Shown here in pieces: positions 1 through 64,000 of a DNA stretch of 64,000 nucleotides; the first letter of the stretch is position 1, and every line of letters starts with the position of its first letter. The stretch lies in contig NZ_AP021875.1 of assembly GCF_009688965.1 (NCBI RefSeq), positions 186,001 to 250,000 on the forward strand, written 5' to 3'. The notes under the pieces were generated by a model. The model searched no databases. It was not told where the DNA came from and worked only from the letters and a program-made list of their open reading frames with translations. The position numbers were made by a program, and so were the translations under genes. Origin of the DNA: Desulfosarcina widdelii (GTDB taxonomy: Bacteria; Desulfobacterota; Desulfobacteria; Desulfobacterales; Desulfosarcinaceae).

Positions 1-2
1 CA

Positions 3-470
3 CCAATTGCCACTCTCGCCACGGAGGCCGGTGTATGCATCCTATTAATCCACCACACGACCAAAACGCGATATGCAGACCCGTTTGATTCCCTAAGCGG
101 CAGTATTGGCGTTCAGGGAACCGTTGATGATCTTATCGTGATCGAGCGTGATCGCACCGGGTTTAAGTTGTCAACCCGCGGCAGGAGCCTTGATGACAAA
201 GAAATCATCATCGAAAGGCACGAACCAACCTTTACCTGGCATTACAAAGGGGAGGCTTGTGAGGTCGTGGACACAGACAACCAGCAGGCAATCTTAGATG
301 CTTTACGCGACGACGGCGGCAGCATGTCACCAAAGGAGTTGATGAAGGCCACCGGTTTGAAGAGAAGAACGCTCATGTACAACCTCAACCGTTTCTGTGA
401 GCAAGGAATAGTAAAAACCATCGGATACGGACAATACATTATAACGACCCTGCAAGAGGAGAGAGATTAA
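3..470 (+). CDS. RepA-type AAA ATPase (replicative helicase), C-terminal part only
   Basis: The reading frame is open from the first bases of the window, so only the C-terminal ~155 residues are present. The start carries a RecA-fold element of the RepA/AAA_25 kind: a hydrophobic strand ending in LLIHHTTK, then DPFDSLSGS-x-GVQGTVDDLIVIER. In that family this is the sensor strand and the following loop of hexameric DNA helicases of plasmids and phages. The last ~65 residues look like a winged helix (SPKELMKATGLKRRTLMYNL). Such proteins unwind a replication origin, and an iteron-like array follows directly. A Met at 138 is internal and is not the start. The missing N-terminal part should hold the Walker A and B motifs. 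Family assignment is by motif recognition only. Confidence 0.7.
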   Translation, partial: PIATLATEAGVCILLIHHTTKTRYADPFDSLSGSIGVQGTVDDLIVIERDRTGFKLSTRGRSLDDKEIIIERHEPTFTWHYKGEACEVVDTDNQQAILDALRDDGGSMSPKELMKATGLKRRTLMYNLNRFCEQGIVKTIGYGQYIITTLQEERD

Positions 471-497
471 GTGTTTTTTTTTCTCTGGAGGCTTTTC

Positions 498-551
498 ACA
501 GTTTGCACAGTTTGCATGGTTTACACACCTTGCACACTTTACACAGTTTTA
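498..551 (+). repeat. six tandem 9-bp repeats, iteron-like array
   Basis: Six head-to-tail nonamers with consensus ACAGTTTGC occur without spacers at 498, 507, 516, 525, 534 and 543. The first two are identical and the others differ at 2-4 positions. Between about 559 and 675 further GTGCAA/GCAAGGTGT units appear in the opposite orientation, including two adjacent copies near 650-668. The array sits 27 bp after the stop of a RepA-type helicase gene and before a helicase gene. By analogy with iteron plasmids and phage origins it could be the replication origin of the element. The open frames crossing it translate to Cys/Val/Thr repeats and are not believable proteins. Confidence 0.6.
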
Positions 552-769
552 ATGGGAAGTGTGCAAAGGGTGGCCTTAAGTGTGCAACAACTGTGCAAGG
601 GGTGTTTTGAAGAAAATGCATTGTTTTTAGGATCTTATTATGAAGTGTGCAAGGTGTGCAGGGTGTGTAATAAATCCAAGTTTGCCGCTGCTCGGCCATT
701 CCAGCGGCAAACCGGATGCCCCCGGTGCCGGCCGGGGGCGTCCACCTCAACCGCTTAACAGGTGACATT

Positions 770-2131
770 ATGCAGACCGAAATAAGCAACACAACCCACT
801 TGATCGGTGCCCCTTCTCGGGTGGTTTCCCAAATCAAGGAACGGTTGACTTTCGTCAACCCAAAATGGCTTGAAAACGACCGCATGGGCCGCTGGAACGG
901 GGAAACTTCCAGAGTGCTCAAGTGCTACGACATCGACGATGACGGCTGTCTTTTGGCGCCCCGCGGATTTACAGGCCAACTGCTGGCCATGCTCAAAAAG
1001 GACGGAATCTCACCATCCCTTATCGACAACACCCGCGAACTGGACGCTGTTGATTTCCAGTTCCAGGGATCGCTGCGCCCATTCCAGGAGCGAGCTGTTG
1101 CTGACATTCTGCCGCGTCGATTCTCTACCCTGGCTGCTCCAACCGGTAGCGGCAAGACCGTCATGGCCTTGTACCTCATCGCTGAGCGCCGCCAGCCGGC
1201 CCTGGTGGTTGTTCACACAAAGGAGCTGTTGAACCAGTGGATCGACCGCGCCGAGCAGTTCCTTGACATCCCCGCTGAGGAGATTGGCATCATCGGAGCC
1301 GGGAAACGCACCATCGGCAATCGTATTACCATCGCTACCGTGCAGAGCCTTTATAAGTGCTCTCAAGACGTCTATCCGTACATAGGGCATCTACTTGTTG
1401 ATGAGTGCCACAGAGCCCCCAGCAGGACATTCACCGAGGCCGTCACGGCTTTTGACTGCCGGTACATGCTGGGCCTGTCCGCTACGCCCTGGCGCCGTGA
1501 CAAGCTGAGCAAGTTGATTTTTTATTATCTGGGCGACGTCCACCACCAGGTTGACAAAGCCGAGCTACAGAATGCCGGCCATATCATGCGCGCCCAGGTC
1601 ACCACCCGTGAAACGAATTTCATTCCCTATTGCGACCCATCAACGGAATATTCGGCCATGCTGCGCGAGCTGACAGCGGACTATGAACGCAATCGCCTTA
1701 TCGCTGCTGACGTTGCCAGTCAGATTGGCAACGGAGTAGCCCTGGTACTGTCCGATCGAAAAGAGCATTGCCGATCACTGGCATCGATCCTTGATAAGCA
1801 CCATGGCATTGAAGCCGCGGTGCTCACCGGAGACGTGCCGGCGAAGCAGCGCGAGGAGATCGTTCAAATGATCAACCGCGGCGATGTAAAGGTTTTGGTG
1901 GCGACAGGTCAGCTCATCGGCGAGGGGTTCGACTGCAAGCACCTAAGCACGTTGTTCCTGGCCACGCCGATCCGGTTCAGCGGCCGACTCCTGCAGTACG
2001 TTGGTCGGGTGTTGCGACCAGATGCCGGGAAGGCTGCGCCCAAGGTCTTTGACTACGTCGATGTAAACGTAGGCCCGCTTATAGCTGCGGCAAAAGCCCG
2101 TCAGCGGGTTTATCAAAACGAGGCCGCATAG
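770..2131 (+). CDS. DEAD/DEAH-box (SF2) helicase of phage type
   Basis: Superfamily 2 ATP-dependent helicase of 453 residues. Visible motifs in order: a Q-like FQGSLRPFQ stretch, Walker A APTGSGKT, Ia VVVHTKELLNQW, Ib IATVQSL, a DECH box (LLVDECHR), motif III LSATPWRR, then the second RecA domain with VLVATGQLIGEGFD and motif VI YVGRVLRP. This is the layout of phage and plasmid UvsW/XPB-like helicases used in replication or recombination. An upstream in-frame start at 716 exists, but the ATG at 770 has AGGTGA 5 bp before it and the homologous region begins well after it. It precedes a RuvC-fold nuclease by 9 bp, suggesting a replication/recombination operon. Confidence 0.85.
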   Translation: MQTEISNTTHLIGAPSRVVSQIKERLTFVNPKWLENDRMGRWNGETSRVLKCYDIDDDGCLLAPRGFTGQLLAMLKKDGISPSLIDNTRELDAVDFQFQGSLRPFQERAVADILPRRFSTLAAPTGSGKTVMALYLIAERRQPALVVVHTKELLNQWIDRAEQFLDIPAEEIGIIGAGKRTIGNRITIATVQSLYKCSQDVYPYIGHLLVDECHRAPSRTFTEAVTAFDCRYMLGLSATPWRRDKLSKLIFYYLGDVHHQVDKAELQNAGHIMRAQVTTRETNFIPYCDPSTEYSAMLRELTADYERNRLIAADVASQIGNGVALVLSDRKEHCRSLASILDKHHGIEAAVLTGDVPAKQREEIVQMINRGDVKVLVATGQLIGEGFDCKHLSTLFLATPIRFSGRLLQYVGRVLRPDAGKAAPKVFDYVDVNVGPLIAAAKARQRVYQNEAA

Positions 2132-2140
2132 GAGGCAACC

Positions 2141-2599
2141 ATGAAAATCCTTGCACTCGACCTTGCAACAAAAACGGGATGGGCCACCAGCGCCGGCCAT
2201 ACATCAGGCGTGCAGACCTTCGATGTCAAACGCGGTGAGAGTCCGGGCATGAGGTTCCTGCGTTGCAGGGCCTGGCTCAACGACATGCTGCAGCTGCTTG
2301 GTGGCATCGACATCATTGTCTATGAACAGGCCCACCACCGCGGCGGTGCTGCAACTGCCTGTTGCGTCGGATTGGTTTCGACGGTTCAGGCCTTCGCAGC
2401 AGAGCACGGGATTGAACTCATGGCCGTCCACACAGGAGAGCTTAAGCGATGGGCCACCGGCAAGGGCAACGCCAATAAGCCGGCCATGATCGAGGCTGCC
2501 CGTGCTCGCGGGTGGGTGCCTTTCGACGACAATGAGGCAGATGCCGAGCTGTTGCTGGAATATGCCATGGCCACACTTCAGGAGGCGCCCAATGAGTGA
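2141..2599 (+). CDS. RuvC-fold nuclease, phage Holliday-junction resolvase-like
   Basis: A 152-residue protein that opens with the RNase H-fold strand ILALDLATKTGW, where the Asp is the expected first metal ligand. A Glu follows in IVYEQAHHRGG, and acidic residues near the end (DDNEADAELL) complete the metal site. This matches RuvC-like resolvases found in phage replication modules. Such enzymes cleave four-way DNA junctions. The gene follows the helicase by 9 bp with GGAGGCAACC as ribosome binding site, and overlaps the next small frame by 8 bp. Confidence 0.75.
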   Translation: MKILALDLATKTGWATSAGHTSGVQTFDVKRGESPGMRFLRCRAWLNDMLQLLGGIDIIVYEQAHHRGGAATACCVGLVSTVQAFAAEHGIELMAVHTGELKRWATGKGNANKPAMIEAARARGWVPFDDNEADAELLLEYAMATLQEAPNE

Positions 2600-2747
2600 T
2601 GACCCGATTCTCAGAAAGCTCGATGAAATAAACGAGGCCCTGGCCGTCATCGACCGGAACCTCAAGCGGGTGCTTGAGCTCACAGAAGGCATGGAAGAGC
2701 AGGGGTCATTGAGGCCGCACATGCTCAAAGCGGTCGGTGCAAAATGA
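2592..2747 (+). CDS. small hypothetical protein, helical
   Basis: A 51-residue protein (MSDDPILRKLDEINEA...) rich in Leu, Glu and Lys with heptad-like spacing, so probably one amphipathic or coiled-coil helix. Its ATG lies inside the end of the RuvC-like gene (8-bp overlap) and uses GGAGGCGCCC, within that gene, as ribosome binding site, which supports translational coupling. No family recognised. Confidence 0.5.
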   Translation: MSDDPILRKLDEINEALAVIDRNLKRVLELTEGMEEQGSLRPHMLKAVGAK

Positions 2748-2867
2748 TTGATTTTGGTCTGGGCGATAAAACCCAATGAGCAGCGGTTGCTCAGGCCAAT
2801 AGCCGGGAGCGCCCGGCGCCCGTCATCCGCCGGGTGCTCCCAAACTTCAAATGGAAGGATTGAGATC

Positions 2868-3278
2868 ATGTTCGAAACGAAACCAGATGAATCTATTTTA
2901 ACCGGCCGCTCATCGGCCAGGACCGCCCAAGAAGTGGCCGCCGCCATCGATGCGCGCAAGCAGTCGGGGTTTCGCAACCACCTGGCGCGCAACATCGGCC
3001 GGTCGCTGAGCCGGAAAGTCGATCAAGAATACGCCAAGGTTGACGCGCTTGCCAAGCGGACGGCGGCAGAAGATCGACTGCTCAAGGCCTACGGAAACGC
3101 CCGCAGCACATATCTCGACCTGGATGGACAGCTCCACCAGCTCGAAAAATCGGGCGACGACAACGAGCGCCGGGCGCTTCATGAGCGGACCATCGACAGG
3201 CTGAACGGTTTGTTTTCGGATCAGCGCCAGGAGCTGCTTGATGCACTACAAGGACTCGAACAGGGAGGTGTATCATGA
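2868..3278 (+). CDS. hypothetical prophage protein, helical and charged
   Basis: A 136-residue hydrophilic protein starting MFETKPDESILTG. The longer frame from 2748 reaches into a GC-rich non-coding stretch; ATG 2868, with GGAAGGATTGAG before it, is preferred. The sequence is dominated by charged helices (QEYAKVDALAKRTAAEDRLL; ERTIDRLNGLFSDQRQELL). No known domain seen. It overlaps the start of the glycine-rich gene by 4 bp (ATGA), so they are likely co-translated. A structural or assembly role would fit its neighbours but is a guess. Confidence 0.55.
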   Translation: MFETKPDESILTGRSSARTAQEVAAAIDARKQSGFRNHLARNIGRSLSRKVDQEYAKVDALAKRTAAEDRLLKAYGNARSTYLDLDGQLHQLEKSGDDNERRALHERTIDRLNGLFSDQRQELLDALQGLEQGGVS

Positions 3279-4324
3279 GAGCATGCCAAAAGATCATTTT
3301 GGTTTCTATGTGCGGTGGGGCTGGTGGTGGAGATGGCGGCGGTGACGCTCCTGGGATCGGTCCCGGCGGAGGCCCTGAAGGAAGCCCGGGCGGAATGGGC
3401 GGAGGGACTGCTCCAGGCGGAGGTCCGGCTGGCAGTACCGGCGGGGATGGCGGTTTCGGTGGGCTCGGTATCGGCAACCCGGGTTCATACGGTGGACAGG
3501 ACACCGTCGGCGCACCCGGGGCAACTGGTGGTGCCGGCACCACGTCTGGTGGAGAGGCTGACGTTGCCGGGTTGGCTGCAGCCGAAGCGGCCAGCAAAGC
3601 AGCGGCAAAAGCGGCCGCAGGAGAAGCCCTGACCGACGCAGATATCAGTGCAATGGTTACGGTCACGCAGGACGCCAACCTTGCAAAAAGCCTGACCGCT
3701 GAAACGCTGGCGCAAAGCTATATGTCCGCGTCAAAAGTATCGGACGTTGACAAGTCCAATCTCGCAAACAGCTACCTGGCCGCACTCGTTGCCCGGGGAG
3801 ATATCAGCGAGTCCGATATTACCGCCAGCGATACCATGGCGAAAGCTATGTCGTTCCTTACCGATTTTGCGCTAAGCAAAACGGCCGTGCCGGTCGTAGG
3901 CCAGCTGGCCACAAAAATAGGCCTGCCGCCAGTTGCTACCAGCTTGGCAAGCAACCTGATTAGCACGGAGGGGTTCATTACCAGTCAGTCCCGGCAATCG
4001 TTTGCACAACACCAAGCGGCCAAGGCGCTCGGCCTGTCCACCGAATCGACCGAAGCAACTATGCAGGCCGGAAGCGGTGGCTCTCAGTCCAGTGCCGGAA
4101 AAGAAAGCGTTGCTGGCGCTGTTGGCGGTAGTGCACAGGGTACGCCCCAACCGGCGACGAGCACCACCATGGCCAGTAAAGAGACGGCCTCGGTCAAGCA
4201 GTCGCTCGCGGATAGACCGGTGCTGGGCATGGCGGGGATCGGGCGCTCGGGGACGATGCTCACAGGCCCCCAGGGGATCAAGAATGCACCAAAACTGAAA
4301 CGCAACACATTACTGGGAGGTTGA
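3275..4324 (+). CDS. glycine-rich prophage protein with conserved C-terminal tail
   Basis: A 349-residue protein in three parts: a hydrophobic start followed by an ~80-residue Gly-rich segment (GGGDGGGDAPGIGPGGG and similar), an Ala/Ser/Thr-rich helical middle (residues ~90-230), and a low-complexity region ending in GTMLTGPQGI...LKRNTLLGG. The LTGPxG...TLLG ending resembles the C-terminus of small proteins in podovirus-like structural regions, whose role is unknown to me. Glycine-rich stretches are common in virion and ejection proteins. Starts in an ATGA overlap with the preceding gene. Confidence 0.5.
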   Translation: MRACQKIILVSMCGGAGGGDGGGDAPGIGPGGGPEGSPGGMGGGTAPGGGPAGSTGGDGGFGGLGIGNPGSYGGQDTVGAPGATGGAGTTSGGEADVAGLAAAEAASKAAAKAAAGEALTDADISAMVTVTQDANLAKSLTAETLAQSYMSASKVSDVDKSNLANSYLAALVARGDISESDITASDTMAKAMSFLTDFALSKTAVPVVGQLATKIGLPPVATSLASNLISTEGFITSQSRQSFAQHQAAKALGLSTESTEATMQAGSGGSQSSAGKESVAGAVGGSAQGTPQPATSTTMASKETASVKQSLADRPVLGMAGIGRSGTMLTGPQGIKNAPKLKRNTLLGG

Positions 4325-4325
4325 T

Positions 4326-4817
4326 ATGTCCAAAAAATCAAAGCCTTTTCGATGGCACGCGATGAAAGAATGTGTCGTCAGCGCAAAGTTGATCGAGTCG
4401 AACGATGCCGGCCGGTTTGTGATCCAGGGCCAGCTGCTCAAACCCGGCGACCCCCTCCCAAAGGATGCCCTGCAAAAGCCCGTCGTGCCGCTGATCATCG
4501 ATGGTGAAGCCATCCGGCCCGTTTCCGGCCCGCCGAATAGGGAGGGTCGGCCCGTGGGTCCGTTCGTTTTTTGTCGGAATCCTCATGAAGGCCTGCCAAC
4601 TTTTTTCGAGTGGGACGCCAGAAGTCCAGATCAGATTCGAGAAGACATTTTGCATTATCACGGGCGTGCCGTTCCCGCCGATTTGCCCCGCGAAAAGCTG
4701 TTTCGTCGATGGCTCGAGGGTGAACGGAAGCTCGCAAAGGCAAAGCTGCCGACTGGGTATCCATTCAGATATTTCGACCATGGCGAGGACCCGGAACAGA
4801 TTGGATTTGATCTGTAA
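4326..4817 (+). CDS. hypothetical prophage protein
   Basis: A 163-residue soluble protein (MSKKSKPFRWHAMKECVVSAKLIESND...). It starts 1 bp after the previous gene, whose last codons (TTACTGGGAGG) supply the ribosome binding site, so the two are co-translated. The C-terminal half has a charged helix (REKLFRRWLEGERKLAKAKL). No family recognised. Its place between the glycine-rich protein and a terminase-like gene suggests a packaging or head-related role, by position only. Confidence 0.5.
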   Translation: MSKKSKPFRWHAMKECVVSAKLIESNDAGRFVIQGQLLKPGDPLPKDALQKPVVPLIIDGEAIRPVSGPPNREGRPVGPFVFCRNPHEGLPTFFEWDARSPDQIREDILHYHGRAVPADLPREKLFRRWLEGERKLAKAKLPTGYPFRYFDHGEDPEQIGFDL

Positions 4818-4841
4818 ACCCGTAAACCATCGATGTAAACC

Positions 4842-5423
4842 ATGGCCACGAGAAAACTCAGTACTGCCGAGCTACTACGAAGGGTTGACGCTGGTGACAC
4901 CTACGCTGAAATCGCCAGGGATCACGGTATCACCCGGCAAGCTGTTTATAAGCGCGTTCGTGAGCTGAGAGGCAAAACCACGAAGGTCACGGCCGTAAAG
5001 AAGATCGAGGATGTCGTTGATCGTAAACTCGACGCCGTGGATCAGCTCCAGAAGATCAACGAGAACGCCAACGAGTTGCTCGATCTGTGCATGGCCTGGC
5101 AGCGTGGCGATGACGTTGCTCTCCAAATTCTCGAATCCCAACGGACATCAAAAAAGATCCGCATCGGTGACGAGGAGATAGAGATCAAGGAGTTCAAGTT
5201 CAAAGATCCCCGTGATCTGGCGCTAAAGGCCATGGCCGAGATCCGGCAGCAGCTTCGGCTCCAGCTGGAAATATTCTCGACGCTGTACGACATGAAATCA
5301 GTCCAGGAGTTCCAAGATGAAGTGCTCGATGCCATTGGAAAGGTAGACCCGGATGCTCGCAACAAGATCATACGTCGACTCAACCAAAAGCGCGCTATTC
5401 GATCAGCTGTGCGATACAGCTGA
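4842..5423 (+). CDS. terminase small subunit-like DNA-binding protein
   Basis: A 193-residue protein with an N-terminal helix-turn-helix (DTYAEIARDHGITRQAVYKRVREL), then a long, charged, probably coiled-coil helical region (DAVDQLQKINENANELL; LALKAMAEIRQQLRLQLEIF). An N-terminal HTH followed by an oligomerising helical domain is how small terminase subunits are built; they recognise phage DNA for packaging. A terminase large subunit should follow, but the stop codon is followed within a few bases by a headless integrase, so the packaging genes have been deleted. A simple HTH regulator is the alternative. Confidence 0.5.
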   Translation: MATRKLSTAELLRRVDAGDTYAEIARDHGITRQAVYKRVRELRGKTTKVTAVKKIEDVVDRKLDAVDQLQKINENANELLDLCMAWQRGDDVALQILESQRTSKKIRIGDEEIEIKEFKFKDPRDLALKAMAEIRQQLRLQLEIFSTLYDMKSVQEFQDEVLDAIGKVDPDARNKIIRRLNQKRAIRSAVRYS

Positions 5424-5425
5424 CC

Positions 5426-6055
5426 TGCTTTTCGCGGATTCGGTCACCGGATCAGGAGCAACGACTTCTTGATCAGTGTGCTAAGAGTCCGCAACGAGGC
5501 AAAAAAAAGTATCTCAAAGACCTGGTGCTTGTGGCGCTTTACAGTGGCATGCGGCAGGCAGAGATTTTCAACCTCAAAAAGGCTGACGTGAAAATCAAGG
5601 ACCGTTACCTGCTGGCGACCGATACCAAAACCCATAAAAACCGTAAGGTGCCCATCAACGATACCCTGATGGCCGTTTTGAAGCGCCGGCTTGGTGTCAG
5701 TGATTCCGATTATGTATTTTGCACTTCCAGGGGAAAAAAGCTGACGCAGTTGACCAACGCTTATTGGTATGCCGTCAAAGAGGCAAAGTTGATTAAGTAT
5801 GACGGTGATGAAATGATCCGTTTCCGGTTTCACGATCTGCGGCATACATTCGGCAGCCGCCTTGGCATGGCCGGGGCCGACCTTAAAACCATCATGGAAA
5901 TCATGGGGCATGAAAGACCGAAAACGGCGATGCGGTATCAGCACCCAGCGCCGGATCATAAAATGGCTGTTGTGAAAACCTTGGATCAAGTCCCATCAAA
6001 ATCCACAACAGGCCAGATTGAGGAAATCAAAAACATCAAGAAAGCGGTAGGATAG
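5426..6055 (+). pseudogene. tyrosine recombinase (prophage integrase), N-terminus missing
   Basis: The C-terminal catalytic domain of a phage integrase. The GTG at 5525 could start a 176-residue protein, but homologous sequence continues in frame upstream (DQEQRLLDQCAKSP...KYLKDL) to about 5430, where it meets the end of the terminase-like gene. The arm-binding and core-binding domains are absent. All catalytic residues appear present: Arg in YSGMRQAEI, His and Arg in FHDLRHTFGSRL, His in IMGHERP, and Tyr in MRYQHP. It was therefore truncated by a deletion joining it to the terminase-like gene and is unlikely to integrate or excise on its own. It ends 14 bp before the att-like tRNA fragment, the usual position for an integrase. 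Confidence 0.8.
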
Positions 6056-6069
6056 GGCCAGTCAATAAT

Positions 6070-6117
6070 GGTCTGCAAAACCTCCATTCACCAGTTCGAA
6101 TCTGGTTGCCGCCTCCA
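6070..6117 (+). other. attachment site: displaced 3' half of tRNA-Cys
   Basis: From GGTCTGCAAAACC (anticodon loop with GCA) through the T arm (ACCAG TTCGAAT CTGGT, 6090-6106) to TGCCGCCTCCA, this reads as the 3' half of a tRNA-Cys including encoded CCA. The 5' half (acceptor strand GGCGGCA, D arm) is absent: integrase-gene sequence lies there instead. This is what an integrase that uses the tRNA-Cys 3' end leaves at the distal junction. The intact tRNA gene should lie at the other end of the prophage, left of this window. Confidence 0.75.
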
Positions 6118-6172
6118 AATTTCTTTTGAAACCAGTCACAATTCTTTGCTTCCATTACACCCATGCGGTGAT

Positions 6173-6370
6173 TCACTCGATTTGAGTTCTTTTGGTATCT
6201 GTCTTAATTGTGTCCAGGGCCTGGAGGGTCGCCATTCGGGGACTGGCAGGACCGGTTCCAATAATATAGAAGTGTCCACGGCCCCAGGACAAAGCTTGGG
6301 AGGGCATTAAGGCGGTTGCAAACAGAGCGACAGCGCTGAATATAATTAAATTTTTTATCCGTTTCTTGAT
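6173..6370 (-). pseudogene. truncated secreted tetrapyrrole (SAM-dependent) methylase-like gene
   Basis: On the minus strand, AAGGAGAAGG at about 6372-6382 is followed by a frame beginning ATC AAG AAA CGG that encodes a basic stretch, a hydrophobic segment (NLIIFSAVALFATALMPSQA), then SWGRGHFYIIGTGPASP and RMATLQALDTIK. The last part matches the first strand and loop of tetrapyrrole methylases (CobA/CbiL-type fold, FYxxGxGPGxxxxxTxxA), here preceded by a signal peptide. The frame stops at 6173 after ~65 codons, where the full family needs over 200. The expected ATG is ATC, so the start is mutated or non-canonical. Probably cut off during rearrangement at the prophage end. Too short to show as an ordinary gene, and broken. 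Confidence 0.55.
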
Positions 6371-6580
6371 ACCTTCTCCTTTTTAGCTTTATTGCCGAAA
6401 AATCTTACCTGTAAAGATTTCTCCCAAAACAAAAAAACCACGACGGTCAATTCCTTCCAAAACGGAGGGACTATCCTTCGTGGCTTTTCTTAAATATATT
6501 ATCCAGATCCAGCAAAGCGCCGGATTTGAATCCATATTACTTCCGATGCAGGTGATTTCTACCACCCATTGAGTAGCGAG
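6371..6580 (-). promoter_or_regulatory. ~200-nt structured leader of the broken methylase gene, possibly a degenerate cobalamin riboswitch
   Basis: Between the minus-strand promoter at 6581-6609 and the pseudogene lies a ~200-nt leader. Read on the minus strand it contains GGTGG...ATCACC, then CGGAAG, TTCAAATCCGGCGC, CTGGATCTGGATAA and AAGCCACGAAGGA in that order. These resemble, imperfectly, the GGGAA, GGTGAAAATCC, CTGTAA and AAGCCAGGAGACC blocks of a cobalamin riboswitch. It ends in a hairpin with a T7 run. Length and position suit a riboswitch plus intrinsic terminator, and the downstream family is tetrapyrrole-related. The match is weak and could be chance; another structured leader is possible. 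Confidence 0.3.
6431..6483 (-). terminator. intrinsic terminator/attenuator hairpin
   Basis: On the minus strand CCACGA (6483-6478) pairs with TCGTGG (6443-6438), and inside it TCCCTCC pairs with GGAAGGA with one mismatch. The hairpin is followed by seven T (complement of 6431-6437). It lies in the leader of the broken methylase gene, where it could act as attenuator. On the plus strand the stem is followed by CTTTTCTT, so weak two-way function is possible. Confidence 0.55.
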
Positions 6581-6609
6581 TTTGTATATGACTCCCACTG
6601 CAAAGTCAA
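6581..6609 (-). promoter_or_regulatory. sigma-70-type promoter, minus strand
   Basis: TTGACT (complement of 6604-6609) is followed by TATACA after 15 bp (6583-6588) or TACAAA after 17 bp (6581-6586). Either would start a transcript near 6575 that runs through the structured leader into the broken methylase gene. Confidence 0.4.
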
Positions 6610-6781
6610 ATTTTAATTGAACTTTAGCTCATAAAGACTCCATGGCACTGCATGTGGTTGACAAGATCAAAATTGCATACTACATCTGGTTGAACCCATC
6701 CGATATCCGACGAACTACACCGGTCCGCATTCGATCTCTGGCGGCAAGAAACGGAACCTGCTGATGTAGAGGAGCGGCGAC

Positions 6782-7255
6782 ATGGCAAGGCTACGGAAAT
6801 GCAAGTTGTACTGGGCGGCTTCGGAAACGGAAGACATTGTTGGCTACAAACTGTACTGGGCCAAGGGAACAACGGTTAGCTACGATTGCGAATCTATAGC
6901 GGTCGGCAAGGTCAACGAGATCCCCATCCCCGAGTGCGTGCGCCTGTCCGACGAGCCGGTGATGCTCGGCATTACCGCTGTGGACATCGACGGCAACGAA
7001 TCGGACATGACCACCCTCGAAGCACCCTTCCAGCTCAAACCCCCGGCACCGCCACAGTGTCTTCGCATCGCACCGGCCGATGAATTTGTTGTTGGCACAC
7101 AAACAGCGGAAGAGGCCATCGAACTGGAGGTGATTCAACAGCTCATCGATGAATTGGAGGATGACGATTCACCGGCGGAAGACCCGCATCCCGTTTCCGA
7201 AAGGGATGAAGAGGAAGAGGTCTCGGCGCAATTCGATATCGGCTCCCTTTTTTGA
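6782..7255 (+). CDS. fibronectin type III-like hypothetical protein
   Basis: A 157-residue soluble protein. Residues ~5-85 look like a fibronectin type III-like beta-sandwich (KLYWAASETEDIVGYKLYWA..., then VMLGITAVDIDGNESDMT), with the strand pattern 'YKLYW...ITAVDxxGNES' typical of that fold. The remainder is Pro-rich and then strongly acidic (ELEDDDSPAEDP; SERDEEEEVS), and ends in FDIGSLF. No signal peptide is visible, so it is probably cytoplasmic or partner-binding. GAGGAGCGGCGAC precedes the ATG. It converges with hisA. Specific function unknown. Confidence 0.65.
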   Translation: MARLRKCKLYWAASETEDIVGYKLYWAKGTTVSYDCESIAVGKVNEIPIPECVRLSDEPVMLGITAVDIDGNESDMTTLEAPFQLKPPAPPQCLRIAPADEFVVGTQTAEEAIELEVIQQLIDELEDDDSPAEDPHPVSERDEEEEVSAQFDIGSLF

Positions 7256-7300
7256 CAGGCCCGCACTGTTTCCCAACCGGACTTCTCATATTTTAGCGAC

Positions 7301-8065
7301 TCATTTCTGGCCATACCGTCTGGCAAGGTCTGCATAGCACAGTCCGCTGCCGCCGAAAATGTCCAGAGCGCTGCCCACGGTAAAATCGATCTTGCCGTTG
7401 CCCAATGATTCGATCTGATCGATGTCTTTTTGACTGGAAATGCCTCCGGCATAGGTGATCGGCAAACCCTGCCAGCGTCCCAGGTAGGCAACCAGCTCGG
7501 TTTCGATGCCGGCGCAGCGGCCTTCCACGTCCACGGCATGAATGAGAAACTCATCGCAGTAAGCGGCGAGGCGTTCCATGAAAGCATAGGTGACCGCCTC
7601 TTTCGTAAAGGTCTGCCAGCGGTCGGTGGCCACCAGGTATTCGTCGTCCCGCCGGCGGCAGCTCAAATCCAGCACCAGACGCGACTTGCCGATGCGTTGG
7701 ATCAGTTTTTCCAGCCGGGCCATATCGATCCTGCCGTCGTGGAACACCCAGGAGGTGACGATGACATGGCTGGCACCGGCATCCAGCCACTCGGCAGCAT
7801 TGTCGGCGTTGATTCCCCCGCCCACCTGCAGCCCCCCCGGCCATTGGGAAAGAGCCGAGAGGGCCGCCTCGGCGTTGCCCGGACCTAACTGGATGACGTG
7901 CCCCCCTGTAAGCCCGTCCCGGCGATAGAGATCGGCGAACCATGTGGAGGGTTTCCCGGCTTGAAAGTTGGTCGTCGGGCCTTCGTCCGGCTCGTCGGAC
8001 AACGTGGCGCCCACAATTTGTTTGACTACACCGTCGTGAAGGTCGATGCAGGGGCGAAAACGCAT
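7301..8065 (-). CDS. hisA: eukaryote-type ProFAR isomerase (HisA)
   Basis: Phosphoribosylformimino-5-aminoimidazole carboxamide ribotide isomerase, fourth step of histidine synthesis: an Amadori rearrangement that converts ProFAR to PRFAR. The 254 residues follow the fungal HIS6-type form rather than ordinary bacterial HisA: RPCIDLHDGVVKQIVG, HVIQLGPGNAEAA, LQVGGGINADNAAEWLDAGA, VIVTSWVF, LVLDLSCR, FLIHAVDVEGRCAGI, YAGGISS and FTVGSALDIFGG. IDLH carries the expected N-terminal catalytic Asp and HAVDVEG the second. No other his gene is nearby, so it is a stand-alone locus. It ends 45 bp from the convergent fibronectin-like gene. Confidence 0.85.
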   Translation of the reverse strand: MRFRPCIDLHDGVVKQIVGATLSDEPDEGPTTNFQAGKPSTWFADLYRRDGLTGGHVIQLGPGNAEAALSALSQWPGGLQVGGGINADNAAEWLDAGASHVIVTSWVFHDGRIDMARLEKLIQRIGKSRLVLDLSCRRRDDEYLVATDRWQTFTKEAVTYAFMERLAAYCDEFLIHAVDVEGRCAGIETELVAYLGRWQGLPITYAGGISSQKDIDQIESLGNGKIDFTVGSALDIFGGSGLCYADLARRYGQK

Positions 8066-8147
8066 GCGATGCTCCCGGGGTTCGTGTGTCTTTAATGAGA
8101 AAAGCCGGAAAAGGGGAGAGTTTTCCTCGGCGGCCCGCCCCCTTTTT

Positions 8148-8167
8148 TAAAAAAAGAGCTTTGCTCT
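8148..8167 (-). terminator. intrinsic terminator of the PAS-GGDEF-EAL gene
   Basis: On the minus strand AGAGC AAA GCTCT is followed by seven T and begins within the stop codon region of the cyclic-di-GMP gene. The 5-bp stem is short, so termination may be partial. Confidence 0.45.
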
Positions 8168-10649
8168 ATTTGGATACCGGGCCGCCGTTTTGCTTGTCCA
8201 GAAGATTCTTGAAGGCTCCCACCGGTACGGGTCGGGCGAAGAGAAACCCTTGCATGTTGTTGCAGCCGTAGCCGGCCAGAAAATCCATCTGCTCCTGGGT
8301 TTCGACGCCCTCGGCCACAGCCTCGATATTCAGGTTGCGGGCCATGTCGATAATGGTTTTGATGATCTCCCGGTCCCCTTCGTTGTTCATGGCATCGCAG
8401 ATAAAAGAGCGGTCGATCTTCAGGGTGTCGATAGGAAAGCGTTTCAGGTAGCTCAATGAGGAATAACCGGTTCCGAAATCGTCGATGGAGAACGACACAC
8501 CCTTAGTGCGCAGGGCTTTCATCTTGGCAATGCACACTTCCGGATTCCGGATCACACTGCTCTCGGTGACTTCCAGCTTGAGCCATTCAGGAGACAGTCC
8601 GGTCTGGTCGAGAATGTCAAGCACCGTTTTGACGAAGTCGGCCTCCTGAAGCTGCCTGGCGGAAATGTTGACGGCGACGAAAAGATCGCTGTGCCCCAAG
8701 TCGTGCCAGTGTTTGAGTTGGGTGCAGGCCGTTTGCAGCACCCAGCGTCCCAGAGGAACGATGATGCCCGTCTCTTCGGTGATGCGGATAAAATCGTTGG
8801 GCAGGATAAGACCCATTTCCGGGTGATTCCAGCGCAGCAGGGCTTCCATGCCCACGATGCGATTGGATTCGTTGACCAGCGGCTGATAGTAGAGCAGCAT
8901 TTCGTTGCGGTCCAGGGCCTTGCGAAGGCTGCTTTCCATCTTCATGCGGTAGAGCGCCTTGCGGTTCATCTCCTCGGTAAAGAACCGATAGTCGCCGCCG
9001 CCTTGCTCCTTGGCCGCGTACATGGCCATGTCCGCATTTTTCACCAGGCCTTCCACGTCCCATCCGTCGTTGGGAAATACGCTGATTCCGATGCTGGTGG
9101 AAGAAAAAATTTCCTGGCCGCCGATGAAAAAGGGGCGGGTGACTGATTTCAGTATTTTGCGGGCGACCCGGGCCACGTCGATATCCCGGCCGAGGTTGGT
9201 GAGAATCACGGTGAATTCGTCTCCTCCCAGGCGGAACAGGTGGTCCGTTTCCCGCAGACAACCTTTCAACCGGCCGGCCACGCTTTGCAAGAGCTGGTCC
9301 CCGGTATCGTGGCCCAAGGCGTCATTGACCTGCTTGAACTTGTCCAGATCCAGGAACATCAGGGCCCAGGAGCGGTCCGAATTCCGGCGGCCGGCGTGCT
9401 GCAGCAGGTCGTCGAGGCACATGTAAAAGGATTTGCGGTTGGGCAGGCCGGTGAGCGTGTCGTGGTAGGCGACATACTTGAGTTCTTCGTCCTTTTTGCG
9501 GCGCTCGGTGATGTCCTGAAGGGTGTTGACGAACCCCTCGGGCCGGCCCAGGGCATCCAGGAAAACGGCCCCGCTGATGGAAACATCCACCGCTTCACCG
9601 GATTTGGTATGGCGCCGCGTCTCCACGCCTGAAAAAGAAATCCCCTTTTTAACCTGGGACATGAATTCATCGGTTTCGGACTGGTTTTCCTCGGGAACGA
9701 AGTCGATGGTACGGTTGCGGTATTCTTCCAGGGTCCATCCGAAAACACGGGTGAATGCGGGGTTCAGGTAGATCACCCTTCCAGACATATCTCTGACGAT
9801 AACCGGATCCGGTGCCGCCTCCAGAACCGTCCGGTGGCGTTCTTCGCTTTTTGCCAGCGCTTGCTGAGACTCGATGCGCTGGGTGATGTCCCGGTAAATC
9901 ACATAGACGGCCGGCTCGTCATCTTCCGTCACGAAAGGTTTGGCCAGAACCGAAACATCCACCAGGCTGCCGTCTTTTCGCTGTCTGCGGCTTTCCACTT
10001 CGAAGGTTTCGCCGCTGGCCGCGCGGGCCGACAGGGACAGGCTTTCCGCTTTCCGATTTTCCGGGAGGATCAACGCGTCCATCCGCCGGCCGATGCAATC
10101 CGTTGCGGAGTACTGAAAAAGGCGGCAGAACTCTTCATTGACGCGAATGACCCGGTCTTCCAGATTGACGATGGCAATGGCTTCCGGGGCGATATCGATC
10201 AACTGGTCGGCATAGTTTTTCTGGTCCTGAAGCTTTTTTTCGGCCAGGCGCTGTCGGGTCACGTCGCGAATAACGCTCTGGTAGCCGTACGTCCGTCCCT
10301 CGGGGTCATCCAGGCGCATGGCGGTGACCATGGTATGCTTCAGCCGGTTGCGGGCATCCAGGAAAATAACGGGAGCGTCGTGCACCAGGCCGGTTTCGTC
10401 GGCCTGCCGGATCAACCGCTCCCGGTCCAATCGATTGGCGTAGAAGGAAGTAATATCGGCCTGCTGGAGTTCGTCCCGGGATACATCGAAAAAGTCCAGG
10501 GCCGCGGCATTGAAATCCAGAATTTGGCCCGCCTGGGTGGTGACGACGACGGCTTCGGGATGCCGCTCGAAAAGGGCACGATACCGTTCCCGGACGATAT
10601 CGGCATCCATGGGGGTAAAGGTTGAATCCGTTTGGATAGATTTCGCCAT
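8166..10649 (-). CDS. triple-PAS GGDEF-EAL cyclic-di-GMP enzyme
   Basis: A sensor protein of 827 residues without obvious membrane helices. Three PAS domains are seen: residues ~20-130 (RYRALFERHPEAVVVTT), ~145-260 (IAPEAIAIVNLEDRVIRVNEEF) and ~275-385 (VLEAAPDPVIVRDMSGRVIYLNP). The diguanylate cyclase domain (~395-560) has intact RLGGDEF and the product-inhibition site RETD five residues upstream. The phosphodiesterase domain (~570-820) has intact EALLRW, NISARQL, TESSVI, DDFGTGYSS and EGVETQE. Both activities therefore look possible, with PAS signals choosing between making and degrading c-di-GMP. A TTG 12 codons upstream (10685) could extend it, but ATG 10649 with TTGGAAT before it is preferred. 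No operon partner. Confidence 0.85.
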   Translation of the reverse strand: MAKSIQTDSTFTPMDADIVRERYRALFERHPEAVVVTTQAGQILDFNAAALDFFDVSRDELQQADITSFYANRLDRERLIRQADETGLVHDAPVIFLDARNRLKHTMVTAMRLDDPEGRTYGYQSVIRDVTRQRLAEKKLQDQKNYADQLIDIAPEAIAIVNLEDRVIRVNEEFCRLFQYSATDCIGRRMDALILPENRKAESLSLSARAASGETFEVESRRQRKDGSLVDVSVLAKPFVTEDDEPAVYVIYRDITQRIESQQALAKSEERHRTVLEAAPDPVIVRDMSGRVIYLNPAFTRVFGWTLEEYRNRTIDFVPEENQSETDEFMSQVKKGISFSGVETRRHTKSGEAVDVSISGAVFLDALGRPEGFVNTLQDITERRKKDEELKYVAYHDTLTGLPNRKSFYMCLDDLLQHAGRRNSDRSWALMFLDLDKFKQVNDALGHDTGDQLLQSVAGRLKGCLRETDHLFRLGGDEFTVILTNLGRDIDVARVARKILKSVTRPFFIGGQEIFSSTSIGISVFPNDGWDVEGLVKNADMAMYAAKEQGGGDYRFFTEEMNRKALYRMKMESSLRKALDRNEMLLYYQPLVNESNRIVGMEALLRWNHPEMGLILPNDFIRITEETGIIVPLGRWVLQTACTQLKHWHDLGHSDLFVAVNISARQLQEADFVKTVLDILDQTGLSPEWLKLEVTESSVIRNPEVCIAKMKALRTKGVSFSIDDFGTGYSSLSYLKRFPIDTLKIDRSFICDAMNNEGDREIIKTIIDMARNLNIEAVAEGVETQEQMDFLAGYGCNNMQGFLFARPVPVGAFKNLLDKQNGGPVSK

Positions 10650-10940
10650 TCCATATTCCAATGGTCGTGAGAGCGCGTTCTTCAATCTTATCGTTCTATC
10701 CGTCAGATCCCAACGAATGGAAAGGATGTTTCCCTAAGCTAGGACCTCTACACAAAATTGCCAATTTTGGCAAGGAGATATCGCTGCTCCGGTTTGCTTG
10801 CAGGGCCGCGGGCGTTGACAAGGTGAGAACAATCTTCTACCAATCCAACGACAGCAAAAGCAAATGCACCACCATAGATTATCGTATGGCAACGGGTGGA
10901 TGAAGGATACAATTAGAATCGGGATATCAAGGAACCCTTC

Positions 10941-11630
10941 ATGAAAATCGATTCGGGACAATGGCAGCGAACTGTGATCGAGGGCGCTGCGGCACTGGCG
11001 ATCGAGGTGACCGATGACCAGGTCCGGGCCATGAACGCGCACGCCCGGCTGCTGCTGGAATGGAACCGGATCACCAATCTGACGGCCATTATCGATCCAA
11101 TGGAGGTGGCCGTCAAACACTATGTGGATTCCCTGGCCGCGGTTCTATGGATCGGCGAAGGGGTCCGCATTCTGGATGCCGGTTCCGGCGGCGGATTTCC
11201 CGGAATCCCGCTGAAGATCCTGCACCCTGAGCTTTCCATCACGCTGGTGGACAGCGTACGCAAAAAAGTCTCTTTTCTCAAACACGCCATCCGAACCATC
11301 GGTCTGGAGGGAATCGAGGCCGTCCACGGCCGGCTGGAAACGCTCGGCGAATCGCCCCGGTATCGCGGGGCCTTCGATATGGTGGTCTGCCGGGCATTTT
11401 CTTCGCTGGAAACGTTCGCCGAGCGCACAGCGGATTTTCTGGCTCCCGGCGGCAGCTTGCTGGCCCTGAAAGGCCCCCAGACCGATCATCCTCTCGAGGC
11501 CGCCGGAAGCGGAAGCACGATTCGTCTTGGTGGTCGATCTTTCACCATCCAGGTGAACAGCTATCAATTGCCGTTTTTGAACTTGCAGCGTCGGGCGGTG
11601 AGGCTGACACCGATGACGAAAGAGGGATGA
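10941..11630 (+). CDS. rsmG: 16S rRNA m7G527 methyltransferase RsmG
   Basis: SAM-dependent methyltransferase that makes 7-methylguanosine at 16S rRNA position 527. The 229 residues show the family pattern: LLLEWNRITNLTAI, HYVDSLA, the SAM-binding loop ILDAGSGGGFPGIPLKI, LVDSVRKKVSFLKHAI, and VVCRAFSSLETF, where the Arg-Ala-F segment is typical. The start at 10941 is preceded by AAGGAA. In many bacteria it sits beside mnmG/parA; here it stands alone and converges with the carB-like gene. Upstream 10,650-10,940 shows no gene or clear promoter. Confidence 0.9.
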   Translation: MKIDSGQWQRTVIEGAAALAIEVTDDQVRAMNAHARLLLEWNRITNLTAIIDPMEVAVKHYVDSLAAVLWIGEGVRILDAGSGGGFPGIPLKILHPELSITLVDSVRKKVSFLKHAIRTIGLEGIEAVHGRLETLGESPRYRGAFDMVVCRAFSSLETFAERTADFLAPGGSLLALKGPQTDHPLEAAGSGSTIRLGGRSFTIQVNSYQLPFLNLQRRAVRLTPMTKEG

Positions 11631-11717
11631 TGGACGACGGATGATGGATGAGGGAAGATGGAGGAGGAAGGTCGGAAGGCAGAAATCCGACATCTGTCCT
11701 CCGACCTCAGACTTCCA
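11631..11717. repeat. low-complexity short-repeat island
   Basis: The spacer between rsmG and the carB-like gene is made of repeated GGATGATGGA-like units followed by TCCGACCTCAGACTTCC-like units. Similar text appears before holA (18,765-18,799) and at about 39,770-39,830. No hairpin terminator is visible although the two genes converge here. Confidence 0.5.
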
Positions 11718-14700
11718 TTATCTCAGCGTCCGGGCATATGATTGCAGCGTGCACAGCATTTCCAGCCCCTGCTTGCTGGCCGCGATGCCTTTGGCTGCGG
11801 CCATGGCGCCCGCCGGGGTCGTAATGTTGGGGATGTTGTAGCGGATGGCGGTCTTGCGGATCAAAGCATCGTCCAATTGGCTTCGATGGCCGCTGGGCGT
11901 ATTGACCACCAGGGCGACCTCGCCGCTTTTAATGGCGTCCACCAGGTCGGGCCGGCCGAAACCGATCTTCTTGACCAGTTGGGAGGGTATCCCGTTTTTC
12001 CGGAGAAAGGCATGGGTGCCGCGGGTGGCCAGAATGCCGAATCCCATCTCGTTGAACAGCCGGGTGGGTTCGAGGATGCTGGGTTTGTCTTCGTCGGTGA
12101 CCGTGACCAGCAGATTCCCCCTCCCGGGCAGGCAGGGTCCGGCGGCTTGCTGGGAGCTGAAATAGGCCATGCCGAAGACCTCGGCCAGCGTCATCACTTG
12201 GCCGGTGGAGCGCATCTGGGGCCCCAAGAGGGGATCGGCCTGTGGAAAGACGTCGTAGGGGAAGACCGACGAACGAATGGCGCAGTAGGGCAGCAGGCGC
12301 CGGGGTAGATCCATTTCGTCCAGCGACCTGCCCAGCATGATATCCACCGCCCGCCGGGCCATGGGTATATCGCAGATTTTGGAAACCATCGGCAGGGTCC
12401 GGCAGGCCCAGGGACGGGCAGCCAATAGATAGACCGTGTCGTTGTATACGGCAAAGCGGGCATTGAGCAGTCCTTTGACATCGAGCTTCAGGGCGATTTT
12501 GCGGATGTAGGCGTTGATGGTTTCAATATGGCGCGGCGGTGTGCTGTAGGGGGGCGTCACCAGGGAAGAATCCCCCGAATGCACGCCGGCCAGTTCGATA
12601 TGCTCCATGACGGCCGGCACGTAAACCGATTTTCCGTCGCACAGTGCGTCGGCCTCCAACTCGATGGCGTATTCCAGAAACTGCTCGATCAGCATGGGGG
12701 CGTCTTCCGACAAGTTAGTTCCCAACAGGTCCTGTTCTAGCATGTCGGCATCCATGATGACGGCGTACCGGTTGCGATGCCGATCCGCCGGAACGCTGAC
12801 CACCAGGGGAAAGCCGATGGATTCGGCCAGATCCATGGCCGCTTCGGGGCTGGCGGCCTTGCCGATGGAGGGGTGGGGGATGCCCATTTCGGTGAGCAGG
12901 CCGGAAAAACGCAGACGATCCTGGGACAGCGCCACCTGCTCTCGGGCGGTACCCAGTACCGTGAATCCGGCGGATTCCAGATTTTCCGCCTGGTCCATGG
13001 CTGCATAGCCGCCGAACTGGAGAATGATTCCATCGGGCTTTTCATGGCCGCAGACCGCCTTGAGATCAGGGGCCGTCAGGGGCGCTACGTAGGTTCGGTC
13101 GGCATCGTCCAAACCGCCAGCCACGGCCGGGTTGCTGTTTACCAGGATGGACCGGCGACCGGCTTTTTGCAGGCGCCGGGCGGCGTGGGCGCAGCAGTGA
13201 TCTAACTCGATGCCGTGACCGATGCGGCCGGCACCCGGTCCTGCAATGAGTATGCTTTTGCCCATGGGACTGTGGGGAGCTTTTTTATCCGCCAACGTGG
13301 TAAACCATATCCGGGACTGCCCGTTCGCATCGGCAGCCCGGGGAAGGACCTGGATTTCGGCCGCTTCGATCAATCCGGCGGCCGCCTCACCGGAAATGTT
13401 CAACAGACGGGCCAGACCGGCTTCGTTCAATCCGGCTTCAACGGCCTTGCCGATCAGTTTCGGTGAAGGAGGTTGGGTCTCCGGGTTAGCCAGTTGGATC
13501 TCCAGGCTCGCCAGGACGGCCAGTTCACGGAACCATTTTATGTCAATGCCGGTGGAAGTGCTCAGGTCTCCTGGCCGGGCTCCTTTTTTCAGGGCCTCGT
13601 GGAGGATGGCCAGGCAATCCGGTGAGGGGGGAACCAACCGCTGCATCAGGTCGTCGAGGGGGATCGACGTCCATTCCGGCCGCATTCCCAACAGGTGGTG
13701 GTACGGCATTCGGCAGCGTTCGGCCTTCAACAGGGCTTCCAGGAGGCTGCTTCCTATCCCCATAACCTCGCCCGTTGACTTCATGCGGGCGTTCAGGGCT
13801 TCGATTTCCCCTCCGAAACGTTCGAATTCCCAGCGCGGCAGACGAACGGCCACGATTTTTCCATTCATGATGGACGCAATCCCTGCAGGTTCTTTTTCCG
13901 GCGCATCGTCTCCCAGAATATCGTCTAAGCCAGCGCCCATACACAATCGGGCGTGGACCGCGGCCAGATCGACGCCGAAGGACCTGGCGCAAAAGGCGCT
14001 CATCCGGGAAAACCAGGGATTGACGGACAGTACGCGCACCGGACGGCCGCCCGGAGCGACGGCGAATTTCACGTGAAGGATTCCGGCGGCGCCCATGCGT
14101 TCGGCCACTTTGCAGGCCGTATCAAAGATCTGCCGGCAGGTGGCTGTATCGAGGGTCAACGGTGGGATAGCGGCCATTGAATCGCCGCTGTGAATGCCAA
14201 CCGGCTCCATGTTTTCTGCAATGGCAACCGGCTGCATACGATTGTCCGCGTCGCGCAGCAGTTCCACTTCCACTTCTCGATGGTCGGACAGCACCTCTTC
14301 GATGCGCAGCGGTTCGATTTCTTCCGAAGGCAGGCGTCCTGCGGATACCAGTTGGCGCAGTTCCTCGACGTTGTATACGATGCCCTGACGCTGCCGGTCG
14401 GCAAGCGGCGCTGCGCGCACGAATACCGGATATCCGATAGCTTCGGCCGCCGCTGCAGCGGCGGCCATGCGGGTTACACAGCGGCCGTCCGGGGTGGGCA
14501 GACCGAGCTGGCCGGCGCAATCAAATAGCGCCGAAGGGTCGCCCATCATCGCCAGGGTTTCCGGTGTGGTCCCCAACAGGCGAATGCTCTTTTTTTCCAG
14601 CAGGCCGGAGTCGACCAACGCTTTGGCCAACCCCATGGCCGTCGGACCGCCAACGGTGGGCAGCAGGCCGTCGGGGCGTTCCCGCAAGAGGACCTCCTTG

Positions 14701-14924
14701 AGGGACTGCACGGTCAAAGGCACCATGTAGGTGCGATCGGCGGTTTCCATGTCCGTGGCCAGGGCCGACGGATCGCAGTGCACCATCACCGTTTCGACCC
14801 CGGCATCTCTAAGAATACGGCAGGCACGGCAGGCCGCGTCGTCAAAGGCGCCTGTCTGTCCGATTTTGACCGGACCACATCCGATGATGAGTACTTTTTG
14901 CAAGGGCGGGGTAGGCATTTTCAC
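11718..14924 (-). CDS. carbamoyl-phosphate synthase large chain homologue, catalytically degenerate (CarB-like)
   Basis: 1068 residues, full CarB length, with the complete layout: N-terminal synthetase half (~1-400), oligomerisation region, second synthetase half (~550-935) and C-terminal MGS-like allosteric domain (~940-1060, NLLVTVTDEDKPSI...VVNTPSGH). Homology is clear (LIIGCGPVKIGQTGAFD; GIHSGDS; GIELDHCC; AGVHSGDS; DPLLGPQMRSTGQVM). Residues needed for catalysis in E. coli CarB are changed in both halves. The Gly-rich ATP loop (PSFTMGGSGGG) reads APLADRQRQG, and the second loop (PSYVLGG) reads VPADRHR. Metal ligands Gln285/Glu299 become Lys/Ser, and Gln829/Glu841/Asn843 become Arg/Ala/Arg. 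In both halves the conserved NPR Arg is Trp. GGQT motifs are GGPT and GGYA. The intact frame argues against simple decay. It is probably a pseudoenzyme or an enzyme with another activity, not the working CarB. Confidence 0.85.
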   Translation of the reverse strand: MKMPTPPLQKVLIIGCGPVKIGQTGAFDDAACRACRILRDAGVETVMVHCDPSALATDMETADRTYMVPLTVQSLKEVLLRERPDGLLPTVGGPTAMGLAKALVDSGLLEKKSIRLLGTTPETLAMMGDPSALFDCAGQLGLPTPDGRCVTRMAAAAAAAEAIGYPVFVRAAPLADRQRQGIVYNVEELRQLVSAGRLPSEEIEPLRIEEVLSDHREVEVELLRDADNRMQPVAIAENMEPVGIHSGDSMAAIPPLTLDTATCRQIFDTACKVAERMGAAGILHVKFAVAPGGRPVRVLSVNPWFSRMSAFCARSFGVDLAAVHARLCMGAGLDDILGDDAPEKEPAGIASIMNGKIVAVRLPRWEFERFGGEIEALNARMKSTGEVMGIGSSLLEALLKAERCRMPYHHLLGMRPEWTSIPLDDLMQRLVPPSPDCLAILHEALKKGARPGDLSTSTGIDIKWFRELAVLASLEIQLANPETQPPSPKLIGKAVEAGLNEAGLARLLNISGEAAAGLIEAAEIQVLPRAADANGQSRIWFTTLADKKAPHSPMGKSILIAGPGAGRIGHGIELDHCCAHAARRLQKAGRRSILVNSNPAVAGGLDDADRTYVAPLTAPDLKAVCGHEKPDGIILQFGGYAAMDQAENLESAGFTVLGTAREQVALSQDRLRFSGLLTEMGIPHPSIGKAASPEAAMDLAESIGFPLVVSVPADRHRNRYAVIMDADMLEQDLLGTNLSEDAPMLIEQFLEYAIELEADALCDGKSVYVPAVMEHIELAGVHSGDSSLVTPPYSTPPRHIETINAYIRKIALKLDVKGLLNARFAVYNDTVYLLAARPWACRTLPMVSKICDIPMARRAVDIMLGRSLDEMDLPRRLLPYCAIRSSVFPYDVFPQADPLLGPQMRSTGQVMTLAEVFGMAYFSSQQAAGPCLPGRGNLLVTVTDEDKPSILEPTRLFNEMGFGILATRGTHAFLRKNGIPSQLVKKIGFGRPDLVDAIKSGEVALVVNTPSGHRSQLDDALIRKTAIRYNIPNITTPAGAMAAAKGIAASKQGLEMLCTLQSYARTLR

Positions 14925-15121
14925 TCCTCAAAGATTGACGGCGTTTTAAAACGACGAAAACGCGTTGACCTTTCCTGACGGCGGTGGGCCTCAGGGGGGC
15001 CGGATGGCCGTCATTTCGGGCGCGCTGTTTTGTAGAACCATGACAAAACGAAAAACTTAATATTGAACCAAAAAGCGCCGGTTTTCAAGCGGCAATATCG
15101 ATGGGCCGCCGTTTCTATTCC

Positions 15122-15150
15122 TTGACATGAATCGGCTTTCAAAGTAGAAA
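15122..15150 (+). promoter_or_regulatory. sigma-70-type promoter of ileS-lspA
   Basis: TTGACA at 15122-15127, a 17-bp spacer and TAGAAA at 15145-15150, about 30 bp before the start codon of ileS with its GGAGG site. The spacing and the perfect -35 box make this a good candidate. No T-box leader is seen. Confidence 0.55.
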
Positions 15151-15188
15151 TCTCTGTTTATCATGAAAATACCGATACGGAGGCATCG

Positions 15189-18002
15189 ATGGATTACAAG
15201 AAGACCTTGAATCTCCCCAAGACCGGTTTTCCGATGAAGGCCAACCTGGCCGGCCGGGAACCCGAGCAGCTCAACCGATGGGATTCCATGGGACTGTACG
15301 CACAGATTCGCAAGGCATCCGAAGGAAAGCCCGCATTTACGCTGCACGACGGCCCGCCCTATGCCAACGGCCATATCCATATTGGTACGGCGATGAACAA
15401 GATCCTCAAGGACATCATCGTTCGTTCCCGGCAGATGGCCGGTTTCGATGCCGCCTACGTACCGGGATGGGACTGCCACGGCCTGCCCATAGAGCACAAT
15501 GTGGACAAGGAACTGGGCAGCAAGAAAAAGGAGATGACCCAGGCCCAGGTGCGGCGCAAATGCCGGGCCTACGCGGAAAAATTCATCGATATTCAGCGTG
15601 ACGAGTTCAAGCGCCTTGGCGTGATGGGTGAATGGGACAACCCCTACCTGACGATGAACTACCGCTATGAAGCGACCATCGCCAGGGAGTGCTGCAAATT
15701 CGCCCTGAACGGGAGCCTGTTTCTCAGCAAAAAGCCCATTCACTGGTGCTGCAGCTGCAAGACCGCCCTGGCCGAAGCCGAAATCGAATACCATGACGAA
15801 ACCTCGCCTTCGGTTTACGTCAAATTCGCCCTGAAAGACGATCCGGCGGACATCGCCGCCCCTTTGGACGGAAAGCAGGTATCGGTGGTGATCTGGACCA
15901 CCACCCCGTGGACTCTGCCGGCCAACCTGGCCATCGCCCTGCACCCCGATTTCGAATACGCGGCCGTCGAGACCGGCGACGGACAGGTGTTCATTCTGGC
16001 CCGGGAACTGGTGGACGCCTGCATGCAGACCTTCGGCATTGCCGATTACCGCATCATCGCCGATCTTGCGGCCCGCGACCTGGAAAACCGGCGTTGCAGC
16101 CACCCCTTCTATAATCGCGATTCGCTGATTATTCTTGGCGATCATGTGACCCTGGAAGCGGGCACCGGCTGCGTTCACACTGCCCCCGGCCACGGTCGCG
16201 AAGACTATGACGTCGGCCTGCAGTACGGGCTGGACGCCTATTCCCCAGTGAACGACAACGGCGTTTTCACCGAAGATGTGGGGCAATTCGCCGGGCAGTT
16301 CGTTTTCAAGGCCAACGAAAACATCAACCGGCTCCTGGAAGAAAAGGGGGTTCTGCTGGCCAAAGAGGAGATCGGCCACAGCTATCCCCATTGCTGGCGC
16401 TGTAAAAAACCGGTGATCTTCCGGGCCACGCCCCAGTGGTTCATTTCCATGGAGAAGACCGGGCTGCGGAAAAAATCCCTGGAAGAGATCGATCGGGTCA
16501 AATGGATTCCCCACTGGGGGCGTGAGCGCATTTACGGCATGATCGAAAACCGGCCGGACTGGTGCGTTTCGCGCCAGCGGGCCTGGGGAGTGCCCATCAC
16601 GGTGTTCATCTGCGAAAAATGCGATACCGTCCACATGGACGAAGCCGCCATGAACCGCATTTTCGAAGAATTCGCCGCCCATGGGGCCGACGTTTGGTTT
16701 GAAAAAGAGGCCGCCGAACTGCTGCCAGATGGGGCCGTGTGCAGCAACTGCGGCAGCCCTTCTTTCACCAAGGAAACGGACATCCTGGACGTCTGGTTCG
16801 ATTCCGGAGTCAGCCACGCGGCCGTCCTGGAAGACCGGGACTATCTGCATTGGCCGGCGGACCTCTACCTGGAGGGCAGCGATCAGCATCGGGGCTGGTT
16901 TCACAGCGCCCTGCTCACGGCGGTGGGCTTGCGGGGGCAGGCGCCTTATCGCAGTGTGTTGACCCACGGTTTCGTGGTGGATGCCGACGGCAAGAAGATG
17001 TCCAAGTCCCTGGGCAATGTGGTGGCCCCCAAAACGGTGATCGACAAATACGGGGCCGAAATCCTTCGCATGTGGGTTTCGGCATCGGACTACCGGGACG
17101 ATGTGAGAATTTCCGACAGTATTCTCAAACAGCTCAGCGATGCCTACCGCCGCATTCGCAACACCAGCCGGTTTCTGCTAGGCAATCTCAACGACTTCTC
17201 TCCGGAGACTGACAGCCTTGCCCCGGAAAAGATGCTGGAAATTGACCGCTTTGCCCTGCACAAGCTTCAATTGCTGGTGGAGCGGGCCCTGAAAGCCTAC
17301 GACACCTACGAGTTCCACGTGATCTATCATCGGCTGTACAACTATTGCACCGTCGATCTATCTTCGTTTTATCTGGATATTCTCAAGGACCGGCTTTACA
17401 CCAGTCCGCCGGCTTCCGTAGAGCGGCGCAGCGCCCAGACCGCCATGTACCGGATCCTGGATGCCATGGCCCGCATCATGGCCCCCATCATGCCGTTTAC
17501 AGCCGAAGAGATCTGGGAGCACATGCCGGCGGTGAAGGACAAGGCCGACAGCATCCACCTGGCGGCATTCCCCGATCCGGACCCGGCGTTGAAAGACGAA
17601 TCCCTGGCCAGCAAATGGGAAACGCTGATCCGGGTGCGCGCCGAGGTGACCCGGGCCCTGGAAAAGGCACGGGCCGACAAAGTCATCGGCCATTCGCTGG
17701 ATTCGGCGGTGACTGTGGGTCTGTCCGACGAACTGGCCGGTGTCATGGCGGATTTTGAAGACGATCTGCGTGCTATTTTGATCGTATCGCGGGCGAACAT
17801 GACGAAAGGGGAGATTCCCGGCGCCTATGCCGGACAGGAAACCGAAGGCGTGTGGGTGAAGGTGGAGCCGGCCGGCGGCGAAAAATGCCAGCGCTGCTGG
17901 GTCTATGACGACAGTGTGGGAACCATTGACGGCCATCCCACCATCTGCAACCGCTGCGCCGGCGCCCTGGCCCGGATGGACGTTCCAGCGGCGGCCGACT
18001 GA
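15189..18002 (+). CDS. ileS: isoleucyl-tRNA synthetase
   Basis: Class I aminoacyl-tRNA synthetase that charges tRNA-Ile. 937 residues, the normal bacterial length. The HIGH motif is HIHIG ([15 protein letters not shown]) near residue 60, followed by [10 protein letters not shown]. The CP1 editing domain lies at ~200-400 ([33 protein letters not shown]). KMSKS is intact ([11 protein letters not shown]) near residue 600. The C-terminal zinc site has CQRCW and CNRCA. This is the form with the C-terminal zinc finger found in most bacteria. ATG 15189 has CGGAGGC before it. lspA follows 10 bp later, a common pairing. Confidence 0.97.
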
Positions 18003-18012
18003 TCGTATTGCC

Positions 18013-18567
18013 ATGAAAGCCGACCGCCCCGAAACCGCCGAATTCGACGATCCCCGGCAGAAAGCCGACCCGAAAGGACGTGTGCCCTCGCTGGGCGCCG
18101 GGCCCTTTGCCGGGATTTCCGGTCTGGTGGTGGTGCTGGACCAGCTCACCAAATGGCTGGTGATGGCCAACATGCCACTGCATCGCAGCATCGCAATCAT
18201 TCCCGGCTTTTTCAACCTGACCCATATCCACAACCCCGGCGGCGCCTTCGGGTTTATGGCCGCCGGCAGTCCGGGCCTTCGCAACCTGCTTTTTCTCGGT
18301 GTGGCCACCGTCGCCATGGTGCTGATTATCTATTTCTACCGCAGCACCCCCCGGAACTATCCTCTCCTGGCAACGGCGCTGGCCCTGATTTTCGGCGGGG
18401 CGGTGGGCAACATCATCGATCGGCTGCGATTTGGCGTGGTGGTCGACTTTCTGGATTTTTACGTTGGCGCCTATCACTGGCCGGCCTTCAATGTGGCGGA
18501 CAGTGCCATTACCGTGGGTATTACCATTTTTATCGGGCATGTTCTTCTGGGTAAAATGCCGGAATAA
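18013..18567 (+). CDS. lspA: lipoprotein signal peptidase (LspA)
   Basis: Inner-membrane aspartyl protease that removes the signal peptide from diacylated prolipoproteins. 184 residues. Four hydrophobic segments are visible (GISGLVVVLDQLTKWLVM; LLFLGVATVAMVLIIYF; LLATALALIFGGAVG; ITVGITIFIGHVLL). The catalytic Asp residues sit in GNIIDRLRFG and FNVADSAI, with HNPGGAFGF as the conserved third block. The ~35-residue hydrophilic N-terminal tail is longer than usual. A frame from 17905 overlaps ileS; ATG 18013 after the ileS stop is preferred, although no strong ribosome binding site is seen. Co-transcribed with ileS. Confidence 0.93.
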   Translation: MKADRPETAEFDDPRQKADPKGRVPSLGAGPFAGISGLVVVLDQLTKWLVMANMPLHRSIAIIPGFFNLTHIHNPGGAFGFMAAGSPGLRNLLFLGVATVAMVLIIYFYRSTPRNYPLLATALALIFGGAVGNIIDRLRFGVVVDFLDFYVGAYHWPAFNVADSAITVGITIFIGHVLLGKMPE

Positions 18568-18799
18568 TAAAGCAACAACGCTCCATTTCGACCAGTATCG
18601 GCGTTGGACTCACATTTCAATCCTCGAAAACCTTCGTGGTTGTCTGCGGTTGAAATGATCGTCCGCCTTGATCTTGGCCGAACTGAAACGTTGTTGAGCC
18701 GGCTGCATTGCTTTTTGGAGCGCAAGGATCCCCTGATGGAATTGCCTTGCCGCCGTTCTTGAATCTGACTTCCGACCTCTGACATCGGACATCGGACCC

Positions 18800-20245
18800 A
18801 TGCCGATCATCGAATACAACGCCGTCGTCGATCATGTGGAACGGACAGCCGTCGAGGACTGGCCATCGGTTACCCTGATCTACGGTGAGGAGTTGCTTTG
18901 CAAAAAGGCCTACGATGCGGTGATGGACAAACTGGTGCCCCCATCGGACCGGGCCACGGGTGTGGAGGTCTTTGACGGCGGCGAGGATTCCATTGGCAGC
19001 GTACTGGCCAGCCTTAATACCTACGCCCTGCTTTCCAGTGCCAAGCTGGTGGTGTTGCGCGATGCCCGCCTGTTTTACACGGCCAATGCCAGAACGGCGC
19101 TGCGCGAGAAGATGACTCAGGCCGCCGAAGCCGGTAACGTGAAGAAAGCCGCACGGCCTTTTCTCAACCTGATGGCGATAGATGGCCTGGATTTCGAGGA
19201 TTTGCGCACCCCGACTCACAGACGGAAGATCGTCGAGGACGCAGACGGCGGCGCGCCGGCGTGGTTCGATGAACTTTTGACCTACTGCCGGGACAAAGGG
19301 TTGGCTGTTCCGGAAAAGCGCGACGATGCCGACCTGCTCCAGGCGGCCATGGAAAAGGGCTTTCCGGAAGGGCATCGGTTGCTGATCACCGCGGACGTGA
19401 TTGACCGCCGCAAGGCCCTTTTCAAAACGATTGAGCAAGAGGGCCTGGCGGTGAATTGCAGCGTGCCCAAGGGTGAGACCCGGACCGACCGCATGGCCCG
19501 TGAGGCGGTGATGCAGGCAGCGGTGGACGAAGCCCTTGCAAAGGTGGGCAAGACCATATCCGCGGCTGCGCGCCGGAGGCTGATCGACTGGACCGGCTTC
19601 GATCTTCGTACCCTGTCCGGCAACCTGGAGAAACTGATTGGCTTTGTCGGCGACCGCAAGACGATTCGGGATGAAGATGTGACGGCCGTTTTGCAGCGAA
19701 CGCGCAAGGACCCCATTTTCGCGTTTACCAACGCGGTGGCTGACCGCGATCTGCCCAATGCCCTTCTTCTCATGCAGAGCCTGCTGGATGACGGCATGCA
19801 CCCGCTGCAGCTGCTGGCAGCCGTGGCCAACCAGGTACGGCGCCTGCTGCTGGTCAAGGACTTCATCTTCAAAGACAAAAGCCGCCGCTGGTCGACACGG
19901 ATGTCCTTCCCCCAGTTTAAAAGCGGTCTTTTCGTGGACGTTCAGGCTGCCGATGACTCCTTTGCCGACCTCATGGAAAACTGGAACGCGCTGGCCGATC
20001 CCGGCAGCAAGCCGGCCAAACGCAAAAAAAAGCCGTCCAGCGATCTGGTGCTGGCCCGAAATCCGAAGAGTCCATTTCCCGTTTTTCAGACACTGAAAAA
20101 AGCGGACAACTTTTCTTTGGAGGAGTTGACCTCGGCCGTGGATAGCCTGAGTAAAACCGATTTGCGCATGAAATCCACCGGTCAGGACTCGCGGTTGCTG
20201 CTGGAGGCCTTGCTGATCGGATTGTGCAGAAATGGGATTCATTAA
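18800..20245 (+). CDS. holA: DNA polymerase III delta subunit (HolA)
   Basis: Clamp-loader subunit that opens the beta sliding clamp. Recognised from VTLIYGEELLCKKAYDAVM at the start, RRRLIDWTGFDLRTLSGNLEKL in the middle, and DPIFAFTNAVADRDLPNALLLMQSLLDDG...LQLLAAVANQVRRLLLVKDF in the C-terminal collar domain. At 481 residues it is well above the usual ~340. Extra sequence lies at about residues 105-185 and in a basic stretch at ~355-430 (SKPAKRKKKPSS). The ATG directly follows a short-repeat stretch and has no good ribosome binding site. It overlaps the next small gene by 14 bp. Confidence 0.85.
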   Translation: MPIIEYNAVVDHVERTAVEDWPSVTLIYGEELLCKKAYDAVMDKLVPPSDRATGVEVFDGGEDSIGSVLASLNTYALLSSAKLVVLRDARLFYTANARTALREKMTQAAEAGNVKKAARPFLNLMAIDGLDFEDLRTPTHRRKIVEDADGGAPAWFDELLTYCRDKGLAVPEKRDDADLLQAAMEKGFPEGHRLLITADVIDRRKALFKTIEQEGLAVNCSVPKGETRTDRMAREAVMQAAVDEALAKVGKTISAAARRRLIDWTGFDLRTLSGNLEKLIGFVGDRKTIRDEDVTAVLQRTRKDPIFAFTNAVADRDLPNALLLMQSLLDDGMHPLQLLAAVANQVRRLLLVKDFIFKDKSRRWSTRMSFPQFKSGLFVDVQAADDSFADLMENWNALADPGSKPAKRKKKPSSDLVLARNPKSPFPVFQTLKKADNFSLEELTSAVDSLSKTDLRMKSTGQDSRLLLEALLIGLCRNGIH

Positions 20246-20441
20246 AGAACAACAGGTCAAACTGGCCCTGCGACTGCTGGCCTGGCGCTATGAAAAGGCC
20301 GGACAGCCGCTGCCCGATCCCACCGTTTTGCAGCGACACGCCCGCGAACTGGTGGACGATGCCCATCGCATCGCCCGGGAGCGCGGTGGCAATGTGCTTT
20401 CCATCTTAAAAGAGATGGTGGCTGATGTGCGACGACGTTGA
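20232..20441 (+). CDS. small hypothetical protein coupled to holA
   Basis: A 69-residue basic helical protein (MGFIKEQQVKLALRLLAWRYEKAG...ILKEMVADVRRR) whose ATG lies 14 bp inside the end of holA, so it is likely translationally coupled. No known domain. The overlap, helical design and believable codons support a real gene; the function is unknown. Confidence 0.6.
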   Translation: MGFIKEQQVKLALRLLAWRYEKAGQPLPDPTVLQRHARELVDDAHRIARERGGNVLSILKEMVADVRRR

Positions 20442-20570
20442 AGGCCGAAGATCGGTCCGGATAAAATGGCGTTGAAAAACAACGGTTGCCATGATAATTA
20501 GGCTTGCCAACCACTTCGGGGGTTTTTCCCCTGACCCACCCACCCAATCGGCAGTTAAAGGAGGAGCGAT

Positions 20571-21743
20571 ATGCGTAAATTTTCAGTTGGTTTGGTGTTT
20601 TTTCTATCTGTGTTCATGGTTTTCGCGTTAACGGCAGCAGATGCCGATGCCGCGGATACCATCAAGATCGGATTCAACATTCCGCTGACGGGCGACAACC
20701 CCGACGTGGGGGCCTCATCCAAGAACGCCGCCCAGATGTATCTGAAAAAAAATCCGAATGTCACCGTCGGTGGCAAATCCTATGCCCTGAAATTCATTTA
20801 TGACGACAACGAATACAAAGCCGAGTCGGCGGTCAAGGTCAGCACGAAGCTGATTACCGAAGAGGGCGTGTTGGGTATCATCGGCCCGCAGTCTTCCAGT
20901 CAGGCCGTGCCGGCCGGCGAGGTGGCCAATAACTTTGCCACCCCCATGATCAGCCCCTGGTCCACCAACCCCAACACCACCCTCGACAGGCCCTATGTCT
21001 TCCGGGGATGCTTTCTGGATCCTTTCCAGGGACCGGTGGCCGCCAACTTTGCTACCGATGAATTGGGCGCCAAAAAAGCTGCCGTGCTGTATGACATCGC
21101 CGCCGACTATCCCAAGGGACTGGCCGAGTTCTTCAAGGAAGCCTTCGAGAAGATCCACGGACCCGGCTCCGTTGTGGCCTTCGAAAGCTTCACCACCGGC
21201 GACAAGGATTTCTCCGCCCAGATGACCAACATCATGATGTCCGGCGCCGATGTACTTTTCACTCCCCAGTATTACAGTGAAGTTCCCCTGATCGTCCGCG
21301 CCGCCAAGGAGATGGGCTGGAACAAACCGATCCTCGGCTCCGACTCCTGGGGCAGCGGCGATCTGATGGGGCTGTGCGGCGATGACTGCAAGGGCTACTA
21401 CTTCTCGACCCATTACGCCGCCGCAGGCGCCAAAGGCGAAACCAAGGCCTTCATCGACGAATACTCCGCTACTTACGGCAAGACCCCCGACGACGTAGCC
21501 GCCCTGACCTGGGACTCGCTGGGGCTGATGATTCAGGCCATCAAGGACACCGGTGGACTTTCCGGCGACATCAAGGCTGATCGTACCAAGGTCAAGGATG
21601 CCCTGGCCGCCATCAAGAATTTTCCTGGAATCACCGGTGGAATGACCTTCACCCCGGACGGCGATCCCAAAAAATGTGCGGTCGTGGTCCAGATCAACCA
21701 GGATGGGCAGTTCGCCTTCCACAAGTCCGTTTGCCCGAAATAG
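20571..21743 (+). CDS. livK: branched-chain amino-acid-type ABC transporter, periplasmic binding protein
   Basis: Type I periplasmic binding protein of 390 residues that delivers a ligand to the permeases encoded downstream. The signal peptide spans residues ~1-27 (FSVGLVFFLSVFMVFALTAADADA). The mature protein opens with TIKIGFNIPLTGDNPDVG, then GVLGIIGPQSSSQA and MISPWSTNP, all typical of LivJ/LivK-type proteins. Four Cys near the C-terminal third (GLCGDDCKGYYF and KKCAVVV...SVCPK) may form disulphides. The real ligand could be Leu/Ile/Val or another amino acid or amide. GGAGGAGCG precedes the ATG. First gene of the liv operon; an attenuator-like hairpin follows. Confidence 0.88.
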   Translation: MRKFSVGLVFFLSVFMVFALTAADADAADTIKIGFNIPLTGDNPDVGASSKNAAQMYLKKNPNVTVGGKSYALKFIYDDNEYKAESAVKVSTKLITEEGVLGIIGPQSSSQAVPAGEVANNFATPMISPWSTNPNTTLDRPYVFRGCFLDPFQGPVAANFATDELGAKKAAVLYDIAADYPKGLAEFFKEAFEKIHGPGSVVAFESFTTGDKDFSAQMTNIMMSGADVLFTPQYYSEVPLIVRAAKEMGWNKPILGSDSWGSGDLMGLCGDDCKGYYFSTHYAAAGAKGETKAFIDEYSATYGKTPDDVAALTWDSLGLMIQAIKDTGGLSGDIKADRTKVKDALAAIKNFPGITGGMTFTPDGDPKKCAVVVQINQDGQFAFHKSVCPK

Positions 21744-21767
21744 CCTGTTGAACAAGCAGCGTTACCT

Positions 21768-21840
21768 GCCGTCCGTCGCCGTTTGTCGGCGGACGGCTAA
21801 CTTGAAAAGGGGACAGGCTTGCCTGTCTCCCTTTCCTTTT
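21768..21840 (+). terminator. double hairpin attenuator between livK and livH
   Basis: Two hairpins fill the 114-bp gap. The first is a GC-rich stem of about 10 bp (GCCGTC...GACGGC, 21768-21797). The second pairs GGGGACAGGC with GCCTGTCTCCC around a TT loop (21809-21831) and is followed by TTTCCTTTT. This is a plausible partial terminator giving more binding protein than permease, a common feature of binding-protein transporters. It could also protect the livK message from 3' decay. Confidence 0.65.
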
Positions 21841-21857
21841 GACGGGAGCCGTTGTCC

Positions 21858-22823
21858 ATGACCTTCAACTTTCTCATGCAGAACCTGATCAACGCGTTGC
21901 AGTGGGGCAGTTTTTACGCCCTGATCGCGCTGGGTTACTCCATGGTCTACAGCATCCTCATGCTGTTCAATTTCGCCCACGGGGACATCTTCATGGTGGG
22001 TGCCTACATCGGTCTGGGCGTGTCTTTGGGGCTGCTCTCTCTGTTCGGCAGCGGCGCGGCCGCTATCCTGCCCGGATGGCTGCTGCTGGTGCTGACCATA
22101 TTGATCTCCATGTTTCTGACCGCCTTCGTGGGGATCATCGTCGAGCGGGTGGGCTACCGACCGCTGCGGGAGGCGCCGCGGGCCTCGGCCGCCATCACCG
22201 GCCTGATGATCGGCATCATTCTGGAAACCGGCAATATCCTGTTCCTCGGCGGACAGCGCCTCAAATTTCCCCAGCTGATCGAATCGGTAACTTACAACGT
22301 CGGCGGCGTATACGTAACCAATAAAAAGATCATGATCGTGCTGGTGTCCATAGGGCTGATGCTGGCCCTGCATCAGTTGATCACCCGCACCAAGTGGGGT
22401 ATGGCCATGCGGGCCATGGCCTATGACTACGTGGTGGTCCCGCTGGTGGGGGTCCCCATGAATACCATCGCCGCCATGACCTTTGCCATCGGATCGGCGC
22501 TGGCCGCCGCGGCCGGCATCCTGTTCGGTCTGGCCTATCCGGTGCTGGACCCTTACATGGGGGTCAGTTTCGGCTGGAAGGCGTTCGTGGCAGCCATTCT
22601 CGGCGGGCGCGGCTCCATCATGGGGGCATGCATCGCCGGTTTCATGCTGGGATTTATCGAAATCATGACCGTGCCGGCCATCATGATCATAAACCGGTTG
22701 TTCTCCTTGAACATTGGCTCCAATCTGCGTGATCTGATTGCCTATTCCATCGTTCTGGTGATTCTTATTTTCAGACCCCACGGTCTGTTTGGACAGGCGT
22801 ACAGTGCGAAATTGAGACTATAA
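21858..22823 (+). CDS. livH: branched-chain amino-acid ABC transporter permease LivH
   Basis: Inner-membrane permease of about 321 residues with around eight hydrophobic segments. It begins MQNLINALQWGSFYALIALGYSMVYSILMLFNFAHGDIFMVG, the signature start of LivH, and the EAA-like cytoplasmic loop is seen near VSFGWKAFVAAILGGRGSI. ATG 21858 with GACGGGAGC upstream is preferred over the TTG two codons earlier. Works with LivM as the membrane channel. Confidence 0.9.
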   Translation: MTFNFLMQNLINALQWGSFYALIALGYSMVYSILMLFNFAHGDIFMVGAYIGLGVSLGLLSLFGSGAAAILPGWLLLVLTILISMFLTAFVGIIVERVGYRPLREAPRASAAITGLMIGIILETGNILFLGGQRLKFPQLIESVTYNVGGVYVTNKKIMIVLVSIGLMLALHQLITRTKWGMAMRAMAYDYVVVPLVGVPMNTIAAMTFAIGSALAAAAGILFGLAYPVLDPYMGVSFGWKAFVAAILGGRGSIMGACIAGFMLGFIEIMTVPAIMIINRLFSLNIGSNLRDLIAYSIVLVILIFRPHGLFGQAYSAKLRL

Positions 22824-22890
22824 TAGCTGATAGCTCGTTACTCATAGCTGATTGCTAAAGGCTATCAGCGATTAACTATCGGCTAAAAAC
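22824..22890. repeat. short-repeat island (TAGCTGATAGCTC-type)
   Basis: The livH-livM spacer is built from TAGCTGATAGC, CTCATAGCTGAT and CTATCAGCGAT units, direct and inverted, so it can form several small hairpins. Similar units recur at 37,500-37,700, 40,870-40,935, 44,957-44,990 and 46,405-46,470. Confidence 0.55.
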
Positions 22891-22912
22891 GTTGACAAGG
22901 AACGCGTAATCC

Positions 22913-24253
22913 ATGGAAGAAACACTCGCACCGCAACAAAACGGCCTGAAATACCGCCTGGGCCTGTTTTTCAAACCGGTGCCGCTGCTGGCATATCTGA
23001 TTGGCTTTTTGGCCTGCGCCCTCTGGGAATTACTGGTAGGCGATGGGCTGACGTCGATTCTGGGACTGCCCAAAATGCCGGTGCTTTTCGGTCTTCTCAC
23101 CATCTTCAAAGTACTGGCCGGGGTGGTCAACCTGGCGATCAAGGGGGAGGCCTTTAACTGGGCAACGCTGGTGCACATTCCCACGGCGTTGATCTACCTG
23201 TTCGTCATTTACCTGATTCCGTTGGCCGTGGTCGCCCGGGCGACAGCAAAGCCCGCCAATGTTTTGGCCCGCTTTCTTCATGGGTTTCCTCTGATCGTAA
23301 CGGCCCTGGTTCAGTTGGGTCTGATGTACGCCGTGCTGCACATCTGGGCCGGCGTGAGCGACTATCGGCTGATTACCCTCAAGCTGACCCTGATTGCCGT
23401 GCTCTTCACCCTGAGCCTCAACATTATCAATGGATACATGGGGGAATTTTCCTGTTCCCATCCCGGCTTCATGGCTGTCGGAGCGTACATGTCCAGCCTG
23501 TTCACCGTAGGACTGTTCACCAGTGACAAGGTGCTGGGCGAGGCGGTCTTCACCTTTTCCGCGGCCTATTTATCTTTCCCGCTGGCACTGGTGTTCGGCG
23601 GCGCCATGGCCTCGCTGGCTGCCCTGATCGTCGCCATTCCATCGTTTAAAACCCGGGGAGACTACCTGGCCATTATCAGTCTGGCGTTTCTATTCATCGT
23701 CAAGAGCTTTTTCGAAAACGTGCAGGCGCTGGGCGGGTCGCGCGGCATCGCCGGCCAACCGGACTGGGCTACCCTGCCGGTGATTTTTATCACCGTGGCC
23801 TTCGGGGTCTGGACGATCAACAACTTCGTCACCTCCACCATGGGCAAGGCCCTCAATGCGGTGCGCGACGACGAAACCGCGGCCGAGGCCATGACCGTGA
23901 ACACCCGCAAGACTAAGATGTCGGCGTTTCTTTTCGGCGCCTTCTGGGCCGGGGTGGCCGGCGGCCTTTTGGCCCATGTGCTGCGCTACATCAACCCGGC
24001 CATGTTCAGCGTCCAGAAACTGGCCGAGGTTTTGGCCATGGTCTACTTCGGCGGATTGAACTCGGTCTATGGCTCCATTGTGGGGGCCGTGTCCATCAGC
24101 CTTCTGGGAGAGGCCCTGCGGCCCTTGGAGATTCTCAAGTGGATCGTCATCCCGTTGCTGTTGATCCTCGTGATGATTTACCGGCCCACCGGTCTGATCG
24201 CCTTCAAGGAGTTCGATGTCCGGCAGGTGTTCGGGCCCAAGGAGGTGGATTGA
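22913..24253 (+). CDS. livM: branched-chain amino-acid ABC transporter permease LivM
   Basis: Second membrane subunit, 446 residues. The LivM core starts near residue 150 (LTLIAVLFTLSLNIINGYMGEFSCSHPGFMAVGAYMSSL) and includes ALNAVRDDETAAEAM and the C-terminal EILKWIVIPLLLILVMIYRPTGLI. The first ~140 residues add about four extra hydrophobic segments (LLAYLIGFLACALWELLVG and others), making it longer than the usual ~320-420. The start is ATG 22913, shortly after AAGGAACGCG. livG begins 1 bp after its stop. Confidence 0.9.
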   Translation: MEETLAPQQNGLKYRLGLFFKPVPLLAYLIGFLACALWELLVGDGLTSILGLPKMPVLFGLLTIFKVLAGVVNLAIKGEAFNWATLVHIPTALIYLFVIYLIPLAVVARATAKPANVLARFLHGFPLIVTALVQLGLMYAVLHIWAGVSDYRLITLKLTLIAVLFTLSLNIINGYMGEFSCSHPGFMAVGAYMSSLFTVGLFTSDKVLGEAVFTFSAAYLSFPLALVFGGAMASLAALIVAIPSFKTRGDYLAIISLAFLFIVKSFFENVQALGGSRGIAGQPDWATLPVIFITVAFGVWTINNFVTSTMGKALNAVRDDETAAEAMTVNTRKTKMSAFLFGAFWAGVAGGLLAHVLRYINPAMFSVQKLAEVLAMVYFGGLNSVYGSIVGAVSISLLGEALRPLEILKWIVIPLLLILVMIYRPTGLIAFKEFDVRQVFGPKEVD

Positions 24254-24254
24254 T

Positions 24255-25028
24255 ATGCCGCTGCTGCACGTAACCGACATGAGCCACAATTTCGGCGGTC
24301 TTCAGGCTGTCTCCGAATACAACCTCAGCCTCGATCCGGGCCAGATTACCGGTCTGATCGGCCCCAACGGCGCCGGCAAGACCACCATCTTCAATCTGAT
24401 TACCGGCATTTACCGGCCCACCCGAGGATCGGTCCGTTTCGACGGAGAGGAACTGGTGGGCAAAAAACCCAACGAGACCGCCGCCATGGGCCTGGCCAGA
24501 ACGTTTCAGGAGATGAAGCTCTGGCGCCACATGACGGTGCTGGATCACATCAAGATGGCCCGCTATTCCAAGCTTTCCTACGGCCTTCTGGGAGCCTTTC
24601 TGGACACCCCCAGACGCCGCCGCGAAGAGCGTGAGGCGACCGATCTGGCCATGGAGGTCCTGAAGATGTTTGCCGTGGACCAGTTCGCCGACCAGTTGGT
24701 GGTCAACCTGCCTTACGGCGCCCAGCGCCGGGTGGAAATGGCCCGGGCCATGGTGATCCAGCCCAAGGTGCTTTTGCTGGACGAACCTACGGTGGGCATG
24801 ACCCCGGACGAAATGATGGCCATGATCGAGGTGGTCCGCCAGGCCCATGAGCGCTTCAACCTGGCGATCTTTCTCATCGAGCACCGTTTGAAAGTGGTCC
24901 ATGAACTCTGCCAGCACGTACAGGCGTTGGTGTTCGGTCAGGTTCTGGTCGAAGGAACGCCCAACGAGGTCCAGAACCATCCCAAGGTGATCGAAGCTTA
25001 CATCGGCGAACAGGAGGTGGAATTCTGA
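24255..25028 (+). CDS. livG: branched-chain amino-acid ABC transporter ATPase LivG
   Basis: Cytoplasmic ATPase of 257 residues. Walker A is GPNGAGKTT, the signature is NLPYGAQRRVEMARAM (a LivG-type YGxQR form), and Walker B is VLLLDEPTVGM, followed by the switch His in LIEHRLKVV. ATG 24255 with GGAGGTGG directly before it is the true start; an earlier in-frame start would overlap livM. It overlaps livF by 1 bp (TGATG). Confidence 0.93.
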   Translation: MPLLHVTDMSHNFGGLQAVSEYNLSLDPGQITGLIGPNGAGKTTIFNLITGIYRPTRGSVRFDGEELVGKKPNETAAMGLARTFQEMKLWRHMTVLDHIKMARYSKLSYGLLGAFLDTPRRRREEREATDLAMEVLKMFAVDQFADQLVVNLPYGAQRRVEMARAMVIQPKVLLLDEPTVGMTPDEMMAMIEVVRQAHERFNLAIFLIEHRLKVVHELCQHVQALVFGQVLVEGTPNEVQNHPKVIEAYIGEQEVEF

Positions 25029-25744
25029 TGCTGCTCAACGTGGAAAACCTCCGGGTCTCATATGGAAACATCAAGGCCTTGCACGGCATCAGCTTCACCA
25101 TCGATGCCGGCGAGATCGTCACCATTATCGGTGCCAACGGTGCCGGCAAGAGCACCACTTTACGGGCCATTTCGCGCATGGTGCCGGTGGAAACGGGAAC
25201 GACCATGACCTGCATGGGCAAGGACCTGCTCCAGTTTCCCGCCGACAAGGTCGTCAGCCAACTGGGCGTCACTCACGTTCCCGAAGGCCGGCGTCTTTTC
25301 GGCAACCTGTCCGTCATGGAGAATTTGCAGTTGGCCACCTTCGCCCGCAAGGATCGCGACAATGTGAAAAAAGACATCCGACGGGTATTCGAAATTTTTC
25401 CGCGCCTAGAGGAGCGCAAAGCCCAGGCTTCGGGCACCATGAGCGGCGGCGAGCAGCAGATGCTGGCCATCGGACGTGCTTTCATGAGCGGCCGTCGGTT
25501 GATGCTGCTGGACGAGCCTTCCATGGGACTTTCGCCGCTGTTGATGATGAACGTGTTCCAGGCCTTAAAGGAGATCAACAAGCAGGAGGGCACCGCCATT
25601 TTGCTGGTGGAGCAAAATGCCCGCCTGGCGTTGAAGTTTTCCCAGAAAGGCTATGTGCTTGAAACCGGCAACCTTGTGCTGGAAGGCGATTCGCAGACCC
25701 TGATCAATGATCCGGAAGTGAAGAAGGCTTATTTGGGTGGTTGA
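25028..25744 (+). CDS. livF: branched-chain amino-acid ABC transporter ATPase LivF
   Basis: Second ATPase of the transporter, 238 residues. Walker A GANGAGKST, signature MSGGEQQMLAIGRAF, Walker B LMLLDEPSMGLSP, and the switch region LVEQNARLAL, which is typical for LivF. The start overlaps the livG stop. Last gene of the liv cluster; a 60-bp short-repeat stretch separates it from argC. Confidence 0.93.
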   Translation: MLLNVENLRVSYGNIKALHGISFTIDAGEIVTIIGANGAGKSTTLRAISRMVPVETGTTMTCMGKDLLQFPADKVVSQLGVTHVPEGRRLFGNLSVMENLQLATFARKDRDNVKKDIRRVFEIFPRLEERKAQASGTMSGGEQQMLAIGRAFMSGRRLMLLDEPSMGLSPLLMMNVFQALKEINKQEGTAILLVEQNARLALKFSQKGYVLETGNLVLEGDSQTLINDPEVKKAYLGG

Positions 25745-25800
25745 AAGCTCAGAGGTCGAAGCTGAAGGCTCGAAGATATGGGCTGAAAGCTGAAAGGAAA
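25745..25800. repeat. short-repeat stretch before argC
   Basis: The livF-argC spacer consists of imperfect AGCTGAAAGCT/GGTCGAAGCT units, the same style as the islands elsewhere in the window. No terminator is visible, so argC may be read from the liv operon. Confidence 0.4.
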
Positions 25801-25804
25801 TAAC

Positions 25805-26848
25805 GTGGCAAAACTTCGTGCAGCCGTGGTTGGCGCCACCGGCTACGCCGGCGCCGAACTGGTCCGCATCTTAGTCGGGCATCCGGATGTGGACCTTACC
25901 CTGATCACTTCCCGCAAGCAGGCCGGGCAGGATTACGAAACCATCTATCCAGCCTTGAAGAAGTTTGTCCGCCTGGCTTGTGCCGACAGCGATACGGCCG
26001 TGGTCGCCGAAAATGCGGATGTGGCCTTTCTGGCCCTGCCCCACAAAGCCTCCATGGCCATGGCTCCCGGATTGCTTGGTGCCGGGCTGCGGGTGGTGGA
26101 CCTTTCCGCGGATTTCCGATTCAAAAACCAGGCGGCCTACGAGGCCCACTACCAGCCCCACAGTTGTGCCCACCTGCTACAGGCGGCGGTGTATGGTCTC
26201 TGCGAACGTTTTGCGAACCAAATCGCCAGAGCGGATCTGATCGGCAACCCGGGCTGCTACCCCACCAGCGTGCTGCTACCATTGCTGCCGCTGGTCGAAG
26301 CCGGACTGGTGGACCTGACGACGCTGGTGGCCGATTGCAAGTCCGGTGTCAGCGGGGCCGGGCGGGAAGCGACTTCAACAACCCACTTCTGCCATGTCAA
26401 CGAGTCCTTTAAGCCATACAAAGTCGGCGGCCATCGGCACACGCCGGAAATCGACGAAAACCTTTCGATAGCTGCGGGCGAATCGGTGAAGATCACCTTT
26501 GTCCCCCACCTGATCCCCATGACCCGCGGCATGCAGAGCACGATATACACCAAATTGTCCGCCGGCGCCGATGAACCGCAGGTCCGGCAGTGTCTGGAAT
26601 CGGCCTATGGTGATGCTCCCTTCATCCGGCTTCTGGCCGGCGGACGGGCACCGGACACCCTGAACGTCCGCGGCACCAATTTCTGCGACATCGGCTGGGC
26701 GGTGGATCCAGGCAGCGGGCGACTGATCCTGATGTCAGCCATCGACAATCTGGTCAAGGGGGCTGCGGGACAGGCCGTCCAGAACATGAACCTGATGTTC
26801 GGCTTTGCGGAAACCGCCGGTCTGGACGCCGTTCCTTACCCGCTCTAA
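25805..26848 (+). CDS. argC: N-acetyl-gamma-glutamyl-phosphate reductase (ArgC)
   Basis: Third step of arginine synthesis: NADPH-dependent reduction of N-acetylglutamyl-phosphate to the semialdehyde. 347 residues. The N-terminal NAD(P)-binding loop is VVGATGYAGAELVRIL, the catalytic Cys sits in IGNPGCYPTS, and KSGVSGAGR and HRHTPEI are family blocks. GTG start at 25805, preceded by GAAAGGAAATAAC. No other arg gene is close by. Confidence 0.95.
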   Translation: MAKLRAAVVGATGYAGAELVRILVGHPDVDLTLITSRKQAGQDYETIYPALKKFVRLACADSDTAVVAENADVAFLALPHKASMAMAPGLLGAGLRVVDLSADFRFKNQAAYEAHYQPHSCAHLLQAAVYGLCERFANQIARADLIGNPGCYPTSVLLPLLPLVEAGLVDLTTLVADCKSGVSGAGREATSTTHFCHVNESFKPYKVGGHRHTPEIDENLSIAAGESVKITFVPHLIPMTRGMQSTIYTKLSAGADEPQVRQCLESAYGDAPFIRLLAGGRAPDTLNVRGTNFCDIGWAVDPGSGRLILMSAIDNLVKGAAGQAVQNMNLMFGFAETAGLDAVPYPL

Positions 26849-26880
26849 CTTTAGCTAAGATTTCCAACAAGATCGATTTG

Positions 26881-26909
26881 TTGACATCCAGGACGTTTTG
26901 GACTAAACA
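26881..26909 (+). promoter_or_regulatory. sigma-70-type promoter of folD
   Basis: TTGACA at 26881-26886, 17-bp spacer, TAAACA at 26904-26909. The direct repeat GATCGATTTG lies on both sides (about 26,871 and 26,912), which could be a regulator site. The leader to the folD start is about 140 nt and otherwise shows nothing I recognise. Confidence 0.45.
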
Positions 26910-27053
26910 AAGATCGATTTGCCGTCTGCACCGGAAGGGGCAGCATCCACGCACACCAATCGACCGTATTCTCACGATGAATCCATGAAGCGCCACAGGC
27001 GATTCAACACTGCATAAACGTACTGCAACCATCAATGTGAAAGGAGAGAGCAG

Positions 27054-27962
27054 ATGACAGCAACGCTTATCAAAGGCACCGAGATTCGCGAGCAGATTCT
27101 CGAGGAGATTACGGCCGAAGTCGCGAAAATCAAGGAATCGCACGGCGTGGTTCCCGGGCTGGTCACCATCCTCGTGGGTGAAAATCCGGCATCCATTTCC
27201 TATGTGACCCTGAAAATCAAGACCGCTCACCGAGTCGGTTTCAAGGAAGTGCAGGACAGCCAGCCGGTAGACATCTCCGAAGAGGACCTTCTGGCGCTGA
27301 TCGACAAATACAACAAAGACGACAGCATCAACGGAATCCTGGTCCAGTTGCCCCTGCCCAAGCACATTGATGAGAAGAAAGTTCTCAACGCCATCGATCC
27401 TGACAAGGATGTGGACGGCTTTCATCCGGTCAACGTGGGCCGGCTGATGATCGGGGGCAAGGAAGTCAAATTTCCGCCGTGTACGCCCTTCGGCATTCAG
27501 GAGATGATCGTTCGCGCCGGCGTCGAAACCAGCGGCGCCGAAGTGGTCGTGGTTGGCCGCTCCAACATCGTCGGCAAGCCCATCGCCAACATGATGGTTC
27601 AAAAAGGTCCCGGAGCCAACTCTACGGTGACCATCGTGCATACCCGGACCAAAGACCTGGCCGCCCATTGCAAACGCGCCGACATCCTGATTGTCGCTGC
27701 CGGCGTGCCTGATCTGGTCAAGCCGGAGTGGATCAAGCCCGGTGCCTGTGTGATCGACGTGGGTGTCAACCGCGTAGGGGAGAAGATCAGCGAAAAAACC
27801 GGCAAAAAAATTGCCATCCTCAAAGGCGACGTGGATTTCGACGCGGCCAAGGAGATCGCCGGTTACATCACCCCGGTTCCCGGCGGTGTCGGCCCCATGA
27901 CCATTACCATGCTCATGCTCAACACCCTTAAGTCGCTCAAGTTCAAGCTGGGAATCAATTAG
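27054..27962 (+). CDS. folD: bifunctional methylenetetrahydrofolate dehydrogenase/cyclohydrolase (FolD)
   Basis: Interconverts 5,10-methylene-THF and 10-formyl-THF through the methenyl form, using NAD(P). 302 residues. Visible blocks: VTILVGENPASISYVTLKIK with the catalytic Tyr-x3-Lys, GILVQLPLPKHID, the substrate loop DVDGFHPVNVGRL, the nucleotide site VVVVGRSNIVGKPIANMM, and GYITPVPGGVGPMTITML. In sulfate reducers this enzyme also serves the C1 branch of the Wood-Ljungdahl pathway. GGAGAGAGCAG precedes the ATG. A strong terminator follows. Confidence 0.96.
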   Translation: MTATLIKGTEIREQILEEITAEVAKIKESHGVVPGLVTILVGENPASISYVTLKIKTAHRVGFKEVQDSQPVDISEEDLLALIDKYNKDDSINGILVQLPLPKHIDEKKVLNAIDPDKDVDGFHPVNVGRLMIGGKEVKFPPCTPFGIQEMIVRAGVETSGAEVVVVGRSNIVGKPIANMMVQKGPGANSTVTIVHTRTKDLAAHCKRADILIVAAGVPDLVKPEWIKPGACVIDVGVNRVGEKISEKTGKKIAILKGDVDFDAAKEIAGYITPVPGGVGPMTITMLMLNTLKSLKFKLGIN

Positions 27963-28032
27963 GGAAAAGCAGTATTTCCCATTGCTTTGGCGGTTGTCAT
28001 TTGCCAATTAAAATGGGAGGTTAAAAGAAGAT

Positions 28033-28083
28033 AAGGCTGCCATGGGATTGACATTTTGTCCATAACATGGTAGCCTTTTTCTT
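28033..28083 (+). terminator. intrinsic terminator after folD
   Basis: AAGGCTGCCATG (28033-28044) pairs with CATGGTAGCCTT (28066-28077) over 12 bp with one G-T pair and continues into a TTTTTC tract. Confidence 0.8.
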
Positions 28084-28156
28084 TAATTCGTGGCGAGATG
28101 CTTGTAATATGCTGATATGTTAATCAATTTTACCGTTCGCGAGCTGCGGAGGTGCA

Positions 28157-29083
28157 ATGGCTAAAAAGATCTCGTTCATCATTCTGAGCAATTCGGGAAC
28201 GACCATCAAGCAGGTTGCCGTCCCCGTTGTTCTGATCGGGGTTCTGGCCATTGGGTTTCTCCTGGGGGCCGTTTTCTTCGGCATCGCCATTCATGACTAC
28301 CAAACCCTCCGTCAATCCGTTGCCTATAACCGCTCGATGGCCCGGACAATCCAGGAGCAGCAACAAGAGATCGGGCAGCAGCGCTTGCAGGTTCAGGCTT
28401 TCGCCCACGAAATCAACGCCCTGAAAGACCATCTGGTCGAACTGGACCAGTTCGAAGAGAAAATACGCGTGATTGCCAACCTGGATTCCGATAAGGGCGA
28501 AAACAGCCTTTTCGGTGTCGGTGGCGCCGCTCCGGACGATTTGGATCCGCGATTGGAGATCTCCCAGCGACACGAGGGGCTGATGCGTGAAATGCATCGC
28601 CAGGTGGACGAATTGAATACGGTTTCCCAGAGACAGGAAAATCGTTTCGGACGCCTGATGGACCAGTTGGAAGGGCAGCGTAACCTGCTGGCCTCGACCC
28701 CGGCCATTCGCCCCACCAGCGGCTGGCTGACCTCCCGTTTCGGCTACCGGACCTCCCCGTTTACCGGAGGCAAAGAGTTCCACAAGGGCGTGGATATCGC
28801 CAACCGGAAGGGGACCGAAATCCTGGCTACTGCCGACGGCATCGTTTCGTTCACCGGGAAAAAGGGTGCCATGGGCAACGTGGTGGTCATCGATCACGGA
28901 CACGGTATGGTTACCCGCTACGCCCACCTCAGCGAAATGTTAAAAAAACGAGGGGAGGCCGTCAAGCGGGGAGATGTTGTTGCCCGGATGGGCAGCAGCG
29001 GACGCAGCACGGGGCCCCATCTGCATTACGAAGTCCACCTCAACGGCGTTCCGGTGAATCCCACACAGTATATCCTAAATTAA
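28157..29083 (+). CDS. membrane-anchored M23-family (LytM) peptidase
   Basis: A 308-residue cell-envelope protein. One membrane helix near residues 18-45 (VAVPVVLIGVLAIGFLLGAVFFGIAI) is followed by a long coiled coil (~55-110, 160-190; RTIQEQQQEIGQQRLQVQ) and a C-terminal LytM domain (~195-305). Zinc ligands are visible in HKGVDIA and HLHYEVH, with the HGMVTRYAHLS block between. The form is that of DipM/NlpD- or ShyA-like enzymes that cleave or regulate cleavage of peptidoglycan cross-links. All LytM metal residues appear present, so it is likely active. Good GGAGG site before the ATG. Confidence 0.85.
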   Translation: MAKKISFIILSNSGTTIKQVAVPVVLIGVLAIGFLLGAVFFGIAIHDYQTLRQSVAYNRSMARTIQEQQQEIGQQRLQVQAFAHEINALKDHLVELDQFEEKIRVIANLDSDKGENSLFGVGGAAPDDLDPRLEISQRHEGLMREMHRQVDELNTVSQRQENRFGRLMDQLEGQRNLLASTPAIRPTSGWLTSRFGYRTSPFTGGKEFHKGVDIANRKGTEILATADGIVSFTGKKGAMGNVVVIDHGHGMVTRYAHLSEMLKKRGEAVKRGDVVARMGSSGRSTGPHLHYEVHLNGVPVNPTQYILN

Positions 29084-29309
29084 AAGCTCGCCTTTGCATT
29101 AAATGTAACCGTTGCAATGGATACCGCCTTCGGATCAGCCGAACGTTTTCCCGCCTTGCCATTGATTCTCAGTCACAACTGTTGCATCTTAATTCCGATT
29201 TCAGCATACAAGACGGCGAATCCAGGCCTTTGCGCTTGAGTGGCCCGATGAAATGGTTTAGGATGGCGCCACTTGAATCGCCTTCCAACAGACAGGAGAA
29301 GAATTACCC

Positions 29310-31841
29310 ATGATCGGCAAATGGTTAACCCAGGTATTCGGCAGCAAGAACGAACGGGAACTGAAAAGACTGCAGCCGCTTGTCGCCCGCATCAATGAAC
29401 TGGAGCCCGAGATCAAGGCCATGAACGATGCGCAGCTCAAGGATCAGACGCCGCGTCTCAGAACCCGCCTCGATAACGGAGAACCGTTGGACGACCTGCT
29501 GCCCGAAGCCTTCGCCACGGTCCGGGAAGCCTCCATGAGAACCCTCGGGATGCGGCATTACGACGTCCAGCTCATCGGTGGCATGGTGCTGCATGGCGGC
29601 AGCATCGCCGAGATGAAAACCGGTGAAGGTAAAACCCTGGTGGCTACGCTGCCCGGCTATCTCAACGCCCTGACGGGCCGCGGAGTGCATGTGATCACGG
29701 TCAACGATTACCTGGCCCGGCGTGATACCGAATGGATGGGGCAGATTTACCGGTTCCTGGGCATGAGCGTAGGCACGATCCAGCACGGACTGGACGACCG
29801 GCAGCGCAAAGAATCCTACGGTTCGGACATCACTTACGGCACCAACAACGAATTCGGGTTCGACTATCTGCGGGACAACATGAAGTTCGATGCCGAGTCC
29901 CTGGTCCAGCGCGAGCTTTACTATGCCATTGTGGACGAAGTGGACAGCATCCTGGTGGACGAAGCCAGGACCCCTTTGATTATTTCGGGACCGGCGGAAA
30001 AATCGACCCAGTTGTACTACCAGGTCAACGGGATCGTTCCCAAACTCAAGGCCGAAGTGGATTACAAGATCGACGAAAAAGCGCGCAGCGCCACCCTCAC
30101 CGAAGAAGGGGTGGCCCACGCCGAGCAGATGCTGGATGTGGAAAACCTTTACGATCCCAGCAACATCGAACTGCTGCATCACACCAACCAGGCCCTGAAA
30201 GCCCATACCCTTTTTAAACGCGACGTGGATTACATTGTCAAAGATGGTGAGGTGATCATCGTCGACGAATTCACCGGAAGGCTGATGCCTGGACGCCGCT
30301 ACAGCGAAGGGCTGCACCAGGCCCTGGAGGCCAAGGAAAACGTCAAGATCGAAAATGAAAACCAGACCCTGGCGACCATCACATTCCAGAATTATTTCCG
30401 CATGTACGACAAGCTGGCAGGCATGACCGGCACGGCGGACACGGAAGCGGCGGAATTCAAGAAAATTTACAACCTGGACGTCTCGGTGATCCCCACCAAC
30501 AAGCCCATGATCCGGCAAGACTTTCCCGATGTGATCTACAAGACCCGCCGGGAGAAATTCAACGCCGCCATCGAGGAGATTAAAGAGCTTCACAAACGGG
30601 GGCAGCCTGTGCTGGTGGGCACGGTGTCCATCGACATTTCCGAGCAGCTGGCCAAACAGTTAAAAAAACGAGGGATCCCCCATGAGGTCCTCAATGCCAA
30701 GAATCACGAAAAGGAGGCCGAGATCATCTCCATGGCCGGCCAGAAAGGGGCTGTGACCATCTCCACCAACATGGCCGGTCGTGGAACCGATATCGTCCTG
30801 GGCGAAGGCGTGACCGAGTTGGGTGGGCTGCACATCCTGGGCACCGAACGCCACGAAAGCCGGCGGATCGACAACCAGTTGCGCGGCCGCTCCGGACGCC
30901 AGGGGGATCCGGGCTCTTCCCGATTCTACCTGGCCCTGGAGGACGACCTGTTGCGGATCTTCGGGGGGGAGCGCATCACCGGGATCATGGAGCGCCTGGG
31001 TATGGAAGAGGGCGAACCCATCGAGCACAATCTGATCAGCCGGGCCATCGAAAATGCCCAGTCGAAGGTCGAGGCTCACAACTTCGACATCCGCAAGCAT
31101 CTTCTGGAATATGACGATGTCATGAACCAGCAGCGGGAGGTGATTTACAAGCAGCGTCGTGACCTGTTGACCGGCGTGAACCTCAAAGAGACCATCGAAG
31201 ACATCATGATGGAAAATGCAGAGACCATTGCGGCCCAGTTCGCCGACGAGCGTGCCCTGCCCGAGGATTGGGATTGGGACGCTGTTTCAGACGCCGTTTT
31301 CCAGCAGTTCAACTTCCGGCTGGCCAAGATGGACGAAAACACCCTGGACGGCCTCAACGACGAGGGACTGGCCCAGGCCATCTATGAGCAGGCCCATGAG
31401 ATATACAACCAAAAAGCCACCATGCTGGGTAGCGAAGAGGATTTCCGGCAGCTCGAGCGGGTGGTGATGCTCCAGACCGTGGACAACCTGTGGAAGGACC
31501 ACCTGCTGTCCATGGACCATCTCAAGGAGGGCATCGGTCTACGCGGCTACGCCCAGCAAAATCCGCTGCTGGTCTATAAAAAAGAGGGCTTCGAGATGTT
31601 CCAGGAAACCATCGAGCGCATTAAATCGGAGACCCTGGGCATCCTTTTCCGGATTCAGCTTGCCGAACCGGATCATATCGAAGATCTGCAGCAACCCAAG
31701 GAGCAGCCGCTGGTTTTTTCCGGTGGCGGGGATGCGCCGGCGGCCAAGAAGCCGGTCAAACGCGAAGCCAGGAAGGTGGGGCGCAATGACCCCTGCCCGT
31801 GCGGAAGCGGGAAGAAGTATAAGAAATGCTGCGGCAGGTAG
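29310..31841 (+). CDS. secA: preprotein translocase ATPase SecA
   Basis: Motor of the SecYEG channel. 843 residues. Seen in order: [23 protein letters not shown] with Walker [49 protein letters not shown], the second nucleotide domain with [15 protein letters not shown] and [23 protein letters not shown], and the C-terminal SEC-C zinc tail [15 protein letters not shown] for SecB or ribosome contact. AGGAGAAG precedes the ATG. The 226 bp upstream hold no recognisable element. Confidence 0.97.
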
Positions 31842-31843
31842 GG

Positions 31844-32320
31844 ATGAACGCAACAAACCCAAAAACCATCGGCATTATCTCCGACACCCACGGATTGCTT
31901 CGTCCGGAAGTCGAAAAAGCCCTGGCCGGATGCGATCATATCCTGCATGCCGGCGACGTGGGCGACAACCGGGTGCTGGAGCGGCTGGCACGAATTGCCC
32001 CGGTGACGGCCGTACGCGGCAACATGGACTACGGTTCCTGGTCCAATGCCCTGCCGGTAACGGAGATGGTCGAGATCGACACGGTCTTTTTTTACATCCT
32101 GCACGACTTGAATCGCCTGGATCTGGATCCGGTGGCGGCCGGAATTCACGTGGTGGTGAGCGGCCACACCCATCAGCCTGAATTGACCCGCCAGGAAGGG
32201 GTTTTCTATCTCAACCCGGGCAGCGCGGGCCAGCGGCGCTACGACTATCCGATATCCGTGGCCCGGGTTCCCATCGAAAACGGCCAACCCATTCCCCGCA
32301 TTGTTGAAATCGCTCTTTAA
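31844..32320 (+). CDS. YfcE-type metallophosphoesterase
   Basis: A 158-residue calcineurin-like phosphodiesterase with the metal-site pattern GIISDTHG, HAGDVGD, VRGNMD, and the late GHTHQPE and NPGSAGQRR blocks. YfcE/MJ0936-like enzymes hydrolyse phosphodiesters in vitro; natural substrates are unclear. The start at 31844 lies 2 bp after the secA stop, so it is probably co-transcribed with secA. Confidence 0.85.
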   Translation: MNATNPKTIGIISDTHGLLRPEVEKALAGCDHILHAGDVGDNRVLERLARIAPVTAVRGNMDYGSWSNALPVTEMVEIDTVFFYILHDLNRLDLDPVAAGIHVVVSGHTHQPELTRQEGVFYLNPGSAGQRRYDYPISVARVPIENGQPIPRIVEIAL

Positions 32321-32587
32321 CAGCCCCGAAAAACGATTCCATGCCAATCGTTTGAAAAGGGAGACAGGCTGTCGTTGGATCGACTTCCAGCCACGGTCCT
32401 TGAATCGGACTTTACAACCCCTGCCGGCGGTGATTATAATCTTTTAAAGTTAATGGCCGATAGGTTTTTGTCTTGGATAGCGGATAGCTGTGCAAGGGCC
32501 GCAGGGACAAAAACCGAGGCGGATTGCAAGTCAATCCGAACAAATCCGATAAACGAAACGAATTCGATAAACCCGATAAGCACGAGA

Positions 32588-32896
32588 ATGGGCCGTTACC
32601 AGACAGAGGAGCAGGTAAGCTCAAAGACCCGGGACGAAACCAAAGAACCATCCATGTACCGGGTGCTTTTGCACAATGACGACTACACCACGATGGAATT
32701 TGTGGTCGAAGTGCTGATGTATGTATTCAATAAATCGCCTGAATCGGCGGCCAAAATCATGTTGAACGTGCATCAAAAAGGCATTGGCATTTGCGGGGTC
32801 TACACCCATGAGGTCGCGGAGACCAAGGTCGATACGGTTCACAACCTCGCCCGTGAAAGCGGGTATCCGCTGCGGTGCAGCATGGAACAGGAATAG
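32588..32896 (+). CDS. clpS: Clp protease adaptor ClpS
   Basis: Small adaptor that binds N-degron substrates and hands them to ClpA. The conserved domain reads [20 protein letters not shown], with the Asn-Asp-Asp typical of the substrate pocket, then [24 protein letters not shown]. An open frame extends back to 32375, but that part is repeat-like DNA (ATCCGATAAACGAAAC units), so the ATG at 32588 (102 residues) is chosen; its ribosome binding site is weak. clpA follows 3 bp after the stop. Confidence 0.9.
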
Positions 32897-32899
32897 AAG

Positions 32900-35143
32900 A
32901 TGATCAGCAAAGAACTCAGTGCTACATTGGGCTTCGCCGTTCGCGAAGCCAAGAAGCGGCGCCATGAATATGTCAGCGTCGAACACGTTTTATTCGCTAT
33001 TCTGCATGACCGTTCAGGACTGGAAATTGTCGAAAAGTGCGGCGGCGATCCCGAGAAGATCAAAGCCAGCCTGGAAACGTTCTTCAACGAAAACATGGAG
33101 ATGCTTCCGGAAGAAAGTGAATATGTACTCCAGCAGACCATCGGCTTCCAGCGGGTGATCCAGCGGGCGGTTAACCATGTGCGCTCGGCCGAAAAAAAAG
33201 AGGTCGCTGTAAGCGATATCCTGGCTTCCATTTTCATGGAGAAGGATTCCCATGCCGTCTTCTTTTTAAACGAGGAGGGCATTTCGCGGCTGGACGTCCT
33301 GCAGATCATCTCCCATGATAGACCCTCGGAAATCCCGGACAGCCAACCGGAGGAGACGGACAGCCCGGCCGAAAAGAAAGGGGCCAAGAAAAAAAGCTCG
33401 CCTTTGGAAGCCTACACGGTGAACCTGATCGACCGGGCCGCCAAAGGCAAGCTGGATCCGCTGATCGGCCGCGAGCTTGAGTTGGAGCGCACCATGCAGG
33501 TGCTCTGCCGACGCCGAAAAAACAATCCCATTTTCGTCGGCGACCCCGGTGTGGGCAAGACGGCCATGGCTGAAGGGCTGGCTCAGAAGATTTGGGAAGG
33601 CGACGTACCGGACCTGCTGAAAGAGGTGCGCATCTATTCGCTGGATCTGGGCGGCATGCTGGCCGGGTCTAAATTCAGGGGTGATTTCGAGCAGCGCCTC
33701 AAGGGAGTGGTGGCCGAATTGAAGAAGCGCAAGAACGCCATCATGTTCATCGATGAGATTCACACCATTGTGGGGGCCGGCGCCACCAGCAGCGGGTCCA
33801 TGGATGCCAGCAATATCCTCAAGCCCTTTTTGTCCACCGGCGAACTGCGCTGCATCGGCTCAACGACCTATGAGGAGTACAAGAACCATTTCGAAAAGGA
33901 CCGCGCGCTTTCCCGGCGTTTCGAGAAGATCGACATCCTGGAGCCGCCGGTAAAGGAATCCATCAAGATCCTCAAGGGGCTGCGCAGCCGCTACGAAGAG
34001 CACCACGAGATCGAATACACCGACGCAGCCCTCAAGGCGGCCTGTGAACTCTCGGCCAAGTACATCAACGATCGCTTTTTGCCGGACAAGGCCATTGATG
34101 TCATCGACGAGGCCGGTGCCGCCATTCGGCTTTCCGGCGCCGCCAATCGCAAGAAGATTCACCCTTCGGACATCGAAAAGATCGTGGCCAAGATCGCCAG
34201 GGTGCCGGCGGTCAATGTCTCAACGCCGGACAAGGCCAAGCTGGAGAACCTGGGCGGGCAGCTCCGCAAGGTCGTTTTCGGCCAGGACGACGCCATTGAC
34301 GCCCTGGTCACCGCCATCAAGCGTTCCCGGGCCGGATTGGGGCAGCCCGAAAAACCCGTTGGTTCCTTTTTGTTCACCGGCCCCACCGGCGTGGGCAAGA
34401 CCGAGGTGGCCCGGCAGGTGGCCCGCCTGCTGGATGTGGAATTCATGCGCTACGACATGAGCGAGTACATGGAAAAGCACGCCGTTGCCCGGCTGATCGG
34501 CGCTCCCCCGGGCTACATCGGATTCGACCAGGGCGGCCTGCTGACCGACGGCGTGCGCAAGCACCCTTATTGCATTCTGCTGTTGGACGAGATCGAAAAG
34601 GCCCACGAAGACCTGTTCAATATCCTGCTCCAGGTGCTGGACCATGCCACCTTGACGGACAACAACGGCAAGAAAGCCGATTTTCGCAATGTCATCGTCA
34701 TGATGACCTCCAATGCCGGTTCCCGGGAAATGAGCAGTGCCACCATCGGATTCGGCGACCCCAAGGGAGACTCGGCCGACAAGGGCAAGAAAGCCATCGA
34801 AAAAATCTTCAGCCCGGAATTCAGAAATCGGCTGGACGGCATTATCAACTTTAACGCTCTTGATAAGGAAATAATGAAGCGGATCGTCGACAAGTTTATG
34901 CAGGAGTTTGCCGACCAGTTGGCCGTCAAGAAAGTCACTTTGGAGTACTCGGAAAAGGTGAGAAAATGGCTGGCCAAGAAGGGCTACGATCCCCAATACG
35001 GCGCCAGGCCTTTGGCCCGGGTCATCCAGACCCGGATCAAGGACGTCCTGGCCGATGAAATTCTCTTTGGCCGTCTGGAGAAGGGCGGGGAAGTTGGGCT
35101 GGACATGGATGGGGATGAACTGGTGTTTGAGTATCGCTTCTAG
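32900..35143 (+). CDS. clpA: ATP-dependent Clp protease ATPase ClpA
   Basis: AAA+ unfoldase that feeds ClpP. 747 residues: N-domain (~1-145, [31 protein letters not shown]), D1 with GDPGVGKT and [12 protein letters not shown], and D2 with [48 protein letters not shown] and [11 protein letters not shown] ClpP-binding loop of the IGF type is seen (TIGFGDP). It lies between clpS and aat, a complete N-degron recognition, unfolding and tagging set. Starts 3 bp after clpS. Confidence 0.96.
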
Positions 35144-35146
35144 CTC

Positions 35147-35803
35147 ATGCCTGTTTTTGCCCTTTCTGATCGACTCTCTTTCCCCCCGCCGCATCTGGCC
35201 ATCAAAGAAGGCCTGTTGGCCGTCGGCGGCGATCTGAGCGTCGAGCGGCTGCTTTTGGCTTACCGCAGCGGCATTTTCCCCTGGTATTCCGAAGGCGAAC
35301 CCATTTTGTGGTGGTCGCCGGACCCCCGGCTGGTGCTCTACCCCGATGAATTGAAAATTTCTCGATCCCTTCGTAAAGTAATCAAGAGAAAACGTTTTCA
35401 CATCACCTTCGATCAGGATTTCGAGGCGGTAATCACCGGCTGCGCCGAAGCCAAACGCAGTTACGGTGAAGGGACCTGGATCACCGAAGAGATGAAATCC
35501 GCCTACATCGAACTTCATCACTTGGGCTACGCACATTCCGTAGAGGCCTGGCAGGAAGAGAAATTGGTCGGAGGCCTTTATGGCATTGCCATGGGCCGCG
35601 CCTTTTTCGGCGAATCCATGTTCAGCCGGGTCTCCAACGCCTCCAAGGTGGCATTTGTCAGTCTTGTCCAAACCCTCCAAAAAAAACACTTCACGATCAT
35701 CGACTGCCAGGTACGAACCGACCACCTTATGCGGTTTGGGGCACGGGAAGTTACCCGTAAGGTGTTTTTTGAGCAGTTGGGGAAGGCGATAAGAAGGAAA
35801 TAG
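35147..35803 (+). CDS. aat: leucyl/phenylalanyl-tRNA--protein transferase (Aat)
   Basis: Adds Leu or Phe from tRNA to N-terminal Lys/Arg of proteins, creating the N-degron that ClpS reads. 218 residues. Family blocks: GLLAVGGDLSVERLLLAYRSGIFPWYSEGEPILWWSPDPR, TWITEEMKSAYIELHHLGYAHSVE and GGLYGIAMGRAFFGESMFS...ASK. It starts 3 bp after the clpA stop in the clpS-clpA-aat operon. Confidence 0.95.
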   Translation: MPVFALSDRLSFPPPHLAIKEGLLAVGGDLSVERLLLAYRSGIFPWYSEGEPILWWSPDPRLVLYPDELKISRSLRKVIKRKRFHITFDQDFEAVITGCAEAKRSYGEGTWITEEMKSAYIELHHLGYAHSVEAWQEEKLVGGLYGIAMGRAFFGESMFSRVSNASKVAFVSLVQTLQKKHFTIIDCQVRTDHLMRFGAREVTRKVFFEQLGKAIRRK

Positions 35804-36155
35804 TCTATTGAAAAGCATATTCATGCTATGAATTGAATGTTGCCAGTTTGGCTAAAGTCCCTCTATTTTTTCACTGTCAAGACTTCATAAGTGCTTTTTC
35901 CGAATGAATAAACGCCTAAGATAACTCGCTGAGGTTTTTCGGATCCCATAACCCCAGTTAGTCACTCCCTTCCATTTATATCTTAAAAAATTTTCAACAA
36001 GATTGCTTATGTAATTAATTACATAAGTATATAAATACTATGGTTTTATTTGTCCTCAACTATTTAGAAATCAATAATTCCATTCTCTATAGATTTTAAA
36101 AAATTTATAACAATTTGATATTGTAGTATAAAAAATAATAAAAAAAATGATTCAT
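35804..36155. other. AT-rich intergenic DNA upstream of the first PEP-CTERM gene
   Basis: Composition drops sharply to AT-rich after aat. No coding frame is convincing. No clear terminator for the clp operon is seen. Contains many A/T runs up to the sigma-54-type promoter; an activator site may be here but I cannot identify one. Confidence 0.4.
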
Positions 36156-36156
36156 T

Positions 36157-36173
36157 TTGGCATTTAAATTGTA
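36157..36173 (+). promoter_or_regulatory. sigma-54-type promoter of PEP-CTERM gene 1
   Basis: TTGGCATTTAAATTGTA: GG at 36159-36160, ten bases, then GT at 36171-36172 (consensus TGGCAC-N5-TTGCA). It implies a leader of ~200 nt. The same promoter type precedes the two other PEP-CTERM genes. In PEP-CTERM bacteria the PrsR-like sigma-54 activators are known to control such genes. Confidence 0.6.
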
Positions 36174-36381
36174 TTTCTGCTTCTTTAGTTCTCATTGCAG
36201 CTGCTTTTTTTCACTATGCCAAGACAGATACTGTTTTGAGGAGAATGTTGGGATTCAGAAGAGTTTTAGTTTTTTAACGTTAAGTTAAGAGAGCATTGCT
36301 AATATGTTGAAGAAGAAAGGAGGAAAGTAAAGGTATCTGTAACTATAACTCACTACTTTTATACTAATCTCGAGGAAAAGA

Positions 36382-37059
36382 ATGAAACTTTTTAGAATTT
36401 TACCACTGTTGAGTGCTTTACTTTTAATGATTGCAAGTAGTTCTTTTGCTATAAGCATAGATGAACTAAATTTTGACCAAGATTATTGGACAATAACTGA
36501 CTTGTCAACCAATGCAACCGGAACGTCATTATTTCAGATTGAAGTAGAACAGGCTGACTATGAATCAAATTTTGGACTCTATTATATTGATGATACAAGT
36601 CAATCAGTAACTAAATTTAAAGTTTTCGACAAATCAAATGAACCAATCACCAAGGTCACGATATCATTTCTTTATGATGATTCAGACTGGTGGATTACTA
36701 ATAACTATACTGATGATACTACAATTTGGACTTCGTTTAGTAACGTATTTGGCTTCTATTATGAAGTTTACACAGGTGGTACATACGATACGAGTATTGA
36801 TTATACCTGGTATACTGATGTAGCCCTAAATTCAGACGATGTTGAGCATATTGGTACGGTTTATAATGAGTCTGACAAAAGTGCTTATATTTATTTAGAT
36901 GACCAGAATGGTGGTGGAGACCAAGACTTTAATGATATGACTGTTTTTGCTAACGATGTAGCGCCAGCCCCGGTACCCGAACCCGCCACAATGCTCTTGC
37001 TCGGCACCGGGCTTATCGGACTGGCCGGTATTAGCCGCAAGAAGATGTTCATGAAATAA
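36382..37059 (+). CDS. PEP-CTERM sorted protein 1
   Basis: A 225-residue exported protein. The signal peptide spans ~1-23 (LLPLLSALLLMIASSSFA). The body is rich in Asp, Thr, Tyr and Trp, likely beta-structured (YWTITDLSTNATGTSLFQIEVEQADY). The C-terminus is a complete PEP-CTERM signal: VPEPATMLLLGTGLIGLAG, then the basic SRKKMFMK. An exosortase should cut near the PEP motif and transfer the protein to the cell surface or extracellular polysaccharide matrix. No exosortase gene is in this window. The body is AT-rich while the last ~35 codons are GC-rich. GAGGAAAAG precedes the ATG. Confidence 0.85.
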   Translation: MKLFRILPLLSALLLMIASSSFAISIDELNFDQDYWTITDLSTNATGTSLFQIEVEQADYESNFGLYYIDDTSQSVTKFKVFDKSNEPITKVTISFLYDDSDWWITNNYTDDTTIWTSFSNVFGFYYEVYTGGTYDTSIDYTWYTDVALNSDDVEHIGTVYNESDKSAYIYLDDQNGGGDQDFNDMTVFANDVAPAPVPEPATMLLLGTGLIGLAGISRKKMFMK

Positions 37060-37118
37060 TCAATGGATTTTTCCTGCTGACTCAAGCAGAGCGAAAAGTT
37101 AAAACCTATTATAATTTA

Positions 37119-37157
37119 GGGGAAGGACGGAAATACGATTTCCGGAATTCCCCTTTT
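37119..37157 (+). terminator. intrinsic terminator after PEP-CTERM gene 1
   Basis: GGGGAA...GGAAA pairs with TTTCC...TTCCCC (37119-37153), with small internal loops, followed by TTTTC. Confidence 0.7.
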
Positions 37158-37179
37158 CATATTTCAATTTTTAGATTTG

Positions 37180-37740
37180 GAGGGGGGTATTATCCCCTGA
37201 AAGGTACCGCTATCTGCTATTGTTGATAGTCTCGTAAAAAATGCCATGCTCATCATGCCGGACTTGATCTGGCATCCAGAAACCATTGAAATGACGAGGG
37301 GCCATTTCCAACATCTCATATCCCATACCACTCATCCTATTCAACATCATCCCGTTTATCCGGTATAGCGCGACTTCGTTCGAGGCACTGAGGTTGCAGA
37401 AATTTTTATAGGACGCGGATTAACGCCGATGAACGCGGATCGAACGAATAGCTGTCTACTTCGCTGATTAAAACGGTAATATTTTCCGGCAATAATCCTA
37501 AATTTACCCTCTCTATGAGCAATGAGCTATCAGCTCTGAGCTTTCTTCCACATCCCATATCTCATATCCCAAATCCGCCAATTCAAAATTCAAAATCAAA
37601 AATTCAAAATTGTATTTTCTTCCCTCTTCCAGCTTCCCTCGCTCATCGGTTTCTTCCCCCTATGAGCTGTTTTCTATGAGCCATCAGCGACGAGCAGTTT
37701 CTGATGGCCGGCCTTGACGATTCATAATCAAAATATTATA
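37180..37740. repeat. repeat-filled spacer, including left copy of a ~70-bp direct repeat
   Basis: No gene here. The stretch is a patchwork: a fragment like 'GCCGGACTTGATCTGGCATCC' hairpins near 37,257-37,276, a ~76-bp unit at 37,402-37,477 that recurs at 39,514-39,579 on the other side of the next gene, and ATGAGCTATCAGC/CATATCTCATATCCC short repeats at 37,500-37,700. Confidence 0.6.
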
Positions 37741-37748
37741 CATAGCGT

Positions 37749-39137
37749 ATGAAAAACTTTATCAATCGGAATGCGGAACTCGATCAGCTGTACGCGCTGT
37801 ATCGGCAGGAAAAAAGTGCGCTCGTGATTCTTTACGGTCGCCGGCGGCTTGGGAAAACCACGCTGCTCAACGCCTTCAGCGAGAAACATGACCTTCCGTG
37901 CTGCTATTTCATGGCGGATCGGGCCGGTGAAGAGTCCCAAAAAAACGCCGTTGCCATTTCCATGTCCGCCGCCCTCGATGAGCCGCTGCTGCAAACGGTT
38001 TCCTATGGAACCTGGTATGATCTTTTCGCTGCCTTTGACCGATTTCGTAAAAAAGACCGAAAGATTGCCCTCATTTTCGATGAGTACCAATACCTCTGTC
38101 AGATGCAGCCGGCCTTTTCTTCCTATATCCAAAAATGGTGGGATGAACACTGGTCCGACGGGAACATCCTGTTGATTCTCTGCGGGTCGGTCACCTCCAT
38201 GATGTACCGGGAGACCATGGCGGCAAGTTCCCCGTTGTATGGCCGCGCGGATGCCCAGATACTGCTCGGCCCCTTACCCTACAACTATACACGAGATTTT
38301 TTCCCGAAACGCAGGGAAAATGAACTCGTTGAGCTATATAGTATTAGCGGAGGGGTGCCCCGATACCTGGAATTGATTCGTGAATACCCATCCTTCGACG
38401 AGGCCCTGCACAAACTGGCGTTGCATCGTTCCGGAATTCTTTATCGGGAGGCCCGGTACCTGCTGCAGGAGGAAATCACCACCCCCAATACCTGTTGGTC
38501 GATTCTGAACGCGCTGGGAAACGGTACTGGAAGAATCTCGGAATTGGGAAGCCGTTTGCGGTTGCCGGCCAACCAGCTCACTCGCTACATCGAACTGTTG
38601 CGCGATCTGTATTTGATTTATCGGGAAGTGCCGGTGCTGGAAAAGAATCCCCAAAAATCCAAAAAGGGCTTTTACCAGGTTGCCGATCCTTTTCTCCGGC
38701 TCTGGTTCGGGGCGATCTATCCTTACGCGAGCTTCTTGGAATTCGGTCAGATACGGGTTGTCGAAGAGCGGCTGCGCCCCTTGATCGACAGTCACATTGC
38801 CCACTGCTACGAGAAATTGTGTCGTGAATTCGTGTCGTTTCGCGCGGTCGAAATGGATTGCCTGCGCGTGGGAAGGCAGTGGGGCAGGAACTATGAAATC
38901 GATGTGGCCGGCGTCAATGGTAAAAACGAACTGACCGTCGTCGGCGAGTGCAAATGGAGCCGCCGCAAGGTGGGACTGTCCGTTCTTCGGAATCTGAAAC
39001 GAAAAATCACGGCAAACAAGTTGCCGGTATCGGCGGGTTGCCGTTATCTTCTGTTCGGCAAATCCGGGTTTACCGAGGAGTTGCAGGATATGGCCAGGCG
39101 CGATCATCGGATTCGACTAGTCGAATCGATTTTTTAA
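37749..39137 (+). CDS. ATPase with DUF234-type nuclease-like C-terminal domain
   Basis: A 462-residue STAND-like ATPase of the archaeal-type family. FINRNAELDQLYALYRQ is the usual start; Walker A is YGRRRLGKTTLL; Walker B is LIFDEYQYL; the sensor is LILCGSVTSMM. A winged helix follows (~250-320, ISELGSRLRLPANQLTRYIELL). The C-terminal DUF234 part (~330-460) carries a PD-(D/E)xK-like set: YEIDVAGVN then VVGECKWS, so a restriction-endonuclease fold. Such proteins are common, poorly characterised and often found in accessory DNA. It is flanked by direct repeats and has no partner gene. Confidence 0.75.
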   Translation: MKNFINRNAELDQLYALYRQEKSALVILYGRRRLGKTTLLNAFSEKHDLPCCYFMADRAGEESQKNAVAISMSAALDEPLLQTVSYGTWYDLFAAFDRFRKKDRKIALIFDEYQYLCQMQPAFSSYIQKWWDEHWSDGNILLILCGSVTSMMYRETMAASSPLYGRADAQILLGPLPYNYTRDFFPKRRENELVELYSISGGVPRYLELIREYPSFDEALHKLALHRSGILYREARYLLQEEITTPNTCWSILNALGNGTGRISELGSRLRLPANQLTRYIELLRDLYLIYREVPVLEKNPQKSKKGFYQVADPFLRLWFGAIYPYASFLEFGQIRVVEERLRPLIDSHIAHCYEKLCREFVSFRAVEMDCLRVGRQWGRNYEIDVAGVNGKNELTVVGECKWSRRKVGLSVLRNLKRKITANKLPVSAGCRYLLFGKSGFTEELQDMARRDHRIRLVESIF

Positions 39138-39520
39138 AAACAAACCACCCGAAGGGTACACCTGTCAGGGGGTTGGGGGGTGGGTTCTTTTTTGCCACAG
39201 ACACACGCGGACGCACACGAACATCCCATATGATCACGAATAAACAAAAACCACATTTGGCACTAAACCGCTTCAGCCTAGAGCCTAAACACCTATTTTT
39301 CACCGCTCAGTTTATTCCGCCAAAGTGGGGCTGCGCTCGAGACGCGAAGAACACAGAGGTATTTTCCGGCAATAGACCTCAATTCAAGATGCCTTCCCCC
39401 TATGCGCTATACGCTATGAGCTGTTTCCCACATTCCATACCCCACATTTTCTTCACCGCCACCCCGTTTATCCCGCCCAACCAAATTATGTTCGAGACGC
39501 AGCCTTCTCAGAGATTTTTA
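39138..39520. other. intergenic repeat debris
   Basis: No coding frame is convincing. Includes fragments resembling those left of the ATPase gene (CACCCCGTTTATCC, TTCGAGACGC and others), consistent with a decayed second copy of the same composite repeat. Confidence 0.4.
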
Positions 39521-39522
39521 TA

Positions 39523-39617
39523 GGACACGGATTAACGCGGATCGGGCGAATAGCGGTCAGCTTCGCTGATTAAAACGGTGGTGCTTTATCCGTGTCTATC
39601 CGCGAAAATCCGTGTCC
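39523..39617. repeat. palindromic repeat with 18-bp arms, possible terminator
   Basis: GGACACGGATT (39523-39533) pairs with AATCCGTGTCC (39607-39617), and inside it CGCGGAT pairs with ATCCGCG, separated by 2x2 internal loops. A run of T follows (GAATTTTTTTTG), so it could end transcription from the ATPase gene. The left part (39,514-39,579) is the right copy of the direct repeat that also lies at 37,402-37,477. Confidence 0.65.
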
Positions 39618-39619
39618 GA

Positions 39620-40035
39620 ATTTTTTTTGTTGGCCACTCTCAAGGCACCCATAAGACCTGGCCGATGCTTAAAAAAATGGAACGATTTTTCATCGGGCGG
39701 ACACAGTCAGGGAAAATTTCATGTACTTGATTTTTAATGGATATCAGGTTTCTTGAACCATTGCCCTGAATCCCACATCCCATCTTGATCCTCCATCCTC
39801 CCTCATCCATCGTCCATCGGTTTAGATTCCCCATTTGCTATCGGCTATCAATTCATTCGACCCACAATACATCCGTAAATTTGTGAAAAATATCCCACAA
39901 ATACCCATCAAGTATAACATTTATTACATAATATTTTGTGCGATACCAATGCGTTTCGACGCTTAAAGTGGTGAAGGATGTTTATAACCATCTAAATTAA
40001 ATTAAAAATTTAGAATCCAAAATTTTCCTGCTGTT
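39620..40035. other. intergenic stretch without genes, upstream of PEP-CTERM gene 2
   Basis: Holds a CCATCCTCC/CATCCATCG short-repeat patch (about 39,775-39,830), a GCTATCGGCTATCA unit, then AT-rich DNA with TTTGTG-N10-CACAAA-like dyad symmetry near 39,878-39,900. The dyad could be an activator site for the sigma-54-type promoter at 40,036. Nothing coding seen. Confidence 0.35.
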
Positions 40036-40053
40036 TTGGCGTGTTCCTTGTAG
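40036..40053 (+). promoter_or_regulatory. sigma-54-type promoter of PEP-CTERM gene 2
   Basis: TTGGCGTGTTCCTTGTAG: GG at 40038-40039, ten bases, GT at 40050-40051. Leader of ~165 nt to the start codon, containing AATCGGAAGGAGGTGAGAA, which is shared with the third PEP-CTERM leader. Confidence 0.6.
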
Positions 40054-40227
40054 CACCAAAATTGATCCCCAAAGTTTATATCTTTTGTTACTCACATTAA
40101 ATAGCGGCTATCATAAATTTTATCTGTGGTCGTTATAAATCGAATTTGATTGTTCCAATCGGAAGGAGGTGAGAATTCTTTAAGTTTTTTAACAGTTGTT
40201 TAAAAAAAAGTGAAAGGAAACATCAAA

Positions 40228-40773
40228 ATGAAAAAAATTGTTTTTTTGGCTATTTTAATGGCGACTTTTTTAGTCGCTTCAGGTTCAGCCTCAGCACTAC
40301 TTTTTACAGATATTTATGATGCAGGAGACATATATATGGCTGCTGCAGATTATCCAGGTGATTATGATGATGTAGCTTCTAAAACATGGCAATTCGACAT
40401 CACGGACGACGGGTTTGATCCAGATACAATGACTATCACAGCTGCTTCAGTTGGTCTTACAGTTGGCTGGGCTGCCAAGGACGATGAACGGATTGAATTG
40501 GATATTTCACCAAATTTACCAGGCGATCCTAACGTTTTTGAGTGGGAATTGGACGATGGTTTGAATACTGTAGCTTTTTATGGCTTTGCAAGTCTACAGA
40601 ATAATGGGATGACTATGGTGACGCTTACAGCATTAGAAGGAAGGTTCATTTTTAAGGAGGCCACGTTGGAGGCTTCAACAGCACCCGTTCCCGAACCCGC
40701 CACCATGCTCCTCCTCGGTACCGGCCTGGTCGGCCTGGCCGTAGGATCCCGGAAAAAGTTTTTCAAGAAATAA
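40228..40773 (+). CDS. PEP-CTERM sorted protein 2
   Basis: A 181-residue exported protein: signal peptide ~1-24 (IVFLAILMATFLVASGSASA), an acidic Asp/Tyr-rich body (DIYDAGDIYMAAADYPGDYDD), and the sorting tail VPEPATMLLLGTGLVGLAVG plus SRKKFFKK. ATG 40228 with GAAAGGAAAC before it is preferred over GTG 40210. The GC-rich tail contrasts with the AT-rich body. Predicted to be processed by an exosortase elsewhere in the genome. Ligand or role of the body unknown. Confidence 0.83.
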   Translation: MKKIVFLAILMATFLVASGSASALLFTDIYDAGDIYMAAADYPGDYDDVASKTWQFDITDDGFDPDTMTITAASVGLTVGWAAKDDERIELDISPNLPGDPNVFEWELDDGLNTVAFYGFASLQNNGMTMVTLTALEGRFIFKEATLEASTAPVPEPATMLLLGTGLVGLAVGSRKKFFKK

Positions 40774-40800
40774 TATTAGTGCATGCATCACTTTGATAAA

Positions 40801-40835
40801 AAAACCGTCGGGTCTGAAGGACCCGGCGGTTTTTC
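40801..40835 (+). terminator. intrinsic terminator after PEP-CTERM gene 2
   Basis: AAAACCGTCGGGTC pairs with GACCCGGCGGTTTT around TGAAG, then T tract. Nearly the same sequence follows PEP-CTERM gene 3. Confidence 0.85.
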
Positions 40836-40865
40836 TTATTGTTTGTCGCTCGTTGTTTGTTGAGT

Positions 40866-41249
40866 CTATGGCTGATGGCTCATAGAGAGGGGCTATAGGC
40901 TATAGACGATTGACCATCGGCGAGAGAAGGAGGTTGTCGAAATCAAAAAGGACTTGTAACCCATTTTTTTGAGTCGCGTTTACCTGCCAACCATTTACAG
41001 TTTACAAAGCCAAAATTCCAATCCGCAACCCGCCAAAATCGATCCGTAAACCAAAATCGAATATGAAATTATTTTCCTAATTACCTACCGCATATTACAT
41101 TAATTTCTCTGTCAAAATCCAAAATGGGAAGAAATTCCCATTAAAAGTAAAATAAAATCAGGATGTTAGGGACTTTTTTTGTTCCTAACTATATGGGATA
41201 TATTTGGAAATCTATAAATGCGATTCCATTTTGGTTGTTCAAATTTTTT
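40866..41249. other. intergenic stretch upstream of PEP-CTERM gene 3
   Basis: No gene. Begins with CTGATGGCTCATAG/GGCTATAGACG short repeats, then AT-rich DNA with a perfect 8-bp inverted repeat AATGGGAA GAAA TTCCCATT at 41123-41142, about 110 bp before the sigma-54-type promoter. The distance suits an enhancer-binding activator site. Confidence 0.4.
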
Positions 41250-41267
41250 CTGGCGCATCGTTTGCTA
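41250..41267 (+). promoter_or_regulatory. sigma-54-type promoter of PEP-CTERM gene 3
   Basis: CTGGCGCATCGTTTGCTA: GG at 41252-41253, ten bases, GC at 41264-41265, the best match of the three to TGGCAC-N5-TTGCA. Leader of ~240 nt with the shared AATCGGAAAGGAGGAGGGAA motif. Confidence 0.65.
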
Positions 41268-41516
41268 TGGACATGATGTAACGTGTTGTAACCTTGCCGG
41301 CATGATATTTTTTAATGCATGATCATTTTTATTTATGACAGTTTGCCGCAATTCTTTTTGCTTTTTAAACAATGGACCGTCAATCCAGAAAAATTTTGCT
41401 CCGATGATTGCGGCTTAAATGGATCTGATTGTTTCAATCGGAAAGGAGGAGGGAAGAAAAGTAGGAAAGAGACTATCAAACAAAATTTCATGGTCAAATT
41501 ATTAAAGAGGTGAATT

Positions 41517-42137
41517 ATGAAAAAAGTTCTTCTTGTTTTCAGTTTAATTTTATTGTCTTCTTCAATCGCATTTGCAACACCGATTACATACGAGATTGGT
41601 GATGGATCGTCGGTAACATTGGGGGGGAACACAGCCACTACAACTGTTTGGGGGGTTACAATAGGAGGAGCCTCAATTTCAGGATCTCTTTTACCAAATT
41701 TAGGCACTGGATCTGGTACAATCGCGGATAATGATTTTGCAACCATTGATTTCTTCACCCTAACAGTAAACTCATGGGGTTTGGTTGCTGGCGGCGATTA
41801 TACGATTTCTGCTACATTAGACCTTGATTTGCCCGATGTTGAAGGGCAAGGAAGTGGTGACGGATATTTTGGCACTATCGCTGGTGTGATCAATGGAGGA
41901 ACTCTAACTTGGAACGAATCGACTCTCCCTGATTATTTCACTTTGGCTGATGGAACTCTTTTCTCAATTGACTTTGAAAGTGGAATTGCATTAGGCCTTG
42001 GTGAAACAGCAACTGTCCATGCCTATCTTGAAAACCACGGTGTCGCCCCCGTTCCCGAACCCGCCACCATGCTGCTCCTCGGCACCGGGCTCGTCGGCTT
42101 GGCCATTGGCTCCCGGAAAAAGTTCTTCAAGAAATAG
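41517..42137 (+). CDS. PEP-CTERM sorted protein 3
   Basis: A 206-residue exported protein. Signal peptide ~1-20 (VLLVFSLILLSSSIAFA). The body is Gly/Thr/Ser-rich and probably all-beta (GNTATTTVWGVTIGGASISG; TINSW-like strands; GETATVHAYLENHG). The sorting tail is VPEPATMLLLGTGLVGLAIG then SRKKFFKK, almost identical in DNA to the tail of gene 2. AGAGGTGAATT precedes the ATG. Predicted exosortase substrate; function of the body unknown. Confidence 0.85.
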   Translation: MKKVLLVFSLILLSSSIAFATPITYEIGDGSSVTLGGNTATTTVWGVTIGGASISGSLLPNLGTGSGTIADNDFATIDFFTLTVNSWGLVAGGDYTISATLDLDLPDVEGQGSGDGYFGTIAGVINGGTLTWNESTLPDYFTLADGTLFSIDFESGIALGLGETATVHAYLENHGVAPVPEPATMLLLGTGLVGLAIGSRKKFFKK

Positions 42138-42163
42138 AATCAAACTATTCGTTCGGTAAAAAT

Positions 42164-42201
42164 AAAAACCGTCGGGTCTGAAAAGGCTTGGCGGTTTTTT
42201 T
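42164..42201 (+). terminator. intrinsic terminator after PEP-CTERM gene 3
   Basis: AAAACCGTCGGGTCT...AGGCTTGGCGGTTTT followed by further T. A diverged copy of the terminator after gene 2, with the stem kept through G-T pairs. Confidence 0.75.
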
Positions 42202-42254
42202 GTCTGTTGGTTGTTGTTTGTGGGTTGTTGTGAGTGGAAGAAGGCTGGATCATC

Positions 42255-42400
42255 TCAAAAAAGTGGACACACCGAACAGCCAGGTTGTATGAGGCAACAG
42301 GAGGTGTTCAACCATGGGAAAACGGTTTGACCAAACGAAATGGGGACGGGCCGAGCCAACTAACTTGAAAATCAGTCAGGAAATCTGAAAAAGATCCCCC
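42255..42400 (+). mobile_element. possible insertion-sequence end remnant
   Basis: AAAAGTGGACAC, a frequent IS3-type end, is followed 40 bp on by CAGGAGGTGTTCAACC and a short frame starting MGKRFDQTKW that stops after ~25 codons. It looks like the first part of an IS with its OrfA start. Too short to name a family with certainty. Confidence 0.3.
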
Positions 42401-42553
42401 ATTTTGGGTCTATAGCATAATTTTCAAGGCCAAAAATCGAGTTATAGGAGAATTGTTACTCCAGCAGTTCAAATACCCCATCCACCGTGAGGCCATTTCA
42501 ACGGATGACCGACGACGCCGGCACGAACCATATTCAAATCAATGTATACCAGA

Positions 42554-42617
42554 CACCGCAGCAGGTGTTCACCGGTCTCGATGGCGCTGGAATGGTATCG
42601 ATCCTTTCAAAAGGAGC
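42554..42617. repeat. 64-bp exact repeat, copy 1
   Basis: Identical to 43155-43218 in the same orientation (starts CACCGCAGCAGG, ends AAAAGGAGC). The pair brackets ~540 bp of non-coding debris. On the minus strand it reads APFERIDTIPAPSRPVNTCCG in one open frame, which I do not recognise. Confidence 0.8.
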
Positions 42618-43044
42618 GCATTCGATATCCTGTGTAATGGGGACGCCCATTAAAGGGCGGGTCAAGTAAAAAAACACCTCCCCGTGCGAAACGCATGACT
42701 GATTTTCGCTTGACCACATTTTTGTTTGAACGACAGATTCGCTGTTTTCCCTTCTTCCGCACCCGTTGCTTCAATGATGTCGGCTGAATCGATGATGGTC
42801 GATCCGCACCAGTCACCCATCGGGATCAAGGTGGTCTATGCCACCCCTGGCTCAAAGAGCCCCAGAAAACCTTCGGTACCACGCCGATACCAAATGATGT
42901 TTCACAGACCGGTGGCTGGAAGCCAGCCCCATCGTGGTTCACGGCATGGGCGGATGAATCGAAAAACAGGCGGGATGCGGCAGTTCCAATCAGACCCTAT
43001 GGATGATACCAACCCCAGAAATGGATCACTGCCGCACCCAGATT

Positions 43045-43154
43045 TTACCTGAATAATAATGCCGGATCGTAGGTCGTTTGATCCCGCATGATAAAATGTG
43101 ACGCCTTACTCAACTTGTTGGCCAAAGCTTTGATGGCCACGTTGTAATTTTTCT
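43045..43154 (-). pseudogene. IS110/IS116-type transposase C-terminal remnant
   Basis: Minus-strand frame reading NYNVAIKALANKLSKASHFIMRDQ then TTYDP, which resembles the very C-terminus of IS110/IS116-family transposases (xxAxxALARKLxxxxxxMxRD). Upstream in this frame the sequence runs into the 64-bp repeat, so only this tail survives. Confidence 0.45.
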
Positions 43155-43218
43155 CACCGCAGCAGGTGTTCACCGGTCTCGATGGCGCTGGAATGGTATC
43201 GATCCTTTCAAAAGGAGC
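43155..43218. repeat. 64-bp exact repeat, copy 2
   Basis: Second copy of the 42554-42617 repeat, same orientation. Abuts the transposase remnant. The sequence following each copy differs, which fits insertion or recombination at this unit. Confidence 0.8.
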
Positions 43219-43422
43219 CTTTACGGTGTTTCCGACGGTTATATTCCTGGGCTGTTCTTCCGGCGACCAGCCCAATTGCCTGCGGGATAATGGCCGATAG
43301 CTGACAGGAAATGAATATTGACAGCAATGCTTGCATTGCAGTAACTTAACATTGTAATTTATAAGATCAGGCACACTCGTGAAAGTCATTAGACATTAGA
43401 AAATAATCAGATGGAGGCACTG

Positions 43423-43695
43423 ATGGCTACGATTACCTTGAGAAATTTGGATGAGTCACTGAAAGCGAGCCTTCGGATGAACGCTGCAGCAAACAGCAGG
43501 TCAATGGAGGAGGAGGTGAGGCAAATTTTAAAGCGGCATTTGTTGCGTGAACGATGCAAGAAAGGCGTCGGTTCCCGAATCGCCAATCGGTTTTCCAAGG
43601 TAGGTGGAATCGACCTCCCAAAAGTTTCGCGTTCATATCCACGCGGCGTTTCTGATGGTTTTGTGGATGAAACCAATGGGGAAACAACGGCATAA
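43423..43695 (+). CDS. FitA-type antitoxin, ribbon-helix-helix
   Basis: A 90-residue protein. MATITLRNLDESLKASLRM is the beta-strand/helix of an RHH DNA-binding domain, followed by NSRSMEEEVRQILKRHLL, matching FitA/StbC antitoxins. The C-terminal half should mask the toxin. ATG 43423, with GGAGG 5 bp before it, is preferred over 43411. The stop overlaps the toxin start by 1 bp (TAATG), the usual coupling of such pairs; RHH proteins typically repress their own operon. Confidence 0.8.
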   Translation: MATITLRNLDESLKASLRMNAAANSRSMEEEVRQILKRHLLRERCKKGVGSRIANRFSKVGGIDLPKVSRSYPRGVSDGFVDETNGETTA

Positions 43696-44114
43696 TGTTT
43701 CTTCTGGACACAAATGTACTCTCCGAATTGATGCGTCCCATGCCTGATCCTCGCGTGGTCCAGTGGATTGATAGGATTCCCGAGTGGGACCTTTGGATCA
43801 GTACGATAACTGTAGCCGAGATACACTTGAATATCGCGTTGCTGGATGATGGCCAGAGGAAAAGAAAGTTAGGTGATTTAGCCGAACAGATGTTCAGAGA
43901 AGATTTCGAGGGTCGGATTTTGCCTTTCGATTATCATGCAGCAACCGAATATGCGAAAGTTGTAGTTCACCGGAGTCGTATCGGTCGCCCTATAAGTGTT
44001 GAAGATGCTCAAATCGCGGCGATCGCACGAACCGCCGATCTATCGATAGCAACGCGTAACACAAAAGATTTTCATGATATTCAGGGGATAGACCTCAGCA
44101 ATCCATGGATCTGA
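43695..44114 (+). CDS. FitB/VapC-type PIN-domain toxin
   Basis: A 139-residue PIN-domain ribonuclease. MFLLDTNVLSELMRP carries the first Asp, ISTITVAEI the Glu, and SVEDAQIAAIARTADLSIATRNTKDF the later Asp residues of the metal site. Expected to cut tRNA or other RNA when freed from the antitoxin encoded just before it. All acidic residues seem present, so the module may be functional although it lies in IS debris. Confidence 0.85.
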   Translation: MFLLDTNVLSELMRPMPDPRVVQWIDRIPEWDLWISTITVAEIHLNIALLDDGQRKRKLGDLAEQMFREDFEGRILPFDYHAATEYAKVVVHRSRIGRPISVEDAQIAAIARTADLSIATRNTKDFHDIQGIDLSNPWI

Positions 44115-44204
44115 ATGAATTGCCAAGATAATCGTCGTGCCTTATTTTTCCGTCGTTCCTCCCATATGCTTTTTTAAAACGCCAGGCTCATGATAGGGAA
44201 TTCG

Positions 44205-44957
44205 ATGCCCATTGCTACCACTTCAACCGAAGCGACACATCTGCTTGCCGACGACCGTTCCTTTCAAGACCTTCTGTGGCCGTACCTCGCCCCTTATCTG
44301 GTATACGTCGCCATCTCCAGCATCCCGGATTCCCTGTTGCCGGCGGAAGCGGCCCAGGGCTTGAAACTGGTGGCCACTGCTGCCGTTTTGTTCTGGTTTC
44401 TGAAATGCTATCGTTTTGGACCGCTGAAACTGTTCCATGGGATCATCGCCCTATTGTCCCTGCCCGTGGCCCTGCTGTGCTGGATCGGGCCGTTTTATCT
44501 GCTGTCGGAATTGGGTATTTTAGACGTGGTTTCTTCCGGGAAAGGAGAGACTTTCTCCGCAAGCTATTTTTATCTGCGATTGCTCAATTCGGTGATTCTG
44601 GTGGCCATCTTCGAGGAACTGCTTATTCGCGTCTACGTGATGGGATGGCTGCATCAGGCAGGGTTGCAATGGCAGGAGAAAGGCATGGTTGCCTCAATTC
44701 TGGACACGCTGGATCAGCGTCCCAAATTTCTCATAGCCCTGCCATTGAGTCCTTTTGCCGTGATCGGAACGACCATCGTTTTTGCTGCCGGTCACCAGGT
44801 CCATGAATACCTGTCTGCCGCCCTCTATTTTCTTTTCACCACCTGGCTTTATAAAAAGAGCGGCAGCCTGTGGGTCTGCATCCTGATTCATGGGTTGACC
44901 AACCTCACGATAGCCCTGCTTGTGAGATATGCGGGGATGGGGTGGTTGTGGGGGTGA
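44205..44957 (+). CDS. CPBP-family (CAAX/Abi-type) intramembrane protease
   Basis: A ~250-residue membrane protein with about seven hydrophobic segments. The three motifs of the family are intact: EELLIR (EExxxR), FAAGHQVH (FxxxH) and HGLTNL (HxxxN). The N-terminal WPYLAPYLVYVAISSIPDSLLP block resembles the CAAX-protease-related group known to co-occur with PEP-CTERM/exosortase systems, and this gene lies near three PEP-CTERM genes, so a role in processing surface proteins is plausible but inferred. ATG 44205 with AGGGA upstream is preferred to ATG 44190. Confidence 0.75.
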   Translation: MPIATTSTEATHLLADDRSFQDLLWPYLAPYLVYVAISSIPDSLLPAEAAQGLKLVATAAVLFWFLKCYRFGPLKLFHGIIALLSLPVALLCWIGPFYLLSELGILDVVSSGKGETFSASYFYLRLLNSVILVAIFEELLIRVYVMGWLHQAGLQWQEKGMVASILDTLDQRPKFLIALPLSPFAVIGTTIVFAAGHQVHEYLSAALYFLFTTWLYKKSGSLWVCILIHGLTNLTIALLVRYAGMGWLWG

Positions 44958-45000
44958 GAGATAGAGGGTAGGTGACAGCTGATAGGTGGTAGGAATACCC
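44958..45000. repeat. short-repeat stretch between convergent genes
   Basis: AGAGGGTAGGTGACAGCTGATAGGTGGTAGG-style repeats, related to the islands at 46,405 and 22,824. No clear terminator. Confidence 0.4.
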
Positions 45001-45053
45001 ATCCAATACCTGCCGTAAAATTTTCCGTGCGTTTCGATCTCGACCCACTTTTC

Positions 45054-46337
45054 CTATTTCTGGATGAGCGATAGCGAGCAGAGCCATTCCCAAACGGGCA
45101 GGACATGAATGGTGCCGGATTTTGTTTTGATGGTTGCTCCCGTTTCCGCCGTGAGCAGAAGGCTTTCCGTACATCCCAGGTGGTTCATGGCCTCGTCGAG
45201 AGATCTTGTTTCCCTCTGGCGGGTTGAGAGGTTGTCGATTGTGGTGCTGACATTGATAAGATTGCCTTCAACGAAAAAATCGACTTCGTAAGCCTGTTTG
45301 AAATAATAGATATCCGGCGTCTGACGACGCAGGTGCAGGAACACCAGATTCTCGTAGAGTTTCCCCGTGTCCTGCCCGGCGAAAGCGTCGTAGAGCCGTT
45401 TGTAGCTGTTATCGATGATGTAAATTTTCTTGGGATTTCGCTGCTCCTCCCTGACGGATTTTCGGAAAATAGGAACGCTGAAGGCGGCATACGCGTCGTT
45501 CAGGTAAGAAAAATAGTCGATCAGCGTGTCTTTGGATATCTTGAAGCCCTGGGATCGAAATTCATTGTACAATTTATTGTAGCTCACCAGGGTCGCCGGA
45601 TTGACGAACAGGTACTTGATCAAATGTTTTAAGAGAGCGCGGTTGGTGACCCCGAAGCGGTCGACGATGTCCCGGTAAATGACCAGATCGAGATAATCGC
45701 GCAAGATGCGCCGTTGAATATCGTCGCTCTGGTCGAAACATTCCGCGAATCCGCCATGGGTCAGGTAATGATCGAAATGATGTTTGATCAGTGTGCGGCT
45801 TGCCGATGAATGCAAGTTGACTTCGACGTTCTGGTAGCGGAGGTATTCGCGAAACGAAAAAGGGAACACCTCGTACCGAAGGGTTCTTCCTCGAAGACTT
45901 GTTGCCAGTTCGCTGCCGAGCAACTTTGCCGAGGAACCGGTAATGAATATTTGCCCCTTTTCGGTATCGTGCATCCGCCGGATAAATTTTTCCCAACCTT
46001 CGATGTTTTGAATTTCATCGAAAAACCAATACGTACGGCTTTCACGATGCAGCGGATAAAGCTCGTAGTAGGCCTCGAGAATAAGATCGAGTTCAGCGAT
46101 GGCGAGAGAGTCCAACCGGTCGTCTTCGAAATTTAGATAGACAATTTTTTTCGGGTCGACCGTTTCTCCCAGTTTCGAGATAGTATGCTGCAGGGCGGAG
46201 GTTTTACCGCTGCGACGGACCCCGATGAGCGATACGATTTTTTTACTGTCCACGGGGAAGGGTATATCCCGTGCAATCCTCTTGGGGACTGGGTTCTCCT
46301 GGAAGTCGACGATTAGCCGCTTGAGGATGTTTTTCAT
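45054..46337 (-). CDS. AAA ATPase with DUF4143 domain
   Basis: A 427-residue protein of the AAA_14/DUF4143 family. Walker A is GVRRSGKTSALQ, Walker B TYWFFDEIQNIEGW, and the sensor FITGSSAKLL; RGRTLRYEVFPFSFREYL and THGGFAECF are typical. The C-terminal DUF4143 part (~215-400) has a nuclease-like EVDFFVEG segment. These ATPases are widespread in bacteria and archaea, often in many copies; their role is not established. It stands alone between short-repeat islands. Confidence 0.8.
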   Translation of the reverse strand: MKNILKRLIVDFQENPVPKRIARDIPFPVDSKKIVSLIGVRRSGKTSALQHTISKLGETVDPKKIVYLNFEDDRLDSLAIAELDLILEAYYELYPLHRESRTYWFFDEIQNIEGWEKFIRRMHDTEKGQIFITGSSAKLLGSELATSLRGRTLRYEVFPFSFREYLRYQNVEVNLHSSASRTLIKHHFDHYLTHGGFAECFDQSDDIQRRILRDYLDLVIYRDIVDRFGVTNRALLKHLIKYLFVNPATLVSYNKLYNEFRSQGFKISKDTLIDYFSYLNDAYAAFSVPIFRKSVREEQRNPKKIYIIDNSYKRLYDAFAGQDTGKLYENLVFLHLRRQTPDIYYFKQAYEVDFFVEGNLINVSTTIDNLSTRQRETRSLDEAMNHLGCTESLLLTAETGATIKTKSGTIHVLPVWEWLCSLSLIQK

Positions 46338-46473
46338 TTTATCCTTATTGAAAAGGTCAAAATATAGTTATTTTTACCTTTTTATAAAGTATAAATCAAG
46401 TTTTTAGCTGATAGGGGATAGCTCATAGGTCATAGTTGATAGCTGATAGGTGGTCGCTGGTAGGAGAGAGTCT
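46338..46473. repeat. AT-rich spacer with short-repeat island
   Basis: An AT-rich patch, likely the promoter region of the ATPase gene, is followed by TAGCTGATAGGGGATAGCTCATAGGTCATAG units (46,405-46,465). No other element seen. Confidence 0.45.
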
Positions 46474-47448
46474 TCAACCTTCCACGATTTTGTACCTCGT
46501 CGTGCGTTTGTCACCGCTTTTAACAAGAAGCCCCATCTTCACTCCCTGCTGCAGATCGCGGCTGGCTGTGGCCGTGGAGATGGTTTTGAAAAACGCCTGG
46601 TAGTCTTTCCTGGAGAAAGATGTCTCGCCGATGGCTTGCGTAGCGATCTCCAGGCGATCCATGGCATTGAGCATCACGGACCGGGTCGCTGCGATCAACC
46701 CGCCTAAAGATTCCCGTACGAGGCCAAGCATCAACTCAACAAAACCGTTACAGTCGCCGGTATCGTCTCCGACAGCTAATTTCTGGTAATATTCGTCCTG
46801 GTTTTGTTTGATGAGATCCTCCACGGGCAGAAATTCGAAAATGGGATGATACTCCATCAGCAGACGCGTTTGCCATAGCCGCCCCATGCGGCCGTTTCCA
46901 TCGATGAAGGGATGAATATGTTCCAATTGGAAATGGAAACGGCATGATTTCATTAGCCAATGATCCTCGGATGTCTTCAGGTAGGCAAACAGGGCGCGCA
47001 TCGATGGCTCGACCTGCTGCCAGGGAGGGGCTGCGTGAAAAATATCGCCCGGCCGGATTATGCCGATGGGTTCTTGCCGAAGCCTGCCTTTGGAGGAGAG
47101 CAACTTGTCCATGAGAACGCCGTGCGCGTCCAGGAAGGATTCAAAAGAAAGCGGATTCAACTTGCCGATTTGTCGATACAAACGAATCGCGTTTTTTACT
47201 TCGATGATGTCCTGACTGGGACCGATTACAGGCTTTCCGTCTATCAGGGCAGTTACCTGATCCTGGGTCAGAGAATTGCCTTCAATGGACAGGGATGATT
47301 GGATGGTGCGGATTCGGTTACTTTTTCGAAGCGTGGGGGCGGGTTTATTGAGCTTGACTCCCTCTATGGTGCCGATCATTTCCGCAATGGCGGTGAGCAG
47401 ACGAATGATCCGTGGTTTCAGGCGGCATTTGTGCAGGGTTTCTTTCAT
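46474..47448 (-). CDS. Fic-domain protein (predicted AMP transferase) with N-terminal inhibitory motif
   Basis: A 324-residue protein. The catalytic motif is complete: HIHPFIDGNGRMGR (HPFxxGNGRxxR), which in Fic enzymes transfers AMP to hydroxyl side chains. Upstream, SLSIEGNSL matches the inhibitory (S/T)xxxE(G/N) helix, placing it in class II, which holds itself off until activated. A winged helix-like C-terminal part (~255-324, FSRKDYQAFFKTISTATASRDLQQG...GLLVKSGDKRTTRYKI) suggests DNA binding and possible autoregulation, as in Fic/DUF4172-HTH proteins. A perfect palindrome lies just before the start. Confidence 0.85.
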   Translation of the reverse strand: MKETLHKCRLKPRIIRLLTAIAEMIGTIEGVKLNKPAPTLRKSNRIRTIQSSLSIEGNSLTQDQVTALIDGKPVIGPSQDIIEVKNAIRLYRQIGKLNPLSFESFLDAHGVLMDKLLSSKGRLRQEPIGIIRPGDIFHAAPPWQQVEPSMRALFAYLKTSEDHWLMKSCRFHFQLEHIHPFIDGNGRMGRLWQTRLLMEYHPIFEFLPVEDLIKQNQDEYYQKLAVGDDTGDCNGFVELMLGLVRESLGGLIAATRSVMLNAMDRLEIATQAIGETSFSRKDYQAFFKTISTATASRDLQQGVKMGLLVKSGDKRTTRYKIVEG

Positions 47449-47458
47449 ATTTAGATAA

Positions 47459-47470
47459 TATCATATGATA
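47459..47470. promoter_or_regulatory. palindromic operator-like site before fic
   Basis: TATCATATGATA, a perfect 12-bp palindrome ending 11 bp before the fic ATG, with a further TATCATG next to it (47,473-47,479). It may be the site of the Fic protein's own HTH domain. The chance of a 12-bp palindrome in AT-rich DNA is not negligible. Confidence 0.4.
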
Positions 47471-47473
47471 CTA

Positions 47474-48484
47474 TCATGTCAATGCTGACTCAATAATCCC
47501 CTCGATCACCCCGGCCAACTTGGTCGGATCATGCCGGATAATATCGCCGGAGGTTTCCAGAAGGTCTTCAACAATTAACGGGCAGCGGTCGTCATTGAAG
47601 CCGATATCGACAAAGTCTGATTTCTGTTTGTGGTAAAGATTGAGAAGCCGGTCGTCGGGACGCCGGTTGTTCACTATGGCCCCGGTGAGCCTGCGTCCGG
47701 TAAAGCTTTCCAGGGTGGCGATGAAATCGCAGGCCTGGAAATGGTTGGTTTCGCCGAACTTGGTCATGATGTTGACCACCTGATAGATAGGCACCGAGAT
47801 GCTGGCGAGTTTTTCTTTAAGGCCGGGTACGAGAAGATTGGGTATAATGCTGGTGAACAGGTCCCCCGGTCCGAGGATGACGATATCGGCCTTGTCGATG
47901 GCTTTGAGCACCGGTGGATACACCGTGATGGCGTCGCTGTGGTGGGGAACCAGGTAGACGTCGCGGATGGTCTCGCGCTGGTGTCCCCGGGGCATGTCGA
48001 TGGCACTTTCGCCGAATATGCGGCTGCCGTCGGTCAGTTCGGCCACCAAGGTGGCCCGGTCGATGGTTACCGGCAGGATTTCTCCCTGGACATCCAGTAT
48101 CTCGGCCAGAGCCTGGACGCCGGCCGGGAAGCTCCCGGTGTAGCGCGAAAGCATGGTCAACAGCATATTGCCGGCGTTGTGCCCCTTCAGGCGCCGGTCT
48201 TTTTTAAACCGCTTCTGAAAAACGGAACGGGCCATCTCCTGGTGGGGAGAAAGGGCCAGGACACATTTGAGGATGTCTCCGGGAGGCAGGGTGCCCAGTT
48301 CGTCGCGCAGCCTTCCGGTGCTGCCGCCGCTATCCATCATGGAAACAACGGCGCTGATGTGAATGTCCGGCAGTTTTCTCAGTCCGGAGAGCAGTGCGAA
48401 CTGGCCGCTGCCACCGCCGATGGTGACGATGTGGATGGGTTTGTTTGTTGCCTTTGATTTCTTTTTTGTTGCGGTTTTCACCAT
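47474..48484 (-). CDS. YvcK/CofD-family protein (gluconeogenesis factor type)
   Basis: A 336-residue protein of the UPF0052 group. IVTIGGGSGQFALLSGLRKL is the nucleotide-binding start; SMMDSGGSTGRLRDELGTLPPGDILKCVLAL, GHNAGNMLL, ILGPGDLFTSIIPNLLVPGL and VVNIMTKFGET follow the family order. YvcK binds UDP-sugars and links carbon metabolism to cell-wall synthesis in Gram-positives; the related CofD makes F420, but its surrounding genes are absent. A lysine-rich N-terminus (KKKSKATNK) is extra. It follows the SprT-like gene in the same direction. Confidence 0.85.
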   Translation of the reverse strand: MVKTATKKKSKATNKPIHIVTIGGGSGQFALLSGLRKLPDIHISAVVSMMDSGGSTGRLRDELGTLPPGDILKCVLALSPHQEMARSVFQKRFKKDRRLKGHNAGNMLLTMLSRYTGSFPAGVQALAEILDVQGEILPVTIDRATLVAELTDGSRIFGESAIDMPRGHQRETIRDVYLVPHHSDAITVYPPVLKAIDKADIVILGPGDLFTSIIPNLLVPGLKEKLASISVPIYQVVNIMTKFGETNHFQACDFIATLESFTGRRLTGAIVNNRRPDDRLLNLYHKQKSDFVDIGFNDDRCPLIVEDLLETSGDIIRHDPTKLAGVIEGIIESALT

Positions 48485-48501
48485 CCCGATTCCTTAGCCA
48501 C

Positions 48502-49689
48502 CTACTTTTTGTATTCAATCACCCGTTCCAGATAGCCATCCGAATGCGAAATACCCTTGGCAATGACCAGTTTTCTGCCTTTCTCGTTGCCGTCGGCCAG
48601 TACCCGGGCGTCGTGACCGGGACCCTGTCTGGAAAACGAGCGCACGTGAGGATAGCGATGGGCGACGTAGCGCTGCAGGGCCGAATCGTCCAGGCGGGCC
48701 GGAAGGCGACTGGTTTCGGTACTAGATTCGGAAACCTTTTCCAGGGTGCTGCGAAAGCCTTCGATGACGCCAACGGCAAAATCGGTCTTGCGGTAGCGGT
48801 TCAGCCCCTTTCCCCGGCGGTATTCCGCCCAGGTCGTGTCGATATATCGGCGCACGGCCTGGTAGACATACTCGGCGATGCGGACATTTTTATCGCTGCC
48901 GCTGATTTCCAGCACGCGTCCCATACGGGCCTTTTCCAACGCCCAGGCCTCGACCCACATGCATTGGACAAAGTAGAAATCCTGCAGCAGGTGGGCCAGG
49001 TGGTAGTTTTCCCGGAAATGGCGCAGCCGAGGCGTTCCCAGGAAGATGCTGACATAGTGCTGCTTGACTCCCCGGTCGATCAGATCCACATTGTGGCGGG
49101 AGATCAGTTCGTGGGCCTTGCTCATTGCGGCGTGGGCTTCGTTGGGATTGGCGCTTTCGGCCAGGGCCATGAGTTTCTGGATTCGGGTTACGATGCGGTC
49201 CTTGGCATCCAACTTTTCTCCGCGACGCAGCCGTTCGTGCAGGGAAAAATGGGTTCCCGAAGCCGCCGGATTGGCCCGCAACAGGCGGCATGCCTTTTTA
49301 AAGGCGGGACCGTGGTCCGGTTCTCCCAAGGCCTTAAATCCCTCGTGGGCCACCTGATGGGCCATTTCGTGCAGCAGCACTTCCCGGACATCATCCCAGC
49401 GGCTGTTGTTGACCAGATCGCGGCTCAGGGCGATCTCCCGTTTGTACGGGGTCCAGCTGCCCAGCCGGCGAGCTGTGCCGCCGATGGAAAAGATCGGTTT
49501 TTTCAAAGATCGGCGCAGAGGGTCATGCAGCAACCAGCAGGCGTTTTCCCATTCGGCCGCAAGGCCCTGCAGAACCTGTCGCTCGAAGGCCAACTGCAGG
49601 TTGGCGATATCTTCAGCTAAAGCGAAATCCTCTTCGGCGGGCGGCTCGTCCCACAAGGATTGTTGTTTAAAATCGGCACTCATACCCAT
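48502..49689 (-). CDS. SprT-like metallopeptidase with DUF2786 domain
   Basis: A 395-residue protein. The N-terminal third carries a zinc protease site (EVLLHEMAHQVAH, HExxH, with a later His in GPAFKK-type context). A DUF2786 domain follows (KDRIVTRIQKLMALAESANPNEAHAAMSKAHELI, ~155-200), then ~190 uncharacterised residues. SprT-like proteases act on DNA-protein cross-links in eukaryotes; the bacterial role is unclear. The start overlaps the aroQ stop (ATG within TGATG). Confidence 0.75.
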   Translation of the reverse strand: MGMSADFKQQSLWDEPPAEEDFALAEDIANLQLAFERQVLQGLAAEWENACWLLHDPLRRSLKKPIFSIGGTARRLGSWTPYKREIALSRDLVNNSRWDDVREVLLHEMAHQVAHEGFKALGEPDHGPAFKKACRLLRANPAASGTHFSLHERLRRGEKLDAKDRIVTRIQKLMALAESANPNEAHAAMSKAHELISRHNVDLIDRGVKQHYVSIFLGTPRLRHFRENYHLAHLLQDFYFVQCMWVEAWALEKARMGRVLEISGSDKNVRIAEYVYQAVRRYIDTTWAEYRRGKGLNRYRKTDFAVGVIEGFRSTLEKVSESSTETSRLPARLDDSALQRYVAHRYPHVRSFSRQGPGHDARVLADGNEKGRKLVIAKGISHSDGYLERVIEYKK

Positions 49690-50141
49690 CAGGCGATCAT
49701 TTCCGCCAGGGCTTCAAGGGCATAAATGTATCCGGCCGGACCCAGGCCTGTAATTTGGGCTGTGGCCACATCGGCGATATAGGAGTGGTGGCGAAACGGC
49801 TCCCGCTTGTGAATGTTGGAGAGATGGACTTCCACGACGGGCACGTCCAGCAACAGAACGGCATCGCGAATGGCCACGCTGGTGTGGGTGAAGGCCGCCG
49901 GGTTGATGATCAGGCCGTCGATCTGTCCCACGGCCGCCTGGATGGCTTCGACCAGTTCGCCCTCGTGATTGGATTGAAAGGCCGACACCTCGACGCCCAA
50001 TTCCCTGGCCCTGTCTTTGATGGAGCGGTCGATAGCTCCCAGGCTCTGGCTGCCGTAATGCTCGGGCTCCCGTTTGCCCAGCATATTCAGGTTGGGGCCG
50101 TGGATGACGAGAATGCGTTTTACCTGCTGCGTTTGCGCCAT
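49689..50141 (-). CDS. aroQ: type II 3-dehydroquinate dehydratase (AroQ)
   Basis: Shikimate pathway enzyme that dehydrates 3-dehydroquinate. 150 residues. Family blocks: ILVIHGPNLNMLGKREPEHYG, INPAAFTHTSVAIRDA, VEVHLSNIHKREPFRHHSYIADVA and GLGPAGYIYALEAL. The catalytic Tyr (REPEHYG) and His (HTSVA/RHHS) are present. An open frame extends to 50279 through rpe, but the ATG at 50141 matches the conserved N-terminus and follows GGGGGAC. Adjacent to rpe. Confidence 0.94.
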   Translation of the reverse strand: MAQTQQVKRILVIHGPNLNMLGKREPEHYGSQSLGAIDRSIKDRARELGVEVSAFQSNHEGELVEAIQAAVGQIDGLIINPAAFTHTSVAIRDAVLLLDVPVVEVHLSNIHKREPFRHHSYIADVATAQITGLGPAGYIYALEALAEMIA

Positions 50142-50154
50142 GGCTGCGTCCCCC

Positions 50155-50805
50155 TTACCAGTTGGCTTTGAGTTCCGATATGGTCCGGCCATAGTCTTCG
50201 CTGCCGAAAACGGCGCTGCCGGCAACGAACACATCCACTCCGGCTTCCGAGATGCGGCCGATGGTGCCTGCATTGACACCGCCGTCGATCTGGATGAGGG
50301 TGGACAGACCGCGCTTTCGAATGATCTCTTTGAGCCGGGCCACTTTGTCCAGCGCCGACGGAATGAATTTCTGTCCCCCGAAGCCGGGGTTGACGCTCAT
50401 GATCAGAACGAAGTCCAGGTCCTCAAGTATGCACTGCAACGCTTCCACCGGCGTGGCGGGGTTTAGGGCCACACCCGGCTTGGCCCCCTTTTCCCGGATC
50501 TGCTGAACGGTCCGGTGCAGGTGGGTGCAGGCCTCCTGGTGGACGGCAATATAGTCCGCCCCGGCATCGGCGAAGTCGGCCACGTAGCGTTCCGGTTTTT
50601 CGATCATCAGGTGGACGTCGATGGTCAGGGCGGTGGATCGGCGCACGGCCTCGACCACCAGCGGCCCCATGGTGATGTTGGGCACGAATTGCCCGTCCAT
50701 GACATCCACATGAATCCAATCCGCGCCGGCGGCTTCAACGGCCTGGACCTCGTCTCCCAATTTTGCAAAATCAGCCGACAGAATCGACGGTGCAATGCAT
50801 TTCAT
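50155..50805 (-). CDS. rpe: ribulose-phosphate 3-epimerase (Rpe)
   Basis: Interconverts ribulose 5-phosphate and xylulose 5-phosphate. 216-residue TIM barrel: [67 protein letters not shown] and [12 protein letters not shown]. The metal-binding His and catalytic Asp residues are in place. Good GGAGT site upstream. Probably in one transcription unit with aroQ and the PASTA gene. Confidence 0.95.
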
Positions 50806-50895
50806 AACAACGACTCCTTGTTTCAGTCTTGCATCAGAGCAGCTTTACGTCGTGATCTTAATGTTTATTCGCGGCTGGACCGCTTTGCTGGCATG

Positions 50896-51912
50896 CTATT
50901 GCCAATTCAAGGTTGCAAACTTTTGATATGTGCTTTTCATCAACTGGCCATCCACATAAACTCGCACCGACGAGGTATCACTTTTTGGAATCAAAAGCCA
51001 GATTTCTTGGCCTGGCGACACAAAATCGTCGAATAGGCGCATTGGCCCCTGTGACTTTCCGACCATTACCGTTACCCTTTTGTTCAAGAAACCGTTTTCC
51101 AGGGTGTAGCGGAACAGTTTCATCGCATCAGAGGGCTCCCTGTCGCTGTCGGGCCAAGCGACCTGGCTGCGATTGACCGTCAGATCCACCTGGCTTCCAG
51201 CAGCGACCCGATATCCGGACGGAGGGGTCTGCTCAAGAACGGTTTCTAGAGGTGATCCGGGTCTGAAAGAGAACTGTATGCTGCCCACTGTCACTCGAAG
51301 GGCATCCAACCGGCGCAAGGTTTTCTCAAGGGGCTGACCGGAAAGGTCCGGCATGGGGAACGAAAAAGATCGTGGGCCGCCGCTGATCAGCAGATCCGCG
51401 CAACCATCCCGGGAGGTCGTGGCCCCGGCCGGCGGGTGCTGGGCCACGACCTGGCCTTTATTTTGTCGTGAACTGGCCATAGTTGCCAGGCTGCCCTTGC
51501 ACAGTCCGTTCTCGGTCAGCAGGATCCGGCTCTGCTGCAGGGAAAGACCGGTGAGGTTGGGCATGACAATCCGTTCCGGACCGCGGGAGACCCGGATCTT
51601 CACATCCCGGCCTCGTTTGATGGAGGCGCCGGGCTCCGGATCCTGGTCGATCACATGGTTTTTGGGTACCTGCTCGTGATAGACCGTGCCCCGAACCCGG
51701 GTATTGAGGCCCAGATCGGAAAGAATTTCCAGACTGTAGAGAACATCCTTGCCCACCAGGTCGGGAACCACGACCGGTTCTTCGCCCTTGACGATCAGGG
51801 TCAGGGCAAGGTAGGCGCCCGCGGCGGCCATGGCCATGAAAAGGGCGATCAGAAGCCCAACACGCAGTACCTTTCTCAGCACGGGACGGATGGAGGAAAC
51901 CGGGGGCATCAT
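50896..51912 (-). CDS. membrane-anchored triple-PASTA protein
   Basis: A 338-residue protein. One membrane helix (~15-40, VGLLIALFMAMAAAGAYLALTLIV) is followed by three PASTA repeats: ~45-115 (VVVPDLVGKDVLYSLEILSDLGL), ~116-185 (IVMPNLTGLSLQQSRILLTENGL) and ~190-260 (FPMPDLSGQPLEKTLRRLDAL). A ~75-residue C-terminal region has no known domain. PASTA domains bind peptidoglycan fragments in Ser/Thr kinases and PBPs; here no kinase is attached, so it may sense or organise the cell wall. It follows the TPR gene by 4 bp. Confidence 0.85.
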   Translation of the reverse strand: MMPPVSSIRPVLRKVLRVGLLIALFMAMAAAGAYLALTLIVKGEEPVVVPDLVGKDVLYSLEILSDLGLNTRVRGTVYHEQVPKNHVIDQDPEPGASIKRGRDVKIRVSRGPERIVMPNLTGLSLQQSRILLTENGLCKGSLATMASSRQNKGQVVAQHPPAGATTSRDGCADLLISGGPRSFSFPMPDLSGQPLEKTLRRLDALRVTVGSIQFSFRPGSPLETVLEQTPPSGYRVAAGSQVDLTVNRSQVAWPDSDREPSDAMKLFRYTLENGFLNKRVTVMVGKSQGPMRLFDDFVSPGQEIWLLIPKSDTSSVRVYVDGQLMKSTYQKFATLNWQ

Positions 51913-51916
51913 CGGC

Positions 51917-52843
51917 CTAAAAATCGAAGCTCAGAAGCAGGGCCGCTCCCCCCGGTGCCGGTGCCAGGGACAGGGGCATGGGTCTGTTTCCGTTGAGGTG
52001 GCTTTTGAATGCGTCCACGCGGTCGCGGTTGAATTTGTGGGCGCTGGACACGGCACCATAGATGTTTCCGGCGTAAAAACCGAACTCGACAAAGGTGATC
52101 ACACCGCCAAGGGCGGGCAGATCGTTGTCGAAGGCCTCCCAGGCGGCCAGAATCAGTCCGGCGTTGACCAGAAAAGCGGTCAGCGCATCCCGATACCGGT
52201 TGCAATAAAGCTGACCGCCGCCGGGTACGATGGAAAGAGTGCCAGCGAGGGTGGGGCTTTTGGTCGGGATCGCGTCGTGCGCGGCCAGAGACTGCCGCAG
52301 GTCGGCGATCCGGTAGCCATTCCGGTTGGCGGATGTGATCGCATCGAAGGCCCGGTCGGCCTGTTGCCACTGCCCTTGCTGTACGTGCAGCCAGCCCTGT
52401 TCGTAGCGGGCCCGGTCGATGACATCGACGTCAGCGGCGACAGCCGTCAGGTTGTGCAGATCCAGTATGGCCTGTTCGATCCTTCCCTGATCCGCATGGC
52501 TGCGGCTGAGCATGAAATAGGCCTCGTTTTGCAGGGGCAGCCCTTCATAATTACGGGTTTGACGGTCGAAGACGGCCGCAGCCGCAGGGTAGCGGCCGGC
52601 ACGGTAGTGCGCTATCCCCGTTTGAAACCGGGCACGGGGGATCCTGGGGTCGTCGGGGAAAAAATGGATAAAGCGATTGAATTCGGCGATGGCTTCATCG
52701 AAGGCGCCAGCATCCAGGCTGGATTGTGCAAAGCGGTACTGGCTGTCGGCATCGATGGTCAGCGGGTCGGCGGCGTTGGCAAAACCTGTCGGCAGCAATA
52801 CTCCCAAAACAAAAAGGAAGAAAATCGGCCGGTGAAATCGCAT
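51917..52843 (-). CDS. exported TPR protein
   Basis: About 308 residues. Signal peptide ~1-24 (HRPIFFLFVLGVLLPTGFANA), then at least three TPR-like helix pairs (QYRFAQSSLDAGAFDEAIAEFNRFIHFFPDD; ARFQTGIAHYRAGRYPAAAAVFDRQ; ARYEQGWLHVQQGQWQQADRAFDAI). The C-terminal part has small hydrophobic segments (SIVPGGGQLYCNRY; ALTAFLVNAGLILAAWEAF) and ends ALLLSFDF, compatible with an outer-membrane final strand. Codon 1 may be ATG 52843 or 52855; the former has GGAAAA before it. Lies between YidD-like and PASTA genes; a periplasmic assembly role is an inference. Confidence 0.75.
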   Translation of the reverse strand: MRFHRPIFFLFVLGVLLPTGFANAADPLTIDADSQYRFAQSSLDAGAFDEAIAEFNRFIHFFPDDPRIPRARFQTGIAHYRAGRYPAAAAVFDRQTRNYEGLPLQNEAYFMLSRSHADQGRIEQAILDLHNLTAVAADVDVIDRARYEQGWLHVQQGQWQQADRAFDAITSANRNGYRIADLRQSLAAHDAIPTKSPTLAGTLSIVPGGGQLYCNRYRDALTAFLVNAGLILAAWEAFDNDLPALGGVITFVEFGFYAGNIYGAVSSAHKFNRDRVDAFKSHLNGNRPMPLSLAPAPGGAALLLSFDF

Positions 52844-52861
52844 GGCGTTTTCCATGGAAGA

Positions 52862-53236
52862 TCAGCGCAGCCAGAAATCGTTGTTGTCAAGGGGGTCCTG
52901 GCAACGGATGCCCTGGCGGGTGATTACGGAGGGGCTGAGCTTCAATTCGTCACGGCCGCAGCGCATCAGGCGGTCGCAGGTCATGATCCACCCCAAAAAG
53001 GCGCCGTGACGCCGAATGGCCTGGACGGCATAACCGGAACAGGAGGGGGTCATGGGGCAGCGATGACCGTCGGCGCCGGACAGGTATTCTTGATAGAAAT
53101 GAATAGGGCCGGTCAGGATTGACGAGGCCGCCGTTTGTTCCGCCTGTTCCTGCCTAGTTGAGTCTGCCCGGGCAACACCTACCATAAAGATCAAGAATAG
53201 AATGATAAGGCCGCCATCATTCATCAATCGTTTCAT
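52862..53236 (-). CDS. YidD-like protein with signal peptide
   Basis: About 124 residues. The C-terminal ~75 match YidD, the small factor that assists YidC membrane insertion: HFYQEYLSGADGHRCPMTPSCSGYAVQAIRRHGAFLGWIMTCDRLMRC. Unlike ordinary YidD, which begins with an amphipathic helix, it has a hydrophobic signal or anchor (LIILFLIFMVGVARA), and it is not beside yidC/rnpA. It precedes the TPR gene by ~20 bp. It may therefore act in the envelope rather than in general membrane insertion. Confidence 0.75.
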   Translation of the reverse strand: MKRLMNDGGLIILFLIFMVGVARADSTRQEQAEQTAASSILTGPIHFYQEYLSGADGHRCPMTPSCSGYAVQAIRRHGAFLGWIMTCDRLMRCGRDELKLSPSVITRQGIRCQDPLDNNDFWLR

Positions 53237-53275
53237 TCTATCACACAATTTTCTTGGTCGTCCTGAAGGTTTTCG

Positions 53276-53359
53276 GAGGATGCATTTGGCAAGGCCAGAG
53301 GGAGGAAGCTGTATTTAGACATACCGCGACGACCGATAACGCCGTCCAAAAGTATCCTC
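53276..53359. repeat. structured palindromic element, copy 1
   Basis: Outer arms GAGGATGCATTT and AAAAGTATCCTC pair at 11 of 12 positions. Between them lies a ~60-bp core (AAGGCCAGAGGGAGGA...GCGACGACCGATAACGC) that recurs in opposite orientation at 63,847-63,933 with about 80% identity by eye. An inner hairpin (GCTGTAT/ATACCGC) is also kept. It occupies the gap between the yidD-like gene and gspE. Confidence 0.7.
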
Positions 53360-53375
53360 TGGAGACCGATAGTTC

Positions 53376-55103
53376 TCATTGTTGGGTTACCCTCAGCACC
53401 TCCTCGATCGTGGTCTTACCGGCCAGTACTTTCTCGATTCCGCTCTGGCGCAGGGTTCTCATCTTGTATTGCAGCGCGTAGTGCTTGATCTGGATCGCGT
53501 CATAGGTTTTGAGGATCAGGTTCTTCAATCCTTCGCTCAGATGCATGATCTCGAAAATGCCGATGCGGCCTCGATAGCCGGTGTTAAAGCATTTCTCGCA
53601 GCCTTTGGCCTGGTAGATGGTGTGGTTTTCCAACTGTTCGCGATTGATGCCGATACTTTCGAGAATCACGCCCGGCGTGTATGCCTCTTTACAGTGGTCG
53701 CACAGGACCCGCACCAGGCGCTGGGCGATGACCGCCAGCACGGAGGAGGAGATGAGAAAGGGCTCGACGCCGATGTCCACCAGACGCGTGATAGCGCTGG
53801 CCGAATCGTTGGTGTGCAAAGTAGAGAAAACCAGATGGCCGGTCAGGGCCGACTGAACGGCAATGGAAGCGGTTTCTCCGTCCCGGATCTCGCCGATCAG
53901 GATCACGTCCGGGTCCTGGCGCACGATGGAGCGCAGCCCCCGGGCAAAGGTGAGGTCGATTTTCGGGTTTACCTGAATCTGGCTGATGCCCTTGAGCTGA
54001 TACTCCACCGGGTCCTCGATGGTGATGATGTTGATGTCCGGTTTGATGATGGAGGCCAGCACGGAGTAGAGGGAGGTGGTTTTACCGCTGCCCGTGGGAC
54101 CGGTCACCAGAATGATCCCGTTGGGCTGGGTGACCAGATTGTTGACCAGTTTGAGATCATCGCCCGACAGGCCCAGCTCCTTGAGGTTCAGGACCTCTTC
54201 CGATTTGTTCAACAGGCGCATGACCACCCGTTCACCAAAGGTGGTGGGCAGGGTGGATACGCGCACATCCACGTTCTGGCTGCCGATTTTGACCTCCAGC
54301 CGCCCGTCCTGGGGCAGACGCTTTTCGGCGATATTGAGTTTGGCCATGACCTTGATGCGTGAAATCAGCGCCGGCTGGATCCATTTTGGGGGACTGAGCA
54401 GATCGTAGAGGATGCCGTCAACCCGGTAGCGCACCTTGAAGCTGTCCTGATAGGGTTCGATGTGGATGTCGCTGGCCCGCGCTTTTATGGACTGGGAAAT
54501 GATGTGGTTCACCAGCTTGATGATGGGCGCGTCGCTGGTATCCTCCAGCAGGTCGGCGGTGTCCTCGATTTCGCTGATGATCGTGCTGCCGTCCTCCTCC
54601 ATGTGCTGGACCAGCTGTTCGGCGGTTCCCTGACTCATGTCGAACAGCAGGTTGATGGCGGCAAAAATGGCGCTTTTGGTGGACAGTACCAGGTTGTAGG
54701 CCGAAAAGCCGATCATGCGGGCCAGGTCGTCCAGGGGCTGAAAGGCCGCCGGATCGTTGACGGCGATGATGTTGACCATGTCTTCGGGCAGGCCGGGACC
54801 GCCGTCGGTCGGGGCGTTTTTAAGCACCAGCGGCACCATGGCATGCCGCTTGAGAAAACTGATGGGCGCCTTGCGGGTGCGGTCTTCCCCGAAGTTCTCC
54901 AAAGGCAGTTCGGGCCAGAAGGGAAGATTGTACTGCTCGCCCAGGGCATCCAGCAACTGGGTCTCGGTGACGACCTTGCGGCGCAACAGCACTTCGGAAA
55001 GGCTGCCGCCTTCCTTTTCGCCGTGGATCCTGGCGGCTTCAGCGAAATCTTCCTCGGAGACGCCGAATTTGGTTTTTAACAGCTCTTCCAGCGATTTAGT
55101 CAT
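53376..55103 (-). CDS. gspE: type II secretion ATPase GspE
   Basis: Cytoplasmic ATPase that drives pseudopilus assembly. 575 residues. N-domain (~1-150, SLEELLKTKFGVSEEDFAEAARI, a GspE-N fold binding GspL), Walker A GPTGSGKTTSLYSVL, Asp box TIEDPVEYQ, Walker B VILIGEIRDGETASIAVQSALTGH with the His box, and the zinc site CDHCKEAYTP plus CEKCFNTGYRGR. ATG 55103 overlaps the gspD stop by 8 bp; the longer frame to 55211 is not homologous. Last gsp gene in the direction of transcription. Confidence 0.94.
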   Translation of the reverse strand: MTKSLEELLKTKFGVSEEDFAEAARIHGEKEGGSLSEVLLRRKVVTETQLLDALGEQYNLPFWPELPLENFGEDRTRKAPISFLKRHAMVPLVLKNAPTDGGPGLPEDMVNIIAVNDPAAFQPLDDLARMIGFSAYNLVLSTKSAIFAAINLLFDMSQGTAEQLVQHMEEDGSTIISEIEDTADLLEDTSDAPIIKLVNHIISQSIKARASDIHIEPYQDSFKVRYRVDGILYDLLSPPKWIQPALISRIKVMAKLNIAEKRLPQDGRLEVKIGSQNVDVRVSTLPTTFGERVVMRLLNKSEEVLNLKELGLSGDDLKLVNNLVTQPNGIILVTGPTGSGKTTSLYSVLASIIKPDINIITIEDPVEYQLKGISQIQVNPKIDLTFARGLRSIVRQDPDVILIGEIRDGETASIAVQSALTGHLVFSTLHTNDSASAITRLVDIGVEPFLISSSVLAVIAQRLVRVLCDHCKEAYTPGVILESIGINREQLENHTIYQAKGCEKCFNTGYRGRIGIFEIMHLSEGLKNLILKTYDAIQIKHYALQYKMRTLRQSGIEKVLAGKTTIEEVLRVTQQ

Positions 55104-57111
55104 GGATGATATACTCGCCCGTCGCCTCGCTTTCCGGTGCCGACGCGTCTTCGTTTTCACCTCCCCCACGATACAGCTTGATCTGGGTCTCCATTTTCTT
55201 GTCGATTTCATCCTTCTTAATTTGCGAAACGGAGGCAGCTTCAGACGGATTCTGGAGTACCTTGGGGGTGATAAAAATGTACAGGTTGGATTTCTCGTTG
55301 CCCTTGGAACGCGTTTTGAAAAGCCAGCCTAATCCGGGAACATCTCCCAGGCAGGGGACCTTATATTCGGTTTGCGAGAACGTATCGTCGATCAACCCGC
55401 CGATAACAACGGTATTGCTGTTCTTGACCATCACCGTGGTCTCCACGGTGCGTTTGAGCGTCGTGGGCCGAAAATCCGTGGTGCTCTCCAGGGAGGACAC
55501 TTCCAGGGAGATATTCAGCCGAACCATGCGGTCCTTGTTGATCTGGGGCGTGATTTTCAGGGTCTTGCCCACATCCCGGTATTCGTAGGAATTGTAAGTG
55601 TCGTTGTCCGTCGTGGACGTAGTTGTCTGATAGGGAATATTTTTGCCGACAGTGATGCTGGCTTCCTGGTTGTCGGTGGTGAGCAATTGGGGGGTGGAAA
55701 GAATATTGACATCCTTGTCCTTTTTGTAGGCCTGGACGATGGCGGCGATGCTGGGGAAGCTGATGCCTGCAATTTCGACGGCCTCGCCGAAAAGGCCCAT
55801 GGAGAAACCGGAGGCCAGGGCCGGAACGATGTCACCATCCGTTCCGATCGAAATGGCCGAATCCTCGGAAATGAAACCGCCGGCGGCAATGCCTTGGCGG
55901 TCGTTGTTTAATTTAACATCATCGCCCACGATCCATTCGGTGCCCAAATCGAAGCTTTTTTCCGCGTTGACCTCCATAATCAACGCTTCGATATAGACCA
56001 TGGCGCGGGGGATGTCGATCTGGCGGATGATCTCCACCAGGGTTGCGTAGTCGTCCCGGTCGGCGGTGATGATCACGCTGTTGGTGGCTTTGTCTGCTGT
56101 AATGGTCACATCGCTGGAAACCACGGGCGCCTCCTTGGCGCCGGCCTTTTGAGTTTTTTCTTCTTTTGGAAGGTCTTTCAGCACGGCGACCAGTTCTTCG
56201 GCGGCCGCGTATTCGAGGTAGTAGACGTGGATCTTCTCCTTGCCCTTGGGAGTTTCCTGGTCGAGGATTTCAATCAGGCCGCGGATCCGGTCGGTGGCAT
56301 CTTCACTGGCCACCATGATGATGGTGTTGGTACGTTCGTCGGCTACGAAGGCAGCCGAACGGTCTGTCGATACGCTTTTACCCTTCTTGGCGGTGGAATT
56401 GGTCGTTTTGAAGACGGTATCCAGCAGAGACACCAAATTGGATGCATCGGCGTTTTGGATGGGAAACACCGTGATCTCGCGGCCCACCCCGGGAATATCG
56501 ATGGTTTTGAGAATTTTCATCAAACGGGCGATGTTTGAATACCGGTCGGTGACGATCAGGGTATTGGTCGGTGTGTAGGACAGGATCACGCTGCTTTTGG
56601 AAACCATGGGCGTGAACAGCCGCTTGACTTCGTCCGGATCTGCGTAGCGCAGGGGCATCAACTGGGTGACCACCTGGTCGTCATCGGAGTCCCCCCGGGC
56701 TTTGGTGAGGGTCTCGATATTTTTCGTGCGGGCATCGGGCGAGGGGATGATTTTAATCACTTTCCCCGCCTCCACGGTGGCGAACCCGTGAACGTCGAGA
56801 ACCGATTCGAACACCTTGTAGGCTTCGGCCACTGAGATTTTCGACGGCGAGATGATGGTCACTTTGCCCTTGACCCGCTGGTCGATGACGAAGTTCTTAT
56901 TGGTCAATTCGCTGATGAACTTGATGAAAACGCTGATGTCGACATTGTTGAAATCGATGGAGACGAATCGCTGCGACCCGTTGGCCGATGCACTGCCGGC
57001 CGCCTTTTCCTGGGCAGCGGCGCCGGTGGTTATCGAAAAAAGCACCAGCGCCGCGATCAGTCCTGCCAATATGCGTTTTGTGTAAGCAACCCTTGTATGT
57101 TCCATCGCCAT
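55096..57111 (-). CDS. gspD: type II secretion outer-membrane secretin GspD
   Basis: Forms the outer-membrane gate. 671 residues. Signal peptide ~1-33 (ILAGLIAALVLFSITTGAAAQ), N0 domain (FVSIDFNNVDISVFIKFISELTNKNFVIDQRV), N1-N3 repeats (PLRYADPDEVKRLFTPM; FPIQNADASNLVSLLDTVF; YYLEYAAAEELVAVLKDL) and the secretin core (~380-640; VNILSTPQLLTTDNQEASITVGKNIPY, VVIGGLIDD, PGLGWLFKTRSK). The last ~50 residues are acidic. No pilotin gene is seen. Starts ~50 bp after gspC. Confidence 0.95.
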   Translation of the reverse strand: MAMEHTRVAYTKRILAGLIAALVLFSITTGAAAQEKAAGSASANGSQRFVSIDFNNVDISVFIKFISELTNKNFVIDQRVKGKVTIISPSKISVAEAYKVFESVLDVHGFATVEAGKVIKIIPSPDARTKNIETLTKARGDSDDDQVVTQLMPLRYADPDEVKRLFTPMVSKSSVILSYTPTNTLIVTDRYSNIARLMKILKTIDIPGVGREITVFPIQNADASNLVSLLDTVFKTTNSTAKKGKSVSTDRSAAFVADERTNTIIMVASEDATDRIRGLIEILDQETPKGKEKIHVYYLEYAAAEELVAVLKDLPKEEKTQKAGAKEAPVVSSDVTITADKATNSVIITADRDDYATLVEIIRQIDIPRAMVYIEALIMEVNAEKSFDLGTEWIVGDDVKLNNDRQGIAAGGFISEDSAISIGTDGDIVPALASGFSMGLFGEAVEIAGISFPSIAAIVQAYKKDKDVNILSTPQLLTTDNQEASITVGKNIPYQTTTSTTDNDTYNSYEYRDVGKTLKITPQINKDRMVRLNISLEVSSLESTTDFRPTTLKRTVETTVMVKNSNTVVIGGLIDDTFSQTEYKVPCLGDVPGLGWLFKTRSKGNEKSNLYIFITPKVLQNPSEAASVSQIKKDEIDKKMETQIKLYRGGGENEDASAPESEATGEYIIHD

Positions 57112-57161
57112 ATTCTCTTTTCCCGTTTTTGGCCGATGCCGGAGCCAAGACGGCCTTTCGG

Positions 57162-58031
57162 CTATCTGATTCGATATTCGATATTTTTCTCCCGCCCTCT
57201 GCGCTTGAGCTGCAGGGAAAGGTTGGATGAAGACTTGAGGCTGTCCACCATTTTCAGGGCGTCGTCCACGGTCGAGATTTCGCTTCCGTCCACGCCTACG
57301 ATGACGTCGCCATTTCTCAGGCCCATTCTCCTGAAGATGGAATTGGGCTTGATGCTGGAAAGGGCCAGACCTGCCGGCACTCCGTCTTCCATGTGCGGCT
57401 GAATCTTCACCTGGGTCATGAGCGAGGCCATGTCCTGCATGGACTGTTCGAGATAAGATCGTCTCAGGGAGATGCGCTGGGCGCGCGTAGCTCCCGTGCC
57501 TGCGACCGGCCCGCGGGCAGGCAGTCCGCCGGGTTTGAAGGTTCGCTTGCCGGATTCGAACTCTTCCATCTGAAGAATCTCGTCCTGTCCGTTGACGGAT
57601 AGAACCACTTTTTCACGGAAGATGCCCTTGACGGTGGCCGTCTGGACGGCGTCCCCAACGCGGTACAGGTTTTGTTCGCGGGATTTGACGTCTTCGATGA
57701 CCGCATATTCTCCGTCGTCGCCGCCGATAACCGTTCCCCACAGTTTCAGGTTCAGCTTGGTTTCTTCCAGCGTGGACGTATCCACTTTTCGGGCTGCCGG
57801 GGCGGCGTCGGCACGGGTGTCGAAAAGATCGCGTTCCACGACGTTTTTATAAGCGGACAAGGGGCGCCGTGAGACGTCGGTGTCGTCAACGCTGTAGGCC
57901 TTTTGAACGATGCGTTGGGGCGTGGCGGACAGACGCCCGGCCAAGTTGCCGTAAACGCCGTCAACGACCATGTAGCTGGACAGGGTGATGCAGGCCAGGT
58001 TGATCAGGATGAAAACGATTTTGGGTATCAT
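57162..58031 (-). CDS. gspC: type II secretion inner-membrane protein GspC
   Basis: Connects the inner-membrane platform with the secretin. 289 residues: membrane helix ~4-25 (IVFILINLACITLSSYMVV), the periplasmic HR domain (~95-160, LNLKLWGTVIGGDDGEYAVIEDVKSREQNLYRVGD) and a C-terminal PDZ domain (~200-280, AGLALSSIKPNSIFRRMGLRNGDVIVGVDGSEI). Order gspN-gspC-gspD here. Start 3 bp after gspN. Confidence 0.88.
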   Translation of the reverse strand: MIPKIVFILINLACITLSSYMVVDGVYGNLAGRLSATPQRIVQKAYSVDDTDVSRRPLSAYKNVVERDLFDTRADAAPAARKVDTSTLEETKLNLKLWGTVIGGDDGEYAVIEDVKSREQNLYRVGDAVQTATVKGIFREKVVLSVNGQDEILQMEEFESGKRTFKPGGLPARGPVAGTGATRAQRISLRRSYLEQSMQDMASLMTQVKIQPHMEDGVPAGLALSSIKPNSIFRRMGLRNGDVIVGVDGSEISTVDDALKMVDSLKSSSNLSLQLKRRGREKNIEYRIR

Positions 58032-58034
58032 GGC

Positions 58035-58904
58035 CTACCTCGTTGAAACCTTGGGGTCGTCCACCGAGCCGCGCAGCCGGAAAGACAGACCACGGGTTCC
58101 CAGGGTGCGTGGGTTGACGAACCCTTCGGGGATGATCTCCTGCAAGCGGGCGAACAGCTCCGGTTGGGGTTTGGCGTTCCCGCTCAGATTCAGGCGGCTT
58201 TTGCCAAAGGGAGTGCGCAGTTGAATGCTGCCGTCGATCTTGCCTTCGACCATGGGACCGCCGAAGGTGAGCGCTTTGATGCGCAGGTTTTCCCCCTTGA
58301 TGGAAAACTCCGTATCGGCCTGAACCACGACTATCTCGGAGATGCCGTAAAACGGTTTTTTCAGTGAAATCCGCAGACCATCGACAGTCAGTTTCCCGTT
58401 GGTCACCGCCGCCGGGGTCCCACCGCTGTCGTGGGTCAGATGCCCTTTTAGCACCCCGGACAGGCCGAAGCGGTCAATGGCTTTCACGGCATCCAACCGG
58501 TCCAGGCGGATGCGGTCCAGGTCCGCCTCGGCCCGTGAAATTTCAACCGGGCCGTTGGCGCCCAAGACAGCCCGGCCGTCGATTTCCCCGTCCGCCAGTC
58601 GGGCCTGGAAACGAATCCGTTTCTCCGCTTTAAAAATGGAGCCCAGCTCCGTGGACATACGGGCGTTTTCGCAGTGAGCCAGGTGCAGGCGGTCGTGACG
58701 AACATCGACCCCGGTCATCTTGATACCCGGCGGCAAGGCCGGCCGCACCGATGCAGCCTCCATGGACAATAGCGGATCAATAGCGGCCAAGCGGCGATTC
58801 ATGTAGGCGGTCACCGCCTGGCCGGGAAACAGAAGGACCATGAAAAAAGCCGTCGCCAGAAGGGCATACAGGATATAGGCGAAGATGGTCTTTGCGGAAA
58901 CCAT
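58035..58904 (-). CDS. gspN: type II secretion protein GspN
   Basis: A 289-residue inner-membrane protein with one N-terminal helix (TIFAYILYALLATAFFMVLLF) and a long beta-rich periplasmic part (LTVDGLRISLKKPF; LNLSGNAKPQPELFARLQEII; GLSFRLRGSVDDPKV), matching the deltaproteobacterial GspN group. The role of GspN is accessory and not well defined. Starts 8 bp after gspM. Confidence 0.8.
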   Translation of the reverse strand: MVSAKTIFAYILYALLATAFFMVLLFPGQAVTAYMNRRLAAIDPLLSMEAASVRPALPPGIKMTGVDVRHDRLHLAHCENARMSTELGSIFKAEKRIRFQARLADGEIDGRAVLGANGPVEISRAEADLDRIRLDRLDAVKAIDRFGLSGVLKGHLTHDSGGTPAAVTNGKLTVDGLRISLKKPFYGISEIVVVQADTEFSIKGENLRIKALTFGGPMVEGKIDGSIQLRTPFGKSRLNLSGNAKPQPELFARLQEIIPEGFVNPRTLGTRGLSFRLRGSVDDPKVSTR

Positions 58905-58912
58905 GCGGGTTC

Positions 58913-59440
58913 TTACTTCTCCAATGTCTCGACCTGAAACACCGTAGTGATGAGGTCGGCCTTGCGCTCTTCCTTGGAAATGGAGAGCCGTTTGACGAAA
59001 ATCATGTTATTCGAGGCCTCGATTCCATGCAGGTACGCCATGAGCTGCGAGGTGGTGATATCGGACAGTTTCATTTCGACCAGAGACAGCCGGTAGGGGC
59101 TGTCCTTACCGGCGGTGCTGGTCGGCCGCATATAGGCGATATTGTTTTTCACATTGGTCTTGCCAGCCAGGGTTTCAAGAAATGAGAACAGGGTGAATCC
59201 GCGTTTGCGGCGATTGATGAAACGCTGGACCTCTTCCGCCTTCTGGGACGTTTGGCGAAATTCTGCCTGCAGCAGCCGAATTTGTTCCAATTCCTGCTGT
59301 CGTGAGATCAGTTTGCTGGACAGCCGGTCGTTTTTATCCAGCAGGGGAAAAACCAGGAATTGAAGCAGTACAAAGATAAGAAGGGCTGCTGACGCCGCAA
59401 TTACGCTGAGTTTTTCCCGTTTATTGAGATTGATGGCCAT
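58913..59440 (-). CDS. gspM: type II secretion protein GspM
   Basis: A 175-residue bitopic inner-membrane protein: short cytoplasmic NLNKREK, membrane helix ~12-32 (LSVIAASAALLIFVLLQFLVF), then a coiled coil (SKLISRQQELEQIRLLQAEF) and a small periplasmic alpha/beta domain. Pairs with GspL in the platform. Position and form identify it; sequence similarity in this family is low. Confidence 0.8.
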   Translation of the reverse strand: MAINLNKREKLSVIAASAALLIFVLLQFLVFPLLDKNDRLSSKLISRQQELEQIRLLQAEFRQTSQKAEEVQRFINRRKRGFTLFSFLETLAGKTNVKNNIAYMRPTSTAGKDSPYRLSLVEMKLSDITTSQLMAYLHGIEASNNMIFVKRLSISKEERKADLITTVFQVETLEK

Positions 59441-59446
59441 GGGAGG

Positions 59447-60892
59447 TCAATAATCCATTTTCAGTTTGAAGCGCACCCCTTTCCCCGATTTGTCGAGGTC
59501 GGCGGAACTGATGGTCACCTGTTTGAAAATTTCCGCTTCTTCCAGGCGGCTCTTGATTTCGTCTACCGTATTGAACGTGTCGGTGTTGCCCGACAACACC
59601 GCATTATCTGTTCCCACCACCAGGCGGCTGATTTTTAACTCGGCCGATTCGGGTATCCGGCGGCTCAGGGTGTCGAGCAGGTCGATCACCAGCACTCGGG
59701 TGCCGAACATATCCGAACCGGCGCCGTTTTCCTTGGCATCTTTGATCTTGAGCTGCATCTGCTGCAAAGGAGCCTGGACGCGGGTGACTTCGGGAAATGT
59801 CTCCTTAAATACTGTCTCGATCTTGCGGTCCAGTTCGTCCAGCCGCCGCTGCTTGTTCCGGACTTCGAAAAACTGGCCGGCCAGGACAATGGCCAGGGTC
59901 AGGACAACCAGCACGGCGGTAAAGATTATGCTGCTGCGATATTCGCTCCAGTAGTGCTGGAAGGTCGAGCGACGGGTGGAGAAGTTGACGCCGCTGACCG
60001 CCTCGGTCTCCATAAGCGCCAGGGCCAGGGCAATGTCCAGGCAGCCGGTCTCCCAAACCGGGGTGTCCATGACACCCTTCAACTTTGGAAAGGAGCGAAT
60101 GCCCTCGATGGACTTGACCGGCAGGCCCAGGAGGGTGATGGCGCCGTTGACGCCGGTAAGCAGTTCGTTCTGGGGACCCGTGGCAAAGACCGCGGACGGG
60201 TCGATCCCGATCCCCAGGCTTTCTCCTGCGGCGGTAAAGGTCTGCCGGAGACGGGTCTCCAGGTTGTGAAGGACCGGATTGCCGCCGAAGGCTACCGGGA
60301 GGGACCGTACCATGCGCACGCTGCCCGAGCAGACGGCGTAGACCGAATGATTGTTTTCCCCGGTGTCGATGAGCAGAAAATCGTCGCTGCCCGAGGCCAT
60401 CGTCGAGATAAACCGCGCCGCGGCGTACCCGCCGGGCATGATACCCACCGGATTCAGGTTTGCCGCCGTCAGGGCGTCCAGGTAAAACTGAATTCGGTCC
60501 CTGCGGGCGGCGAACGCCAGAAGGTCCTGGTGGCCGTCCCTTTTGACGGCTTCAAAGTCGAAGACCAGTTCTTCCACCGGCAGCGGCAGGCTGGGTTCCA
60601 ACTCGAAGGGCAGAATCTGCCGGATCTTCTTGAGATCATGGAATGGAAGGGAGAGGTTGCGAAAAGAGACGAACGTAGCCGGAATTCCCAGTACACAGGC
60701 GGCGCCGGCAGGCTTCAGCTTCTCGACAACAGCCTGGATCACCTGGTCCAAGCCCTGATTTTCCGCATCCTCGCTCTCCGGAATTGGAAAAAACGCCTGC
60801 CCGAGCACCTGGCTGCCTTTGAAACCGCTGTCCAGCAGCACGGCTGCGATGGATTGTTCCCGAATGTCGAGACCGAGGATTTTGCGGCTCAT
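59447..60892 (-). CDS. gspL: type II secretion protein GspL, PilM-like
   Basis: A 481-residue protein with a cytoplasmic actin-like domain (~1-310; ILGLDIREQSIAAVLLDSG, DDFLLIDTGENNHSVYAV, GIDPSAVFATGP), a membrane helix (~330-352, SIIFTAVLVVLTLAIVLAG) and a periplasmic ferredoxin-like part. It recruits GspE to the inner membrane and contacts GspM. The PilM-type ATPase-fold domain is complete. Stop lies 6 bp before gspM. Confidence 0.87.
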   Translation of the reverse strand: MSRKILGLDIREQSIAAVLLDSGFKGSQVLGQAFFPIPESEDAENQGLDQVIQAVVEKLKPAGAACVLGIPATFVSFRNLSLPFHDLKKIRQILPFELEPSLPLPVEELVFDFEAVKRDGHQDLLAFAARRDRIQFYLDALTAANLNPVGIMPGGYAAARFISTMASGSDDFLLIDTGENNHSVYAVCSGSVRMVRSLPVAFGGNPVLHNLETRLRQTFTAAGESLGIGIDPSAVFATGPQNELLTGVNGAITLLGLPVKSIEGIRSFPKLKGVMDTPVWETGCLDIALALALMETEAVSGVNFSTRRSTFQHYWSEYRSSIIFTAVLVVLTLAIVLAGQFFEVRNKQRRLDELDRKIETVFKETFPEVTRVQAPLQQMQLKIKDAKENGAGSDMFGTRVLVIDLLDTLSRRIPESAELKISRLVVGTDNAVLSGNTDTFNTVDEIKSRLEEAEIFKQVTISSADLDKSGKGVRFKLKMDY

Positions 60893-60941
60893 CGCTGCTC
60901 ATTCAGTTGGAGGTTCGCGTTCGTCAAACCAAAAATATATC

Positions 60942-62039
60942 TCATTCTGCCTGCCAAATCAAGGTTTTACATATCCATTTGCCGGTATCCGAATCTTTTT
61001 CCCGATGGACTACCGCCTCGACCGTAAGGCTCCTGTTGTTGCGTTTGGCCGTGGAGGAGATCCGAAACAGATCGCTGGAGACGGTGATCAGGTCGGAATC
61101 AATGGTGACGCCGCCGGCGCCGGGCACGTTTTTGTACCAGGTTTTGCCGGTAATATTGTTGGTGTAAGTCTCGTCGGACTTGGCCGTCCGGAAATCGGCC
61201 AGGGCTTCGGCCAAATCGTCGCTCTCCTCGGGCAGCAGGGCGCCCAATACTGCCACATCGGCCGTCGAAATATTGATTTTGCCGTCGTAGGTGAATTGCC
61301 CGTCGGTGGACTCCGATACCCCATGGACGGTCAATAGCGATGAAAGACCCGCAACGCCGCCGGCCCCGTAAAACAGCTCCGGCGTCACCCCTTGAACCAG
61401 GGCCACTTCGCCCAGGTGATCCACGGGGCCGTTTTTACAGCTATAGGGCGGGTCCAGGCCCTCGTAATAATCCGATTCGGCGCCGCTCAAACCGGTGATG
61501 GCATCGTCATCGCCCTTGTCCATCCAGTCTTTCAGCGAATTGATGATCTTGTTGGAATCGGTGTCCGGCGCATCTTCAAACATGGAAAAGAGTCGATTCA
61601 GCAGCCTTTCCCAAAGGGATCGCTGGGAAGCTATGAACTGCCGACCTTCGGGGAATTTGACCAGGGCGTTGACCTGGATTTTGCCCCGTTCGTCGGCGAT
61701 TGCGACTTCCACCGTTCCTTCCTCGAAGGGAATCAAGGCCATCCATTCAGCCACCTTCTCGGGATCGGCCCAGTCTTCCTGGAGCGTGTCGGTCTGGTTT
61801 TCCCTGCGGTCGTTGATCAACATCACCTCGGCGGCGTGGATGCCGGACGCAGCCATTTCGGAAAGGACCAAAGCATCCCGGGCCATGGCGGCTTCGACAA
61901 CCGAGCCCCGGATGCGCTGGTTCAGCGCCAGGCCGGCGGTGAGCAATACGGCCACCACCCCGATGGCGACCAGAATGGCCACGCCGTCGGCATTGCCCAA
62001 TACGGTCGCCCTGCGGGCGTCATTGTTCGACGGTTCCAT
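60942..62039 (-). CDS. gspK: type II secretion minor pseudopilin GspK
   Basis: A 365-residue protein of the pseudopilus tip. Leader plus hydrophobic helix: LGNADGVAILVAIGVVAVLLTAGL, without Glu5, as is known for GspK. The large globular insert (SLKDWMDKGDDDAITGLSGAESDYYEGLDPPYSCKN) has the Asp/Cys-rich calcium-site look of GspK. ATG 62039 is preferred; the open frame to 62213 reads into a palindromic element between gspK and gspJ. Confidence 0.85.
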   Translation of the reverse strand: MEPSNNDARRATVLGNADGVAILVAIGVVAVLLTAGLALNQRIRGSVVEAAMARDALVLSEMAASGIHAAEVMLINDRRENQTDTLQEDWADPEKVAEWMALIPFEEGTVEVAIADERGKIQVNALVKFPEGRQFIASQRSLWERLLNRLFSMFEDAPDTDSNKIINSLKDWMDKGDDDAITGLSGAESDYYEGLDPPYSCKNGPVDHLGEVALVQGVTPELFYGAGGVAGLSSLLTVHGVSESTDGQFTYDGKINISTADVAVLGALLPEESDDLAEALADFRTAKSDETYTNNITGKTWYKNVPGAGGVTIDSDLITVSSDLFRISSTAKRNNRSLTVEAVVHREKDSDTGKWICKTLIWQAE

Positions 62040-62049
62040 GGAAGGTGGC

Positions 62050-62179
62050 TTTTCAGACGACTTCGTAATAAAGCCGAGATCAAGGTTTGCGAGTCCCGAG
62101 GACGGAGGCGTACCTGAACGTACTCCGCACTGACGAGGGATGAAGCGGCTCGCCGATATCGGACTTCTTACGAAGTCGT
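62050..62179. repeat. palindromic element between gspK and gspJ
   Basis: ACGACTTCGTAA (62057-62068) and TTACGAAGTCGT (62168-62179) are perfect 12-bp inverted repeats around ~100 bp with an inner hairpin (CGGAGGCGTAC...GTACTCCG). A half copy (TTTTCAGGCGACTTCGTAAA) lies at 62,894-62,913 at the 5' end of gspJ. The element is MITE/REP-like and non-coding. Confidence 0.75.
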
Positions 62180-62925
62180 CATTCCTTGGTTTCGCGAAAG
62201 GCATACAGCGCAATCCTTGTAGTAAATGTCCGCGACCGGTCCTGCGTTCCGACCGTCAGGCGTACTTCGACGGCACGCGGGGTGGCATAGTCGGCGTCGG
62301 CCGCTTCCGAATCCCAGCTATCGTTTATTTCGCCGTCGGCATCCAGATAACCGAATTCAAGGGCCAGGATATTGTCGCATAAAATGGGGTCGTCCTCGCT
62401 CTCCTCGAAATCGGGAAACGGGTAAAGGTGGTCGGCGCGTCGCAGCACCAGGGTGTCGTCATCCTTGGGATGCACATAGTAAACGATTCGGCACACCCCC
62501 TTGCGCGGGTCACGGTTTAAGGCAAGGTGGGCCAAGGAGGCGAACCGCAGCCGCCCGAACTGGGTGCCGGAAAGGTCGATGGCATCGCCAACCAGGCGGT
62601 AGGGGTCCGGCGGGTCGTTGAATTCGGGTTTTTCGTATCGGGGATATTGGGTGACCTGCAGGGCCGCCAGGTCCGTGGCCATGCGCCCAAGGCAGGTGCG
62701 GGCCGTCGCGAACGTCTTCACATCGCCGCCAACGGCGTCGGCGCTGGAAAAGACGGCCCTGAAAGAGCCGAATACGGTGGTGATCACCACTGCGAAGATG
62801 AATATGGCCACCATGATCTCCAGCAGGGTGAAGCCTTGGGTCGACTTGCCGCCTGCCGGTTTGCCAAACCATGATGGTCTCGGAAAAAGCAGATTTTCAG
62901 GCGACTTCGTAAATTGACTATTCAT
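62179..62925 (-). CDS. gspJ: type II secretion minor pseudopilin GspJ
   Basis: A 248-residue prepilin-like protein. Prepilin peptidase site G-FTLLE (STQGFTLLEIMVAIFIFAVVITTVF), then a beta-rich domain ending TTRIALYAFRETKE. The leader before the cleavage site is unusually long (~32 residues) and its first part (FTKSPENL) is encoded by the half copy of the nearby palindromic element. It overlaps gspI by 8 bp. Confidence 0.85.
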   Translation of the reverse strand: MNSQFTKSPENLLFPRPSWFGKPAGGKSTQGFTLLEIMVAIFIFAVVITTVFGSFRAVFSSADAVGGDVKTFATARTCLGRMATDLAALQVTQYPRYEKPEFNDPPDPYRLVGDAIDLSGTQFGRLRFASLAHLALNRDPRKGVCRIVYYVHPKDDDTLVLRRADHLYPFPDFEESEDDPILCDNILALEFGYLDADGEINDSWDSEAADADYATPRAVEVRLTVGTQDRSRTFTTRIALYAFRETKE

Positions 62926-63355
62926 ACAGGTGCCTATAGGTGGTCATCTGAAAAATAGATTCGTCATCGTTCAAGCCGATGGTCAGCCGGATTTTCCGGA
63001 GAACCGGCCCGTCATCCCGGATCAGGTCGGAAACGACTTCTTCGGTTTCAATTTTCCAGGTATAGCCCGGATGGTCACTGCCGAAATCGCCGCTGTTGCC
63101 AATCAGCTCGGTCGGGTCGATGGTCTCCATCTCCGCCAGCTTCTGGCGGGCCAGCATGACCGCCACGCTGTCGAAACGTCCCCTTTCGTCCATGAAAAGG
63201 GTTTGGGTGTGCATGCGGTAGATGGCCAAAAGCGCAATGGCCACCACCGACAGGGCCACCACTACCTCCATCAGCGTGAAACCGGCACTCGAATGGTCGG
63301 TCGAAGGCGGAGCTGAAATGCGAGCATCGCGGCCGGAAAATGGCATGGCTACCAT
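62918..63355 (-). CDS. gspI: type II secretion minor pseudopilin GspI
   Basis: A 145-residue prepilin-like protein: cleavage site SSAGFTLMEVVVALSVVAIALLAIY, then LARQKLAEMETIDPTE and GYTWKIETEEV, a typical GspI pattern. Leader of ~24 residues. It overlaps gspH by 7 bp and gspJ by 8 bp, so the pseudopilins are translationally coupled. Confidence 0.87.
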   Translation of the reverse strand: MVAMPFSGRDARISAPPSTDHSSAGFTLMEVVVALSVVAIALLAIYRMHTQTLFMDERGRFDSVAVMLARQKLAEMETIDPTELIGNSGDFGSDHPGYTWKIETEEVVSDLIRDDGPVLRKIRLTIGLNDDESIFQMTTYRHLYE

Positions 63356-63927
63356 CCCTGGCTTCCTTTGACCAGTTCGGCGCCGGCCAAAAAGGGCTCG
63401 ATGAAAAAAGAGAGGCGGTCGCCGTCATTGGTTCTCAGGCGGATGACCGCTTTGTCCGAGTATCCCTGGGGATAGAAGCCGATGGGAATCGATCCGCTGG
63501 AAATCCGTTCATCGGAGGAAAAGGCCACGTGGTCGATGCGGATTCCTTTGGGGAGCCGATAGCCCTCGTCACGCGCGCTGCTTGCATCTGTCTCCGCCAT
63601 GCCGTCCACGGTGATCCAGAAACGCTGGATGTCCGGGGAGACGTTGAGCAGATAGGTTTTTTGCTCGGTTACGGCCTTTTCCTTGAGTTGGCTGACGGTG
63701 GCGATGATCCAGCGGGAGGTTTCGCCGCTGCCGTCGGAAAGCAAACCGCCGCTCAGGCGGGGGATCGCCACCATGAGCATAATGGCGATCAGGGCGGTGA
63801 CGACGACCATTTCGATCAGGGTGAACGCCCGCTCGTCAAAGCATTTAAGATAATGCTTTCGGGCTGCGTTATCGGTTGTCGCAGTATTGCCTATACAGCG
63901 TCCTCCCTCTGGCCTTGTCAGAAGCAT
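63349..63927 (-). CDS. gspH: type II secretion minor pseudopilin GspH, unusual leader
   Basis: About 192 residues from ATG 63927. The prepilin signature is ERAFTLIEMVVVTALIAIMLMVAIPRL, with Ala instead of Gly before the expected cut, then a beta-rich domain. No start codon lies close to the signature: the ~33-residue leader is encoded by a palindromic element (63,847-63,933). A TTG at 63990 is an alternative start, and neither has a good ribosome binding site at the right distance. gspG, and perhaps gspF, should lie beyond the window edge. Confidence 0.75.
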   Translation of the reverse strand: MLLTRPEGGRCIGNTATTDNAARKHYLKCFDERAFTLIEMVVVTALIAIMLMVAIPRLSGGLLSDGSGETSRWIIATVSQLKEKAVTEQKTYLLNVSPDIQRFWITVDGMAETDASSARDEGYRLPKGIRIDHVAFSSDERISSGSIPIGFYPQGYSDKAVIRLRTNDGDRLSFFIEPFLAGAELVKGSQGW

Positions 63928-63933
63928 TATCTT
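63847..63933. repeat. structured palindromic element, copy 2
   Basis: AAGATAATGCTT (63847-63858) and AAGCATTATCTT (63922-63933) are perfect 12-bp inverted repeats. The ~60-bp core matches, in opposite orientation, that of 53,276-53,359, but the outer arms have a different sequence that still pairs. It overlaps the 5' end of gspH. Confidence 0.75.
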
Positions 63934-64000
63934 GAACGCTATGGTAAAAAGAGTGCTTTTCCTCCCGATTGCAGGAAAAGGTGCACGCAAGGCGGACGAT

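Follow-up and report, generated by a model that had tools for sequence, protein, structure and literature searches.

Background

The closest described system to the gene considered here is CarB of E. coli carbamoyl-phosphate synthetase, whose MGS (allosteric) domain binds UMP/IMP. Two of its residues recur below: Gln285, which we take to be a metal ligand, and Glu892, presumably part of the ornithine site. Pseudokinases are an example of pseudoenzymes; we know of no carbamoyl-phosphate synthetase pseudoenzyme, and searches of the open-licence PMC literature found none. The window, which is the whole 64,000-nucleotide stretch of DNA analysed, contains a degenerate CarB paralogue, for which the name CarB3 was coined in this analysis.

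The CarB3 gene and its locus

The sequence-only reading of this DNA had described a 1068-residue frame that aligns with CarB along its full length, and this description holds. The 1068-codon open frame (11718-14924), as listed, begins at a GTG; to the earlier account can be added that it lies on the minus strand (the plus-strand reading of the same interval contains 11 stops) and that translation probably starts at ATG 14918, giving a protein of 1066 aa. A Shine-Dalgarno-like sequence precedes this ATG (Table 1), and AAGGAG or GAGGAG is found ahead of the start in nine of the ten CarB3 orthologues compared, the other (G024) having AAGGAT. Alignment with E. coli CarB is end to end (605 bits, residues 7-1050), and homology over the whole protein, with the same order of domains, is found by family matches, by this alignment and by the predicted structure. 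The model has a pLDDT of 82.7 and a TM of 0.93 to E. coli CarB 1a9x; pLDDT falls below 50 at residues 174-176 (loop 1) and 713-718 (loop 2).

Table 1. Positions of CarB3, its parts and its neighbours in the window
Feature	Position	Strand	Basis
CarB3, CarB-family pseudoenzyme gene	11718..14918	-	ORF list, family matches, ribosome-binding site
Shine-Dalgarno-like GAGGAG, 5 nt before ATG 14918	14924..14929	-	sequence
ATP-grasp domain 1, residues 127-395, degenerate	13740..14546	-	domain match, residue alignments
Former Gly-rich ATP loop, half 1: AAPLADR (E. coli PSFTMGG)	14394..14414	-	alignments
K286 codon (E. coli Gln285)	14067..14069	-	Lys/Arg in 11/11 full-length copies
W304 codon TGG (E. coli Arg303)	14013..14015	-	codon table
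Oligomerisation-domain region, residues 396-548, most diverged part	13281..13739	-	Pfam D3, conservation
ATP-grasp domain 2, residues 673-925, degenerate	12150..12908	-	residue alignments
Former Gly-rich ATP loop, half 2: VPADRHR (E. coli PSYVLGG)	12774..12794	-	alignments
R823 codon (E. coli Gln829)	12456..12458	-	Arg in 11/11 full-length CarB3 and both half-dead proteins
W839 codon TGG (E. coli Arg845)	12408..12410	-	codon table
MGS (allosteric) domain, residues 926-1068, conserved with nucleotide pocket	11721..12149	-	Pfam, residues, dN/dS
rsmG (presumed), convergent neighbour	10941..11630	+	ORF list, neighbourhood
ileS (presumed), divergent neighbour	15189..18002	+	ORF list, neighbourhood

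CarB3 is present in 15 of the 30 family genomes and missing from 15, some of which are near-complete. It is enclosed by the two neighbouring frames, presumably rsmG and ileS, in six genomes, and has one of them beside it in eight. Single full-length frames are found at 11 of the 15 loci. At the others, the G013 copy (a D. cetonica draft) has two frameshifts, the G025 copy is interrupted by ten consecutive Ns, and the copies in G022 and G028 stop at contig ends; these four fragments were left out of the domain-conservation and domain-tree comparisons, and G013 is absent from the orthologue residue table. In G017 the gap between rsmG and ileS is only about 0.26 kb, with no trace of CarB.

A second, canonical carB, which the earlier reading had proposed to search for, is present elsewhere in the window genome, where it adjoins carA and has all of its ligands. 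There is no carA next to CarB3 in this genome, its single carA match being at the canonical copy. At E 1e-20, a single carA match is obtained in 27 of the 30 family genomes; the exceptions are G005 with none, G016 with two pieces side by side, and G001 with two places, of which the second adjoins an extra carB. No Rfam element reached its gathering score between 5000 and 30000 of the window. A promoter-like site (15088-15059) is present in the conserved region before ileS, the number of such sites being about that given by chance (2 found, 1.0 expected).

In four genomes (G012, G013, G014, G023) the gene directly upstream of CarB3, on the same strand, is HD_3/YfbR-like (Pfam 189-194 bits). At an identity of at least 76%, the family contains only these four CarB3-adjacent genes; more distant relatives (50-55% identity) are found in G002, G003 and G011, all without CarB3. 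The gene is not upstream of CarB3 in G000, G018, G019 or G020, nor at the window locus. A tblastn match at 15000-15098 was considered as a remnant of the nucleotidase and rejected: it matches the part of the G023 frame before the first Met, and the interval can be aligned with a stretch ahead of ileS that is conserved in eight genomes, including G017, which has no CarB3.

Loss of the catalytic sites

The Gly-rich ATP loops are lost in both halves of the protein (AAPLADR and VPADRHR). In half 1, Gln285 and Glu299 are replaced by K286 and S300, with Asn301 kept; in half 2, Gln829, Glu841 and Asn843 are replaced by R823, A835 and R837. The NPR arginine is Trp in each half, and the two GGQT motifs read GGPT and GGYA. 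All of these changes had been called in the sequence-only reading, and the alignments agree with it throughout. Intact loops or ligands elsewhere in CarB3 were considered and rejected, none being found in the end-to-end alignments. The window protein does retain Arg169, Glu215, His243, Asn301, Glu761 and His788. In Pfam CPSase_L_D2 the score drops from 370.7 bits in the canonical protein to 123.6 in CarB3.

Orthologues in related genomes, sought at the suggestion of the earlier reading, keep the frame and carry matching changes. In all 11 full-length copies Gln285 is Lys or Arg, Gln829 is Arg, and Glu299, Asn843 and Glu892 are lost; none keeps both glycines of either loop, and both loop-2 glycines are present in the G028 fragment. 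Arg169, His243, Glu761 and Asp791 are retained in 11/11, His788 in 10, Glu215 in nine, Asn301 in seven and Glu841 in four. Because matching replacements recur in orthologues, the substitutions are not due to chance, and since these come from independent assemblies, a chimera or frameshift artefact is ruled out. The parallel Arg-to-Trp change had been read as a sign of selection. Trp is indeed present in both halves; however, the argument is weak and the changes differ in age. The C-half Trp is found in 7/7 full-length genus members and the N-half Trp in 5/7 (CGG in G012, GGC in G014), while CGG to TGG is a single transition. Given this unequal spread and the one-step change, the pair needs no special explanation.

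Preservation of the MGS domain and selection

The loss of residues in CarB3 is domain-specific, and the MGS domain is spared. Its Pfam MGS score is 79.8 bits, as it is in the canonical protein. Of the columns conserved in canonical CarB, E. coli CarB and CarB2 (the intact second CarB of the order), the MGS of CarB3 retains 97% (23 columns), and the other domains retain 42-66%. Together with the domain itself, the pocket is kept: K954, T974, G976, T977, K993 and N1015 are present in all 11 full-length copies. One report ties E. coli T977 and K993 to UMP inhibition and binding (PMC6245113). In the species-matched comparison of G000 with G027, canonical CarB is 88% identical in ATP-grasp 1 and 61% in MGS, and the corresponding values for CarB3 are 28% and 55%.

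The CarB3 frame is under purifying selection despite its loss of catalytic residues. The dN/dS values, an estimate that the earlier reading had called for, are well below 1: 0.172-0.287 for six pairs within the genus, pairs that share sequences with one another, with a highest upper 95% bound of 0.336. Relaxed selection and generally broken frames, as in a pseudogene, are not seen; the two frameshifts are in the G013 draft. In 6/6 pairs dN/dS is lower in the MGS (0.043-0.181) than in residues 1-925 (0.192-0.303), with overlapping intervals in two of the six (G000-G012 and G020-G019). Since ATP-grasp 2 is also fairly constrained (mean identity among CarB3 of 57%), the MGS may not be the sole working part.

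CarB2 and the half-dead relatives

CarB2, which is often found beside a PurF-like amidotransferase, is the nearest relative of CarB3, branching with it and away from canonical carB in trees. Unlike CarB3, it has intact diagnostic residues in all 70 of the best-scoring copies examined across the order; an order fragment outside these 70 (L182, from G106) has Ser for Asn301. In G054, G041 and G099 CarB2 is close to rsmG and, like CarB3, convergent with it, but ileS is on another contig. The PurF-like protein is present in 15 of the 30 family genomes; because it is missing from 9 of the 15 with CarB3, it is no fixed partner. An amidotransferase of CarB3's own was thus rejected, there being no adjacent carA in the window genome and no consistent PurF-like protein.

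Two CarB proteins of family f11 (L146 in G104 and L197 in G193) are half dead. Like CarB3, they have a dead C-half in which Gln829 is Arg; unlike CarB3, they keep the N-half metal ligands, and Arg169 is His in both. They group with CarB3 in the full-length and C-half trees and apart from it in the MGS and N-half trees, and because of this separation they are possibly an independent case. Long-branch attraction is likely in the trees that group them. For the CarB tree, antisense frames were filtered out, leaving 47 sequences, of which 41 full-length ones were used; L087 was omitted from the wider tree as a duplicate of L019.

What CarB3 might do

On the residues present, CarB3 is nearly certainly not a carbamoyl-phosphate synthetase. 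The sequence appears to exclude normal Mg-ATP binding at either phosphorylation site, in which case no carbamoyl phosphate would be made. A working, divergent synthetase is scarcely credible: NCBIfam NF003671, a laxer model, does name CarB3 as CarB (808 bits, cut-off 599), but TIGR01369 is missed (729.4, under the equivalog cut-off of 1027; canonical copy 1524), and both halves have substitutions at key ligands. Since one standard annotation model passes it as CarB, such proteins may hide in databases and mislead metabolic models. Hardly less improbable is a decaying gene on its way out. The long branches, the absence from half of the family, the empty G017 locus and the frameshifted G013 copy would fit decay, yet dN/dS far below 1 contradicts it within the genus, most loci are full-length frames, three of the four broken copies reflect Ns or contig ends, and the ribosome-binding site is kept in 9/10 orthologues.

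The earlier reading had left a choice between a retained pseudoenzyme with its MGS domain and a repurposed ATP-grasp protein. An enzyme acting on another substrate seems quite improbable, although the predicted fold is kept and residues such as Arg169, Glu761, His243, Asp791 and His788 persist. Another ATP-using enzyme is unsupported because every full-length copy has lost the metal Gln of both halves and at least one glycine from each loop; Glu299 and Asn843 are gone as well, and model confidence is low at the loops, among other parts. Somewhat less unlikely is that CarB3 is a pseudo-subunit that joins mixed complexes with CarA or CarB and tunes the canonical enzyme, acting either as a decoy or as an additional allosteric subunit. 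CarB3 without its own carA, the usual single carA match, the presence of the canonical enzyme and the need of any regulator for a partner all point that way. However, the parts of CarB touched by CarA in E. coli are the carboxyphosphate and oligomerisation domains (PMC6245113); of the universally conserved columns in these two, CarB3 keeps 51% and 42%, respectively. Pfam D3 is also below its cut-off of 26.6 bits in the window protein (18.6 bits) and in G027, though it is passed in G012 and G024.

The retained pseudoenzyme is supported by canonical carAB elsewhere in the genome, by the kept orthologue frames and by the low dN/dS. Loss of both active sites, with the nucleotide-sensing end preserved under selection, suggests that an enzyme became a regulator; we give slightly better than even credence to the view that CarB3 is an inactive carbamoyl-phosphate synthetase retained as a regulator that senses nucleotides. 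CarB3 is related to the intact CarB2 and keeps the predicted synthetase fold with an intact MGS, which may still bind a UMP/IMP-like nucleotide. This binding may be what the cell uses, CarB3 reporting the nucleotide pool to a partner, for which the YfbR-like nucleotidase is a candidate in the four genomes that encode it directly upstream, as the window locus does not. The Lys/Arg (half 1) and Arg (half 2) at the former metal Gln might conceivably take over the role of the metal and hold the dead domains fixed. A fuller version is tentative and rather doubtful: a stand-alone nucleotide receptor with dead kinase sites and basic residues for metal Gln, its allosteric domain, the former control of those sites, remaining strongly selected, coupled in some species to a nucleotidase of the same operon, with a second family starting independently from the C-half.

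If the regulator reading is true, a central, essential multi-domain enzyme has lost both active sites and kept its allosteric domain, regulation having outlasted catalysis. CarB2 and the half-dead proteins provide a graded series for testing the order of loss.

Comparison with known systems

CarB3 resembles E. coli CarB (b0033; PDB 1a9x) in its full length, domain order, predicted fold, and MGS with pocket residues. It differs in that both ATP-grasp sites are degenerate, the oligomerisation domain has diverged and no carA is adjacent. With pseudoenzymes in general, CarB3 shares a conserved fold under selection from which catalytic and metal residues have been lost.

CarB genes in the genome and the family

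The search for a second, canonical carB in the D. widdelii genome (7.30 Mb, a single contig, with the window at 186-250 kb) yielded one other CarB place, at 3.67 Mb, where carA lies directly upstream and every diagnostic residue is present. The 30 genomes of the family contain three kinds of CarB: the canonical carB, an intact second copy (CarB2), and the degenerate CarB3, with about 40% identity between CarB2 and the CarB3 of the window. CarB3 is present in 15 of the 30 genomes, in six genera as labelled, so the variant does recur in related genomes. It is a single full frame in 11 of the 15; the draft genome of D. cetonica (G013) has two frameshifts, the copy in G025 is interrupted at ten Ns, and those in G022 and G028 are truncated where their contigs stop. 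One family genome carries a second intact carA-carB pair.

In the order, CarB2 often adjoins a PurF-like class II amidotransferase (TIGR01134, 184 bits; cut-off, 350), which is perhaps the ammonia source of CarB2 in place of CarA. The PurF-like gene occurs without CarB2 in four genomes (G000, the window genome; G018; G019; G024).

Coordinates of CarB-related and neighbouring features
Feature	Location	Remark
CarB3 genomes	G000, G005, G012-G014, G018-G020, G022-G025, G027-G029
Second carA-carB pair	L071 / L042 (G001:C24)
CarB2 with PurF-like gene	L066-L070, L076-L078, L093, L094, L097 and others
PurF-like gene	G000:C1:4187550-4188947 (L128)
HD_3/YfbR-like gene	L053:7572-8249	start probably first ATG, codon 30
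HD_3/YfbR-like gene	L054:11915-12586
HD_3/YfbR-like gene	L059:101-694
HD_3/YfbR-like gene	G014:C1:1070641-1071234
Half-dead CarB, G104	L146:7258-10461
Half-dead CarB, G193	L197, G193:C1:1697418-1700555
Repeat-rich slot protein, G011 or G001	L244:3238-6222
Repeat-rich slot protein, G001 or G011	L245:5885-9046
Eukaryotic-type HisA	window 7301-8065	minus strand

Reading frame and active-site residues

The ORF listing of the window confirms the CarB3 open frame on the minus strand. The most probable start codon is ATG 14918, with GAGGAG 5 bases before it; 9 of 10 orthologues likewise have AAGGAG or GAGGAG ahead of theirs. The alignment with E. coli CarB runs from end to end (605 bits), and alignments with CarB homologues, together with a codon check, bear out every residue replacement that the sequence-only reading had named. 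The roles given to Gln285, Glu299, Asn301, Arg303, Gln829, Glu841, Asn843 and Arg845 are those of these residues in E. coli CarB. Among 11 CarB3 sequences, the catalytic regions keep Arg169, His243 and Glu761 throughout, His788 in 10 and Glu215 in nine; Asn301 (7/11), Glu841 (4/11), Arg303 (4/11) and Arg845 (1/11) are partly kept. At ten positions, 10 or all of the 11 share a residue that is nearly absent elsewhere, including R823 (Gln829) and E747 (Asp753), each 11/11, and R884 (Lys891), 10/11. All 11 have Lys or Arg at position 286 (Gln285); a basic side chain at a former metal-binding Gln could substitute for metal.

The parallel Arg-to-Trp change in the two halves, earlier read as a sign of selection, gives no evidence of it, since Trp occurs in the C-half of 7/7 full-length genus members and in the N-half of only 5/7, and each change is one transition from CGG. 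Despite the degeneration of both active sites, NCBIfam NF003671 takes the CarB3 of the window as CarB (808 bits; cut-off, 599), and this standard annotation model would label it so; the protein misses the TIGR01369 cut-off (729 < 1027).

Selection and domain-specific retention

Pairwise counts for six genus pairs give CarB3 dN/dS values of 0.172-0.287 (upper 95% bounds at most 0.336). Canonical carB gives 0.055-0.097 (three pairs), and the neighbours, between G000 and G023, give 0.077 (ileS), 0.155 (HisA), 0.216 (holA) and 0.25 (rsmG). The constraint on CarB3 is thus weaker than that on canonical carB, yet within the range of its neighbours. For the C-terminal allosteric domain (MGS) dN/dS is 0.043-0.181, below residues 1-925 in all six pairs, which are non-independent and of which two have overlapping intervals. 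In four domain-wise comparisons the oligomerisation region is always the loosest (0.30-0.53) and MGS the tightest in three, the exception being G000-G012, where pre-domain 2 is lower.

Retention was scored in 11 CarB3 over 388 columns that are conserved among 37 CarB2 sequences, 18 canonical ones and E. coli CarB. It is highest in MGS (97%, 23 columns), followed by ATP-grasp 2 (66%); ATP-grasp 1 and its pre-domain each keep 51%, pre-domain 2 keeps 43% and the oligomerisation region 42%. Between G000 and G027, canonical identity is 88% in ATP-grasp 1 and 61% in MGS; for CarB3 these values are 28% and 55%. Pfam points the same way: MGS scores 79.8 bits in the CarB3 of the window and in canonical CarB alike, CPSase_L_D2 123.6 versus 370.7, and D3 18.6 (cut-off, 26.6) versus 81.3. 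The MGS domain is still present, as had been proposed, and its pocket positions K954, T974, G976, T977, K993 and N1015 are found in 11/11. T1042 is likewise kept in 11/11; Glu892 is lost in all 11. According to PMC6245113, T977 and K993 are involved in the binding of UMP and inhibition by it, and T1042 in ornithine binding.

Trees and spread of decay

CarB3 and CarB2 group apart from canonical carB (support 1.000), and CarB3 forms one clade of 10 sequences in the full-length (0.999), MGS (0.987), C-half (0.965) and N-half (0.981) trees. Of the second CarBs examined outside the family (28 + 42), all 70 are intact at diagnostic positions, in a sample drawn from best-scoring matches and so favouring intact copies. 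The lower-scoring ones that could be read at these positions are also intact, half-dead proteins excepted; one fragment among the best-scoring matches, L182, has Ser in place of Asn301. Searches of the order, over 146 and 389 genomes, cover the best matches listed, so a weak CarB3 elsewhere could be missed. The half-dead CarBs, in two of six genomes of another family (f11), keep the half-1 metal ligands, but their half 2 is dead and has Arg in place of Gln829; Arg169 is His in both, so half 1 too may be impaired. This pair joins CarB3 in the full-length and C-half trees, not in the MGS and N-half trees.

Genomic position

CarB3 is flanked by rsmG (convergent) and ileS (divergent) in 6/15 genomes (G000, G012, G023, G024, G025, G027), with one extra gene before ileS in G024. 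Only ileS is seen beside it in G014, G018, G019 and G020, only rsmG in G005, G022, G028 (3.3 kb off) and G029; G013 shows neither. In G014, G018 and G029 the other neighbour does not occur in the stretch examined; contigs end in G005, G019, G020 and G028; and in G022 the N-terminal part lies on a contig with different genes upstream. Intact CarB2 lies near rsmG, likewise convergent, in G054, G041 and G099, from other families, with ileS on a separate contig. Decay in place of such an rsmG-adjacent CarB2 may have produced CarB3; duplication is equally possible. The rsmG-ileS slot of G017 holds about 0.26 kb, in which no CarB trace was found. In two genomes of genus g2, G011 and G001, the slot encodes a long, unrelated repeat-rich protein in place of a CarB. 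The window also encodes a eukaryotic-type HisA in a bacterium (TIGR02129, 356.5 bits; cut-off, 229.3).

In G023, G012, G014 and G013, CarB3 is immediately preceded on its own strand by an HD_3-family gene (Pfam HD_3 192.5, 189.2 and 193.8 bits in G023, G012 and G013), at about 20 bp in G023, 50 in G014 and G013, and 150 in G012. It scores 40-50 bits against a YfbR-like 5'-deoxynucleotidase model and falls far under the NCBIfam 5'-deoxynucleotidase cut-off (23-36 of 122). Family matches of at least 76% identity are these four only; the gene is absent upstream of CarB3 in G000, G018, G019 and G020, and relatives with 50-55% identity occur in G002, G003 and G011, which have no CarB3. By guilt by association, and no more, it ties CarB3 to nucleotide metabolism.

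Predicted structure and interpretation

An AlphaFold2 model from an 11-sequence alignment (pLDDT 82.7, pTM 0.86) falls below pLDDT 50 where the Gly loops used to be, at residues 174-176 and 713-718, and in four other stretches. Among PDB entries it is closest to E. coli CarB 1a9x (TM 0.93), a match partly expected because the alignment includes six CarB-like viral-contig sequences.

Judged by sequence, both active sites of CarB3 are dead, in a conserved frame whose retention is domain-specific. We infer that CarB3 binds nucleotide and acts in regulation. It is less likely to serve in a mixed complex with CarA, since the domains that CarA touches (PMC6245113) have diverged in CarB3.
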